Source: Lentinula raphanica (taxonomy: Eukaryota > Basidiomycota > Agaricomycetes > Agaricales > Omphalotaceae). From it: a DNA stretch of 64,000 nucleotides. Below the pieces are notes generated by a model, which saw only the letters and a list, made by a program, of their open reading frames with translations, did no database searches and was not told where the DNA came from. The translations under genes and the position numbers were made by a program. Position 1 is the stretch's first letter; each line of letters begins with the position of its first letter. The stretch covers positions 930,001 to 994,000 of the forward strand of contig JANVFP010000005.1 of NCBI GenBank assembly GCA_027919835.1, in the 5' to 3' direction. This document shows positions 1 through 64,000 of this stretch, piece after piece.

Positions 1-1559
1 AAAGTTGGGATTACCAAGGGCAAGCTGGCTACCATTATGCGTACTCTAGTAGCGCGTCATTGTTATCAAGAGGGTGAGTCCACAGTTTCTGTGTTGGAAG
101 GTTTCAAATGCCCTAACGTGCACTCCAGTCTCCAAAGATGTCTACGCCAACAATCGACTGTCGCTGACACTCAGGTCACAAACCCCTGGGACTGCATTCC
201 TCGATCTCCAAACGCAGGAGGGCCAACAAGCTGCGTTTTATCTACAAAAATCCTTGGATGACCCCGTTTATGGTCCCGCCACTGACCTTCAACATACCGC
301 GTTTACATACTCCGTGAAGGATACTGGTTTTAGCGGAACACTCTATGAATGGATCAGGGAACATGTGAGTTATAAGAGCCTTATGTGACCGCGCACAAGC
401 TGATGCACAATTTCAGAAAGACCGACTTCAGGTCTGAACTGCGATTACTACTACTCCATCTCGCTGTCTGATCGGATCTGTTTCTAGGTGATGATTAAGG
501 GTATGGTAGGTATGAACCAACTCATGGGAACGTTGTCGGTTTTGGAGGGTGAGTAGTAGTAAAATTGCGCTCCTTGACCCATATGCGTTCGTAACTCATC
601 AGTGTCTATGCCACAGTATTCCCTTGGGGAAAATACAAAACGATCTGCGACGTAGGTAGCGGGAGCGGAAGCTTTACATGGTCCCTTGTTCAGAAATTCC
701 CTGCGATTGAGGTCACCATGTTCGACCTTCCAGAGACCATTTCAGTCGCAGAAAAGGCAAGCTAGTCTTGTTGACATCAATCAGTGCCGGTATATGTGTT
801 TCGTCTGACCAGCTTTCCCAAAGGCTGCCGCGGACCAAAAGGATGGTGTTGACCGGGTCAAATTCTCGTCTGGTAATTTCTTCGAGGGGTCTCCACCTGA
901 TGGACTTGATGTGTACTATGTGAGTTTGGAGAGAATATTCTCGATGTATCTATCAAAGGCTGATTTGTGAAGTTGAGGAATATTATTCATAACTGTGACT
1001 AGGTTTCATCATGCTTGTCAGGTTTTCATTGCTGACCACGACGAACATAGGGCCGGATAACAGTGCGCTATCTATTCTGCAGTCTGTACAGAAAGCTATG
1101 AGGAAGGATAGTCGGGTACTCGTTCGTCAGTGTTGATTTTCCGCCCTGGTTAGAAACATGATACAAACGACAAACAGACGATTATATCTTGCCTTCGTAT
1201 CATGATCCGGAAGGAGACAATCCCGCTCATGCATTGGATAAGGTACTCTTCCTCTTCTCTTCGATAAGCGGCCGTGATTCTGAATTCTGTACAGGCGCCT
1301 CCGCCTATGCTCCCGGACTTCGGGTATGGCAACATGCGTCTACACAATCAAAACCTCACCATGCTGTTCATGTATAACTCGAGAGAAAGAACGGTTGCTG
1401 AGCTGACTGGTTTGAGGTAAGATATCACGATGCTTTGCTTTGGAGTCCTCTATCTGATTACCTCGTGTCAGCCAAGCGGCAGGACTGAAGCTATCTCGTG
1501 TATGGGATCTTGGTGAAACGGCAGTGTTTGAACTGGTTAGGAGCGATTCAAGTGAGTAG
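1..1559 (+). CDS. O-methyltransferase (COMT-like), 5' end cut by window
   Basis: SAM-dependent O-methyltransferase of the plant/fungal COMT-like type, which methylates a hydroxyl on a small aromatic or secondary-metabolite substrate in the cytosol; the substrate cannot be told. The visible part starts inside the dimerisation/substrate domain. The SAM-binding glycine motif DVGSGSGSFTW lies near 650-685. After a short exon with DGLDVYY, an exon junction near 991/1052 restores HNWPDNSALSILQSV, whose His is the expected catalytic base. The next joins give RVLVHDYILPSYHDPEG and APPPMLPDFGYGNMRLHNQN, and the last exon ends ETAVFELVRSDSSE at a TAG at 1557-1559. At least seven short introns are needed, one with a GTCAGT donor. 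All joins keep frame, so the gene looks intact. The amino terminus lies left of the window. No biosynthetic cluster partner is visible, so its pathway is unknown. Confidence 0.85.
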
Positions 1560-3461
1560 CGATGCATATGATTGGTATATTCAAAACGATAGACTTGAAG
1601 ACGGTCTCTGCTGCTATGTACATGTATGAGTAATTCAGTGAATGCGTATCGTGTTATGTATAGCAGGAAATTGGCAAGAGGTGACAGAAAAACAAAACAA
1701 GGCGGACACGCGAAGTTGGAACTTGGTGCCGTGCAATTGCAGGAGCTGTCGCTTCATGATTGAGAGCCGATGTCATCCAAATGATGATTGTCGAGACCAA
1801 GAACAATGTCGAGAGAGCCGATGTCATCCAAATGATTGTCGAGACCAAGAACAATGTCGACAATACCTAACGAAACATCACTGTCCTGCACGATGATGTT
1901 TTGAAGTTCAAGGAGTTGGGAAGTTACGCCACAGAATCAACGTCGCAACCCGCTATTACATCTTGATCGACAAGACTGCATGGGAGGACCTTATGAGATC
2001 GTCGAAATATGTAGATGCTAAGAGATGCTGATTGATGCTAGGTCGAGTTACAATCCTTCGGCAAATGTGGTCAAGCTCTCCGAGTTTCTGAAATGCACCG
2101 GCAGTCAATTGGATTTCTTTTGAGCTATAGCAGCTGAGGGCAGCGGTCGCAGACGGTTCCTACAGTGCGTAAAAATTTGGACTCTTCTTTGACTATTCTG
2201 TTGTCTGAGCTTGTGTGCAGTGTAGAGCCAAAGTCGGTGATCATGAACAGAGGTGAAAAGAAAGTCAAGGTACTTGAAAATTTCTCACGAAAATCTCACT
2301 CAACTGGACACTCACGTCCTGCTCACGTCGTCCTTCACGAGCCTGTAGGGTAGAATCCATATCTCGAACTGCATTCTCTATACGACAAAGCTACTTCTCA
2401 GCGCTCAGCGCTCAGTGCTCAGTGCTCAATGGACCTCGAAACTCCGGTACTTGGTTGCCTCGCATCAACTCAAGTCTGAACTTTTGCAACTCGAACGATA
2501 GCATCGTGCATCGTTTCAACTTTCCACCCCATCCTGATTCCTAATGTGGTGTCTTTGTCAATTGTGGTTTGCCACTAACAATTAATCAGAATGTTCTATG
2601 AACCTCAATTTCCCAAGCTATCGTGGATTGCATCGTGTCAAATTCTGGTGTGTTTTTTTCTTGTTATTTCTGACTCGTACTACGGTTGACTCGTAATTTC
2701 TTGGCAGTCTTCAGGTATTTTCCCTACGATGATACAGCCTGCTCGCTTAGTCTCTTGCAGTGGGCTGAAGAAAGGTGAATGGCTGGGACAGCATCAACTG
2801 GTTTCTTCGTCGAGCCAACGCGTTGGATCGGATTCACGACCTTGAACGACCCACATCGTTATCAAAGGACCCACATTGGAGCACTTGATGAGAGACCCAT
2901 TTCTGTGAACACGTTCACACCGGTTGGCTATGTCCAGGCCGGATTTGATGAAGCGCAGCCAACGTGTCGAGTCATATCCTGACAGGTCCCTTGAATACTC
3001 AATGGCGAATCCGGGAGCAGACCTCGTTTCTGAGTTCGTGGCTGTTCGTGGGCGAAGATGAAAGAAGAATAATCGATAGCCTAAACCTTTTCCGTTCAGA
3101 GCTCTCCACATTTTTTTCAATCTGATAGGACCCACATCGTCCTTTATCTCCTCATCCTCATTCAATTGTTCTAGCATCTGATTCTGTCGCCCGACATCCC
3201 CGTTTCGCATTCTACCGAGTTGCAAAAGGATGGCCATTTTTGTCCAAGTCGTCCTTGTATTCTGACATTCCAGGTCCACGATACGCATCTGCATCATGCT
3301 GTTCTGTGGGCGGCCTCCAAGGTTCTCCCGTTAGAAAGAGTCACCGGTTCTGTCGCCCACCTTTGATTATCTCCCGTTGGATCAGGTCACCAGTGCGTTT
3401 AGCGTGCGGAAATTGCCATGCTGGTTGACTTGTGGGGATGAGCCCACGCCAGACGGAATGG
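1560..3461. other. Intergenic; no supported gene
   Basis: Apart from a short tandem duplication (1762-1860) and a heptamer run near 2399-2430 (gcgctca/gtgctca repeated), I see no gene here. The longest open frame is on the minus strand at 2794-3297 (167 codons, rich in charged residues, no recognised motif). It has no clear partner exons and is left as a weak candidate only. Confidence 0.5.
1762..1860. repeat. Tandem duplication, 51 + 48 bp
   Basis: Two adjacent copies of a unit beginning GAGAGCCGATGTCATCCAAA and ending GAACAATGTCGA. The copies differ by one three-base GAT/ATG step (51 bp at 1762-1812, 48 bp at 1813-1860). The duplication sits just downstream of the methyltransferase stop, probably in 3' flanking DNA. 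Confidence 0.9.
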
Positions 3462-3469
3462 TATAAAAG
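3462..3469 (+). promoter_or_regulatory. TATA box upstream of the hairpin-repeat region
   Basis: TATAAAAG in the context GGTATAAAAGCAGTCCC. It is followed by pyrimidine-rich DNA (CGCCTCTCTCTTTTGAAC) of the kind found at fungal transcription starts. No good open frame follows, so it may drive the non-coding transcript proposed for 3490-5110. Confidence 0.45.
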
Positions 3470-4156
3470 CAGTCCCAATTTCGCTATTGTTCACCAGAAC
3501 CATTCGCCTCTCTCTTTTGAACTTTCTATTGCTCTTATGCAGTTGAAGTTACCTCGCTAGTGGCTTAACGCTGCTCTTCGAGGTTGTCGCCTCCAACGCT
3601 CTTGAGAAGCTGTAAGCAATTTCTCAGAACGCATCGTATATTCTCTTGCTGATATCCCAAATGTTCTAGCCAACGACGGGAGCTACATCTTCTTCAAAGC
3701 ATGATGTCCATCAGTCCCCGTTAGTCCTACATTAAGGATCTGTAAGTACCCGATTCTTTGTCAACACTTGCAGATGCTCAACTCCGTCGTCTTCCTGACA
3801 GTATGATCACCGCAAACGTGGTTGCCTTCCTATGCATCTAGTTGCGTTCAAACGCAACGTAACAAACATGAACTCAGTATGCGGTTTCACATCGATCACC
3901 TATTCATGCAATGACTGTCGTACTAGGAGCTTTATGCTTTTTTGTAGATTCTTTGACGCGCAATGTCAGGAATCTACATCCCGCACAGCAGTCCTCTCGA
4001 GGCCGTCTGTCGTGAGTCGGGAAGCCGATTTTATCGCTCCCATCAGGGCATGTCTTCGCACTGCTGTCCTTGTCACTGAGGCTCGTCTGTCGTAAGTCGA
4101 AGAGACTTGCTCTGATTTCGATATCCTTTTTTCGTTTTCTCGTTTTCTCGTCATTT

Positions 4157-4192
4157 CATTCTCCACTTCATTCTCCACTTCATTCTCCACTT
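4157..4192. repeat. 12-bp unit x 3
   Basis: CATTCTCCACTT repeated three times head to tail without error, between the second and third hairpin units. Confidence 0.95.
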
Positions 4193-4827
4193 AGAATTCC
4201 TCCACATATTCCTACTACTACCATTATACCCGCACGATGGAAGCTACCCACGCACTGCAGTCGTCAGTCATAAGTCGGAGAGGTGGTTTCCATTCGTAAT
4301 CAATATCCTACTCTTGTTCTCCCTTCAATTTTCGATATACTCATTCGATATACTCACTACATACACTTCCACACCTGCACTACGCTTACACTTCTACGGC
4401 TACACCTTCTCGCCTACACCTTCTCGCCTACATACTACCACCATTCCTGACCGATGGAAGCTGCCCACGCCCTGCATTCGTCTGTCATAAGTCGGAGAGG
4501 GGCTTCTCATCGTGGTTCGCCTTCTTTACTTAGATTTCATCACTTCTGCTGTTTTTCATACCTAGGAGCATGTCCGCGCCCTGCGTCGTCAGTCATAAGT
4601 CGGAGTGGCATGTTTCTGATCTCGCCTTTTCATGGCTCCCTCGCTTTGGAGAACACTCGCGCCCTGCAGTCCCTCGTCTATCGAGGTACGTTGTCGGTCA
4701 TTAGCCGGAGAGTTGTTCCTCCACCTCTGGTCGTTTCTTCTCCTGATCCGGAGAACACTCGCGCCCTAAAGTCCCTCTTCGTTTGAGGGACTTGTTGTCA
4801 TTAGTCGGGGAGTGTGTAATCGACCTC

Positions 4828-4906
4828 GTCCGAAGACCACTCGCGCTCTAAAGTGCCTCCTCGTTCGAGGTACTTGTTGTCATTAGTCGGGGAGTGGTCT
4901 TCGGAC
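4828..4906 (+). ncRNA. Best hairpin unit of the array (79 nt)
   Basis: Outer stem GTCCGAAGACCACTC (4828-4842) pairs without mismatch to GAGTGGTCTTCGGAC (4892-4906). Inner stem AAGTGCCTC (4851-4859) pairs with GAGGTACTT (4867-4875) using one G-T wobble, around a 7-base loop CTCGTTC. The asymmetric internal loop holds the conserved GCGCTCTA on the 5' side and GTTGTCATTAGTCGGG on the 3' side. The shape is like one half of an H/ACA guide RNA, but the conserved loop argues against different guide targets, and no ACA box is evident. Confidence 0.55.
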
Positions 4907-5336
4907 TTTTCCTAAAGAACACTCGCGCACTGGAGTACCTCCTTGTTAGAGGTACTCGTAGTCATTAGTCGGAGAGTTAAGTTCTTCTCCTTTCCTGGGC
5001 CATGGTGTTGACGGTGAGTTTGATTATTCAATGGGTCACTGTTACTGACTTCGTGTTTCGCCCAGAAAAATCATACCAAGCCCTCGAAATTATTCTTGTC
5101 CTATCATATGTAGTATCTTGACTTGCAAACCAATATCATATCCTGAAATAGTTTATTCAAATGCTTATGCTACAGTACATGCTCAAACTTTCCTTGCAAT
5201 AACTACTACCACCTTACTATACTAAATTTAATACTTATTTGAAGTTCAACTCGTTCGACTATGGATTGAGTTCCAATACACTTGACTTCAAAACACGCTC
5301 ATACTCTCGCCTATGTATGCTTAAGTACCTTCTCTT

Positions 5337-5352
5337 GCGAACTTCGGTTCGC
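5337..5352 (+). other. UUCG-capped hairpin
   Basis: GCGAAC-TTCG-GTTCGC, a perfect 6-bp stem with an extra-stable UUCG-type tetraloop, about 100 bases upstream of the glutathione transferase start. It may fall in the 5' UTR; role unknown. Confidence 0.5.
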
Positions 5353-5448
5353 GGAGGTTACCGATACCCATACAGCAATGACATTGAACTACTTAGTCAA
5401 CTTGCTCTCATCTCATGACAAATCGCATCTTGCTTTCAATCGACCACC

Positions 5449-6284
5449 ATGAGTGAGAAAGGTATCATTTTCTATGATATCCCATTCGCAAAGGGCAATA
5501 TCTGCTGGTCGTCAAATACGTGGAAAGCGCGGTACGTTTGGCTGTATTTCGTTGTTCTAAGTCAAGGCTCTTATCGATAAGACACCTTGATAGTTACTGT
5601 CTAAACTACAAGAGACTCACCTATCGAACCGAATGGGTCGAATATCCTGACATCAAGCCCCTCTGTATCAAAATTGGAGCTGCCCCGACAAGTTTCGATG
5701 ATAAGGGTGACGCGGAATATACCCTGCCTGTTATATACGACGAAAACACAGGTCAGGTTGTTTCCGAGTCCTTCAACATCGCTGTTTATCTAGACACCAC
5801 ATATCCTGATACTCCGCGAGTCTTTCCACCCGGAACGAGAGCATTGCAGGCTGCGTTTGTTCACTACGCCGGTCTCCAGATCGGAAGGGTGATAGGAGAC
5901 TTCCTCCGCCCGGTTGTGTACGAGAAACTCCCTCCCGGAAAGAGCCAGGAGTATTTCCGAAGGACGAGGGAGGAGTTTTACAAGGTGAAGATAGAGGACT
6001 TGGCTCCTCGAGGAGAAGCCCGCGTGAGGGAGTGGAAGAAGTTCGAGAACGCTTTAGTTTTGTTTAGTAAACATTTTGGGAGGACAACAGATGAGGCCGG
6101 GGGTGAGTTTATATGCGGAAAGGAACCGTCGTTTGCGGATTTCGTGATGGCGGGGCTCCTCCAATGGTGTAAAGAAGGATTTGGATCTGAGAGTACGGCC
6201 CAATGGAAGGACATCATGACTTGGCAGGATGGGAGATGGGGAAAGTATATCGACAGTTTGGAGAGTTATTCTGTAGTCGTTTGA
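5449..6284 (+). CDS. Glutathione S-transferase, fungal-specific class A-like (GSTFuA)
   Basis: Cytosolic glutathione transferase; this fungus-specific class is expanded in wood- and litter-decay basidiomycetes and handles plant-derived or other toxic small molecules. Exon 1 (5449-5531) starts at ATG in a CCACC context. A 62-base intron (GTACGT...GATAG) joins to 5594, giving 258 codons plus stop at 6284. The thioredoxin-like N domain carries WSSNTWKARYCLNYK, RTEWVEYPDI, LPVIYDENTGQVVSES (cis-Pro and glutathione-binding Glu-Ser) and YLDTTYPDTP. The helical C domain ends with GGEFICGKEPSFADFVMAGLLQW, the usual GST N-capping Asp region, followed by a short tail. Length and order match the family. 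The Cys at codon 19 precedes the WS-NTWK signature. An unspliced reading would start at 5520 but loses the N domain, so the spliced start is preferred. Confidence 0.92.
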
Positions 6285-7528
6285 GCAGATCGTCGAGCAA
6301 ACAAAGACATATAAAGAACGAACTGATTGAGTCCCTTCATCCGTTCACCAAGTTGATTGCGGTAGCGCCTTGCTTGAGCGTCTAATCGATCTAATCTCTC
6401 TTGCTTCCGAACTCCCATCACTAATGCTCAAATGCAAAGAAATCGATTCTCGAGGCTCTCACTCTCGGCGTCTCTCCTTCAGATAAAATACGATTCAGAT
6501 GAACCACCGTTCGAATCTTGATCGCAGCTACATCAGGGATGGATAAGTTCAAGGTTCGTACTCATCAAATTGACAGGCGAAAATCTCCTCTTACAATGTT
6601 TATCCAGTTTCCTCTCATCATCTCGAGTCTCGACGCAAAAACGAGATTGAAGAGGTCATGGTGGGCCAATGCTTGTGATGATACTGTTCGCCACTGTCGC
6701 GGGCCTCAAGCGGGACGTCTGTCAGAGTGCTTTGAGGGCGCATTCGAATATCAAAGTAATCAGAGCTGGGTTGGGGCCACAGCGAGTGTGATTCAGTCTT
6801 CGAGGCTCAGGCTGCGTCACCAACGAATATTGGTATCCAATATTCGCAGTCCTCCGCAACGGGGCGCAGGACTGCTGCTTTTGCCGCAAAATATCTCTTA
6901 CTCACTGACAAGACTTCGATAACCATCAAACCAAATGACGACATAGAGCTCGCTGCAAGATGTATATTGATGTATATCGTCCATCTTGAATGCTTGTGTC
7001 TCTTCGAACGACCACTTTCTGTATCATCTGCAATTACGCGTGTGTCGTCCGACCAGGATGGTTCACTCGAGTCTCCGACCCAATTTGTATATTCGGGTCA
7101 GCGATAGGTATCAACTCGACCGACTTGAACGTACGAGGGGACTTTCAAACGGGGAAGGCATGGCTGAGAAAGGGAGCGTCGATTCGACCGGCATTGTCGT
7201 ATGTGTTAATCTCACTTGTTTGAATGTGCCCTGTTCTGACCAGTGAATAAGACTCTGTTCCAGTCGAAGTGGAGTCGTTCAAAAGCACACCAAGATCGCT
7301 TGCTTTTGCAATGACCTGCCGAAGATATTGAAGCCATTTGTACCGTATACGGATGGGTGCGAACATTGAATATGTGTTATGCCGATCGTCCCTAATTCGC
7401 CCCATTGTCTGGCGTTCGCGCTATCCGTACCCCAATTTTTTGCTCAACCTTCATAATGTCATGATCTCTCTGGTGTCATTCGCCAGTTCTTCACCATATA
7501 TTCCCGGACAGTGTCGTTCATATTCTAT
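6285..7528. other. Intergenic; nothing identified
   Basis: Between the glutathione transferase and the end of the next minus-strand gene. There are open frames of 134 (6518-6922) and 77-86 codons, but none joins into a family I recognise and none shows a convincing splice pattern. Confidence 0.5.
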
Positions 7529-10500
7529 CTAGATGTTCTTGTGTTTCTTATCGACGTGGGTATCCCCTTCTCTCTCGATCACGGCTTCCTTCCCTTTTGC
7601 TTCTCTCTCCTCATGTGTCTCTTTTCTCTTCATCCCGATACAAGCAATATCATCCTTCCCATTTCCGTCAGCAACTGCGCTCCCTTCCCTTCCCTTAGAC
7701 CTTCTATCGTTGCGTTTAGAAGAACCAACTCTGGGTGGAAACGATTCCATTCCCGCTGTATCCGATAAAACTTCTTGCACCTCATGGCAAGCAGTCATCA
7801 ACCGATGCATTGGATACATGAGCGCCGGGTCGAGTTCATCCAAGTCAACATCTCCAAGTCCTGCGCAGAAGGTCTCGAGCAGTTGGTTGATCTTGGCTTT
7901 TTGATCCTGGTTTTTCTGGCTACCCATCCGAGTCTTCGCCTTCATTCCTACAACCTGAGATCTCTTTCCTCTCACTCTGTCCTTCTCCTCCAGATCTTCC
8001 ACTCCTAACCAAGAAGACCAGTCCTGCCAGTTCGGGCTCTCCTGGAGAGATCCGATGATCTCTTTCAACAGGCATCTGAACCCAGCCTGAGCTTCGACAA
8101 AGCTCTTCCTATAAGCCTCCCACAGCTTCATATCGATAGCAATAGCCTTGGTGACTCGGATCCTGTGGGCCGTGGTGTCTGTCTTCTGAGTGCTGTGCCA
8201 GTTGATATGAGTTTGGCTGAGCTTGGTTACAAGCTGGATAAGGAAAGGGGAAGAGGAAGGTTCTGCAAGAGGTGGAACAACCGAAGGAGAGGGAGGTTGC
8301 TGGTGGACTCTGAGTCTTTGCTTGGACTTGAGCAGGGTAGAAACCTCGAGTCTCTGCTTCTCCAGAGTCAGATTGTAGGAGATCCAGCCCAGCAGATATT
8401 CTACAAGTTGCTGAGACTTGGCTTCCTTGTCACAGCTCTTCTTCAAGGTCATATTGTTATGCTGTTTTTCCAATTCAGCAATGGAAGTGCCCTCTGAGTA
8501 ATGAAAAGCTTCTGCTCTGTGACAGAGGATTGTAGTGATGATCTGATAGCAAGTCAAGATCAACAAGATATAGCTTAGAGCTGCAGTGAATGACTGACTT
8601 CATGCCAAACCACTGAGAGATCTTTTCTAGCACCAGGGATAAGGTTAAGCAATTCATTGGGTGATGAAGTAGCCCAATCTGAGTGGTTGGAATGAGAAAA
8701 GTAAATCAAGTATTCCTTGAGTACTTCAGAAGTGGAGATGTAGTCTCCAAAAATATCTGCATCTTGCTGCTTTTGCTTCTTGCCTTGTCTCTGTTTGGTG
8801 AAAAAGGAAGTGCCAGGGACCAGATAGGTAAGCAACTAGATTATTTGGATTCAGGACAAATTTTTTCATAATTGAAGAACAGGATTGAAGAGCCTAGCAC
8901 TTACCAGTTCAATATCAGTTGACATATTGCAGAAGGTCTTCAGGATCATTTGACAGTAAGAAGGACAGAGGACCATGCATTCTTCAAGCCCCACAGGTAT
9001 GCCTTCATATCCATGGAAGGGCCTACAATTTTCCACAAGGCTGAGTTTTCTGGGAAGCCCCTCCAGTATCTCTACCTGTTCCTCTGTCCATTGACACCTA
9101 TCCTGGAGTGTCCTCACCCCAGCCAATATACTATCCCAGTATAACTTCTGAGCAGCTTGGTAAGTATCTGACCCCAAAGCCCAGAGGCTAGAGACAGGAT
9201 CCAGGTGGGTTTGAAAAGCTTCTTCTGACAATGCAACCAGATATGAGGCAACATCAGAGGAGAAGGAATGGAGAGCTTCTTCCTCTAATCCTATAGCATA
9301 ATCATGGATATCAAGAGCCAAAACTTGACCATCAGGAAAATCTGCATTGCTGCAAAGATAGACTAGCTGTTTCCAGTTGCCAATGAGGATAGGTTCAATG
9401 AACTAGGAGAAACTTTCTAAGTCCAAAAACAAAACAGAATCAAGTTTGAAACCTTACCCCCCAGACCACTTTTCTGGATTCTACCAGATTCTTGGGAGCA
9501 AAAAAATTGACAAAACTTTCCATATTGTGAACTCTGATGAGGAAGTCAACAATAGGAGGATGCTTGGCCAAAACAAACTGAACATCTTCATTGCCATGGG
9601 TCTTCTCCTCTTGGAGGCATTGTCTGATAACCTCCACTCTACCTTGTTCAGTGGAACAGTTGATTAGATTTATGATGTTGGCTGATAAATGTTCTTTGGG
9701 ATTATCAGATAAGGCTTTGAGCATGTTGTTGGAGGTGATTTTGGTGATGATAGCAGCTTGGAGAGGGGATTTTGAAAGTGCATCTGTATAAATCATCATA
9801 GATTGATTCAAACTTCTGATGCAAATGATTATAAAAAGCAAAGCTTACCTATGTCATACACTTTTGCCAGCCATAGACCATAAGTATAACAGTGGTCAAA
9901 GATCTTCCTTTCTGTGGCTGATAGATCAGAATCTTCATCCTGACTTTTTCTCCTTTCCTCTTGAACCTTGTCTAGCTTCTTCAGATCCTTCTTCAGAAGT
10001 TGCTGCAAAGCTGCTCGTCTATGCTGCCCAGAGTAAAGAATAATCTCAAAGTCAGCTCCACCATCCAAAGCTTTGATAATCTGGAAAGATTGAGTGACAT
10101 CTGGAGTTAGTGTTGAAAGATTGAGTGCATCCTTGTCAACTCCAATGACCAAGCAATGCTCAAGACTCTCCCTCTGGAGACCAGACATCTTGGGACCTGC
10201 TATCTGCACAATCCTAGATACTTGCTTATTCTTGATTTTTCTGGAAGTCTGGTAGGGTTTGATAGTGGGACCCAAACCTATGATGTTGATGAATCCAAAC
10301 CCCAAGACATATTTTGAATCATCCAGAGAAGCAGAAGTTGAAATAGCTGTATGCTATTTGAACTTTAAATTAGAGCTAATGAATTAGTACAGAAACTGAA
10401 ATCTTACATTTTTGCTGTGATATTCTGCAATTTTCTGGTTGAATTCAATTGCATCCACAGGGTCCTAATAATAATGATCAAACAATTATAGCTATAGTAA

Positions 10501-11200
10501 AAATTATAGATAAAATTACATACCATACAATTTTTTCTAGATATTTTCTGATCTTCAGAGTTTTCTTGTTCCTTTAACTAAGGAACAGCTATAGGGATAT
10601 GATTGGTATCAAAGCAAATGAAATATATACCTGATGATGTGAGGGAATCCTTTGAGCAAGAGAGCTAGAGAGGCTCTGTAAGAAAAGCTTAGAGGCCATG
10701 GATCCAAACAAAAGAAATAAATGATCTACCTCATTGGTGCTGTTGTTACTGGATGGTTGACTGGATGGAGGGCAATCCTTTGAATGGAAGAGGATTAATA
10801 TAATATAGTAACTAATGAAAAAGGTTGAAACATACTTCATTTATAGAGTTCGTAGTAACTGATCTTGAAGCAGGTGTTGTAAAGGTCTACATGAATCATT
10901 GAGTAAATCAGATTGAATGCCACTTTACTAGTTTTTTAATGGAAGATTCATACTTCAGCATGGTCAGTTTTCTGCAGACCAAAGACTAGTAAGGAACAGA
11001 AATGCACGGGAATAGTATCTAAGTCCACTAACCACTTGTAAAGGGACTTGCGGTGACATGGTGATAAAGAGTAAACTGGATGATGGGAGTAATTGGCAAA
11101 GAAATTAAGACGAGGGCCCTTTATAAATTTTCCAACCACTTGATCACATGATCTGTTCTTTCCTTTCTTTAGTCTGACTCTTTTTGAACCCTGAACAATG
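7529..11200 (-). CDS. Long multi-exon protein with ParB/Srx-like motif (unknown function)
   Basis: About 1,050 residues in 11 or more exons, read from near 11200 down to a stop at 7529. In-frame exons run: GSKRVRLKKGKNRS..., TFTTPASRSV, DCPPSSQPSS, SLSSSLAQRI, LKEQENSEDQ, DPVDAIEFNQ, then about 160 residues with DFEIILYSGQHRRAALQQLL, then helical exons at about 9440-9805, 8905-9415 and 8600-8855, and a 350-residue last exon ending in Lys/Glu-rich, NLS-like DKKHKNI. The SGQHRRAA segment after a beta-rich stretch resembles the ParB/sulfiredoxin fold (G-x-H/R-R-x-x-A), which suggests nucleotide or DNA handling. This is inference. The last intron was placed so that LNLIP joins ALSYILL in frame. 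Introns are notably AT-rich and composition differs from neighbours. The first exon and start codon are unsure (an ATG at 11280 is not clearly connected). Confidence 0.6.
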
Positions 11201-11280
11201 AAATGGACTTAATCTGCATTTTCAGTAGTGTTTTTTGTCTTGAAATTGCTTCTTGGAAAAGACTGAACAAAGAATGGCAT

Positions 11281-12877
11281 TGCCTCAAGTCGAAGAGTTT
11301 TGGAAGTTGAGCGCCGTGAGATTAGCGCCGGTGAGAAAACAACTTTAGACCCGAACGTTCAACGTTCAACGTCGAGCTCATAACTCTCAGCATTCGGCAC
11401 TATTCGAGACTCCGAAGCATGGTCGTTACTTCGACTGCAGATCACAATACTGGTGTGAATGTTCGTCCATTGAATCCCTCTATCCACCTTCATGGTTCCT
11501 CACCTCCGATTGCAATTTGCAGTTAAATTGAACCAGCCCCGCTACCCTTTTGGTTCGATGACATGGGCTCAAACGTCCGTCCCATCCTGCTAGCCTGCAA
11601 ACTCAAAAATGCCAGAGCTCTCATTCACTTGGAAACACTCATCTCGCACCGTCAACAGCTTCTGGAAACCGTATTCACTCAAGCAGCAAGTGTTCTCCTC
11701 TTATGTGCTATCTCCAGGGCTCTCTGCAACATCCATCCTTTACACCCCATTTGTGTTGATTCCCTTACCCATTCAAGGCTCATGCACGTACTCTCGAACT
11801 TGAGATTGTCGTTCTGCTCGAGAACGATTCGTCTGACGCAAGGAACCTGGAAAGTGGAAACTGTAGCAAGTTGGCTACCGGGATTTGGCCAGGTCCAGCC
11901 TCATCGGGTTATGGTAATGGAGGAGGTTCAACTGTTGGCGGACTCGAACAGTGTGAGCCTTCACATAACCGTCAGTTCTTCCAAAACTCAGGTGGAGCGA
12001 TCTATGCACGGTACGTCGACTGTGGAGAACTCTTGTACAACGACGCTCAATACTCAAACTCGCTAGGAGGCGGATTCGCTGTTAGTGAACCCGATTTCTT
12101 GCACCTGATGCGTTTAGAATCTGGTTGCCATGTGCCTTCGTCTACTTGCGCCGCGACAGTCTACAACAGATTACCCTCAAACCGATGATTCTTCCCTTGG
12201 TTCCATTGGAATCCCGTCTTGCAGTTAGTCTACCCTCTTCAATCCGTCCATGCAGGATTGAATGGTACCATCTCGTGTTCTTCTCCACTCAGAACTAGCG
12301 CTTGATTCTCGTCTTATTTGCTCGAGAATCCGTTGGTCCACTTCCGACAGCATTTGATGTGCTGTGCTGGCTCTTTCCTTATACTTCAGCGCTCAGGTAC
12401 CTGACTCATGGGACTCTGTTTTCCAAAAGGATTCGGAGATAAATCCTCCGCTTGAAGCAGTTGAAAGCAGAATCTCACTCATCGACCCGTTCTCTTTGGG
12501 GAACTCACTGGAGTTCTCTTGTTCTCAGTTCCACACTCCTTCTCAGGTGGATACTGTAAACATCCGCGCTTGACCCGGTCATACCTTTCCTATTCAACAT
12601 CCAAATTTCTCGCAGGTATCCTTTGTCCGGCGTACTCTTCCGTGCTCGCTCCGTTCACAACTCTATTCGCGCTCAAGATTCGTTCTGTATCAATGTGTTG
12701 TCTACGACTTTGTCTGTAGATGATGTGAATCCTATCGTCTCATCTCGGAAACCTTCCAGGCGATGGTTATAAAACCGTCCTTGAATCTAGTAATTACCCA
12801 GCATCGCCAGTTGTCTTACCAGAACCGTTCCGAATCACGAACAATAGCGAGCGAACTACGGACAACACACAACAAGA
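11281..12877. other. No firm gene; possible decayed coding region
   Basis: Overlapping plus-strand frames occur at 11563-12066 and 11871-12188 (the latter with WPGPASSGYGNGGG and NSLGGGF), but no family is recognised and the frames do not splice into one product. The base composition is coding-like (C-rich, many serines), so an old gene relic is possible. Confidence 0.35.
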
Positions 12878-14044
12878 ATGAGTCTTTGCGAAGATTGTAT
12901 CAAAGGTGCATGCCTAGAGATTTATACAACCAGAATCCTAAAGTGCCTATAGGTATTCGACATGAGGGAACACCTGAAGGAAAATGGGAAACCATCAACG
13001 GGGTTGAGTGCTACGTTGGTACTCCAGCTGGTGAATATCAGAATGACAAAGTCCTTCTTTACCTCTGCGACGTCTTTGGCCCGCAATTCCCAAATGCTCA
13101 GGTTCGTCATTTCATCCGATGTATCTTCGATCTGTTTCACGCTGATGCTTGTCGTTGTTAGCTTTTGATAGACGATTTCGCAAGAAACGGTATCAAGGTA
13201 ACCCTTGTGTCTCACTCGTCTCATCCATCTCCCGCTTATCTACTTCAACAAGACCGTGGCTCCTGATCTTTTCGAGAAAGATGGGGTGCCGTTCGAGTTT
13301 TTGGAATCTGAGGTGCTTCGATATTCTGACATGACTGCTTTCTCGTCGAACTAACTTAGAATTGTTGTAGGAGAAACGTCGCGCGTTTGACCTCACATCC
13401 TGGTTCAACCGTCACACTCCAGCCATCTCGCGTCCTCTCGTTGATAAAGTCATCGCTGGACTCAAAGGTCAAGGTGCTACTACATTTGCCGCGACTGGGT
13501 ACTGTTATGGCGGTATGTACGACAATTTCTCATTACCCTTGTGCATAGAATGAGGTGTGCTGTCCATAGGGAGACTCGTCTTCAATCTCGCACTCGAGAA
13601 CATGATCGCGGTATCAATCGCCAGTCATCCATCTTTGTTGCGGGCTCCGGAAGATTTCGAGGTTAGTCGAGTTTAATCATTTCGACGCCTATCCTTGATC
13701 CTCACTCGGCCGTCTCCGACATCTATCTTCCTTTTTCTCTTTACTGAATCCGACAGAATTACCTCTCCACCTCCCACGCGCCTCTCCTCCTGAATACTTG
13801 CACTAACGACGAGCAATTTCCCGAACCAATGCAGCTTCAAGCCGACGCTATTCTTGGTGGAGACAAGTTTACGCCTGGATACAAGCGCGAGTACTTTGAT
13901 GGCTGCACACATGGGTTTGCTGTTCGAGCAGATTTGGATGATCCGACGATGAAGGCGGGAAAGGAAGGAGCGTTCAAGGCTGCCGTGGCATGGTTGTATC
14001 GGTATGGGTTTGGGTCAGGGGCGGTAGAGAAGACGGAGAAGTGA
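12878..14044 (+). CDS. Dienelactone hydrolase family protein
   Basis: Alpha/beta hydrolase of the dienelactone hydrolase type, which opens dienelactone-like rings in aromatic catabolism; many fungal members have broader esterase roles. Seven exons join cleanly: MSLCEDCIK, GIRHEGTPEGKWETINGVEC..., LLIDDFARNGIK, TVAPDLFEKDGVPFEFLESE, EKRRAFDLTSWFNRHTP..., RLVFNLALENMIAVSIASHP..., and NYLSTSHAPLLLNTCTNDEQFP to the stop at 14042-14044. The catalytic triad is visible: nucleophile Cys in GYCYGG, Asp in TNDEQFP, His in CTHGF. The N-terminal CEDC...G..HEGTPEG block is typical of fungal members. Length (about 240-250 residues) is normal. ATG at 12878 follows ACAAG and is the only sensible start. Probably cytosolic; no signal peptide. 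Confidence 0.93.
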
Positions 14045-14317
14045 TTGAGATTTCTTCTGCTGTTGAGTGGGGTCTCGTTCAATAGATTACTTGACTCAGG
14101 ACTAGGTGAGAATGTGTGGAGATCTAGTCATTGTATGTCCATCCCTCTGTCCGGACATTTCACGACAAGGGCAATTCTGGAATTTGCCTGAATGTTTCAA
14201 AACTCGAAATTTCATCGAGATGCCACCACCTATGTCTGTGTTCTTTTGCGAGCATACAGAGAATTTTCCTGAGTAGTTGTTATAGTGTCCATATCCGACG
14301 ATAAACGTCAGTGTTGT

Positions 14318-14329
14318 GTGGCTGTGCAA
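14318..14329 (+). promoter_or_regulatory. Shared upstream motif GTGGCTGTGCAA, F-box copy 1
   Basis: Identical or near-identical 12-mer found upstream of copies 1-4 of the array. Here it lies 38 bases before the ATG. It could be promoter or 5' UTR sequence carried along by duplication. Confidence 0.55.
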
Positions 14330-14366
14330 AAATGCCACTGTCATTTCTTTCCCGCACATCCACCAC

Positions 14367-16050
14367 ATGGCTTCCGACACAAGTCAAGAGGACCGAAATG
14401 ATACAGAGGAGCAAGAGAGATCGAAACTAGCGAAAGAAGATGTAAAAATTGACTGTACAATCCAAAGGACTATGCATGTAAGGCTAGCAAAAACTCTGGG
14501 GTCAAACTTCTACTCACTTGTGCTTCGTAACATGTTATAAGCTGCCCCACCTTCCTTGGGAGATCCTCCATCTGATTTTTCTTCGTACAGTAGCTCCTGG
14601 ATGGCTTATTATGCCGGATCGTAGATATCTTTCAGCCTGGAACGTGAATACAAGAGCCAAACTCCACCTCATAAACGTCTGTCGGGATTGGTACGAGGCT
14701 GGTATCGAGCTTCTATACGAGGAAATCGCCATCAACTCTATCGGACAGCTCTGTGCATTGGCCTCTACCTTGCGCACTCATTCCTCACTCGCTGATAAAG
14801 TCGCCTCTCTCCATTTATCTTTCTACATTCATGACACCACGGTGTATAGACGTATCTATGATTCACTTCCATCCTTATGCCCAAACCTTGTCAAGCTGGG
14901 ATTCTCAGAGTTCTTTTCATGTCCGGGAATGCCCCCTTATCTGCCCTCGTTGCATTCGCTGACGCATCTGGAGCTTCATAGCTGTTCCTTCGTGTTGTTC
15001 GCGGGCAGCATAGACATTGTTGCTGCAAATTTGGTGTCGCTGAGTGTCTACGGTCACAATAGCGATACCAATGATCGAGAAGACGAGACAACAGTAGAAG
15101 TGCAGTTTCCTCGTTTACAGGTTTTACGGTGTCGATTGGATACTGAAGGCCTGACCTTCATCACTGAACGCTGCAAATTTCCCGCTCTGAAAACCTTCCT
15201 AGGCGAACCTCCAAGTATATTTGACATGTATAACTACACTGGAAACATCTTTCGGCACATCTTGATATTCATTCAACATCATGGACAAAGGCTGACGACA
15301 CTGTTCCTCTACTATTTTGCGTATGATGTCAAACTACAAGAGAACGCTCCCTTCATGGCAAAGGTCCTTGCGGAACTTGTACACTTAGGCCACCTGATCA
15401 TACCACCTTTCTTCGATATATCAGTCCCGCAGGTTCTCTGGTTAGACTGTTATTTTGTTTGGCAGCAGACTAGGCATGCTCAAATTCTGCCCTTGCTCTC
15501 AGCTGATGAGAGGAAGAACCTATTTCCAAATTTACAACGATTTCGCTGCATTGATCCCGGTCCGCTTGAGCTGCCGCTGATCTATGTTCTGCTGCCTCCA
15601 ACACTGGAGGATGAATGCCACTTCTCGTTTCCTGGCATAGACATCAAATGTGATGCACGCTCAATGACTGGTATGAGTACTGCCATCCGAGAGGTCAAGG
15701 ATGATGAAGAGGATCTCGATTTTTCTTCTGGTTCAGCTTCCGAATGCGAATCTTATGAACCGCCCCCGGATTCTGAGGAATCGGATTGGTCGGACGAGTC
15801 AGAATGGGCATCAGCATCTTTCGAGGATTTGGCGCAGGAGGCAGAAGTTTCCAATGATTCGAAGCGAGAGACTGAATCTTTCGAAGGTTCGAAGCCCAGG
15901 GAGACAGAATCTTCCAACGATACGAAGCGAGAGACTGAATTTCTCGAAGGTTCGAAGCCTAGGGAGACAGAGTCTTCAGAAGAACTAGAGTGGAAGGCAG
16001 ATGAAGAACAGTGTCTCAAGTTATGGCGGAAGGCCCGCTTCGCTTCATAG
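14367..16050 (+). CDS. F-box-type protein, array copy 1
   Basis: Exon 1 (14367-14477, 37 codons, MASDTSQEDRNDTEEQERS...TMH) joins across a 64-base GTAAGG...ATAAG intron to exon 2 at 14542; the product is 539 residues. Exon 2 opens with LPHLPWEILHLIFLRTVAPG, an F-box-like start (L-P-x-E-I-L-x-x-I-F). Such domains usually bind Skp1 in SCF ubiquitin ligases, the rest of the protein choosing the target. Conserved INVCRDWYEAG and a long leucine-rich middle (HLRHLI-type and VPQVLWLDC blocks) follow. Then comes an acidic Ser/Glu tail with repeats (RETESSNDTKRETE, EGSKPRETESS), and the end is EWKADEEQCLKLWRKARFAS. First of five tandem paralogues. The target is unknown; SCF membership is inferred from the N-terminal motif only. 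Confidence 0.82.
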
Positions 16051-16286
16051 GCCCTTCGATTTAATAATAAGGAGAGATTATGTTACAGCAATGATCAGCT
16101 CTGTGTTCCCACCATTAATGTTCGAAGCCTGAGGATTGGAATCGAGAGATTCCAAAGCGATATCGTATGTGTACTATGTAGGTTCTGTACTGTGCCAGTG
16201 TGCCGAGAGAATGCAAAGATCGAGATTCGACCTCGAAGTTCCGTTGAAGTTCGGTGAGCGTCTATTAATTATCACTCAAGCGAGTC

Positions 16287-16298
16287 GTGGCTGTGCAA
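16287..16298 (+). promoter_or_regulatory. Shared upstream motif GTGGCTGTGCAA, F-box copy 2
   Basis: Same 12-mer as in copy 1. It lies 100 bases before the start used here, but only about 30 bases before the ancestral, now out-of-frame ATG at 16329. Confidence 0.5.
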
Positions 16299-16386
16299 CT
16301 GCTTTCGCTCCCTCATCTTTACCACTACATGGCTCCAGGGGAACAACGAATGCGCTAGGAGCCAAATTCCTCAGGGCCTACCAAAT

Positions 16387-18155
16387 ATGAACAGAACAGA
16401 AAAGTCTCTAGAAGTGTCCAAGGTACAGATCACTGTGCATGTAAGGCTGTCAGAATATCCAGGTGGAAGACTCATCTAGACTCATTTACTCCCTAGTGCT
16501 CTGTAACCCGTTTGAAGCTGCCTCACCTTCCTTTGGAAATCCTCCGCTTGATTTTTCTTCGCACTGTGGCTCCTGGATGGCTTATGCTACCGGACCGCAG
16601 ATATCTTTCCTCCTGGAATGTGAATACAAGAACTAAACTCCATCTCATAAACGTTTGTCGGGATTGGTACAAGGCTGGCATCAAACTTTTATATGAGGAG
16701 ATCGTCATCGACTCTATAGGACAGTTCTGTGCATTGGTCTCAACTTTACGCGTCGATTCCTCACTCGCTGCTAAAGTCAACGCTCTCCATCTATCTTTCC
16801 CTAGTCCTGGGGAAGACTTCATCGTGTTCTTGCGTATCTATGATTCTCTTCCTGATCTATGTCCCAACCTCAGCAAACTGGTGTTTCCGGAATTTTTCTT
16901 GTGTTCGTGGCTCTGGCCCGTTTTTCCACGCGCATACCATAATCTGCTGACACATCTGGAAATTCACAATTGTCCTTCGCTATTTTTCACGGATAGCATA
17001 GACGTTGTTGCTGAAAGCTTGCTGTCACTCAGTCTCTATGGCTGCAATGATGATGAAAATTTTCGAGCGCATCGGGGATCAGTGACACAAGAACTATTTC
17101 CTCGCCCACGAGTGCGATTTCCTCGCCTCCAGGTGTTGCAGAGTCATCTGGATACAGAAGGCCTGACGTTCATGACGGAGCGCTGGAGATTTCCCGTTCT
17201 GAACACTTTCGTCGGCGGACTTCCAGAGGCTCGGTCTGCCTACGACGATTACCCCGACAATATTTTCCAGCATATTCTCGTATTCATCCGACGACATGGA
17301 CAGAGGCTGACAACACTGTTTCTCTATTATTTTTCGGAAGATAAAGTCGAACTGAAAGAAAACGCTTCCCAATTGGAAACAGTACTTGCAGAACTTGAGC
17401 ACTTACGCCACCTGATCATACCCCCTTGTTTCGATGTATCAGTCCCGCAAGTCCTGTGGTTAGACTGTTATCTTAGCTGGAAAGATGCTGAGCATGTTGA
17501 AGTCCTTCCTTTGCTTACAGACGACAAGAGGAAGGCACTATTTCCAAATCTGAAACGATTCCGCTGCATTGATCACAGTCTGCTCAAGCTTCCGCTGATC
17601 TATGTTCTGCTCTCTCCGGCTATGGACGACGAATACCGTTTTGTGTTTCCTGGCATAGACATCAAATCTAATGCACACTCGATCACTGGCATAAGCACTG
17701 CCATCAGAAAGGTTGAGATCAGTGAAGAGGATAATGATTCATCCTCTGGTTCTGGCTCAGACTGCGAAGAATATGAACCACCGACAGATTCTGAGGAATC
17801 GGATTGTTCGGACGAGTCAGAATGGGCGTCAGCATCTTTCGAGGATTCAACGACGCACGAGGCAGAACTTGAACGAGAGACAGAATCCGAACGAGAGACA
17901 GAGTCCGAACGAGAGACATCAGAATCTCTTGAAGATTCGAAGCCTTCGGAGCCTGACGCAGAATCTTCTAACAATTCCGAACGAAAGACAGAATCTTCAG
18001 AAGAATCGGAGTGGGAAGCAGAGTCTTCTAACAATTCGGAACGAGAGACGGAATCTTCCAAGGATGGGGAGGTAGACGACGAAGAACTGAAGTGGAAGGC
18101 AGATGAAGAACTCTGTCTGCAGTTATGGCGGAAGGCTCGCCGTTTCACTTCATAG
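16387..18155 (+). CDS. F-box-type protein, array copy 2
   Basis: Exon 1 (16387-16440, 18 codons, MNRTEKSLEVSKVQITVH), intron 16441-16517, exon 2 16518-18155; 563 residues. The domain order is as in copy 1: LPHLPLEILRLIFLRTVAPG F-box-like start, INVCRDWYKAG, leucine-rich middle, VPQVLWLDCY, then an acidic tail and EWKADEELCLQLWRKARRF-type end. The tail is the longest of the family and holds three copies of an 18-base unit (GAACGAGAGACAGAATCC type, 17867-17925). The start is odd: the ATG-GCT-CCA-GGG start that copy 4 uses is still present at 16329, but it is out of frame and soon hits TAG. The gene therefore appears to have moved to a downstream ATG, giving a shorter first exon. Otherwise intact and likely translated. 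Confidence 0.78.
17867..17925 (+). repeat. 18-bp coding minisatellite in F-box copy 2 tail
   Basis: Three in-frame units of the form GAACGAGAGACAGAATCC encode ERETES repeats inside the acidic C-terminal tail. Unit number differs among paralogues, so tail length evolves by slippage. Confidence 0.85.
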
Positions 18156-18520
18156 GTTCCTTCAATTGAATCCATTGCAGAGAGTATAGATTACAACAAC
18201 GACCACCTTGTATATACACCATCGTAGCAAGAATCAGCATATTTTTGTGGAAAGTTGAAACAAATTTAACTCACTCGGACGAAATGTTCTACCATCGAAA
18301 CTGAGCGTCAAGTGTCAATCAGTACTTCAAGTGCTTGTTGAGGGCTGTTGCCAAGGTAAGGAGTTGGGCGCACAGCTTGTGTGTGTTCCTATATCTTTGA
18401 TCAACCCAAAAGTCTACATAGGCTAAGCTAAGTAGCTTTAAGTAGCCTCAAGTAGCCTCAATCCCTCGATCTGCCAAGCACGTTAGGGAATTGAATCGAG
18501 GCATGGACGCGTTTGGACTT

Positions 18521-18532
18521 GTGGCTGTGTAA
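18521..18532 (+). promoter_or_regulatory. Shared upstream motif GTGGCTGTGTAA, F-box copy 3
   Basis: One-base variant of the 12-mer upstream of the array copies. It lies 110 bases before the copy 3 ATG. Confidence 0.5.
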
Positions 18533-18641
18533 GAAGTTCTTCTGACTTCTCTCCCACCAGCTCCCACCGTCATAGTCTCCCGAGTCAGCCTCGTAGCTTG
18601 AGAACGCAGCACAGTTGTGGTACTCAGTCTAGACCACCACC

Positions 18642-20270
18642 ATGGCTTCCGAAAGGGAATCGCGAGCGCGACGCCGAGAGGTTCTCAAACTGGTTTCTTC
18701 AGAAAGGAAAGGATCCGGAAATTTGGATAGGTCAAAATTGTCTGCAGAAGTACACAAGAGTAGAAGGAATATGCATCACGTAAGGCTGCCCATATATCCT
18801 GGTGTAAAATTCATTCACTCACTACTGCTTCATAACCCGTTTAAAGCTGCCTTACCTTCCTTGGGAGGTCCTTCACCTAATCTTTCTTCGCACAGTATCA
18901 CCTGAATGGCTCTTGATATCGGATCGTAGATCTCATTCTGCGCGCAATATGAATATAAGAACTAAAATTCACCTCGTAAACGTCTGCTGGGACTGGTACG
19001 AGGCTGGCATCAAGCTCTTATACGACGAGATAGCCATTTTCTCTATAGGACAGCTCTGCGCACTTGTCTCTACCTTGCGTGCTAATCCCTCTCTCGCCAA
19101 TAGAGTTACGTCTCTTTATCTCTCTTTCTATGTCTCCACGACATACTTTGCTCCAGTGTTCAACCGTATCTATACTTCCCTTCCATCCTTATGCAACAAT
19201 CTCACCAAGCTGGAATTTTCAGAATATTTCTCGTATCCAGAGATGATGTCCTATCATCTCTTCCCTCATCATTCAGTCATTCTTCGCTGACGCAGCTGGT
19301 CGTCCATTACGATCATTGTTTTGTGTCAGTGGCGAAGGGCATACATGTCATTGCTGCGAATTTGGTGTCACTCGGTCTTCTTGCTCGCAACGGTGACTGT
19401 GATTATCGAGCGGTTGAGAAGCCGAAAGAACCTTTACAATTTCCTCGATTACAGGTTCTGCAGAGTTTCTTGGATACACAAGGCCTCAGCTTGATAACTC
19501 GTGACTGGAGATTTCCCGTCCTACACACATTCATCGGCAGGCCTCCAAATACGCTTGATCATGGTCACCGTCACAGAAGTATCTTTCAGCACATTCTTGA
19601 TTTCATCCGACATCATGGACAAGGACTATCGACCTTGTTTCTTCATTATCAGGGAGACGAGCATCATTCAAAAGAGATAGCTCCCCTGTGGGAACCAGAA
19701 CTCGCAAAACTTGTGCACTTGCGCCATCTGATCATACCAGTATTCTTCAATGTGTCAGTCCCGCAGGTTCTCTGGTTAGACTGTTTTCTGGTTTGGCAAG
19801 ATGCTAAGCGAGTCGACAGCTTCCCATTGCTCGCAGCTGAAAAGAGAAAGATACAGTTCCCAGACTTACGAGGATTTCGCTGCATTGACCCTAGTCTGCT
19901 CGAACTTCCGTTGATTTATATCTTGCTGCCTCCAACTGCGGGCGATGAATACCATTTTGCGTTCCCCGGCATCGACATCAAATGTGGTCTTTCCTCGATC
20001 ACTGGGACAAGCACTGCTGTCAGAGAGATTGACTCTAATGAAGAAGAAGACTTCGATTTGTCCTCTGGTTCGGGTTCAGACTGCCAGGATTATGAAACGC
20101 CCACGGATTATGAGTCGTCGTCGTCGTCGGACGATTCGGCATGCACCTCAGAACATTCCCAAGAATTCCAATTCTTGGAGCAGGAGCCTGGAGGATTTGC
20201 TGAAGAGACATGGGAGGCAGATGAAGAAGCATGTTTGGACTCATGGCGGAATGACCGCTTCGCTTCATAG
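18642..20270 (+). pseudogene. F-box-type protein, array copy 3, one-base frameshift
   Basis: Exon 1 (18642-18779, 46 codons, MASERESRARRREVLK...NMHH), intron to 18846, exon 2 from 18847 (LPYLPWEVLHLIFLRTVSPE). The frame then breaks at about 19263-19265. Where copy 5 reads TTC CCC TCG, this copy has one C fewer (TTCCCTCA), so the frame runs into a stop at 19290. The rest of the family protein continues in another frame (SSFSHSSLTQLVVHYDH...) to a normal end at 20270 (EADEEACLDSWRNDRFAS). No intron signals could repair the shift. It is either a recent pseudogene or a sequencing error in a C run; the body on both sides is otherwise undamaged. The tail is short, with a run of Ser codons. Confidence 0.75.
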
Positions 20271-20644
20271 GAGAAGGATGTTCCCGGTTACTTGAGATAA
20301 AGCAGACCTCATGTTATTACAGCAGTAATCACTATTGATGTCATATTGCAGCTCGAGCAGAGCTTGCTCAGCAGCTTGAATTTAAGAGTCTCTGAAGTAA
20401 GCTCGCATAGACTCTCGGTACCGTAACAACTGCAAAGGGTCAATGAGCTTGTGGTGACAGGGTTTTCGGAGATGGCACACCCAGCAAATATGGAAGACAC
20501 CCGGGCCAGGGATAGTGTGATTACTAGACCAGAAAAGACATTTTCTAGTCGCCATTCTGTAAGTATTCCCTGCAGGTCAATCTGAGCATCGTTGAAGTTA
20601 CGGTGCGCGCCAATCACCTTTTTAGATTCTAGAAAGCCGGAGTT

Positions 20645-20656
20645 GTGGCTGTGCAA
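20645..20656 (+). promoter_or_regulatory. Shared upstream motif GTGGCTGTGCAA, F-box copy 4
   Basis: Same 12-mer as copies 1 and 2, 37 bases before the copy 4 ATG (38 in copy 1). There is no copy of it before the copy 5 domain. Confidence 0.55.
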
Positions 20657-20692
20657 GAAGTTTCACCTTCTCATCACTACCACAACCACCAT

Positions 20693-23600
20693 ATGGCTCC
20701 AGGGGAACACCGAACGCCAGAGGCGTCCAATTCTTCAGAGAATGAAGCAATTTTGGACAGATCGACAAAGTCTGTAGAATTGTACAAGGATCGGACGACT
20801 ATGCATGTAAGGCTGTCCAAATTTGAATCATACAGGTGGAAGACTCATCGATCGACTACTACCCCATAATCCGACTTAAGCTGCCTCACCTTCCCTGGGA
20901 GATCCTCCATCTGATCTTCCTTCGCACAGTGGCTCCAGCATGGCTTATGATACCGGATCGTAGACCTTACTCTGCCTGGAGCGTGAACGTGAGAGCTAAA
21001 CTTCACCTCATAAACGTTTGTCGGGACTGGTACGAAGCCGGAATCCAGTTCTTATACGAGGAAATTGCCATCAACTCTATAGGACAGCTCTGCGCATTGG
21101 CCTCTACCTTGCGCGCTAAATCCTCAATCGCTGATATGGTTACTTCTATCCATCTGTCCTTCTATATCCCCACGGCATATGCTACGATGTTCAACCGCAT
21201 CTACACTTCACTTCCATCTCTATGCCATCAGCTTACCAAGCTGTCATTTTCCGAATTCTTCACCTATTCAGAAAGGATGTCCTTCCATGTTTTACCCTCA
21301 TCATTCAGTCAATCCTTGCTAACGCATCTGGAAGTTCATTTTGATCGTTCTCTTTCGTTGGTGTTGGATGGCATACATGTCGTTGCCGCGAGGATTGTAT
21401 CACTCAGCCTCCTCTCTCGAAACCGTGACTTTCCGGCGGTGGAGTCACCCAAAGAACCTCTACAGTTTCCTCGATTACGGGAATTACAGAGCTTCTTGGA
21501 TACGCAGGGTCTGCTCTTCATAACTCAAGCCTGGAAATTTCCTGCCCTAGATACCTTCATAGGAAGGTTTCCGAGCTGTATCGTTGCCCGTGATTACAGA
21601 AGCCTCATTCAGCATATCCTCGAATTCATTCAACATCATGGACAGGGGCTGTCAACCTTGTTTCTCCATTATGACGGTGATGTTGATTATCTCAAAAAGA
21701 TGACATCCCTGTGGAAACCAGCACTCGCGAAACTCGTGCACTTGCGACATCTAATCGTACCAGCTTTCTTCGATCTGTCAGTCCCGCAGGTCCTCTTCTT
21801 AGACTGCTTCCTTAGTTGGAAAGATCCTGAGCGAATTGAGAAACTCCCATTGCTGGCAGCCGACAAGAGGAAGCAGGACTTCCCAAAGTTACAACGATTC
21901 CGCTACATTGACCCTAGTCTGCTCGACTTTCCGTTGATCTATACTCTGCTGCCTCCAACTATGAGCGGCGAATACCATTTTTTGTTTCCCGGAATCGACA
22001 TCAAATGTAGCCCGACCTCAATCACTGACAGAAGCATTGCCGTCAGAGAGAGCGAGGACAGCGACGATGATTTTGATTTTTCCTCTGGTTCGGGCTCAGA
22101 ATGCGAAGAATACAAACCGCTCAGGGAGTCTAAGCAGTTGAAACCATCAAACTACTCAGAAGCGGCGTCAGACTCAGAGTCATCCGAAGACCAAGAGTCA
22201 TCCGAAGAACAGGAGGCAGACGAAGAGTCGTGTCTGGACTTGTGGCGGAAGGCCACCTTCGGTCACTCTCTAGATGGACAATTAGAACATTTTTTCGGAT
22301 TGCACAAAACTCAAACGAATATGCATGTAAGACTGCTTGAACTTGTGCAAATTCTACTACTCACTCAAACTCCGTAACTCGTTTTCAAGCTGCCTCATCT
22401 TCCTTGGGAGATCCTACACTCGATTTTTCTTCGCGCAGTAGCTCCAGGATGGCTTATCATACACGATCGTAGACCTCATTCTGCTTGGAGCGTGAATACG
22501 AAAACTATATTGCACCTCATCAACGTCTGTCGGGACTGGTATGAGGCTGGTATCGAGCTCCTATACAGCGAAATAGTCGTCTACTCCATAGGACAGTTTT
22601 GCTCGTTGGCCTCTACCTTGCGCGCTAATACTGCACTCGCTGAGAAAGTTACCTCTGTCCATCTATCTTTGTATGTCTCCGCGGCATATGCTACGGTGTT
22701 TAATCGTATCTATACCTCCCTTCCATCTCTATGCCACCAGCTAACCAAGGTGGTATTTCCGGAATTCTTTTCGTATCGGGAGCTGATGTCCTACCATGTT
22801 TTCCCCTCGTCCTTCCGACATTCTTCGCTAACGCATCTGGAAATCCACTTCAATCGTTCCTTTGCGTTCGTGGCGAACGGCATACACGTCGTTGCTGTAA
22901 ATTTAGTGTCACTCAGTCTCCTTGCTCGGAACGAGGACTCTGGATTTCAAGCGGCGGAGACAGGACAAGAACCTTTACAGTTCCCTCGATTACAGGTTTT
23001 ACAGAGCTCCTTGGATACACAAGGCCTGAGCCTAATAACCCTTGCTTGGAGATTTCCCGCCTTAAACACCTTCATTGGCCGGCCTCCAAGTATTTCCGAC
23101 TATGGCAACCGCCACCATCACAGAAACATCATGCAACACATCCTGCTATTCATTCAAAGTCATGGACGTAGGCTGGAAACCTTGTTTCTCCATTATCAAG
23201 GAGATGAGCTTCATTCACAAGAGATAGCCCCCCTGTGGGAACCAGAACTCGCCAAACTTGTCCACCTGCGCCATCTCATCATACCTGTTTTCTTCAACGT
23301 GTCAGTCCCGCAGGTTCTCTGGTTAGACTGTTTTGTTGGTTGGAAAGATGTTGAGCGAGTCGAAGACATCTCATTGCTCGCAGCTGACAAGAGGAAGGCA
23401 CAGTTTCCGAATTTACAACGTTTCCGCTGCATTGACCCTAGTCTGATCGAGCTTCCGTTGATCTATATTTTCCTATCTCCCAATATCGGTGGAGAATATT
23501 GTTTCTCATTTCCGGGCATCGAGATTAAATGTACTCCGTCCTCAATCACTGGACGAACCACTGCCATCAGAGAGATTGACAGCAGTGAAGCGGATTTTGG

Positions 23601-23784
23601 TTTTTCCTCCGGTTCGGAGTCGGAATGCGATGAATATGAGCCGCCCATGGATTTATATGAGGAGTCAGAGTCGTCGGACGAATCGGCATGGGCATTCGAT
23701 TCTGAGGAAGAATTTTCCGAAGATCCTAAATGGGAAATGGATGAAGAAACATGTTTGAACTTGTGGCGTCGGAGGCCCGCCTAG
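20693..23784 (+). CDS. Fused double F-box-type protein (array copies 4 and 5)
   Basis: Copy 4 begins at ATG 20693 (exon 1, 38 codons, MAPGEHRTPEASNSS...TTMH), then intron 20807-20880, then exon 2 from 20881 (LPHLPWEILHLIFLRTVAPA). Copy 4 has no stop at the usual family end: after CLDLWRKATF the frame stays open through GHSLDGQLEHFFGLHKTQTN to MH at 22321-22326. That is exactly the conserved exon 1 end of this family. A GTAAGA...CAAG intron follows, then LPHLPWEILHSIFLRAVAPG of copy 5 in the same frame (22390) to the stop at 23784. Exons of 114, 1446 and 1395 bases are all multiples of three, giving 984 residues with two F-box-like starts and two leucine-rich bodies. Copy 5 has no own start codon or upstream 12-mer, which supports fusion. 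If the intron is not used, copy 4 would end alone at 22377. Confidence 0.75.
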
Positions 23785-24232
23785 CATCACAAGAAGAGTA
23801 CATCCTTAGTCGAACTTGAAGCAGACAAGTATGCCGCAACAATATTCTATCTGTTCATAAACTGTTGTGGCAAGATCGGCCTATCAGCTTCTTGCCAGAT
23901 CAATTGCATCTTGAAGTTGACAATTCACATTCCATCATGGTGGCCATGGCTTGACAGGGCTTGACCAGGCTTGACCCTATGAGATTCGCTAACAATTTGG
24001 ATGTGGTGACATTCAGCGCATGCTCTGACACAGTTGCATCACTCCTGGATAGTGATGAGCTTTGAATAAAACATCGCCGGCACAAGGCGTTCAAGAACAC
24101 TTCAAAAATATCATTCTAAGATTGAACGTTTGAACTTTAAGCTTCAAGATAATTCAACTTGGGAACTAACTTAGGCAATTGCAAACGTTTGACTCATACA
24201 CTAAAACCGATCTGAACATCAACTGCGAATAT
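23785..24232. other. Intergenic, convergent gene ends
   Basis: 3' flank between the F-box array and the convergent hydrolase gene. It holds a small repeat (GGCTTGAC three times near 23945-23975) and no gene that I can see. Confidence 0.6.
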
Positions 24233-25534
24233 TTACAAGGTATCGACCCACGTCGCAATTTTCCTCAGAGCTATGCTTCTTTCAGGCTCGAGAAAATTGA
24301 ACCCAAGAAAATCATGCGGTGCGTCCTTGACCTCAACGTATGTTACCTGATCTTTCCCGATATCCAGAAGCATTCGATCTCTGAAAACACGCATGGAGTC
24401 TCGACACATCTCTGCTTCTCCTACAAGAATGAAAGAAGGTGGAAAGCCAGCGAACACTCCTTCCATGTTGTTCCCATTTTTCAGAATACCCGGAGACAAC
24501 CAAGAGTTACCCACCTCCGAAGCAGAGAGACGACCAGCCAGAGCAATTGCAGGGTACCCAGCGTCGATCCAACTTCGAAGATAATCCGATCGTCTGTTAG
24601 TAGTCATACTCGTTTCCGGATCTTTTCGGAAAGAAGTGTCCCCGCAAGGTGAAAGCATAAGCGCGGCACCTGGGCACTGTAGTAGGGAGTGTTCGTGGGT
24701 TGTGGTATATCGCACTAGTTGGTAAGCCAAAATGGCACCAGCAGAATCTCCAGCGATGATAATGTTTCGAGGGACAAACTCTAGGTCCAGAAGATAACGA
24801 TAGCCTGCGATGGCGTCAATCAATGCTGCAGGGAATGGGTTCTGGATTTTGAACGGTGGACCAGCTGCGAGGCGGTACTCCAGCGCAAACAAGCGAGATA
24901 TCATCGGTACATGTTCTAACAATCCATTACAGATCGTCGCAGTGAGAGCAGAAGAAGGAGCCCCGCTTCCTGCCTGTTGTGTTCCAGAGCATCAGTTGTG
25001 AATCGAAAGTACTGGGTTGATTTCATCACTAACAACAAATCCACCTCCTAAGGGATGTTGAGTTTCGAACTTAAATGAGAGAGTTCTTTATTTAGAAGCC
25101 AACGTACCATGCAGAAACAGCACAACCTTGTCTCCTGGTCGTGCTTTGTGACCTACACGACTTCCTGAGTCTTTTGAGCCATACCAAAAGCCACCAATTC
25201 TTTCCGAATGTACGCCATTTGCCTCTGCAAACTGTTGAATCTCTCCCATAACTAAATCTGAACGAGGCTCAACCCAGACAAACCCGTTTCGATCAGAAGC
25301 CAAAGCTATGGATTCCAGGTGCTCCTCCTCAGGCAAACCTATTTCAAGGAGAATAGCAGTCGTAGCATTCAGAATTTCAAGAATGACCGAACGGGCGAGG
25401 GACCAGCTACGCCGAGGACGAAAGGCGGGCAGTAGATTTCGAAGAACCCAGTAAGGGATGCGTATGAGGAGTAAGATTGCGCCAAAAGAGATATATACAG
25501 CTTTCCAAGGCTGCCAGTAGTAAGAGAATACCAT
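24233..25534 (-). CDS. Membrane-anchored alpha/beta hydrolase, HSL/fold-3 type
   Basis: Esterase or lipase-like hydrolase of the hormone-sensitive-lipase group. Read from ATG at 25534 (MVFSYYWQPWKAVYISFG), it has an N-terminal hydrophobic anchor (AVYISFGAILLLIRIPYWVL) seen in many basidiomycete relatives. Exon 1 ends VVLFLHG. After an intron (GTACGT...CTTAG) a tiny exon supplies GGGF, completing the HGGG oxyanion motif. A second intron joins to AGSGAPSSALTATICNGLLE. The last exon holds GDSAG (nucleophile Ser), an acidic residue near VGEAEMCRD and the catalytic His in APHDF, and stops at 24233. A longer start at 25702 is open, but the extra residues do not look like the family. Substrate unknown; likely bound to the ER or another membrane with the active site in the cytosol or lumen. 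Confidence 0.85.
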
Positions 25535-26760
25535 TGTTGGCGTAGTAGTTGTTCGCCAGAGTCTTATACCCACGAACTGATTTCGTCGTGGCGGACGACT
25601 CCGGAAATATGTTTGGAGGGTTTCTGTGGGCCCCGGTGTCACTGTTCCAATCCCAAAATAAATCATCACGTTCTGATGCACAGATACGCATTCGTCGTGC
25701 ATGACCTGTTCGAGAAGTTAGGTTTCCATGTGTTATCTGGTGTTATTGAGCGGAACATGAATTGCGAGAGCATACCTTGTAGCGTGGTCGTGGCGAAATA
25801 CAACTTGTTCAAGTACTAGTGACGAAGAGTCGGTGAGAAATAGTCAAGACACATGCTCGGATCCTGGATTGACCTGGAGACTTCTAAGGAACCTATTCTG
25901 TTATCATTCTGTCCTACATAAAGTAGTACATAGTATATGAACACTGAAGTCATGATGAGAGGACCGTAAACGATGCACCTAGGTAGACATTTCGAATAAG
26001 GAGCCAAGTCGGAGACTCGAACGATGGAAGTTTGATATATGTATAGGAGTGTCGCAAGGAAGGGATGCAATAGAGGTTGGAGTGTTGTAAGTTGTGTAAG
26101 TTGTGCGATAGTGATGCGATATCGTGGTGAGAAAGGATATGGGTGCTGTGTTGGTATATCATGAGCTCAACGTTCGAGTGAGGCGAGATGCAGACATAAA
26201 AAGCCAGTATAAGTATTATAAATATCATCAGCCAGCAAGAAAACAAACAGGAAGAGAAATTCAGAACAACAGGCAGAAAGCCATCTCGAGGCAAGAGGGG
26301 CTAAGCGGTGAGTATACAACGAAACAAGAAGGATTATTGAAATTTTATGTAGGATCAAGAAAGAAGAAAAACAAGAGACAGAGAAAACCTGATATGAATT
26401 GAAGCAGCAATTGCTTCGTGTTGATGTACAATGCGTGCCAGTTGAGGATACCCAGAGCAGTCATTCGAAGGGGAAGGGAGAGCTGATCATCGCACAATCG
26501 ATGAAGCCATACGACGATTATGGAATGTGGATCTTTGCCAATGCGCACATAGATTGGGGCTTGGACGATACCGGTCCGAAGACAAAGTGACCCAGCGGAA
26601 GATCGCGTATACACAGGACAAGTATAGCGTGGAGATCCGAAAGGGCCTTGTCTTGCAGGGAAGAATGAGGTCTCTTAAACTACCGCGCGTAGCACCAGGA
26701 CTCCAAAGTCGCGTTTTGTCCCTTCCTTGGCTCCCTTCCTTGGCTCCCTTCAGGCTGTTA
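25535..26760. other. Intergenic; nothing identified
   Basis: AT-rich upstream region of the hydrolase and downstream region of the Hsp20-domain gene. A hydrophobic minus-strand frame (25950-26294) and a plus-strand frame (26527-26913) have no recognised motifs. A 14-base duplication (CCTTCCTTGGCTCC twice) occurs near 26730-26757. Confidence 0.5.
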
Positions 26761-28891
26761 TTAAAGAAATGGTGCCATTCCACCAGCCATACCCTGCCTT
26801 CTTGGAACCACAATCTTCAACATCTCCCCATCGAACTCTGCGCGGACACCGACGAGGTCTGCGTCATACCCAAAGCTGATCCGGCGCTCGAAATGACCGC
26901 CACGTTGGGTTGAGGAAGATTCAGTGGGGTTTGGATTGCTGCTCCGAGGAGAAGGATCAGGATCCGGCCAGGAATCTGCAACGATATGCAGAATTCGGCG
27001 GCGTTTGGTTGAAAGTGTTCTATATTTCATGTTAACAATGTTCTGGAAAGACAGGAAGCTGATACTCACATTCCGTCTCGTTTAAAACCAGGTAATCTGA
27101 TATTCAATCTATATTCTGAAGGCTTCGTCTCAACTTGTATCCAGGAATCCGCAGGAGGAGGCATGTGGGAGAGGAAAGGTGCGTAAGGAGGTGGCTGATT
27201 AGAATGAGGGGAGGAAGCACGGCTGGCTGCCGAAGTTTGGCCGAGAGCACCAGGAGCAGAAAGCGAGCTGGTGTTTAGACTGGCGGCACCAGGATACGAC
27301 AGAGTCGAAGATGCCGAGGAAGATGCAGCGGAAGTAGTAGACTCGGCAGCAGAACCAGTGAGAAAATCACCCGGAACACTCCTTCTCGTCCGACTTGGAG
27401 GTAATACAGGAGGCAGGTCGTTTGGATTCGTAATTTTGGGCATTGGCTGTGGTGGTGGCAATTGGGTGGTGGCTGACTCGTGTGAATCAGCACTGCGTTG
27501 TGAAGCAGAACTGGACATTACTCCCATATTCGGAGGAGGGCTCGGTGGAGGGAGTATGATCGGCGGTTCCGGGGGTTGATTGAAAGGCGACGTGGAAGAG
27601 TTGGAATGCGAAGAGGGCGGACGACGACGTAGCGCAGTAGCATGCGCAGTAGCTTCCACAAGTGCGTCGATACGTTGCCTTGACTCAGCACTGGTTCTGG
27701 CGGATGAAAACTCGTCGGCGGACCGAGGTGAATGAAAGGCATGAACGTTTGGTATGTTCGGATTATGTTGCGGACCAGATAAATAAGGCGGCGGGGATCT
27801 GAAAGAAGGAGCATCTACGGTTCGAGGAGGTGACGGTGACAAGCTGTGAGAGGTGGACGGTAGAGTGTCGGTGCTGCTTCTTCCTGAACTACTGCTGCTG
27901 CTGCTTGCCTCGGGTTGAGACTTGCCTCCTTCTTCGACAGAGACTTCTGGTACCTTGCTTCTCGCAACCTCACCAACAAGCCCTCTTAACCTGCCAAAGT
28001 CTAGTTTGTGGTGCTCGCCTACTCGTGGGAGAGCGTGATATGGTATTTGTGATGGAAGGGGTAAGGAGGCAGAGGAGGCCCTATCAACATTACCGAAGGA
28101 GTCCCACCCGGAAGTTCCCAGTCCAATCTGGTCATGACTGTAGATATCCAGGCCTTCCTCTGTTTTGGACCTTCCTAATCGAGATGGACCACCGGTCTCG
28201 TCGTTAGACTCGCCCTCTGGACATATCACCGATCCACTGGAACCTGACGACGAAGAATGTGGTAACGAGTAAGGTCTGGGAAACGGATGAATCTGTTGAG
28301 AGTTTGCCGGTAACATTCCCAATGTCGAATACGTTTCATACAAATGTGAAGATGGGCCACTAGTGGGCGGGTTCAAAGCGCTCTGTTTCTGGGAATTGGA
28401 GTTTTGGGACAGCGAAAGAGCAGGGGACGGAGGTTTGTCAACAGAGGTCCACTCGCTGCCTTCAATGTCCTCGAATACAGGAGAAAAGAAGTCTTTCTCT
28501 TTGTCTCTCGTCAAAGGATGCGCTTGCTGGGTGGTGCCAGCTTTTCTGGGACTCCGCGGACTTTTGAGAGGAACATCGAAGTAGCTGAACTCTGCCTGAC
28601 CACTCTGAGCTTGAAGAGATGGTGAAGGCAGCGGTACTTCTCTGGGGGAGTCAAACGATGCGTGTCGTTTAGAATACGACGGTTGTCGGGGTGGGGGAGA
28701 TGGTCGGCGACCTAAACGAAGCCTGAGTTGCAGGCCTGAATCAAGATGAAGAACGACTCACGTCTAAGAATCGCATGTCCTTTGTCCTTCTCCTTCTCAT
28801 TCTCCTTGTCTTTGTTCAACGAACTGGGGCCTGCAACACTGCCCGTCAACGTTGAAGGCATATTCGTCGGAATGGGCAAAGAATCCGGCAT
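26761..28891 (-). CDS. Large disordered protein with C-terminal Hsp20/alpha-crystallin domain
   Basis: Minus-strand gene of at least three exons ending at 26761. Exon A (from about 28891, MPDSLPIPTNMPSTLTGS...KENEKEKDKGHAIL) joins to RRPSPPPRQPSYSKRHASFD and runs into a 480-codon open stretch. This is very rich in Ser, Pro and Glu and of low complexity (SSSSSSGRSS, PPEPPIILPPPSPPP). The last 110 residues form the folded part: SWIQVETKPSEYRLNIRLPG, then after a 55-base intron ITLSTKRRRILHIVADSW, then GGHFERRISFGYDADLVGVR and EFDGEMLKIVVPRR. This is the strand order of an alpha-crystallin domain, ending with the I/V-x-I/V-P motif. Small heat-shock chaperones are normally 150-250 residues; this one is about 650. 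The start is uncertain because an in-frame TGA lies upstream of a TTG at 28927. Confidence 0.8.
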
Positions 28892-30963
28892 TCGAAGCTG
28901 CAGCAAGGTGTCAAGCTTTGTGCGCAAGTTGCACCTTCAAACTTGGAGCAAGAATGACGATCTATTCGAGGTTTGTATAACGCTTGCAGGAGGTGGTGGG
29001 ATCAGAAACGGCCGAGACGAAGAGATATTGCGTTAAGAGTGAGCGTTCGATGAGAAGGCGTTGTAGATGTGAAGGATGATGAAAGAGAAGAAAGAAAGAA
29101 AGAGAACAAGTTGTGGGTGAGTAGAGTGGTAGAGGGAGAAGTTAACGATTATTTGGTGGAGCTTTTCGCGTAGACTAATTGGTGTAACTGCCGACCGGTC
29201 TCGGCCTAGTTCTTTGGTGATATCATCGCTCAAAATGGAAATTCTTGGCCGGATCATCCGAGCCAAACTCTGACTCCTACTTACTACGTCGCAGTCTCCG
29301 CAATTTCACTACTCTTTTACAGCAGAAGCTGCAAAGCTGTCTGAGCCTCCATCCTTTTCGCAATCTTCAGTCATAGCAAGGCGAAATTCTCACTCCGAAT
29401 GGTCTCCTCATGCTCTTTATAGCTCCACCTCTTTTCGTTGTTCCATGAGCGAAACATACACTTGTTTGTTTGGTACGGTCCCGCAGGCGTCGAATCAGGC
29501 TATGATTGGAGAATAATAGTCTAATCATCCCTATGTAAAACATTCAATACGATTACACGGTAGCCACCGTTAACATCATGCAATATCAATGTAATACCTT
29601 GCAGTACCTCTCTTGTTCAAGAGCGTCCGAGAACACCTTCCTACAGCTGATTAGCTGTTCCCACTCGCACGAAAAGGTTCACAGTATAAGTTGAGAATGG
29701 TCCAAGAAGCAGCACCTAGACTGAACTGAATGGAGCATCTCAGTTCCAGAACCTTCGGGCCTTGTCCAAGACCACGGCTTGAAAAGGCACTCATGCACCA
29801 TTTTTCACGTAGATTACACTCTTCTCCGTGTTCAAATACTGCAAATCCCCAAGAAAAGTGTTCGGCGACCAGGATAACGAGGCTGTTGGAGATGCTGTAG
29901 TAATCAATACCGATAATGAATGCCAGTGACGAGTAACCCGGGCTGTGGGGTAATACTACATGCGATACAGCCATGGCCCATGGGCTGATATGACGCATCA
30001 TCAGCTGTAACCGCGGAGGCTGGAGCACGGCCTGAGAACTTCTTCATGCATGGACCGAGAATTGACTTGCCGAGTATCCAATGAGTAGGCAGAAAGGCAA
30101 GTCTAGAGGCTAAGCAGGGAAAGTTCCTCTAGATAACAGATATCTTGGGAGCTTCGAGAGGCATTTTTGTTTCGAAGTGAGAGCAAGAATATTCATGGTC
30201 AACATGAGCCGGCGGCTTCAAAACGGCTTCAAAACGGCTTGGGGGCAAACCCTGGCAAACCTGAGGCCAATCTCTGGCGAAATTCCACCGTGTCCGACCT
30301 ATTATCTTCACCCTCAAATTAGTGAAGTTGGCCGTTGCCCCCCTCCGTAGATCATCCGGTGGCATGAGGTCGAATTTTACTCACCGATGTCTCCCCAAAA
30401 CGCGAGAACCTGCAGATTCCGGAGGAAAAATGTAAACAAACAATATGATATCAGTGATCTTCATGCTGAATCCTTAAGTATCCAGCGGAAACCTCATGTA
30501 GTCTCACCTCACCCATCATGTCCTCACAATCAAGGCTCGCAAATTTCAATATCGTAGCTTGTTCCGGATCCAGCTTGGTGTGTACTCCACCACAGATACT
30601 GGCCTCTTCCACGCAGCCCAGCCACAACCGGAACTATAGCACATATGTTAGGCGCGGGCTTTTCATCGATAGTCTCCGACAACCTCCGTCTTCCAAGTGG
30701 AGACCGCTATTACCCCTAGGCCCTGGTGGCGGTCAAGTTGTTCGCTTTCAGACGAAGTTCCGAGTCTTAAGGTCCCCGCCCCGAAAAGCTGACACATCTT
30801 TGGTCGAATAGCGATCTCGGTCAATGAGTTTGGAGCGTTCGACACAATGGCAATCCACCAATCTTAATTTTCTAGAGGCTTCAATGAACTAATCTGAATC
30901 AATAGGCCTGAAACTTGAAGATAACATCGAGGACATGAGAAAGGTTACCTTCAGAGGCTCTAT
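28892..30963. other. Intergenic; weak open frames only
   Basis: This stretch has a minus-strand frame at 29651-30028 (125 codons) and a plus-strand frame at 30518-30811 (97 codons, ATG in a good context, basic). Neither shows a domain. An 11-base unit (CGGCTTCAAAA) is repeated at about 30213-30240. Confidence 0.45.
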
Positions 30964-32813
30964 TCAGTAAAGTATCGCCATCTCAGCCGAAACTATAGCC
31001 ATCCCAGCGCCTGTCATGAACACGATCGGTAGGAAATTCCAAAACGCAAACTGCGTCTGTCGAATATCGATCCCTTCTGTAACAATATCGTCTGCCAGAG
31101 CAATCCTGCAAGGCTAGCTGAGAACGTGAAACTGACTGCGCCGATATTACTCGCGACAGCAAGCGCGATACCTGCCGCCCTGGTGCTTTCTGGAGTGAAA
31201 TTCGGTGCCGCACGAACGACTTTAGCGAGGAGGATGGTGGCGCCGATGTTGGTACCGGAGACGTTGCACATGAGGACGCCGATGACGCCAATTAGCCAGA
31301 TTGAGGATTGTATCTGCCCCTGCGAAGCTATGGCAAGCCAACGGGCAAAAACATCAATCCAGCCTTGATGCTGTAATGCTTCAATAAGGATGAATTGGGA
31401 AAAAGCGAAGGGTACTAGAGTAAGTGGTAGCCGCGGTAGAGCGGTGAAGAATGTGGGAAAGTGAGCTGCAAGACGAGCATGCGTGAGCTGAAGATGGCGA
31501 CGGGTGTATGGTCTATTCTCTATTTGTTCGCTGAGTTCAGATTTGGACGGCGGAGAAGGGGGCGATTTTTCTGTATTCTTCAGGGCAGTCGAGGCAATGA
31601 TAGGTGAGTGGGCATTGGAGCTAATCACTTCCTGACAGTGTGGACCGTCTGTGGCCATCGTCATCGCTTGTTGGGTTTGCAAATCCATAGGATCGACGCC
31701 AGTATCCGCGGAACTATCTTCACTAGAACCTGGAGAAAGATTCCGACGGGGCAACTTTCCGGTCACAAACCGATAATGGTCTCAACTAAAGTCAAATACG
31801 AGCTTTGCCACTGCAAATGGTAGACTGATTTTCCAGACGTCGATTTTGAAGAAGCTGACGATGATGATGACTACCAAGCAGGTTCCGAAAAAGAGGCTAC
31901 CGACGATGGCACCTTCAGGATCACGAAGAACACTTTTGGGATCTAATCTTTCTGTAGCACGCAATCTTGGAGGGATGTGCTTTTTGTCACGGAATTGGAT
32001 TGCCAGAGCTAGGAAGCACGCCACGCAGCATGCAAGGAAGGGAAATATGGTATACGCGGTGAATGCAACGTTGTTGATAGCGAATCCTTCGCAAACAACC
32101 ACATTTGTTATATTTCCCACGAACAATACCATGCTGGCGCAGCCTGGCGGTGTTGGCTGCAGCAAACTCTGAGATTAGCCAAGGCATCGGTTCCAACTCT
32201 GTCGCAGTGGTGTAATAAACCAGAAAGACTACAGTGAATGTGAGAGATATGCCCAGGTTATTCTGGAAAACGAACTCACCAGTCCCGGAAAGAATGACAG
32301 GATCGTTGCCCATGAACACAGTCAACGATGTGAGCATCAGGTAAAAGTAGATATAGAGCTTCCAGCCATTTGAACCGCCTTTATTGCTGACCCAGAAAGC
32401 TGCAGCTTGTAAGATTCCGGTGATGTCAAGAGTGATGGCCATATATGCCAAAGAGCAAAACAATATCAAGATATTGTACGGCTTGACGCCATCTGGGATA
32501 TGAGGATTGGGCTGAGGAACTTCACAAAAATCATTTTCCTCGAACTAACCAGTTCCAACGATACCGTCACGAATCTAGAAGTATATGAGCTGGTAAATCG
32601 TTTGATGGACACTCAATCCCTTACCTGGGTAGGACCTAAACACTGCGAGGCCCACAGGATTGCAATAATCGTAGGCGGTGTAGTCGTCAAGTTGATTGGT
32701 ATCCTCCTTTTCCCTAAGAGCGGCAATCGAATGGGTATAGAGATCGGTCGAATGACCAGAGCGATGGATAAAATGAACAGGAGCAGAGTGACGATTGAAA
32801 AACGTGTTATCAT
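30964..32813 (-). pseudogene. Decayed ArsB/NhaD-like anion permease
   Basis: Relic of a 12-helix transporter of the arsenite/citrate permease (ion transporter) superfamily. From ATG 32813 the exons give MITRFSIVTLLLFILSIALV, IRDGIVGTDGVKPYNILILF and LAYMAITLDITGILQAAAFW, then GNDPVILSGTGEFVF, FVGNITNVVVCEGFAINN, and later SGTNIGATILLAKVV. Three separate lesions are seen. (1) Near 32130-32145 an extra 10 bases (GCTGCGCCAG) split the expected AANTA-SMVLFVGN. (2) TGA at 31782-31784 stands where the open frame reads DFS-stop-DHYRF, most simply a TGG-to-TGA change. (3) Near 31071-31075 one base is missing in a C run, shifting ILLQKG away from IDIRQTQFAFWNFLPIVF, which then runs to the stop at 30964. 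No introns explain them. Flanking helices are well kept, so decay is recent. Confidence 0.72.
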
Positions 32814-33526
32814 AGCTGTTGACCGTAAAAAGCACACGTCTGAGTACTCGTCCAGTCAGCAGAACTAGTGAGATACGCAGGCGGTCGTATATATAGCAAG
32901 GTTCTGACTCCTGAGACGCCGTGAACATGGATGGAAAACGAGTCCAAAATTGACTGGTAATTCAATCCCATCAAAGAAGCCGGATGAACACTTTTCCTGT
33001 CTGCAACTGCGGTGGCGATGTGATGGAGGAACGTATTGGACAGAATTATCCAATATGTTGCTCGAGGTCCTGGCAGGAGGTTGTGTGGTTGTGGAGGGTT
33101 GTGGAGGGAAAGTTAGGGAATTTGGAAAGATAGATCCATTAAGCGCTCGTTCTCAACTTCAACAACGACCATTGATGATTTCTGTCAACTTTCCGTCAGC
33201 TAAACGCAATAAACCACAGTGATATCCTTGCCTCGAGTCTGCCTCTTATCTGTAACTCGGCGTGTGCTTCAGCGTTCCTAATGAGGTGGAATGGTAATGA
33301 TGATGGCCAGGCTTGCCGGGTTTGAATTCCTCTTCATCATTTCATTACTCTGATCAGAACCTCTACAACCATTCATTTGTGCCGCGCAGCCTCTGGAGGT
33401 GAAACGTCTAGGTAGAAACCAGGATTGGTCAATTACATACCAGGAGGTGCGTTGAGGACCCACAATAGTAAACACTATAATGACACCGTACAAAGTTTGC
33501 AGGATTTATTTTGTTCATAGTCCGAG
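32814..33526. other. Intergenic between divergent genes
   Basis: Holds probable promoter DNA for the permease relic and the Ser/Thr-rich membrane protein. A GGTTGTG(T/G)... microrepeat is at about 33081-33110. No gene seen. Confidence 0.5.
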
Positions 33527-34414
33527 ATGACGACAACCACGAGCTTTGATTCGACAAGTTCAAGCACTTTTCTGACCTCAACATCTACGCTTGTAACTTC
33601 CACCTCATCCTCTATCTCCTCTGTCTCTTCATTCTCCTCATCCTCCTCATTCTCCAGTCTTGTTTCATCCGTTTCTTCGAGTCCAAGTGCCAGTATGTCC
33701 TTCAAAAAGCCTTCCTTTTGATCTCTACAACCGCTCATATACCCCTAGTCATCTCTACCATCGTAGCCAGTCAGACTGCAACTGCAACAGACACGAATCC
33801 CAGCTCTTCTGGAACATCTAGCTCTCATCATGAACTTTCTCCTGGCACTATCGCAGGTGTGGTCATAGGAGGGCTACTCGCTGGTTTCGTAGTAGGAGGG
33901 TGCATCGTCGCCTTCATCCTCGTCGTCCAACGAAGACTGCGGCAACGAAGGTCCGCTGTGAGAACGCAGCCGGAAGAACGCCTCATGCATCTAGGTGTGA
34001 TTAGTTTAGCCTTTTCCCGAAGTACGTACTCACAAATCGAAAACCTCTCTAACAGAGCGCATGCGCGGGGAAACGGCGCCGCCGTTACGAGAAACTTTCG
34101 CGATACAGAGTCTCCCTCCATCCAAGAATATCCGAGTGCTCAACTGGCTGGCGCGTACGCGTAATGCTGGCCCCCCTAGCGTGGCACAGCGTACGATGAG
34201 CGAGAGGAGTGCTCGTGAAGACCATCGTAGTGCAACATCGATTCCCCTCCCGGATTACACCAGTCAGAGTCATTATTCTCAGCCTAGTGTCGAGCCGCAT
34301 AGATCAAACACTCAACGAAGTAGTTCTACAACTGTGGTGCGCCCCACCCAGTCAAATTCTCGGACATCTTTCGTTGCAATGGACAATGGAACATCAGATA
34401 ATGAACGGACATGA
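33527..34414 (+). CDS. Ser/Thr-rich single-pass membrane protein (sensor- or mucin-like)
   Basis: Three exons. Exon 1 starts MTTTTSFDSTSSSTFLTS and is almost wholly Ser/Thr, expected to be heavily O-glycosylated outside the cell. A GTATGT...CCCTAG intron joins SPSA to IISTIVASQTATATDTNPSS. A juxtamembrane segment (HHELSPGTIAGVVIGG) leads to one transmembrane helix, about LLAGFVVGGCIVAFILVV, followed by basic RRLRQRR, placing the C end inside. After a second intron (GTGTGA...AACAG) the tail reads ERMRGETAPPLRETFAIQSL to the stop at 34414; it is Ser-rich with PLPDY. No classical signal peptide is seen, so the helix may act as signal anchor, or an upstream exon is missed. The layout resembles fungal cell-wall stress sensors (Mid2/Wsc style) and SKG6-type proteins, but no specific domain is identified. 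Confidence 0.7.
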
Positions 34415-35162
34415 TATGCTGTTTTTTTGTCGTTATCCATACTTATTTATCAGTATCCTGGACGGTTTATATCTAGTGAACCTTCTTGAAGCTGTTCAAG
34501 CCTCAAAACTCTTTCGTTACATCCTTTTGCGCTTGTCTGTCACTGCATGCCAGTGTCTATCTATGTCCTCCTTCTCGTAAGAAACGCAAACTATACGATG
34601 TACCTCGGGATCAACGAAAGCAAGGTAAAGGCAGGAAGTCTTCCCTACCCACTGCCAGTCCTGCTTTCCTAGCCTAGTGAGTGTTGACCTCTGACCGCGA
34701 AGCTCGTTTAATCTCAAACTTTTGATTCTATGTTAGTCACGGTAGTTACTGTTAGCATTGGAAGTAGTACCGTAGATGGAGATGGCGAGTCCCGACGGAA
34801 AAAAATAGACCACTACTATCCAATTAGTCTCGCGAGCCAGAATTCTCGAGAGAGAAGATGAAGTCGTTCTCTCTGGGCTATCCAATTTTCATTACCGACT
34901 CTCACCGACTATACTCGTTGAACATTCAAGGCGAACAAGAGCCACTTTTTTTGAAAGCCATAACGGCCTTCTGGAGCGAAGAAGAGCTGGATATCTGAAG
35001 TGAGTTTCATGAGCTTCGAGACGATGGATTGAATGAGCAACACCAAAATGGTGGCGCAACGTGCTTTGAGTGACCGTTGAGGAATATCCGGGCCGTCTTA
35101 CCGTAATACGTCTCTTCTTGACCTCATCGTTCCTTGGTAACCCTTGAACGTTACACAAAGCT
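34415..35162. other. Intergenic; nothing identified
   Basis: 3' flank of the membrane protein and promoter region of the TMEM184-like gene. An AT-rich stretch with AAAAAAAT at about 34799-34806; no gene seen. Confidence 0.5.
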
Positions 35163-37621
35163 ATGTGGGGAGATGGTGCTGGATCTAGGCTGCCCATCCT
35201 GGTGCTCGTCTTAGCAGGACTATCGACTGTCACTGCTGTAGTGATCTCTGCTACCGGTATCTTTTTGCAGCTCAAAAACTACCGAAAACCATATCTACAA
35301 AGGTCTCATGAGTTACTCTTGCTTCATTCAATGAACTCATCCATTGATTATACAGAATGGTTGTTCGAATTATGGTCATGGTCCCCATCTATGCAGTCTC
35401 GTCCTTCATATCCTTATTCTCACTCGAAGCTGCGTTCTTCATTGATGCTGTCAGAGACATCTACGAAGTAAGCTATCTCACTCTTCAAAGTTAGACATCC
35501 ATTGATACTTTAATCAAGGCTTTCGTCATATACTGCTTCTTCGTGCTTCTGCTTTCATATCTTGGTGGAGAACGCTCTTTGTTGATATTACTCCATGGTC
35601 GTCCACCCAAAGACCCTCCGTTCCCGGTCAACTTGTTCAGGCGAGAGATAGACGTCAGTGATCCATATACATTTCTTTTCCTGAAGCGAGGGATTCTTCG
35701 TGCGTATCTATCTCGTCTATGTCTACCCATCGCTAACATTTGAGCAGAATATGTTCAGGTCAAACCCATACTAGCCATCGCCACCATGGTTCTCAAAGCC
35801 TGTGGAAAGTTCAACGAAGGAGACCTACGCGCTAATTCCGGCTACCTCTACGTCAGCATCATCTACAATGTCAGCATCTGTCTAAGTCTCTACTGCCTCG
35901 CTATGTTCTGGATATGCGTAAATGACGATCTCAAACCCTTTCGCCCAATGCCAAAGTTCCTTTGTGTAAAGGGAATACTATTTTTCTCTTTCTGGCAATC
36001 CATCGTCGTATCTATCATCGTTGCTGCTGGCATCATAAAGCGATTAGGTCCCTATACAGATCCTGAGAGTATCTCACTAGGACTTACCGACACACTCATA
36101 TGCGTGGAGATGCCCTTCTTCGCCGTTGCACACATCTTCGCCTTCTCTCATACCGATTTCATTGATCGGGACAAAACATTCATTGGTCGAATGCCTATAT
36201 CTTATGCGTTCCGGGACGCTTTTGGCATCAAAGACGTCGTAGAAGACACAAAGGCAACACTTCGCGGAGAAGGGATGGACTATAGAGAATTCGAGCCTTC
36301 TGAAGGCTTCATGCATCAGGGCTTGGGGAGAGAACGAAGGATCCGGGCTGGGTTGAGATATAGCAAAGGCGGTAAACGCAAATACTGGCTACCAACATTG
36401 AGCTCACCCGAACGCACCGGCCGTGTCGAGCGCAGTATCGACAGAGTAGTGCAGAAGGTAGCAGGAAGAGACCAGGCTGAGGACGTTCATGCACCCTTAC
36501 TACAAGGAGAGGAAGAGAACGTCGTTCATCTAGCCCCAGACATGATTGATGACAGCGACGAACTCGTTGATATCTGGTCTTCGTCGCGGGTTGGCGTTGA
36601 AGAAGGATTCGGCTTACCGTTTGGAGACCTCGACGAAGATGACGAAGCTCTCTTCGCACACTGCAAACGATATCTGTTCGGAGACTACAACTATCCATGC
36701 ATTGATGCGAGTACCGAGCTCGCCCGTGCGGCCATCTGGGACGAAGAAGAACGGATACTTCGGGATGAGCACGGGGCTTGGTTCTCTCCCATCCGGGGCG
36801 CAAAGGGGCTTGCCAGTAAACAGCAAAGACACGCTGCACCAGGGAGTTATGGTGCCGTTGGGACATCGCATCGTCCAAATGGGTATTTCATGGATTCCGG
36901 CGGTGTTCGAGAGGAAAGAATCATTGATATGGAGCTGGAAAGAGAAGAACGAAAGGTGCCAGATGCTGTGAAGATGCAGTGGTCGAGAAGTAAGAGCAAG
37001 ACCCAATCAAGGCCCTCGGGGTCGGGATCAAGCTCTCCTGGAGTAGGCAATCGCAACACGTCTCATTCTCCTCAAGTTCGAGCACGAGCGGAACGCGCTG
37101 GTCACAGTGCTACACCTAGTCCTTCAACGTCTTCAGGGAGTCCCGGGCTTCGTAGCCCACCTAATCCATTATCTCGAAGTAATTCCTCCTCAAATCACAA
37201 CATTGATAAATCTCGTTCCCCGCCTCTACCTCCAGATGCTGTGGATCTGGTAGTCGAAGCCGAGGACGATGATGACCCAAAGAGACGACTTCGGAAGGTT
37301 TACCGTCGCGGTTTCGTTGCGAAGGACAGCCAAGGCCGAGCAGAAGAACGGGGCGAGATCGAGGTCCAGGGACATGGTCGGGATCGAGTAGATGAAGGAG
37401 AGAGGATCGCTGAAGCTATAGAGGATGAGGGTGAACATCTCGAAAGTGCTGTCGAGCTTGTGGAGGGTGACAACGCTGAAGTGGAGATTGAGGTTGATCG
37501 GGATATTACAACGGGTGTTCCAGAGCAAGACCGTCAGGAGGTTGTTATCGCGAGGTCGACGACGCCTCCGGTGTATGCACGACCACGGTATGATTTGGAC
37601 GACGATAATCCTTGGGCTTAA
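35163..37621 (+). CDS. TMEM184/DUF300 (Ost-alpha-like) membrane protein
   Basis: Seven-helix membrane protein of the DUF300 family, related to organic solute transporter alpha; fungal roles are largely unknown, with vacuole or plasma membrane proposed for relatives. Exons join as MWGDGAGSRLPILVLVLAG...NYRKPYLQR, then MVVRIMVMVPIYAVSSFISL, AFVIYCFFVLLLSYLGGERS, and YVQVKPILAIATMVLKACGK, a long last exon to the stop at 37621. The family signature blocks are present: VPIYAVSSFISLFS, YCFFVLLLSYLGGER, QVKPILAIATMVLK, and FWQSIVVSIIVAAG. After the helices a cytosolic tail of about 440 residues is acidic and Ser/Pro-rich and ends DLDDDNPWA, a typical length for basidiomycete members. ATG at 35163 gives a short lumenal N end before helix 1. 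Confidence 0.9.
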
Positions 37622-37912
37622 AATTGAAGGGCTCTTCTGGATTATGATGATCATGACGATTTTTTTTACCAGACAAGAGGTTTTAGTTTGTATTTTTATG
37701 CTCTTCATTAGTTGTACCGTCTCATACGGTTTGTACGTTGAATAAGTTATTACACACTATCTGTTCGCTATCTGTTTTCAATGGAATGTTAGGACAATCA
37801 AATCATTGTTGTTGAAAGTTGAAACATTGTACACGTCGCTATAGCCTATAGAAATGTAATAGAAAGTCACACATCGGCGCTGTCATGAATTTCGAGCCTG
37901 AAGCGCTCAAGC

Positions 37913-40095
37913 TCAAGACCTTGTCCTCGTAGTAATCCCCTTCTGCGTCTCTGCAACTTTGACCTGATTCCTTGCAACTTGCTTAGTACGCCTGATATTC
38001 TCCTTTCCTTTCGCCTTTGGAATCGGTGGTGGAGGTCGGAAATGTTGTACTGGAGGCCGAGACCTATGACAAACCTTCTCAATCTCCTTTGTCAGTGGGA
38101 TCGCAGAGGGATTCGGCACGGACTTGCGACTTTGAGCGGGATCAGTCGCAGTCCTGGGGTGCCTACTGGTGGTTTTCAGTATCGAGATCGGCGCGGACGG
38201 GGGAATACGAGTAGACGGTTTTGTGTTGGTCGCTTTGATTCGAGTCGACGAGGGAGGAATTGTACCAGTGTTTTCAGTGTTTGTGCAACGTGGAGTTGAA
38301 ATCTTGTTGATTGGTTTGGGAGTAGAAGTGTTCGTCGATTGGGAAGGAGCAGTAGTGACCGGAAGTGAGTTTCCTTGATCATTCTTCGCGGAGCTTTTTT
38401 GTAGAATCTTATTACTAGGAGGGTCTTTCCTTCGTGTTGTTGGCGATTTAGGCAACGTCGCAACATTCGCAGTCGTACGTTTCTTTCCACTATTTTCTTT
38501 GCTATCCAATTTTGACGGTGGGGATCGTTCCTTGGGGGTCTTGGTGGGCGACTCCGTATCGACAACTCTTGCGGTATATTTCGACTTCGACTTCGGTGAA
38601 AGGCTGAGTGAAAGACGCCGAGGGATCTTTGAAGTGAAATTGAGGCTTTGTAAGATGGAATTCCGTCTTCTTGAAGGAGTTTGAGTCTCCACGAACGTTA
38701 GAGCGGAGACGAAAACGAAGCCAGACTCGAGATCGTCGGGGTCGTCGGGACTGGAAGACGAGACTGTGTTTTGACCAGGTATGTTAGCAGAAGCTTCTTG
38801 ACAGACCGTATCAGTGGGGATGACTTCATCGATGCACTTATCGAGTCGAGCGCTACTCAGTTCAGTTGAGTTAACTGCGTCCTTCGCAATCGACAATGGC
38901 ACAGAACCAGTCGTCAAATGGCTCCCTGAAGATTGTGTACTGGGGAATGTGTCACCGGAGGAGGAACATATCAAAGAAGCCTGAAAATCATTAGATACTA
39001 TAGACATGGTATGCTAATCATGCTCACATTGACAGTGACGATACTTGCTGCAGCCGAAGCTGTTATCTGGTGTTTGACAGTTTGCGGGTTCGGAGGCATG
39101 AAAAGCGAGCTTGCATTCACGAACGAAGGTGCTTCTAAAGTTTCCACGGTGGCAGCCTGTTGGTCAGAGGCATTCTCGCAAGCCTGTGTGACGACAGTAC
39201 TTCTGAGGGGTAGCTCGCCATTTTTCAACTTGGCCCAGAGCACATCGACTGCTTTCTGCCGCTCTGCTGTAAGAACTTCCTGTACCTCCGACAGGGTAGA
39301 GCCAGAGGGGGTTATGACATCTTTGTGCTTCTCGTCCTCTTGTGCCGATGATTTCCAGTACCTGGCTAGATTCTTGGTTCTTCTGAGGTCCGATCTTGTC
39401 TTGAGGGTGATACTGAGCGCCGACATGTAGTGATCTTGAGAGCGGGGTCCGATTATTGAAGGTATCAAGGTAGACCAAGCACTATGTGGTGTCTCGGCAG
39501 CCTCTCGAATGGCTTCCACGATGGCATCCATGAAGATTGACCCTAAGGTTATGGCGCCTCGAGCCTGACGAAAGACAGTACCACAGACAGCCACGTCTAA
39601 AAGTATAACAAAAGATTTATCGAGACGATTGATGTTCTTAGACAAGAACGCAATCTCCTGCTCGGACGCGACGATAACAGCATTCAGCTTACTGATAGAA
39701 TTGTTGAGTGATGCTACGCGGGTGTTGTACGAGTAGAGTTCTTCAGACTCAAGGTCAGACTGAGCTTTGAGACGACCATGAGAAATTTGTAGTTGGGCGA
39801 TTTCTTTCTGTAGTTGGATGATACGTTGTTCCACGTAGAATATAGCGATGGATGGATTCTCGGAGGGTCCGGGAGCAAGAGCACCACCAGAGACCATAGC
39901 GCTGCCTTCCGAGGGCTGAGAATTCACATTTGGATATCTGGTATAATCTCCAAGTTGTTGAACCAAGTCGCCGAGAGAAAGAGAATGGGGGAAGTCCCGC
40001 GTTGGTTGTTGCATGGATAGCTCTGGGACAGCAGAATCAGATCTTGTGCGACGATGAATGAGATGAGAAAAACGCCGAAGAAGAAAGAATTTCAT
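37913..40095 (-). CDS. Coiled-coil protein with basic S/TP-rich tail and KEN box (unknown)
   Basis: Two exons: 40095 to about 39028, a 47-base intron (GTGAGC...TTTCAG), then on to the stop at 37913; about 710 residues. N-terminal part: MKFFLLRRFSHLIHRRTRSD, then a predicted coiled coil (VEQRIIQLQKEIAQLQISHG, later SISKLNAVIVASEQEIAFL). A helical region follows (TLGSIFMDAIVEAIREAAET, LSEVQEVLTAERQKAVDVLW). The second exon is disordered, basic and full of possible proline-directed kinase sites (SPTKTPKERSPP, LPKSPTTRRK) and contains KGKENIRRTK, a perfect KEN degradation box. This combination suggests a cell-cycle-regulated protein degraded by the anaphase-promoting complex, but no conserved domain is recognised and that role is inference. 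It is divergent with rse1, with 238 bases between starts. Confidence 0.7.
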
Positions 40096-40333
40096 AATAG
40101 GATCGCCAGCCAGCAGCGAGTGAAAGTGTAAAAGAAGAAGACCGGCGAGCGTTCAATCCATTGATTGTTACAGCTTTGACACTTGCCATTCTAGGCAATC
40201 AACCTTTTTCCTTCATTCCCTCATCTTCTGTGGTCTTTCGACTTTCTGCAACTCCAGTTGCATCGTCTTCGCTGGGACCCTTTATACTGGCAGAAAGCTT
40301 CATTGCTGCAATCTTGGCTGACCGTCCAACGCC

Positions 40334-43300
40334 ATGCATTTGTACAATCTCACCCTCCAACCTCCAACAGCCATTACGCAGGCCATAGTGGGCAATTTCT
40401 CTGGTATCAGACAGCAAGAGATTATTGCGTCGCATGGAACAAGGCTGGAGCTTTTGCGGCCAGATCCTCAGACCGGAAAAGTGGCTACAATACTTTCTAC
40501 GGATGTTTTTGGCTCGATACGTTCTTTGGCTGCTTTCCGGCTGACTGGTGGAACCAAGGGTGAGCTCACTCTGTACGTGTATGTGTCTTTTGTTATATCT
40601 GAATATTCTCCTCAGACTACGCAATAGTAGGATCCGACTCGGGTCGTATTGTCATCTTGGATTATGATCCCAAGACGAGCTCATTTGTCAAACTGCACCA
40701 AGAAACGTTTGGAAAATCCGGAGCACGAAGGATCGTTCCCGGACAATACCTTGCAGTAGATCCAAAAGGCCGTAGTGTGATGATCTCTGCCATGGAAAAG
40801 TCAAAACTGGTCTATATCCTGAACAGAGATGCTGCCGCCAACTTGACTATCTCTTCTCCACTTGAAGCCCACAAAAACGGTGCAATAATCCATCATATCG
40901 TCGGTCTTGATGTCGGTTTTGAAAATCCGACGTTCGCCGCGCTTGAAGTCGACTACACGGAATCTGACCAGGACCCAACAGGAGAGGCGTTCAAAAAGGC
41001 AGAGAAGATGCTCACTTACTACGAGCTCGATTTGGGGCTGAATCACGTTGTCAGAAAATGGAGCGAGCCCACAGACCCACGCGCGAATCTGCTGCTCCAG
41101 GTACCTGGAGGCCAATTAGCGTCTTCGGATCGTTTTGACGGACCTTCCGGCGTGCTCATATGTTGCGAGGACTACATCATCTATAGACACATGGACTCGC
41201 CCCAGCACCGTGTCCCAATTCCGCGCCGCAAACATCCCTTGGATAATAGGGATAGAGGAATGCTTATCGTTTCAGCTGTCATGCACAAAATGAAGGTCCG
41301 TGTGCTGTCCACTTGCTATTACTACGGCATCTGACTTGCTCTTACAGGGCGCTTTCTTCTTCCTGGTTCAAAATGAGGACGGTGATTTGTTCAAAGTCAC
41401 TATTGAACACGAAGACGAAGATGTGAAGGCCCTGAGAATCAAGTATTTTGATACTGTACCTGTTGCGTCCAGTCTCTGTATTCTCAAATCTGGTTTCCTT
41501 TTTGTTGCTTCTGAGTTTTCGAATCAGTGAGTTTAACGATCTCGTTCAGTGATTTCTCCAAACTGAATATCATCATCCACTAGTCATTTCTATCAATTCC
41601 AAAAACTTGGTGACGACGACGACGAGCCAGAATTCAGTTCGACTTCGTACCGCTCATTCGGCATGGAAAATCCTACAGCACCTCTACCACATGAATATTT
41701 CCGTCCTCGTGCCCTTGAGAATCTTGCACTTGCTGATGAGCTTGAATCCTTAGATCCTATACTGGATTCCAAAGTGCTGAATATATTCCCCAACTCTGAC
41801 ACCCCACAAATATTCGCGGCGTGTGGTCGTGGCTCGAGGAGTTCCCTGCGGACACTTCGGCATGGACTAGAGGTCGAAGAATCTGTTAGCTCGGATTTGC
41901 CTGGTATACCGAACGCGGTTTGGACGACGAAGAAGAAGGAAGACGGTGAGTATCTTCATTAGTTCAGCATTTTCATCTGTTTGACTGACCCATCCAGACC
42001 CATATGATTCGTACATCATCCTTTCCTTCGTCAACGGTACCCTGGTTCTTTCTATCGGTGAAACTATTGAAGAAGTTCAAGACACTGGATTCCTATCATC
42101 CGCTCGCACTCTGGCCGTTCAACAAATTGGCACTGATGCGCTCCTTCAGGTTCATCCAGAAGGTATCCGGCATGTTCTAGCCAATGGTCATGTTACGGAA
42201 TGGAAAGCACCACCGGGGAAGAGTATAGTCAATGCGACGACGAATAAGCGACAGGTCGTCGTTGCTCTTAGCTCAGCTGAACTGGTGTACTTTGAGTTGG
42301 ATCTAGAGGGTCAGCTGAATGAATATCAAGATAGGAAAGCCATGGGTAGTACGGTACTCGCGTTAAGCATAGCAGAAGTGCCGGAGGGCAGACAAAGGAC
42401 ACCATTCCTGGTGCGCTTCGATTCCTTACGATTGTGCAATGCAGAATTCTCAATGCTATCCTCTAGGCTGTTGGCTGTGAAGATCAAACCGTTCGAGTCA
42501 TCTCTTTGGATCCAGAGACGACGCTAGAGACCATCAGTCTTCAAGCGTTGACAGCACCACCTTCGTCGATCTGTATCGCAGAAATGCTCGATGCCAGTAT
42601 CAACAAGTCCCAACCCACTTTGTTTGTCAACATTGGTCTTCAAAACGGAGTGCTCTTACGGACGGTGCTGGACCCAACCAATGGTCAACTTACTGACACT
42701 CGTACCCGGTACTTTCCTTGTCCTTCATTCCACATAGCAGCCTGACATTGTTTCTAGTTTCCTAGGGTCAAGGCCTGTTAAGTTGATTCGCGTCCAGATA
42801 CAGCGCAGCCCGGCGATTCTCGCACTTTCATCACGGTCATGGTTGAACTACATGCATCAGAATCACATGTACTTCACGCCGTTGATCTTTGAAAGTTTTG
42901 ATTTTGCTTGGAGTTTCTCTGCAGAGCTCAGTCCCGAGGGTCTCATCGGAATCACCGGAAGCACATTGCGGTAGGATTCCTCGTTTCGATGAACACACCG
43001 CACGTACTGATCTTCTTCATCCCAGGATATTCCAAATACCCAAATTAGGCACTCAGTTGAAGCAAGATTCAATACCACTCTCGTATACTCCTCGAAAGTT
43101 CATTGCACATGGAAATTATTTCTATCTTGTTGAAGGTGACCATCGCGTGCTCGGTGAGCCTGCAGGAGAGAAGAAACTTGCCGAACTGGTGCGTTTTAGC
43201 TGACCTTCAGAAAAAGTCCCACTGACGTATTTATATCAGCGCCAGCAAGGCAAGAAAATCGACCAAGAGGTTATCGACCTCCCAATTGAAGTGTTCGGTC

Positions 43301-44564
43301 GACCAAAAGCTCCTGCCGGGACATGGGGGTCTGCCATCAGGATCATTGACCCTGTTAAGGTTTGTGCTATCTTACAAAATGCATTTGATATATACATACT
43401 CAACTCTTTCTTAGGCGGAGACGGTAGCTTATATTCCTCTAGATAGTAACGAGGCAGCTTTCTCGTTGGCGGTCGTTCCTTTTTCCGTCCGAGGTGGGGA
43501 ACTTCATTTAGTTGTTGGCACGGCAGCAGACACAACAGTGTCTCCGCGTTCCTGCTCGAGTGGCTTCCTGCGGACATACAAGTTCACGGATGATGGGAGA
43601 GGTTTAGAGCTACTTCATAAAGTGGGCGGTTTTCCTGCTGTCCTGAGAATGTATTTGTGCTCACATCTCGCTCTAGACCGAAACAGACGATGTGCCACTG
43701 GCACTTCTGGCCTTCCAAGGGAGACTTGCAGCAGGAGTAGGAAAGGCGCTCAGGATCTATGATATTGGGAAGAAAAAACTGCTACGAAAGGTTGAGAACA
43801 AGGTTCGCATCGAGATCAGATTTTCTTGAACACCCTTCGATTCGTTGACCTCAATCTAGACATTCACTTCACCCATCGTCTCACTCAATACCCAAGGGTC
43901 AAGGATCATAGTTGGCGAAATGCAGGAGTCGATCTCCTACGTCGCCTACAAAGCACCAGAAAACCGTCTACTCGTCTTCGCGGATGACTCTCAGTCGAGA
44001 TGGGTCAGTGCTGCCACAATGGTGGACTACAACACTGTAGCAATCGGAGACCGCTTCGGAAACGTCATCGTCAATCGGCTAGACCCTAAAGAGTCGGAAC
44101 AAGTTGATGAAGACCCTACTGGAGCTGGGATTTTGCACGAAAAAGGCATCTTGATGGGTGCCCCTCACAAGACAAAGATGATAGCGCACTTCCACGTCGG
44201 AGACCTCATCACCTCGATACACAAAGTGGCCATGGTCGCCGGTGGACGAGAGATCTTGCTGTATACTGGTCTCCATGGTACAGTGGGAATCCTCGTGCCA
44301 TTCGTGTCAAAAGAGGACGTCGATTTCATATCGACTCTGGAGCAGCATCTCCGGACGGAACAGAGTAGCCTGGTTGGGAGAGACCAGCTCAGTTGGAGAG
44401 GTTATTATACACCTGTGAAGGCGGTTGTGGATGGTGATCTTTGCGAGACATTTGCTCGTCTACCGGGTGCCAAGCAGAGCGCGATAGCTGGCGAACTTGA
44501 CCGGACGGTAGGTGAAGTTCTGAAGAAGCTTGAGCAATTGAGGGTTACGACGAGCGGGTTCTAG
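40334..44564 (+). CDS. rse1: Pre-mRNA splicing factor Rse1 (SF3b subunit 3)
   Basis: Large beta-propeller scaffold of the SF3b complex in U2 snRNP, needed for branch-site recognition in the nucleus. ATG 40334 opens [20 protein letters not shown]. Successive exons give [80 protein letters not shown] text and the C-terminal CPSF-A region ([52 protein letters not shown] text) to the stop TAG at 44562-44564. More than ten short introns are needed, and all keep frame; for example TPFL joins [20 protein letters not shown] across 42410-42470. Family length is about 1,200 residues and the gene fits that. No lesions seen. Confidence 0.95.
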
Positions 44565-44709
44565 AGTAAAAATAGTGAACTTTGTAACAAATGGAACAAT
44601 TGTGTTTCAACTCTTCCAATATGTACGTCTGAGATATACGGTGGCTCTCTCGCCAGATATATGGGAAGGTTGGTATAAAAGCATCTATAGCGTCGGTACA
44701 GAACAAGTT

Positions 44710-45375
44710 CTAGTTAAGGTTGTAACCGACGATACTCCTTCTACCAACCATCTCACCTATCTGTAATGCAGTAATCTCAGAAACGTCTGGGGACGGAAAA
44801 CGAAGACGCGTACCTTGAAGATTCCGTACGCCTCCAAAGCATAGATCCCTAGTTTTGCAACCTCCCCATTGCTGATAGCGTTCTGCCAGAACGCTTTTGA
44901 CGTGGCATTCGTCCACATTGTTCTATATGCTGAGCGGACGACGTCAATGGATGATGGAGGTGAAAGACTTTCGGCGCGGTAAACTTGTTTGGCAATTTCA
45001 CGGAAGACAGCAAAGTTGTAGAGGACCGGCTCCTTGTACCCTTGGTAAGGATGAAAGTCGGTTTACATTCCACAGCATAGAGGAACGCGAAAATGTTGAT
45101 GACTTACTTCCCATCAACTTTCCTGCTCTTTCTCCTAAAGGACCAGCAGATTTCATCGTACTAGCAAGGTATTTCCCAGCCGTCTCTCCTAGCGGCCCAG
45201 CAATCTTTTTCGCACTCTCGAAAGCCTTGGTGGCTGTCTGCTGCGTGCTTGAGAGGACTTCCTGAGCCTTTTTCTGAGCGGCATCTAGCTGTGGATTAGA
45301 GCCTGTAGATGCAAAACGAGTGGAGCACACGGCTCTGCTTCGAAAGGCAGGCCTTAGAGACGTAGGCCGTAGCAT
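44710..45375 (-). CDS. atp20: Mitochondrial F1Fo-ATP synthase subunit g
   Basis: Subunit g of the mitochondrial ATP synthase, an inner-membrane protein that helps form synthase dimers and cristae ridges. Start MLRPTSLRPAFRSRAVCSTR (45375) is a basic, Ser/Arg-rich mitochondrial presequence. An Ala/Lys/Ser helix follows (AQKKAQEVLSSTQQTATKAF, GPLGETAGKYLAS). Exon 1 ends KLMG, then an intron from GTAAGTCATC. Exon 2 has RYKEPVLYNFAVFREIAKQV, SAYRTMWTNATSKAFWQNA and GEVAKLGIYALEAYGIFK. Exon 3 is IGEMVGRRSIVGYNLN, stop at 44710; this holds the GxxxG-like membrane segment and conserved end. Another ATG at 45414 adds 13 non-family residues and is less likely. Tail-to-tail with rse1, 145 bases apart. 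Confidence 0.93.
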
Positions 45376-46204
45376 TGAGGTCGGTGGAGATGGGTGAGTA
45401 TGACAGACTTGCAAATTATTTCAAAGTAAAATTCCGTTACGGCCCGATATTTGAGCTTATTTGGCTCTGGAGCCTAGATCTCTGACTGACTGGCCAAACA
45501 TTCGCCGCTGGTCTGGTCGATGGTATGTACATAGATGCCTTCTTCTCGTGGAACACAGACGGTTAAACGAGGGTTTCCTGCTCAAAAAGAATCACTCAAG
45601 TTGAAAACAATACACGCTGTGTCAAATGCAAGATATCAGATAATAGATTCAATTTCCGAGGGGACAACCCCATTTCCTCACCGCGTCGTCAAAGGTCGTC
45701 AACCAGATCTTCCGTTTCACATAGAATTGAAGGTGCATCAGAGTCTAATCTGACTTGATACTGATACTGCTGCATCCTGTGCCACATCCCGCCACATCCC
45801 GCCCAACAATCATCCAGGGTGAACCTCTGATGAACGTATGTACTATGCGAGCGTAGTATTATGCGCCGGTGAGGTCAATTAGCTACATACAACCTCATAC
45901 AACTTGCGACAGGCTGCGACGGAATCCAGCGGAATCCGTAGACAATTCTGTGCATCATCACTTAATAAAGCTCATCCATTTTTTCTTTTCTTTCCCTTCC
46001 CTCAGTACTGCTGGTTCAGTCGTTCGAATCTTTCCAACTTAATCGTTTTGTTTTCTGCCACCTGCTCAAACTTCGTACCATCGTTGTAAGTAAATCGTAC
46101 TCTCGTCCCCGAGTGATCGCACTAACTAGTACATCTTCGAACCCAGGTTCTATCCAGTTCTACCGTGCTAGCTTCCGACTTTTCATACCCGCTCTACAAG
46201 CAAC
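45376..46204. other. Divergent promoter region
   Basis: Lies between the starts of the ATP synthase subunit g gene (minus) and the secretory protein gene (plus). A 10-base unit CCACATCCCG is repeated at about 45781-45802. It contains long pyrimidine tracts (about 45980-46010) typical of fungal promoters. A 72-codon frame at 45535 has no support. Confidence 0.5.
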
Positions 46205-46997
46205 ATGAACGTTGCCTACTTGATCTTGGCTCTCATATCTGCTACATATGCAGTTCCCATAACGAACAATGTGAGGACTCTGTCTTTCTTTCGAAAGATG
46301 TTATAGACTGAACTCGCTGTAGCAACCGCGACCGTTCCAGTTGGGTGTCGATGTGACAGTTGAACCTCGCGGGGGCGCCGGCTCGAGAGTTCTTCCGAGC
46401 CCCCTCTCCCTCGCTGCGGTCTTTACGGCAGGCGTTTTTGTTGGCTATGGCTTTCAGCTCAACAAAAATGAACCAGAATCACAGTCAGACTCTAAGTCTA
46501 ATGATGATCTCTTCAACAACCAAAAATTCCTCTCGTTCATGAAAGAAGCTGTCACACTCGATAGGGCAAGCTCCCCAAGCATGATAGGGCAAGCAAACAG
46601 TAAAGGCCCATTGCGTTACAAGTTCTTCCTAGCGGATGGCCAGAAGAAAACAGATGATTTACTCCACAAGTTCGCAGCTGGTTCTGCTACCCGTAGGATA
46701 CTCAAGGATTTTGAACCAGATAGGGGAACAGTGCAGGAGGAAGGAGGGGAGCTCTCGGCCGATCTCACCATGGTTGGTGTTCAAATCAACTCGATTTTCA
46801 GGGTAGAGCAAACGCGATGCCCGTGTAATCTCTATATGCGTATCACAGAGAAGGTGAAGTTGAGTGAGGAGCCGATCTGGGGTGTCCTCATTCCCATTCA
46901 TCGCTCTGCTACCTTCGATTCCGACGAGGGGACATATATCCATCCCATCAACAAGATGCTAGACCCTCATTCCGCAAGGTTATCATTACCCTCCTGA
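46205..46997 (+). CDS. Secretory-pathway protein of unknown function
   Basis: Two exons. Exon 1 (46205-46270) encodes MNVAYLILALISATYAVPIT-NN, a clear signal peptide with likely cleavage after TYA. A GTGAGG...TGTAG intron joins to QPRPFQLGVDVTVEPRGGAG. A second hydrophobic stretch (LAAVFTAGVFVGYGFQL) suggests either a membrane helix or a buried segment. The rest (NKNEPESQSDSKSNDDLF, MKEAVTLDRASSP, RRILKDFEPDRGTVQEE, HPINKMLDPHSARLSLPS) is hydrophilic and matches no family I know. Stop TGA at 46995-46997. About 240 residues. Possibly a lineage-specific secreted or membrane protein. Confidence 0.7.
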
Positions 46998-47122
46998 TCA
47001 CACTGCTCTCGCGCAATGCTCTGACCTTCCTCCTTCCTCCTGTGTTTCTTGATTTAATTTTACGGAGATTTGTACAATACATTGCATTTCTTTCTTTCGT
47101 GAATGGCCTTGACTCTGTGGTT

Positions 47123-49789
47123 TTAGAAAGCCACTCCGGCTGCATCTATGACAGCACATCTTCCGTTCGCATCATCTGGCAATCCTGTCTGAGTCTTGAT
47201 CTCCGGATATTCCAATGACGCGACCGGCATGGAATCTCCGTCGTATGCAGGCCATACCCATTCTGTATCTTGCAACAACTGAATGGTGCTTTGGAACGAA
47301 GGTCCCCGAGCGGCAAGGTCTACGAGATCCGGGTTTGGATCTCCCGTTCGCGCAAACGCGGTCCACATATCTTGCACAAGGTTCGTGTATGAAATGTCGG
47401 CTGGAACGCGCACGGGTTGGTCGAAGATGTGGTAGGTTCCAAAGACCTGTATCACGTTTCGTTGGTTGTGTTGTTCAAGAGAGGCACGGGGAAAATGGTT
47501 TGCGGCTCACCTCGTACAGGTCACCGGAATGGCAACGATAGTAAGGCTGTGGATCTCCTACGGGGAATGTGCAAAGGTCGTAGAAATCATAGTAAGAAAG
47601 CGCATAACCGTGCTGCATTGAGTAAACATATCTAAGGAAAAATCAATACACATCAAACGAACTTGCATCCAAGATAACTCACATCGCAGGGAATGCACCG
47701 GATTTCGCAGCTACTTTGATCATGCTATCCGCTGCACATTCAAGGAGATAACCGGTATAGACGTTGATGGTCGCGTTATCTATGAGACGAGAGGAGAGAC
47801 GATGGCATGTCAGAGATGTGAAGGATGAAGAGAAATTGAGATGAACACGCAGAAGGAGGTTATGAAGTATTCTCACAAACACCGAAATCCTCGCTGATCG
47901 CCCAAAGCCCAGACTGTATCGCGTCCTCAGCCAAGGTGGAGGGCACTGCGTTATTCAGAGTTTGATTGAAATCGGTGTCGTTGGGTGATATAGTAGTCCC
48001 CAACAAACTACGGTCGAGAGAGTCAGAATCAATAATGTTATGGAGGATCGAAGAGTCTGGCAACGTACGACTGTCCTTCCTCGGGCATGAAGCCAAGCAT
48101 GAACGGCACGCTGTTCACTGCATCAGGTCCCAAAGCTACCTGATCAAGGGTAGAGTTTAGGGCGTAGACACCATCTTGCACTGTCAACCAGGTCGAAACG
48201 TAGCTGCTTATATTCAGCAGGGTGTCAGCAGGCACCGCTTGCAAACACTGCAACAGCTCTGCACCCGATTGTTGCAGGTCACATAGAGGAGAAAGATAAG
48301 GCTCTGTAAATTTGATGAGATATCCAGTGACACTCAGAGCAATTCGAAACACCCACCCACTAATTCGTACGTCGCCTCATAAGTTCTCAACGAACCCGCT
48401 CCACCAGACTGAGAAATAGCGTGGTGGAACAATCCGGCTGCTTTCGGACTTTTGAGCAACTCTATGACGGACCATCCTCCAGCCGACTGTCCGAATATCG
48501 TCACCTTGTCCGGGTCACCACCAAAGTCTGCGATATGGTCCTTGACCCAGCCAAGAGCGGCGATTTTGTCAGCCATGGCGTAGTTCCCTGTGATGGAGGT
48601 ATCGTTCAGGCCTAGGTAACCGAAGATGTTCATTCGGTAGTTGATGGTGACGACGACGATATCGCTTCGAGAGACGAGTGGACCTCCATCGAAGGTTTCG
48701 TCAGAGCCCATTCCGTTTACGTTACCACCGCCATGGATCCAGAAGAGGACAGGTCTGAGTGGGGCGGGTCGAGACGACTGCGATGGAAGGTACGAGGTGT
48801 ATACGTTGAGGTAAAGGCTAAGTTAGAAAGTTCGTTAGCGTGTAGCATCGCCATCATAAATTGTCTTACCAGTCTTCACTGATCCCCCATGGGTTCAGGC
48901 CGTAGCTATTATTGTAAAAGTACCCATATTGTAGACATCCCGGTTGGACTATGGATGGTTGCAACTGAGTACGTGGTCTCCGACAGAAAAATCATGAAAA
49001 CTTACATCCTGTAGCGTTGACATACGTGCCATTCCACGCTTCGGGATATTGAAAGCGCAAAGAGCCTGTAGGCGGGGAAGCGTATGGAACACCCATGAAG
49101 CGAAAGGTGAGATGATCCCGAACACTGAGGAAAAGAGAGTTCACATTATGTCAGAAAAGCAAGATAACAGAACCCCATACCCTGTCAATACAAGTTCTCC
49201 CGAAGTAACGTTCGTCTTGGGCAAGGACGTGAAGTCTGTGTCGACCTGGGAGGTAAGAGGTGCCGAATTCGAGCAGAGGAAAGGAAGCTTTTCCGAATCA
49301 TCACAATTCGACGAGGAAGACCGGAAGGGTGCAATTGATGAGCCTTTGCTGTCATTCGAGCCAACCCAGAATTCCGTATGGTCGTTGAATACCCCCTGGT
49401 ATTTGAGATAAGCTAACTTGTACTGAATGCTGCGAGGAGGACTTCAGAGCGAATTGTGACACTATACTAGGAGAAGACGAACTCTGCTATGTTTTCGCTA
49501 TTGAACAGCGTTTCGCCGTAGCCTTGACATACTTTGGAGGCCTTATCAAGTGTTTCAGCGTCGTAGAATAAGAGTGCGCTAGTTCGATTGTTCAAAGCCT
49601 ATGATCAACATTCTGAGCTCAAGATACAAATCCATCGAGTTTTAAGTAAACGAGACCGACCTCCCAATTTCCATCATTTTCGAACAGAAGCGCCACTGGC
49701 TTTCCGAGAACGACGTGTTGAGCACCTGGTGTGAGAAAACCGCTGAGGCAAAGAGTGAACACAAGCACGACGGCTCGGAGGAGGGTCAT
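47123..49789 (-). CDS. Secreted type-B carboxylesterase/lipase
   Basis: Extracellular serine esterase. ATG 49789 starts MTLLRAVVLVFTLCLSGFLT, a signal peptide. An N-terminal extension typical of basidiomycete members (KLAYLKYQGVFNDHTEFWVG, SNCDDSEKLPFLCSNSAPLT) precedes the catalytic domain: VRDHLTFRFMGVPYASPPTG, GISEDCLYLNVYTSYLP, oxyanion WIHGGGNVNGMG, VVTINYRMNIFGYLG, nucleophile elbow FGQSAGGWSVIEL, SQSGGAGS. The acid and His regions follow in the distal exons, with YHIFDQPVRVPADISY near the end and stop at 47123. Ten or so short introns; all the joins I tested hold frame, including the extension (49410 to 49115), whose opposite strand also happens to be open. Substrate range cannot be inferred. 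Confidence 0.88.
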
Positions 49790-50702
49790 CGTTGATGTGA
49801 GGTATCGCAGGGCGAGTTCTCGTAGACCCCCCACAGTGCTAGTGGCTTTTTACATAAACGGGTTGGAATGCATCACGCGGTTCGCATTGGACAATAAGTA
49901 ATGAGGGTTTGATCGACTCAGTTCACAAGACCAAGCGGTCCACTTGAACGGTCCTCAGGAATAGGCCCCAGGGGACGCAGCTAGAAGATTTGAAATTCCA
50001 AGGTGGTTCACGAGACCCTCGCGTCAACTGGCGGAGTGAGGATGATGCGCCGCTATATGCGTCAAAGTGATGAGGATGACGCGACACAGGCTCTTGAACG
50101 CGACACGAAGAACTTACCATTCGACTTCCGAGCGAGAGTTTGAGGTAACACGATAAGTTGAGAGGGTGATATTTACTGACCGCTGATTCCAAACGAGTCG
50201 TTAGGATATTCTGTAGTCAATGGCATCAGCATCAGAGAACGATGTTGTAAGAGTTAATGTGAAGCAGGCCGTTTGCGTCGGGCACTGTCGGGCGCCGTCA
50301 TAACTTATGATGCGGTCGGGGCACAGTATGTCAGAGAATGTCTTGGTCTGTCAGTGACATTTGCGGCTGGAGCTTCCAGAGTAGGTACAACGCCTAGCAT
50401 TGTCAGCTACAATCTCAAGCATTCATACCAGGAGATCATTTGAACATACGTTCGCATTGTTGGAAGTGAAGAGAAAAAACAATGGCGAACTGATGGCGAC
50501 ATTCCTTCCGAGGCCGAAAATTTATGCCACAAATAGAAAATTTCCGGCAGGTCCGATACGACTCCACAAAAGTCCGCAAGAGAATCTGCAAGTTCGAGAC
50601 ACTCGAGCTGTTCCTTCCCACCTACTATATTCATCATTCAATCCTGCATATGGCTACAAAAGTCCACCACGTCTCCGAATCCGTTGTCTTCCCGTTATCA
50701 CC
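49790..50702. other. Divergent promoter region
   Basis: Separates the carboxylesterase and the short-chain dehydrogenase, which point away from each other. Open frames on both strands (50400-50846 plus, 50407-50637 minus) overlap each other and end in the dehydrogenase start region; no separate gene seen. Confidence 0.5.
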
Positions 50703-51954
50703 ATGTTTGGCTTCAGCAGGCGACAGCAATGGACTCTCTCCTCCATACCCGACTTGAGTGGTCGTGTCGCGATCGTGACGGGAGGGAACACTGGTCTTGG
50801 TTATATCACCGTGCGTGAGCTGGCCCGGAAAGGTGCCCGAGTGTAGTGCGTTTTCTACTTAATGCACGGATTATAAGCAAGACTGACGATACAAAAGCAT
50901 GCTGAGTAGAACAGAGACACGCGCTCTCGCTGCCATGGATAAAATCAAAGGAGAACTAGGTCCTGAACTCACTCCGCGAGTTGAATATATCAACTTCAAT
51001 CTTCTCAGCCTCAAGTCTGCGAAGCAGGCGGCGGAAATGTTTCTGCAAAAGGAGAAGAGATTGGATATCCTGGTGAATAATGCTGGTATTGTGAGCAAAT
51101 GAGTTTTTATGCAAAAAGACGCGTTTAAATGCATCCGATTGCTCCTTGCTACTAGATGGCTACTCCATATGAACTAGGGCCTGATGGAATTGAGATACAA
51201 GCAAGCAACGGGACCGGTCATTTTGCGCTTACTGTTTCTCTGCTTCCTCTCTTGAAAAGCACTGCTGCCATGCCGGATTCACATGTCCGGATAGTCAACA
51301 TATCGTCTTTCGGATATCTCTTCTCATATGGCGGAAAACCCGACTTTTCGTCACTAGAAGGGCTCAATCAGAAAACCTGGTCAACATGGGTAAGATACGG
51401 GAGATCGAAGCTCATGGTTTGTGCAAGTTGTTCTCGACTAACTGAAATTTGCTGATACTTTCTCCCTCATATAGAACATCCTATTGACGAACGAATTACA
51501 AAAACGCTTGATTGAGTCTGGGACGACCAACATATACTGTCTAGCTGTCCATCCCGGTGTCGTAGCCACAGAATTGACTCGCGGTATGAAGTCTGGTTTC
51601 CTTCGTCGGTAACCCTTATGAATCTTTCGTTCAGGCCCTCTACAAACGTGGCCTTTCCTCGCACCTTTCGAGAAATTCGCTAGATTGTTTTTCGTAACAC
51701 CAGAACAAGGCGCTCTAACGCAGCTGTATGCAGCCACTTCTCCAGAAGTTGAAGAAAAGGACCTGAAGTGAGCTTTTGGTTTGCTCCCACTCCAAAATAC
51801 CTCTTACGTTGATTTTCGACACAGAGCTGCGTTACTCTTCCCGGTCGCCCAGGTGAAGGCCAAAGCTTCTCTTGCAGAAGATAAGGATGGTAGACTAGGA
51901 AGTGAATTCTGGGCTCTCTGCGAAGCACTACTGAGGCAGAAGGTCTCAGATTAG
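50703..51954 (+). CDS. Short-chain dehydrogenase/reductase
   Basis: NAD(P)-dependent SDR of the retinol dehydrogenase/WW-oxidoreductase-like group. ATG 50703 gives MFGFSRRQQWTLSSIPDLSG, then RVAIVTGGNTGLGYITVREL with the TGxxxGxG cofactor loop. Exon 2: MLSRTETRALAAMDKIKGEL and DILVNNAGI (NNAG motif). Exon 3: catalytic-region IVNISSFGYLFS and YGRSKLM (active-site Tyr-x3-Lys). Exon 4: YCLAVHPGVVATELTRG. Then GPLQTWPFLAPFEKFARLFF and PEQGALTQLYAATSPEVEEK, ending LLRQKVSD at TAG 51952-51954. All motifs are intact. Substrate unknown; probably cytosolic, since no signal peptide is seen. Confidence 0.9.
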
Positions 51955-52272
51955 AAGGTGCTTGGGGCTTGAAATATCTAATGAAACCCCACCTATCACT
52001 GTCATCGTTCAAGGTATACACATATATATCGTACTACTCTTGCAGCACAGATTCAGGTTTTTGCTGCAACCACTCCCCCAATTAAAATCTGGCTTTCTCG
52101 ATAGTAGATACTTACCATCAACTGTTTGCTGAGATCTTAGGCTTCCGTCTTTGAGTTCGAGATTTGAAATTTGAAGTGCCAAGTTCACTGAGATCTAATC
52201 TTATCTTCATGTTCTTCCCGACGTCACTGTTGAAATCACTTGCAGCTCACATACAGATTGTATCAAAACATC

Positions 52273-52930
52273 ATGTTTGTCGCTCGCCACACTCTCAAAA
52301 GCTCTCAACACTTTGCAAATGCCTCAATCAGAAGCCAGTCTAGGACTTTGGTCACATTGAAAGATCACAAAGTGCTGAATCCGTGTCTTTGTCTGTATAC
52401 ATCCTCTGATAACCCATTTATTGCAGTACACGGCGCAGGCTACCGCTCAAGGTGCAGGACGAAACGGAGAAGTCAGCTCCAACGGCCTTGATCTAAAACT
52501 AGCACTGCCGAAAGAGATGGGTGGTACAGGCCAAGGACAGAATCCGGAGCAGTTATTTGCAATGGGCTATTCCGGTACGTCCTTCCACGTCAATGACGGG
52601 TCAAGAAAAGAAGTTAGGATACTGCTTCATTCATGTAGCATGCCTCTTGGGCGCCATTCAAGCCGTAGCCAAGGGAATGGGTAAAGCGGACATGGCAAAG
52701 AACGCCAAGGTTCATGCCAGTGTTCATATCGGAGAACCGGAAGGAATGCCTGGGTTTGGGATTGCTGTCGATATGAGAGTGGAAGGAATTGATGAAGAAC
52801 TACTCAAAGCAGGACACGAGGTATACAATTCAAGCTCTTCCATTGCTTCAACGAACTAATTTGCTCGTAGTTTTGCCCTTACAGTCGGCTAATGAGGAGC
52901 GGTGGTGTTGTGAATGTATCGCTAGCTTGA
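52273..52930 (+). CDS. Organic hydroperoxide resistance protein (Ohr/OsmC family), mitochondrial-type leader
   Basis: Thiol peroxidase that reduces organic hydroperoxides. Exon 1 (MFVARHTLKSSQHFANASIR...LVTLKDHK) looks like a mitochondrial presequence. After a GTGCTG...TGCAG intron the Ohr domain begins YTAQATAQGAGRNGEVSSNG, LDLKLALPKEMGGTGQGQNP, EQLFAMGYS. The next splice, with acceptor CATGTAG, restores GYSACLLGAIQAVAKGMG with the peroxidatic Cys. The last exon gives HEFCPYSRLMRSGGVVNVS with the resolving Cys; stop TGA at 52928-52930. Both catalytic Cys are therefore kept. Ohr proteins are chiefly bacterial, with scattered fungal members, so the fungal genes are generally regarded as old bacterial transfers. 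Family placement is firm; organelle location is inferred. Confidence 0.9.
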
Positions 52931-53249
52931 TGTTGAAGGAAATACAATCCTCAAGCCTAAAAGGATAACGTATGAATGACAGATCGTTGTATGTATTTCG
53001 CTTCCCTTTCTACTTTGAATTATCCTTGTCAGGAGTTCATCGCTCAGTGTGCGTCCCAACCTGTCCCAACGCTGGGGCTTAGCGCGGCTTAGCCTTTGCG
53101 AAAGTTCGATCTAGAAGAATTTGCTTTCCAATACTTTCAGCATGACTCTACATATCCGTCGTCATTCTAGAGCATATAAGGATGATAACAAGTTCCCAAT
53201 GCCCTTCCTTCCTTTCTAACTCACTGGTCCCAAATATCTTTCATCCTCG

Positions 53250-55704
53250 ATGCCTGTTATACAAAACCAAAACTCAGGGGAGTTGAAACTCCTCGATCCA
53301 GAAAAAAGACCTCTGGATGAAGCCGAAATTCGAAAAGTGCTCCACAAGCTGGACTACCACATACTCCCTATTGTCGTACTACTATACTTGCTTGCATTCT
53401 TGTGAGCTCAGTGCTTACTCGACCGATGTTCTCCGTCGCTGAATTCTACTTCAGAGATCGCGGGAATGTAGGTGAGTTTCTGACCTTATCCAAAGATGAT
53501 TTGACTGATTTCATATACAGGAAACGCAAGAATATTAGGTATCATCGTACACAGTATTCAAACTATAAGTCATAGACCGATTCCTAGGAATGGTGGAGGA
53601 TGCAAACTTGACGGGCTTGCGTTACAATATCGTGCGTATCATACTTGCCTCATCCTGCAACCACGGCTAAGCACGATGATTGGACACTAGCTTTCTGCTG
53701 TATTCTTCGTGAGCTTCTAAGTTCTGGTCCAATGTTTCTGTATCCACTTTGTGACCCTCGATTGAGATTCCATACTGCTTTGGGGAGGTTCCTTCGTACG
53801 TTGCCAGTCGTCTTTGATCAAATCCTTGTTTTGACTTGGCGCTGTCTAGCAACATCATGCTGAAAGTCTATCGACCATCGAGATGGCGTGAGTTTATTTC
53901 GACATCGATCATAGTACAAAATGTTTATGCCATTCCCTTAGTTGCTGGTGCTGCCGTAGCCTGGGGTATGTGTTTGGATAATTGATAACAAGGTCGACTT
54001 CCAACGTGGCCTTTTCAGGTACAAGCGTGACTCTTATGTGCCTCTGTAATTCGTTCAAGAGTCTCTTGATGTAAGAAACAGACAGTCGCGACTATACACT
54101 AACACCGATACCTGGCTACCAGTGCACGTTTGTTTGTTGGGCTGACGGAAAGTGCATTGTCTCCTGCAGTCAGTCCTCATCAATTTATTTTCACTGAGCC
54201 GCATACTACCGTCCTGCTTCAGATTCTCTTCTATCTTTCTATCTGGTATCCTCGACGATATCTTGCTTGGCGAGTCGGTATTTATGTTACTGCAACTGCT
54301 CTTGCCGGTGAGTACTGTCATGTCTTAGCAACACTCATTCTCTTAAAAGCACGTACTAGGAGCATTCAGTGGATTGTTGGCGTGCGTATGAATCCGTCTT
54401 CCGAGTTTCATTCTCATATCATATAGATACGGAATTGACCGTATGGATGGCTTGGGAGGGCTGCATGGCTGGCAATGGATTGTGAATACATTCCTTAAAC
54501 TTACCTACCGCTGATTGACGCTGTTTTAGTTTGGGCTCGAAGGAATCGGTTCGTCCAAGATAGCTGGTTTTATCGCGAATAGCTGATCCAGTCTCGCTGC
54601 AGTCACTGTCCTCGTCGGCCCCATTTCTACGTTCTTTATACACGATGTGAGGACGTAAACGCTCTATCGTCAAGTGACGGAATATACTCACGCTTTAGTA
54701 GAGTGTCCAAAGCGCAAGATTCTTGACTATATCCCAGAAGGACTACTTACAGCGAGCAATTGCACGCGACTCGTCGGAGCTTTTGGTTCACTTGGACAGG
54801 AGATTCATCTGGCAGGCGTTCAAAGATCACAGGACGTATTTACATAGTCTATGCTTCCTCGGGTCTGTTATCATCTTCCTGAGGTTATAACCCTTGACGC
54901 CTAACGTTCTGATAGGATATTAATCCCGCTCTACTCGCTCGCGCTCTTCCTCCCTACTCTCGTACGCGAACTAGGCTTTCGTGCTATCGATGCTCAGCTC
55001 TTCTCCGTCCCTCCATACGCCCTTGGCTGTGTGTGTACCCTGACTTGTGCATACATCTCGGACAGGCTAAATTTGAGGGGACCCTGTATCATATTCGCAG
55101 CGCTGCTTGGAATTATCGGTTTCATCATGTTGTTATGCACCACCTCTTCGACATTGGGTTACATCGCAATGTTTTTCGCAACATCAGGTGTTTTCTCGGC
55201 GGATGCTGTATTTTGCACATGGTTCAGCTCTGCCTATAGTGGTGAAACGAAGAGAGGTCGGTGCTGCCCTTCATTTTCCTTTCGCACTTGGACACTTAAG
55301 TTCTACAGCGGTAGCGATTGCAATCATCAGTGGAGGGGGAAACTTGGGAGGGTGAGTTACTCTGTTAGCATGTAAGCATGACTCATGCATTGAACAAATC
55401 TCATATCAGAGTATTGGCCTCCTTCGTGTATATCAATCCAAAGAGTTTCTACATTGGCTACAGCGTCAATATCGGATGTTTAGCGGCAACGTCAGTTCGA
55501 GTATGTTTCTCCGGATTGTCAGAAATCTGACTTGGGCCACTTCTTAGGATTCTTCTTTCGGGCTTCATGATGTGGGAGTTCCGCAGAGACAATCGCGTAA
55601 AGGAGCAACAATGCGCAGGGAAAGATATTAATGTAGAGCTGAAAGCAGAATGGAAGAATTTGGGTGATCGAAGTCCTCTGTTTAGGTGTGTGGCCTATAC
55701 TTGA
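53250..55704 (+). CDS. MFS anion:cation symporter, Dal5/Tna1-like
   Basis: Plasma-membrane permease of the allantoate/nicotinate (Dal5, ACS) family of the major facilitator superfamily; substrates are small organic acids or vitamins. About 17 introns split it, and at first it looks broken, but careful joins keep frame throughout: LHKLDYHILPIVVLLYLLAF, DRGNVGNARILGMVEDANLT, YCFGEVPSNIMLKVYRPSRW, LAGAAVAWGTSVTLM, FYLSIWYPRRYLAWRVGIYV, GIDRMDGLGGLHGWQWI, TVLVGPISTFFIHD, LIPLYSLALFLPTLVRELGF, AYISDRLNLRGP, AVAIAIISGGGNLG, ILLSGFMMWEFRRDN and the family end WKNLGDRSPLFR. Two introns use GTCAGT donors. ATG 53250; stop near 55704. Family signatures (DRGN.GNA, FYLSIWYPR) make the call firm; substrate unknown. 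Confidence 0.85.
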
Positions 55705-56040
55705 CTGCATTCTCAAAATCACGTTCAGTGATCCTCAGGTATCCTTTGTGAATATATGGTGTCGGTGCTTCGTATGAATGAAGAATGACAACTTTGACCA
55801 CATTTTCTTCGGACTGGCCTCTACCATACTTGTTAGATTCGTCGTGGAACGCGTAGCGTGTCATATCATGTGACCGTTAGGCGTTCTGGGTGTATGCGGT
55901 ATCGGAGGGACAGTGTGGTGTTTTGCTTCTGTTTGGACAGCCTGGAGAGGGAGTTTTGGACAAGAGTTTCAGGTTTTAGGGCTCGAGTCACAGCCCAGGT
56001 AAATTTTCTATGTATATATTCTATCAAAAGTCTATCGGAC

Positions 56041-56070
56041 ACCCTCAGAACTTTTTATCGTTCTGAGGGT
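56041..56070. other. Perfect hairpin upstream of copia gag relic
   Basis: ACCCTCAGAAC pairs with GTTCTGAGGGT around an 8-base loop (TTTTTATC). A second hairpin (CCTGTAGC with GCTACAGG) follows at about 56116-56154. These could be the transcribed end of a degenerate LTR. Confidence 0.55.
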
Positions 56071-56184
56071 ACGTCCGTCTATCTACTCATACATTTTCAT
56101 TCTACTAATACTATCCTGTAGCTTTGCGTGTACTTACTTAGGCTACAGGTATTGAGAACTTCTTAGATACAGACTGTATCTACC

Positions 56185-56800
56185 ATGAGTGCTTCCACAA
56201 CAGCCGATTCATCTGGCTCTACTGCCATCCCGACTACGTAGTTCCTACTGTGTCAACTCCCATCAATTCCCGATCTCCCTCTATCGAAGAATGGGAGCTC
56301 CGTGATGGACGTCTGGCTGGAATCATTTACCAAAATATCAAGGACCCTCGTTCGGTTGGTGTCACTGAGTCTATGTCTGCGCATGACATGTGGACTAGAC
56401 TCACCAGTGAATACGACACATCTTCTGCCGCCGCACAAGCGCTTGCCAAGGAGTGCATCCAACAGTTCCACTATACCACGGGGACTCCTTTCAAGGAGTA
56501 CTTTAAACAGCTGGAAGCGCTACGAAAAGCTGCTAGTGACATTGGGTGCACCATCCCAGACGAGGACTTACATTCCCGTTTCCTGACCTCCCTTCCCGCC
56601 GATCATCTATGGATCCTTCAGAACCATGGTTCGCGAGCGTATCCTGAATTGAAGCGTGTACTCATTGAGTACGACATGATGGTGGAGTCCACTACCCCGT
56701 TGTCTGCCAACACTCTCGCTCCCAACGCGCTTGCCGTTCCGTCTCGTTCTAGCTCTGGGGGTATTGTGTGTGACAACTGTAAACATATCAGATGTATGGT
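56185..56800 (+). mobile_element. Copia-type retrotransposon gag remnant, internally deleted
   Basis: Nucleocapsid gene piece of a Ty1/copia element. The start MSASTTADSSGSTAIPTT is followed by a stop (56239-56241), and the frame shifts. The body then reads STPINSRSPSIEEWELRDGR, GIIYQNIKDPRS, MSAHDMWTRLTSEYDT, QQFHYTTGTPFKEYFKQLEA, FLTSLPADHLWILQNHGSRA. These are UBN2/gag-polypeptide features. The segment expected between the N end and SIEEWELRDG is missing, and the C end breaks off just inside a zinc knuckle (CDNCKH...). There is no protease, integrase or reverse transcriptase downstream. A dead fragment, later flanked by a foldback element. Confidence 0.85.
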
Positions 56801-56879
56801 AGTCTTGTTTCCAGTAATAGGGAGAAGCATAGATAGCAGCAACAGTGACAATGACATTGAGAAGGAATGCATAGGCTGC

Positions 56880-57145
56880 TACATCAGGAAAAATGTTCTA
56901 GGCCTAGGGCATTCAAAGATACCCCCCAATTCTTAGGCCCTTTGAACAGCCTCAAAGTGCCTAACCAGCTTCAAAGTGCCTAAAGCTCCTGAAAGATCCT
57001 GAAAGATCCTGAAAGATCCCCAAAGACACCTAGGCAACCTCAAAGAACCTCAAAAACCTAAGCCTCCAAAGATTACTCTGAAAGTTCTTAAGATTTGGGG
57101 GGTATCTTTAAATGCTCTAGGGATGAAATACTTTTTCCTGATGTA
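56880..57145. mobile_element. Foldback element, about 50-bp inverted arms
   Basis: Left arm 56880-56928 (starts TACATCAGGAAAAA, ends GATACCCCCCA) is the imperfect reverse complement of the right arm 57096-57145 (starts TGGGGGGTATC, ends TTTTTCCTGATGTA). The 165-base interior is a degenerate run of CCTCAAAGTGCCTAA and CCTGAAAGAT units (11-base repeat about three times near 56984-57015). No coding capacity. Confidence 0.8.
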
Positions 57146-57290
57146 TCAGCTTTCGCAGCAGCTCTACGGAGTGTTGTCCTCTGTTCATTGTGCTCGATCG
57201 ATACCAGTGCGGTGCCACCAACTGACTACGGACTGGCACAATTGACCGAATTGTCACACAGAATCACACTTGATAATGGAACAAATTGAC

Positions 57291-57299
57291 ATTGCTCTA
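57291..57299. repeat. Target-site duplication, left (ATTGCTCTA)
   Basis: Nine-base direct repeat identical to 58196-58204, flanking the long-armed foldback element. Confidence 0.8.
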
Positions 57300-58195
57300 T
57301 GACGTTCCAATTGTACAAAAAATAATTAGCGCCGAATACATATGTAGGCATGCACCGAACTCGATCATTCGGCCATCTCCCTCAAATAATGCCAAATTTA
57401 ACGATGCACCGAGATTTTTTCCAGCGCCAGCACCGAAAAATTGGTTGCGCCAGCGCACAAAACTGTCTGCGCCAGCGCCGAAAATTACACAGAAGTTTTT
57501 GAGGGTGCAGAGTCCAGAAGGATGTCTAAAAAGGCTTGTACCCTAGTATTTTTAGTAGCTTTAGTCAATATTATGATTTTTTTACAGTAATATATCAATT
57601 ATATTACTTTGAGATAGCCCTTCGCAAGGAGACAACACCGCGAGGAGACGCGTTGTAAAATTTCTCAGCAACATGTGAGCTTCATGTGATCTTTGACGCT
57701 CATATCAGATGACTATGTGGCTGTAATGGGCCATGACTCATAAGTCTAGAATTTTCTGATGATCGGATCAGATCTAGGTGATCAGATCGGCACCTGACTT
57801 TTTGTCACGTGCATCTCACATGTTGCTGAGAACTTTTTCAACACGTCTCCTCGCGGTGTTGTCTACTTGCAAAGGGCTATCTCAAAGCAATATAATTGAT
57901 ATATTACTGTAATAAAATCATGATATTGACTAAAATTACAAAAACTACTTGGGTACAAGCCTTTTTAGGCATCTTTCTGAACTCTGCATCCTCAAAAACT
58001 TTTATTGTAATTTTCGGCGCTGGCGCAGACAGTTTTGTGCGCTGGCGCAACCAATTTTTCGGCGCTGGCGCTGGAAAAAATCTCGGCGCAGTTGCAATTC
58101 TGGCATTTTTGACGCAGATTGCCGAATTGATTATTTTGGCGCATACCTACATACATATTCAGCGCTAAATAATATTTGTACAGATGGAACGTCAT
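57300..58195. mobile_element. Long-TIR foldback MITE, Mutator-like
   Basis: An 896-base element. Its left arm (57300 to about 57690, starting TGACGTTCCA) and right arm (about 57803 to 58195, ending TGGAACGTCA) are near-full-length inverted repeats of about 390 bases, with a loop of only about 110 bases. The arms include GC-rich palindromes (GCGCCAGCGC types, CCGCGAGGAGACGCG) in AT-rich DNA. A perfect 9-base target duplication (ATTGCTCTA) flanks it. Long arms plus a 9-base duplication fit a non-autonomous Mutator-like element. The element has no real reading frame. Arms differ at several percent of sites, so it is not brand new. Confidence 0.85.
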
Positions 58196-58204
58196 ATTGC
58201 TCTA
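58196..58204. repeat. Target-site duplication, right (ATTGCTCTA)
   Basis: Matches 57291-57299 exactly. Confidence 0.8.
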
Positions 58205-58223
58205 ATGGGAAATCTCATTTCGA

Positions 58224-59242
58224 ACTGACAGCCGTCATTTATGGGGGTCCGTATTGGACAAAAATAAATGAAAAAAACGTAGCATAGAAACAAAAAAATT
58301 TTGTCGAGATCACAGTAAATACCAAAAAATATTGTTGTGATCATGACAATTTCTGAAAAATATTGTTGTGCTCATGATTGCCGCAAAAAATATATGATGA
58401 TCACGACGAAAAATTTTCTTTGAAATTGTGTGACTTAAATTTATTTTGTTTGCATCATGATTGCGTCTTTTTTCTCCAATCAGCGAAATATTTTTTGAAA
58501 ACATGGTCACGATCCAAATCACGATCACGGTTTTGGCACAGAACATAATTTTTTCCTGTAATCATGATCTTCAATTTCAGTTTTTTACCTTTTGCCAATT
58601 TGATAGGGGAATCACAATCATGCAGATACATAAATGAAGAAGCAAGCACTTAGTTTCTGAGGTTGATAAGGGAGAGGAGGGGGGAAAGGGAGGAATGAGA
58701 AGTGGTCAGAATCACTGCTGTTATATAGAAAAATTTACAGAGCTTATCTGGATAGATGTGATCAAATGGAAGCTTGCTGAGTCTCAAGTAGACTATCATA
58801 TATCGTACCTTATTGTACAGCCTGAGTACAGGTACTCTTGAGTCTTCGGAGTGTACACCAAGTCTACACCCTCATACAGGTATATCACGTGATCTTAATG
58901 CTTATGTAAACTCACTGAGCTAGGTACTTTAACGCCCAGTCATGATTGCCGGCCGGCCGAATTTTTTTGTTGCCGGGAATTTTTTTTTGGGGGGGGGACA
59001 AAATTTTTTTCACTCAATCACGCTGCCAATCACGATCACGATCGTGATCGTTAATTCACAAAAAATCTTAGAAATCCTATAGAATCGAAAATGTTTCGGC
59101 CAGTCATCGTGACTGGTGTTTCTTTTTTTGCCGAACATTGTGATCACGACAATATTTTTCGGTCAAGCGGTGATCATGACAAAATTTTTTTCATTCCACA
59201 AAATATTTTTAATTTATTTTTGTCCAATGCGGACCACAATAG
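58224..59242. mobile_element. AT-rich foldback element with GATCA-rich arms
   Basis: Left arm GGTCCGTATTGGACAAAAAT (from 58246) matches the reverse complement of GTCCAATGCGGACC near 59221-59234 with its adjacent ATTTATTTTTG. The arms go on inward with many TGATCATGAC/GTGATCACGAC half-palindromes (58300-58560 versus 59020-59190), including CACGATCACGATCGTGATCG near 59033. An imperfect direct repeat (TCATTTCGA, 58215-58223 and 59243-59251) may be its target duplication; the exact ends are uncertain. The middle (58660-58930) is unique sequence without a gene. Confidence 0.7.
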
Positions 59243-59782
59243 TCATTTCGATACTGAACAGGCCCTAATAACATATAAAATTTAAAATTTTGTAGAACAT
59301 TTGAATTACAAAGCTACTGAAAAGGGAAATTCAATTCAATTTAGGGTTTTCAGCAGATCTGAATTCCCTGCTTTCTGCGAGGTTTCTGTCTTTCCCAATA
59401 GTATAATAGAAATTTTTCAATTCAGAATATATTTCAACACCAAAGAAACTATAGATTTTCACCAAAGTTTCTGTCTACTATTTGAATTACAAAAATCCAG
59501 TTGGACAGAAATATGTATGAAAACTTGCCCTTTCTGTATTGTTTTTTTCCAGCAATATTTATAGGCTCTCAATTGACTTTTCATTTGATTCAATAGCTCG
59601 AATAATTTATCTACTTTTGAATATATGAGTGTAGAAATTCAATATTCCAGTCATAATTTCTGATTTTGTGAATGTTCAGACAAAATTTCTAATTTCAATG
59701 AGAGATTCTGCTTGAAGGAATTTTTTCTATATCCGGTGTGTGAGCTGCTGAACGTGAACACTTGAGTCTTTGCTGAAAAATT
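59243..59782. other. AT-rich DNA between foldback elements
   Basis: Low-GC sequence with repeated AATTCA and TTTCTGTC words. A frame at 59301-59564 has no recognisable feature. Probably decayed mobile DNA. Confidence 0.5.
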
Positions 59783-60337
59783 AATGCCGCTGAAACCAGA
59801 CTCCTTCCCATCCGCTCTTGCGGGTTAAAAAATGAGGATATTACTATATATGGCATATCTTTATCTTATCCTTATCTATATCTTATCTCATCATGTGATA
59901 ATTTGCATTTTTTAACCATGCAAGAGCGACTGGCATAATATGTCTAAGTGCCGGATGGTCTTGTTTGGTTCCAGTATTCAAATTTATAGTGCCCATGTCT
60001 TCAATGCTCATTATCCTGATTTTTGAAGTGGCTAACCTACATTTGATTACACAAATTACATCCAATTTGAGCTCTTAAACTACATTGTGGCCAGTGGAAG
60101 GATTGTTGAGTGAAAAATAATGGGCGCTACCAACTGGAACCAAACAAGACCATCCGGCGCTTAGACATATTATGCCAGTCGCTCTTGCATGGTTAAAAAA
60201 TGCAAATTATCACATGATGAGATAAGATATAGATAAGGATAAGATAAAGATATGCCATATATAGTAATATCCTCATTTTTTAACCTGCAAGAGCGGATGG
60301 GAAGGAGTCTGCGCTGAAACTTGATTTCAGCGGCATT
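59783..60337. mobile_element. Foldback element, about 195-bp near-identical arms
   Basis: Left arm 59783-59977 (AATGCCGCTGAAACCAGACT to TGGTTCCAGT) and right arm 60133-60337 (ACTGGAACCA to GCGGCATT) are almost perfect reverse complements. They carry the run TATCTTATCCTTATCTATA and the block AAGAGCGACTGGCATAATA. The right arm has a small extra palindrome (GCGCTGAAACTTGATTTCAG). The loop of about 155 bases has no gene. The high arm identity suggests the youngest of the four foldback elements. Confidence 0.85.
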
Positions 60338-60600
60338 TCAGCGCCCACTTTGACTGACCCTATTGTTATCAAATGAGGTCAAATGTGATTTAACATCTTC
60401 AAAGTTGAAGCGAAGCTTGAAAGCTTGAAGACTTGAAGGCGACGCTCGATGTTCGATGCTTAGCGCTTAGAGTTTGTGTAAGTGATGGCAAGGATTGCAA
60501 TCGAGAGAATACATAGTATGACCATAATTGATTGGAGATTAGTAAAAGTAGTTTGGCATATCGTCGTTAACTGGTTCTTTTTGGGCCTCCCGGACGCCCG

Positions 60601-61790
60601 TCAGTATTTCCCATCGAGAAGCCGGCAAATCCGTATCTGGATATTCAAACCGGGGTCAATGCAAAAGAGCCTTCGACAGTCTATTTCGTGCGCACCGTCG
60701 AAATTGAAGCCTACTTCAAACCACCTGTCACCAGGATTAGGGACAAGAAGCGCGTACAATCCGTGGCCTATTTCAGCGATAACAGCGACTGTCGATAAAT
60801 CATGATGGTTGGATCCACGAGCTTTCATATGCTTCTTGACCGCTTCTTTCTCCAGTTTTATACCAATGGGAATGTATATCTCCAGAAAACATCATGTCGA
60901 TACCAACAAAACCAACAAGAGGAAGCTCCGAATAGCACTCACAATGTCGAAAGCATTCGCGTCTCGCTTGCTAATCCATGCTTGAGCCTATGGAAAGATC
61001 ATAGCAAGGAGACCTGATTATGCACTTGAGCAAAGAATCCGGTACTCAAAACTTGCCTGTTTTGAACCCTAGTGACATTGAATGTGTTGAGTGACTTCCA
61101 CCATTATCATTATCGAAAGGGAGCTTACAGTTGGGACAAATGCGCGAAAGTAATTCGGGCTGGGAAAATAGTATCTGTACTTGACGGGAACATAGTCACC
61201 CTTTGATCGTCGGTCTGGTCGTGCCAAACTCCGTAGTATGTCGGACAAGGCACCCAGCCTTTCGACTGCATCCAACATGTTCATGTTTTGATGATACACG
61301 GAACTAGTTTCAGAGACAACACTACTATCATAGTATGACTCTGTTGGAGAACTGAGAGGGTAGTAATTTGGCCGGCAAATTGCATTAGGTTTAACTCTGG
61401 TTGTGGACTACGACTCTTGAGATTACGACTGTGTGGTTTCAAGAAGCGACATGATTGACTTACCTTTCCATCTATCCATGTGTACCCAAGCATAAAATTC
61501 ATGGGTCGGCGATTTTTAGGCTTTTCAGAACAACGACTCGGTTGAAGACTTAGGCAGAAGGCCTCCGTCAGAAAATGTGTAAAGGAAGGAGCTTGGGTCA
61601 CGGTGCGTGTCTTGCCGGCCTTTTCCACGTATTCCTCGGATAGAAGATCGGAATACCCAGAACGGTCTTCACGAGCTTTCTCTGGGAGAGGGGAAGCGCT
61701 GCAAACCCCGACTATCGTGACTAGCAAGAGGAGCGTGAGTGTCAGCTTGGAAAGCCGACGACCACTGGAGTGGATGTATGAGTGCTGCAT
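60601..61790 (-). CDS. Small secreted protein A (lineage-specific, tandem pair)
   Basis: Minus-strand gene of about five exons with start MQHSYIHSSGRRLSKLTLTL LLLVTIVGVCSASPLP, a signal peptide likely cut after CSA. Exon 1 ends MLGYTWIDGK. The next exons give ETSSVYHQNMNMLDAVERLG and SKGDYVPVKYRYYFPSPNYF RAFVPT, then a tiny exon GSKQ whose downstream intron starts with GCAAGT (a GC donor), then AQAWISKRDANAFDI, and IYIPIGIKLEKEAVKKHMKA with VIAEIGHGLYALLVPNPGD to the stop at 60601. The neighbour at 62903-63916 is a clear paralogue with the same exon plan. No known domain. A secreted, duplicated, lineage-specific protein could be effector-like, but this is speculation. A TATA-like AATAAATA lies just upstream (about 61907-61915, minus strand). 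Confidence 0.72.
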
Positions 61791-62037
61791 TGTTTCCAGT
61801 TTCTAAGAAGGATGAGGGATCGATTGAAATCACTAGGAGAAGCAAATGATGCAAGGATAACAGAAGGGGAAGAAGAGAGAATGTTGTAGGGGAAAAAGGC
61901 GCAGGAGTATTTATTTGTGGAGAGGTATGAGCTGGTATGAGACCGACCGGAAAGGGAAGCATGTGGATCGAGGAAAATCCACTGCAGGATCACTGGCCAA
62001 TCAATCTTTGTTCCGACGCATCAGCGCCTGACATCGA

Positions 62038-62080
62038 ATCAGCTTGAAGACACCAAATCAGCTTGAAGACACCAAATCAG
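62038..62080. repeat. 19-bp tandem duplication
   Basis: ATCAGCTTGAAGACACCAA twice in a row plus ATCAG, between the two secreted-protein genes. Confidence 0.95.
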
Positions 62081-62902
62081 ACTGCGACCTCCTGCGACCT
62101 AGTAGAGCATTGTTGATGATAATCTCCCTTAGGCAGAGTCAGCGCGAAACCAGCTCGCTAATGTTGGTACTAGTAGGAACTTCTTTAGAGCTCGAACGAA
62201 TCATCTTTCCAGCACATAGACAATGTGAACAAGCCGATCTTGGAAGGAGTAAAAGTTGAACGGAATTATGAATGGCAAGCTAAGCGAGCTTGTTGTGACT
62301 GACTGGCTGAAACGAGCTGAAACTTCGTTGATGATTGATGGTTAGCTTCAATAACGCGTTAAGTTTTAACGTTTCAACTTCTAGCTTCAAGCCTACTCCA
62401 GCTAATTGCACGGAGGGAACTAGAGGGAACTTGGGAAGATATCTGTAAACATCCTGACCACTGGTCATTACTGCTCGTTGTGGAAACGTGCAGTTGAAAT
62501 TGATAAGAGGGAATAGAATCAAGACCGCCCTCTACCCTCCTCTACCTGGTGAGACCTGGTGAGACCCTAGCTGTACTGAGCATTGGGCAGACTCTTTGAT
62601 TGAATCTTGTCAGGTTTGAACCTGTTTTAATCTGCTGTAACGTCACCAAACTCCAGTCTATACTTGAGAGACTGAGCCTAGTACCTGCTATGTACTGAGC
62701 AGTGAGTACAACGCTCGACGCTCGATGCTCAGGTCCAGGGTTTGAGTGATGCCTGCGATAAACGATTGAAACTTGTTGGGAGAGACGATAATAAATATGC
62801 AAGTATGTATGTACATATAATCAGTCACGAAAATTGGAGAATTTCTTTGGCATATAGTTTCTCTTGTCTTGTTCTCTCTGTACGCCCTTCAGTTTTTCCC
62901 AT

Positions 62903-63916
62903 TCAGCAACCGGCAGATTGTTCGAATCTGGATAATAGGCATGGTATCAATGCAGAGAAACCTTGGACAAGAAAGATTATTATGTACGCACTATCGTATA
63001 CGATATCTCTGGAAAGCCCTGTCCCAATGGGATTAGGAACAAGAAGAGCATAGAGTTCGTGCCCGATCTCAGCAATGACAACCCCCGTTTTCAAAAAGTC
63101 GCGCCCGTTGATATACTTCTCGATAGTTTTTCTGTCTGCGCTTATAGTGATGGGAATATAAATCTGCAGAAAACATCATGTCAAAGCCAAGGAGTCAACA
63201 CGAAGTAACTCGAAGCACTGACAACGTTGATTTCATCTACGTCGCGTTTTTGAACCCACGATTGAGCCTACGGAAAATACGTGATCATGAGAATTTTCCA
63301 GAAATCCAGTACTCGAAACTTGCCTGTCTCGAGCCCTGTGCGCAGTGATGTGAGTGACCTCCACAGATGTCATTATCAAAAGACAGCTTACAGCCGGAAC
63401 CAGCGAGTGAAAATAATCCGGCTCAGGAAAGTAGTAATCGAACTTGACGTCTCTACTTGGAAAGCCTGGTCGTTTGTCTGGTGGAGCTAGAGCCTCCAGT
63501 ACGTCGCACAATTTGTACAGCCTGTTAACTTCGCTGTCCGAATCTCTATAATTAGGATGAGCTTTGCGCTCGGACTATGGGCCATGGCTCGTGAGATTAC
63601 GACGTGGATTGGATCAGTGACATGGGCTTACCTTTCCTCTCGTCCATGTGTATCCAAGGAGAAAATCAGATGGTCCGACTCCCTGGAATGGGAGACATAA
63701 GAGCTTTCCCAGAGTTTGTCCAACTTGTCTAAGCGAACAAGACTGTTGAGTCAAGACAGACTCCTTCACAGGACTCGGACGTGTTTTGCGAGCTTCATCT
63801 GGCAGAGGGGAAGCGTTGCAAACTCCGACTGCCGTGGCTAGCAGAAGGAGCACGAGGGGCATGAATAGCAGCTTGGAAAGCCGGCTCGGACCAGATGGGA
63901 TGTACGAGTGGTGCAT
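62903..63916 (-). CDS. Small secreted protein B (paralogue of A)
   Basis: ATG 63916 gives MHHSYIPSGPSRLSKLLFMP LVLLLLATAVGVCNASPLP, a signal peptide like that of paralogue A. Exon 1 ends FLLGYTWTRGK. Later exons give DSDSEVNRLYKLCDVLEALA, FDYYFPEPDYFHSLVPA, GSRQ with the same GCAAGT donor, AQSWVQKRDVDEINV, and IYIPITISADRKTIEKYING with GVVIAEIGHELYALLVPNPI, stop at 62903. The C end departs from A: A-like DNA continues (CGAACAATCTGCCGGTTGCT) but in another frame, because B has five extra bases just before it. B may therefore have a changed tail. A longer start at 63979 is open but would bury the signal peptide. Confidence 0.7.
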
Positions 63917-64000
63917 TGTGCCAAGTTTTTGAGAAGGTTGGGGGGAATCGATTGAGATTAAGAGAAACAAATGAAGCAAGAATAAACAGAGACCAGCTCT

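Follow-up and report, generated by a model that had tools for sequence, protein, structure and literature searches.

Nine diverged copies of a hairpin with a near-constant internal loop at a single locus of a mushroom genome suggest a repetitive noncoding RNA

The mammalian long noncoding RNA NORAD, a decoy for Pumilio proteins, consists of repeated units that hold no fewer than 17 Pumilio sites, and the available text of two reports describes at least 12 structured repeated units whose modular structure clusters these sites (PMC4947167, PMC7617650). As far as that text goes, NORAD would offer the nearest way of working to the array described here, which resembles it in being one putative noncoding RNA with repeated units and many sites for one kind of RNA-binding protein, although the protein partner is conjectural in this case. 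The NORAD site is a short linear motif, whereas what stays constant in the array is an internal loop between stems that change; the kingdoms differ, and no homology is claimed. According to the excerpts available, the roX RNAs of Drosophila are likewise noncoding and carry stem-loops bound by the protein MLE. These stem-loops are few and are bound largely as double strand; the array differs from roX further in that it reaches no Rfam family cut-off. H/ACA snoRNA hairpins, too, have two stems separated by an internal pocket, but the array lacks an ACA box at a constant place 3' of its units: its pocket is constant and its boxes are not. Among fungi, the available text on the amd motif describes an elongated two-stem structure whose most conserved nucleotides lie in the internal loop and adjacent stem ends, with 23 unique examples from 20 species and nine said to have a uORF; words starting with tandem, repeat, basidiomyc or agaric are absent from that main text (Li and Breaker 2017, PMC5640933). 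The amd motif and the array unit both have two stems and a conserved internal loop, the two being compared by published description only.

The DNA analyzed is a 64-kb window within a genome of 49 Mb in 75 contigs. As placed by a covariance model, it contains, at 3969-4985 on the + strand, an array in which a bulged hairpin of 52-75 nt occurs in nine diverged copies (Table 1). This model (R1) was trained on eight of the nine units, with U1 left out, and was scanned over the window at E <= 10. It finds nine places, all on the + strand, and none besides. The training units score 42.7-85.8 bits and untrained U1 scores 20.2 bits (E = 0.0024; E-values of this model and of the two partial models below are rough), which bears out an initial annotation of about nine units, with U1 among them though outside training. 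Partial models were trained because the R1 training set held most of the units that R1 finds. The model of U6-U9 (R2) recovers all of the five other units except U1: U3, U5 and U4 have E-values of 8e-5 to 3e-4, and U2 has one of 0.025. R2 further gives a match to U8 on the opposite strand (E = 0.033) and to one fragment (E = 2.5). The model of U2-U5 (R3) recovers three of the five others, with E-values of 1e-6 for U6, 0.004 for U9 and 0.02 for U8, but neither U7 nor U1. Since R2 and R3 each recover most of the other set, U6-U9 and U2-U5 are related beyond chance.

Table 1. Features of the array and its surroundings, with positions in the 64-kb window (WC, Watson-Crick)
Feature	Position	Strand	Description
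O-methyltransferase gene	ends near 1560 (by eye)	+	upstream of array; Methyltransf_2, E 1e-8, one 46-residue piece
TATAAA	3462..3467	+	possible promoter of array transcript; sole TATAWA/TATAAG/AATAAA match in 3301-5500, + strand
U1	3969..4032	+	degenerate; 20.2 bits; P1 -4.5 kcal/mol; 5' arm also in hairpin 3943-3978
U2	4045..4113	+	14 P1 positions, among them one G-T and one mismatch; by eye, a 4-bp inner hairpin
Spacer U2-U3	4114..4231	+	76% pyrimidine, 5% G, short tandem repeats
U3	4239..4291	+	short type, without long inner hairpin; 10 P1 pairs (8 WC, 2 G-U)
Spacer U3-U4	4296..4451	+	69% pyrimidine, 7% G, short tandem repeats
U4	4455..4508	+	short type; model register 6 WC + 2 G-U of 10
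U5	4565..4616	+	short type; 10 P1 pairs (7 WC, 3 G-U)
U6	4647..4721	+	long type, inner hairpin P2; P1 has two one-base bulges
U7	4749..4821	+	long type; P1 short (6 bp)
U8	4831..4903	+	long type; full P1 of 15 perfect pairs, 4828-4842 with 4892-4906
U9	4913..4985	+	long type; outer 6 bp AAGAAC/GTTCTT, then TAA bulge (bulge by eye)
Intron-like stretch	5014..5065	+	GTGAGT ... TTACTGAC ... CAG, just 3' of array; from motif script, putative splicing
Glutathione S-transferase (GST) gene	start codon at 5449 (placed by eye, ATG present)	+	downstream of array; GST_C_7, E 2.6e-36

The outer stem (P1) keeps its complementarity while its arms diverge. The pairs quoted in the initial annotation are present: the long stem of U8 joins GTCCGAAGACCACTC to GAGTGGTCTTCGGAC with 15 of 15 pairs Watson-Crick, ACACTC at 4755 can pair with GAGTGT at 4810, and GGAAGCTACC at 4239 can pair with GGTGGTTTCC at 4282. 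The strongest test of its claim that the outer arms differ between copies yet stay complementary is a swap of the 3' arms, because P1 arms need no alignment. Each unit's own 3' arm was compared with every reassignment of the nine 3' arms, using 18 nt per side and the summed duplex energy. The own-arm total is -143.5 kcal/mol against a mean of -84.4 (sd 12.8) for the reassigned arms, and the claim is upheld by a count of 5 in 362,880 arrangements that are as good as the true one, the true one included. The count is 5 of 40,320 without U8, 5 of 40,320 without U1 and 5 of 5,040 without both, again with the true one included. The advantage of own-arm pairing is a property of the set and not of each unit singly. 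Taken one by one, only four of the nine 5' arms (U2, U3, U5 and U8) pair best with the 3' arm of their own unit; the long 3' arm of U8 pairs better than the own arm with the 5' arms of U1, U6, U7 and U9, and the 5' arm of U4 prefers the 3' arm of U3 by 0.3 kcal/mol. The P1 duplexes of U7 (-10.8 kcal/mol) and U9 (-9.0 kcal/mol) are weak, and that of U1 is near nothing.

Sequence identity was compared on the model alignment for the groups U1-U2, U3-U4, U5 and U6-U9. P1 arms, whose register was fitted to pairing, are 38% identical between groups and 52% within groups, and the core is 88% and 95% identical, respectively. Within units, 63% of P1 cells (n = 89) are Watson-Crick and 79% are standard pairs. 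Unselected drift should cost pairing to a like degree, and the pairing of arms that are 38% identical would therefore point to selection. Across the nine units, in an alignment fitted to the same structure and against shuffles that ignore how the units are related, 86.3% of cells are paired versus 75.6% in shuffles and the covariation score is 0.304 versus 0.148. None of 500 shuffles reaches the observed cells paired, both-side-changed cells, pair types or covariation score. Pairs with a double change number 9 versus 6.9 in shuffles, with 61 of 500 shuffles as high. When the partner is shifted by 1-3 columns, the fraction of cells paired falls to 40-45%. The consensus structure from RNAalifold has 11 pairs, eight of them in P1 and six with a double change, and is weak (-2.1 kcal/mol).

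Kept complementarity could also arise from tandem inverted repeats that are maintained by template switching, or as palindromes that bind protein as DNA, with no function at the RNA level. The perfect 15-bp inverted repeat of U8 suits this explanation, as does the 82-bp tandem repeat that makes up part of the array, and the excess of G-U pairs is not robust. We nevertheless regard it as distinctly unlikely. The conserved core is asymmetric, with 6 nt on one side and about 14 nt on the other, and is no palindrome. Furthermore, P1 contains wobbles (two in U3, three in U5) and bulges (U4 and U6) that correction from a template would tend to erase.

The stems enclose a core that is near-constant, with 13 alignment columns identical in all nine units (C14, G15, C16, C18, T24, G52, T53, C54, T56, A58, G59, C61 and G62). 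The initial annotation described a fixed loop, which is too strong a word: GTCATTAGTCGG is exact in three units (U7-U9) and is replaced by GTCATAAGTCGG in U3-U5, GTCATTAGCCGG in U6, GTCGTAAGTCGA in U2 and GTCGTGAGTCGG in U1. Similarly, its constant GCGC is exact in U5-U9 only, but CGC occurs in nine of nine. Its view of the array as functional RNA with selected pairing and a constant loop thus keeps the pairing that survives as arms change and the conserved core, but not a strictly fixed loop. The core was also said to be unpaired. Four positions on each of its sides can pair, and the core-internal pairs C14-G62, G15-C61 and C18-G59 are possible in nine units and T19-A58 in eight; pairs that never vary carry no evidence of pairing. 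GTCATWAG does look unpaired on its 5' side, and this near-constant stretch is the putative recognition site. The inner part takes two forms, a hairpin (P2) of 7-9 bp in U6-U9 and a few bases only in U3-U5; U1 and U2 have inner hairpins of about 4 bp by eye. The inner stems of U7, U8 and U9 match those described earlier, and at one P2 pair three units carry C-G, G-U and A-U, whereas the two bases of a fourth do not pair.

Variable stems around 13 invariant columns are also the layout of a small self-cleaving ribozyme, and known nucleolytic ribozymes are of comparable size. A new ribozyme of this kind, repeated in tandem, would have two stems about a catalytic internal loop and would cut the transcript into units. 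We consider this very improbable. No Rfam ribozyme matches 3300-5200 at E <= 5, a scan in which pseudoknots are poorly modeled, and the hammerhead CTGANGA does not occur on the + strand of 3961-5000.

Known RNA classes were sought more widely. No Rfam 15 family matches the window at its gathering cut-off, which answers the covariance-model check against Rfam that had been proposed; relaxing the limit to E <= 5 in 3300-5200 yields one sub-threshold match, nrdJ on the - strand, with E = 1.1 and 19.7 of the 40.3 bits that its cut-off demands. The initial annotation saw no tRNA, hammerhead or box C/D element, and none of the three was found when looked for. ARAGORN calls no tRNA or tmRNA gene in the window, Rfam gives no hammerhead match, and box C (RTGATGA) is absent from the + strand of 3961-5000, where box D (CTGA) occurs five times. 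Two further likenesses, noted by eye, were dropped because they fail across units: a D-arm resemblance (AGTCGG-AGAG) and a 5' splice-site resemblance, with GTGAGT in U1, GTAAGT in U2 and neither in U3-U9. The letters of the core occur in none of 5.39 million papers searched, and among the matches listed for basidiomycete or agaricomycete structured RNAs and fungal tandem ribozymes, no such array is described. By these sequence comparisons, the array appears to fit no known RNA family. Sequence alone hardly allows a choice among the functions first listed for it (protein-binding element, ribozyme, guide or small-RNA precursor).

A cluster of snoRNA-like guide RNAs, with the internal loop pairing to one target, strikes us as scarcely credible. 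Its hairpins with an internal pocket recall those of H/ACA RNAs, and the short H-box-like motif ANANNA occurs seven times in 3961-5000, in some cases within the 5' arms of U6-U9, but it has no constant place. An ACA within 40 nt past the core is found in one of nine units, where it lies inside the arm of the next unit, and box C is absent. Guides should differ among units, whereas this loop stays constant. The genome gives no sign of antisense targets, since reverse core matches number 48 against 84 in a control and are not in excess.

The evidence for reading the array on the + strand is weak. Folding is stronger on the + strand in seven of nine units, and fold z-scores over the array are modest, with means of -0.61 (+) and -0.15 (-) versus -0.01 outside; the two lowest of 320 windows are both on the - strand. 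Ratios of G-T to A-C in P1 are 5:0, 5:0, 7:3, 6:1 and 5:2 at five scoring settings. Controls with non-cognate arms lean to G-T too, from 12:4 to 48:20, so this ratio does not settle the strand. The five spacers of at least 23 nt have 8% G (three spacers of 4-12 nt were left out), and the units have 24-31% G. In the 64 kb, G is as low as in the two spacers of Table 1 in 2 of 6389 windows of 118 nt and 1 of 6385 windows of 156 nt, and C is as low in 5 and 5, so such base depletion is rare on either strand. With G-poor spacers, a + strand RNA would consist of hairpins on poorly pairing linkers. The depletion may also stem from simple pyrimidine repeats alone, without function; pyrimidine-rich short tandem repeats with periods of 8, 12, 13 and 14 occur in the spacers of U2, U3 and U4 (4127-4432).

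No coding function is apparent. Three + strand open frames over the array (98-124 codons, stop to stop) have no Pfam match at E <= 0.1. Core-to-core spacings are 80, 178, 217, 108, 105, 100, 82 and 82, of which two of eight are multiples of three, and unit spacings ignore codons. The array thus combines many copies of a site with no frame that has a Pfam match; a NORAD-like RNA would carry such copies in one noncoding transcript.

The interval of about 3.9 kb between the O-methyltransferase and GST genes is without any nameable gene. Its - strand holds an open frame of 178 codons (2794-3330), and the 147 of these that were compared with Pfam gave no match. The GST, whose best relatives among solved structures are glutathione transferases such as 6j3e and 4lmw, has its start codon 464 bases past U9. 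The array could be a cis element in a long 5' leader or leader intron of the GST, where it would tune splicing or translation. Array and GST are on the same strand, the GST has its GST_C_7 domain match, the only TATAAA-type motif of the region precedes the array, and intron-like stretches flank it on both sides (a motif script gives three in 3400-5450, at 3612-3669 and 3877-3969 besides the one in Table 1). However, the leader would have the considerable length of about 2 kb, and TATA-less promoters are common in fungi, so the GST transcript could start nearer than 3462. We judge this explanation unlikely.

Several other structures lie near the array. A hairpin at 3943-3978 (TGTAGATTC...GAATCTACA) has nine perfect pairs plus more inside; it is directly 5' of U1 and shares the U1 5' arm. 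The windows 3911-4000 around it have the second and third lowest fold z-scores of 320 (- and + strand, respectively). Upstream of the array is a perfect inverted repeat, GTTGCGTT-CA-AACGCAAC, at 3841-3858. About 100 bases 5' of the GST start codon, GCGAAC-TTCG-GTTCGC at 5337-5352 forms a 6-bp hairpin with a UUCG loop.

The array was found at one locus. The array and the adjoining 576 and 471 bases each match the source genome once, these counts being lower bounds, and single diverged units may lie elsewhere. As far as copy number goes, the refuting transposon match named in the initial annotation did not appear, and a dispersed transposable element was rejected because no array copies were found elsewhere in the 49 Mb, by counts that are again lower bounds. 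With at most two mismatches, the 3' core pattern matches the genome at 49 places forward and 48 in reverse; the control, which is the pattern read backward, gives 64 and 84, and the pattern does not exceed it. Eight of the 97 pattern places are in the array, and R1, which was applied in the genome to places preselected by the pattern, scored all 89 others. The best of 13 places has 16.7 bits; the other 76 include scores of 22.7, 17.4, 15.0 and 10.7 bits, and the remaining 72 have no match at E <= 10. Four further off-array pattern places gave no match.

The 22.7-bit place (L123, 65-124, in C53 of the same genome) has a TCGGAGAG 3' side and a paired outer stem. It scores above U1, and its E of 1.1e-4 in 16 kb scales to about 0.3 chance matches in 49 Mb. 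We read it as a probable chance match because it has no CGC core, came from a preselection by sequence and falls within this expectation. In IMG/VR, one and four stretches carry the pattern, and R1 has no match at E <= 10 in any of the five. GTDB genomes contain six pattern stretches against roughly 29 expected by chance at equal base frequencies, and four of the six match R1 with 11.9-24.1 bits. The highest score belongs to a deltaproteobacterial MAG (L036, 5942-5998) with the same core and a P1-like stem; it was judged a chance match because it is alone in its 8 kb and was preselected. Two Pseudomonas contigs (L033, 553-623, and L034, 2796-2847) have CGCCCTGGT...GGTTGTCATAAGTCGG in common at equal spacing, possibly as part of a conserved gene stretch that both share.

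Stems that change in step, a near-constant loop, nine copies in one place and codon-blind spacing make a noncoding RNA that repeats one binding site the simplest reading. To this we give about an even chance: the locus would encode a single-locus noncoding RNA, read from the + strand, that shows one internal-loop site about nine times and works as a multivalent protein platform in the manner of NORAD. The variable P1, together with P2 in U6-U9, would hold open an asymmetric internal loop of near-constant sequence, with CGC-N-CU on its 5' side and GUCAUWAGUCGGRG on its 3' side. The loop would be the site and the stems its frame, and the array would most likely serve as a decoy or scaffold with many binding places for one protein or RNP. 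Against this reading count the weak P1 of U7, U9 and U1, the own arm being best in four of nine units, the modest z-scores and the weak RNAalifold consensus.

A broader proposal is tentative. Mushroom-forming fungi may possess an RNA family not yet recorded, of which the unit would be the type member, with a loop that is recognized by a dedicated protein or serves the RNA's own catalysis. The unit would have multiplied within a single noncoding RNA gene and been preserved by selection for its shape, which would make it the fungal equivalent of NORAD, roX or the Xist A repeat. Convincing covariation is scarce in long noncoding RNAs, and nine copies in one place allow a comparison that usually requires many species. 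If transcribed, the array would provide, in a fungus, a noncoding RNA whose module is defined and testable and could serve to find the protein that binds it.
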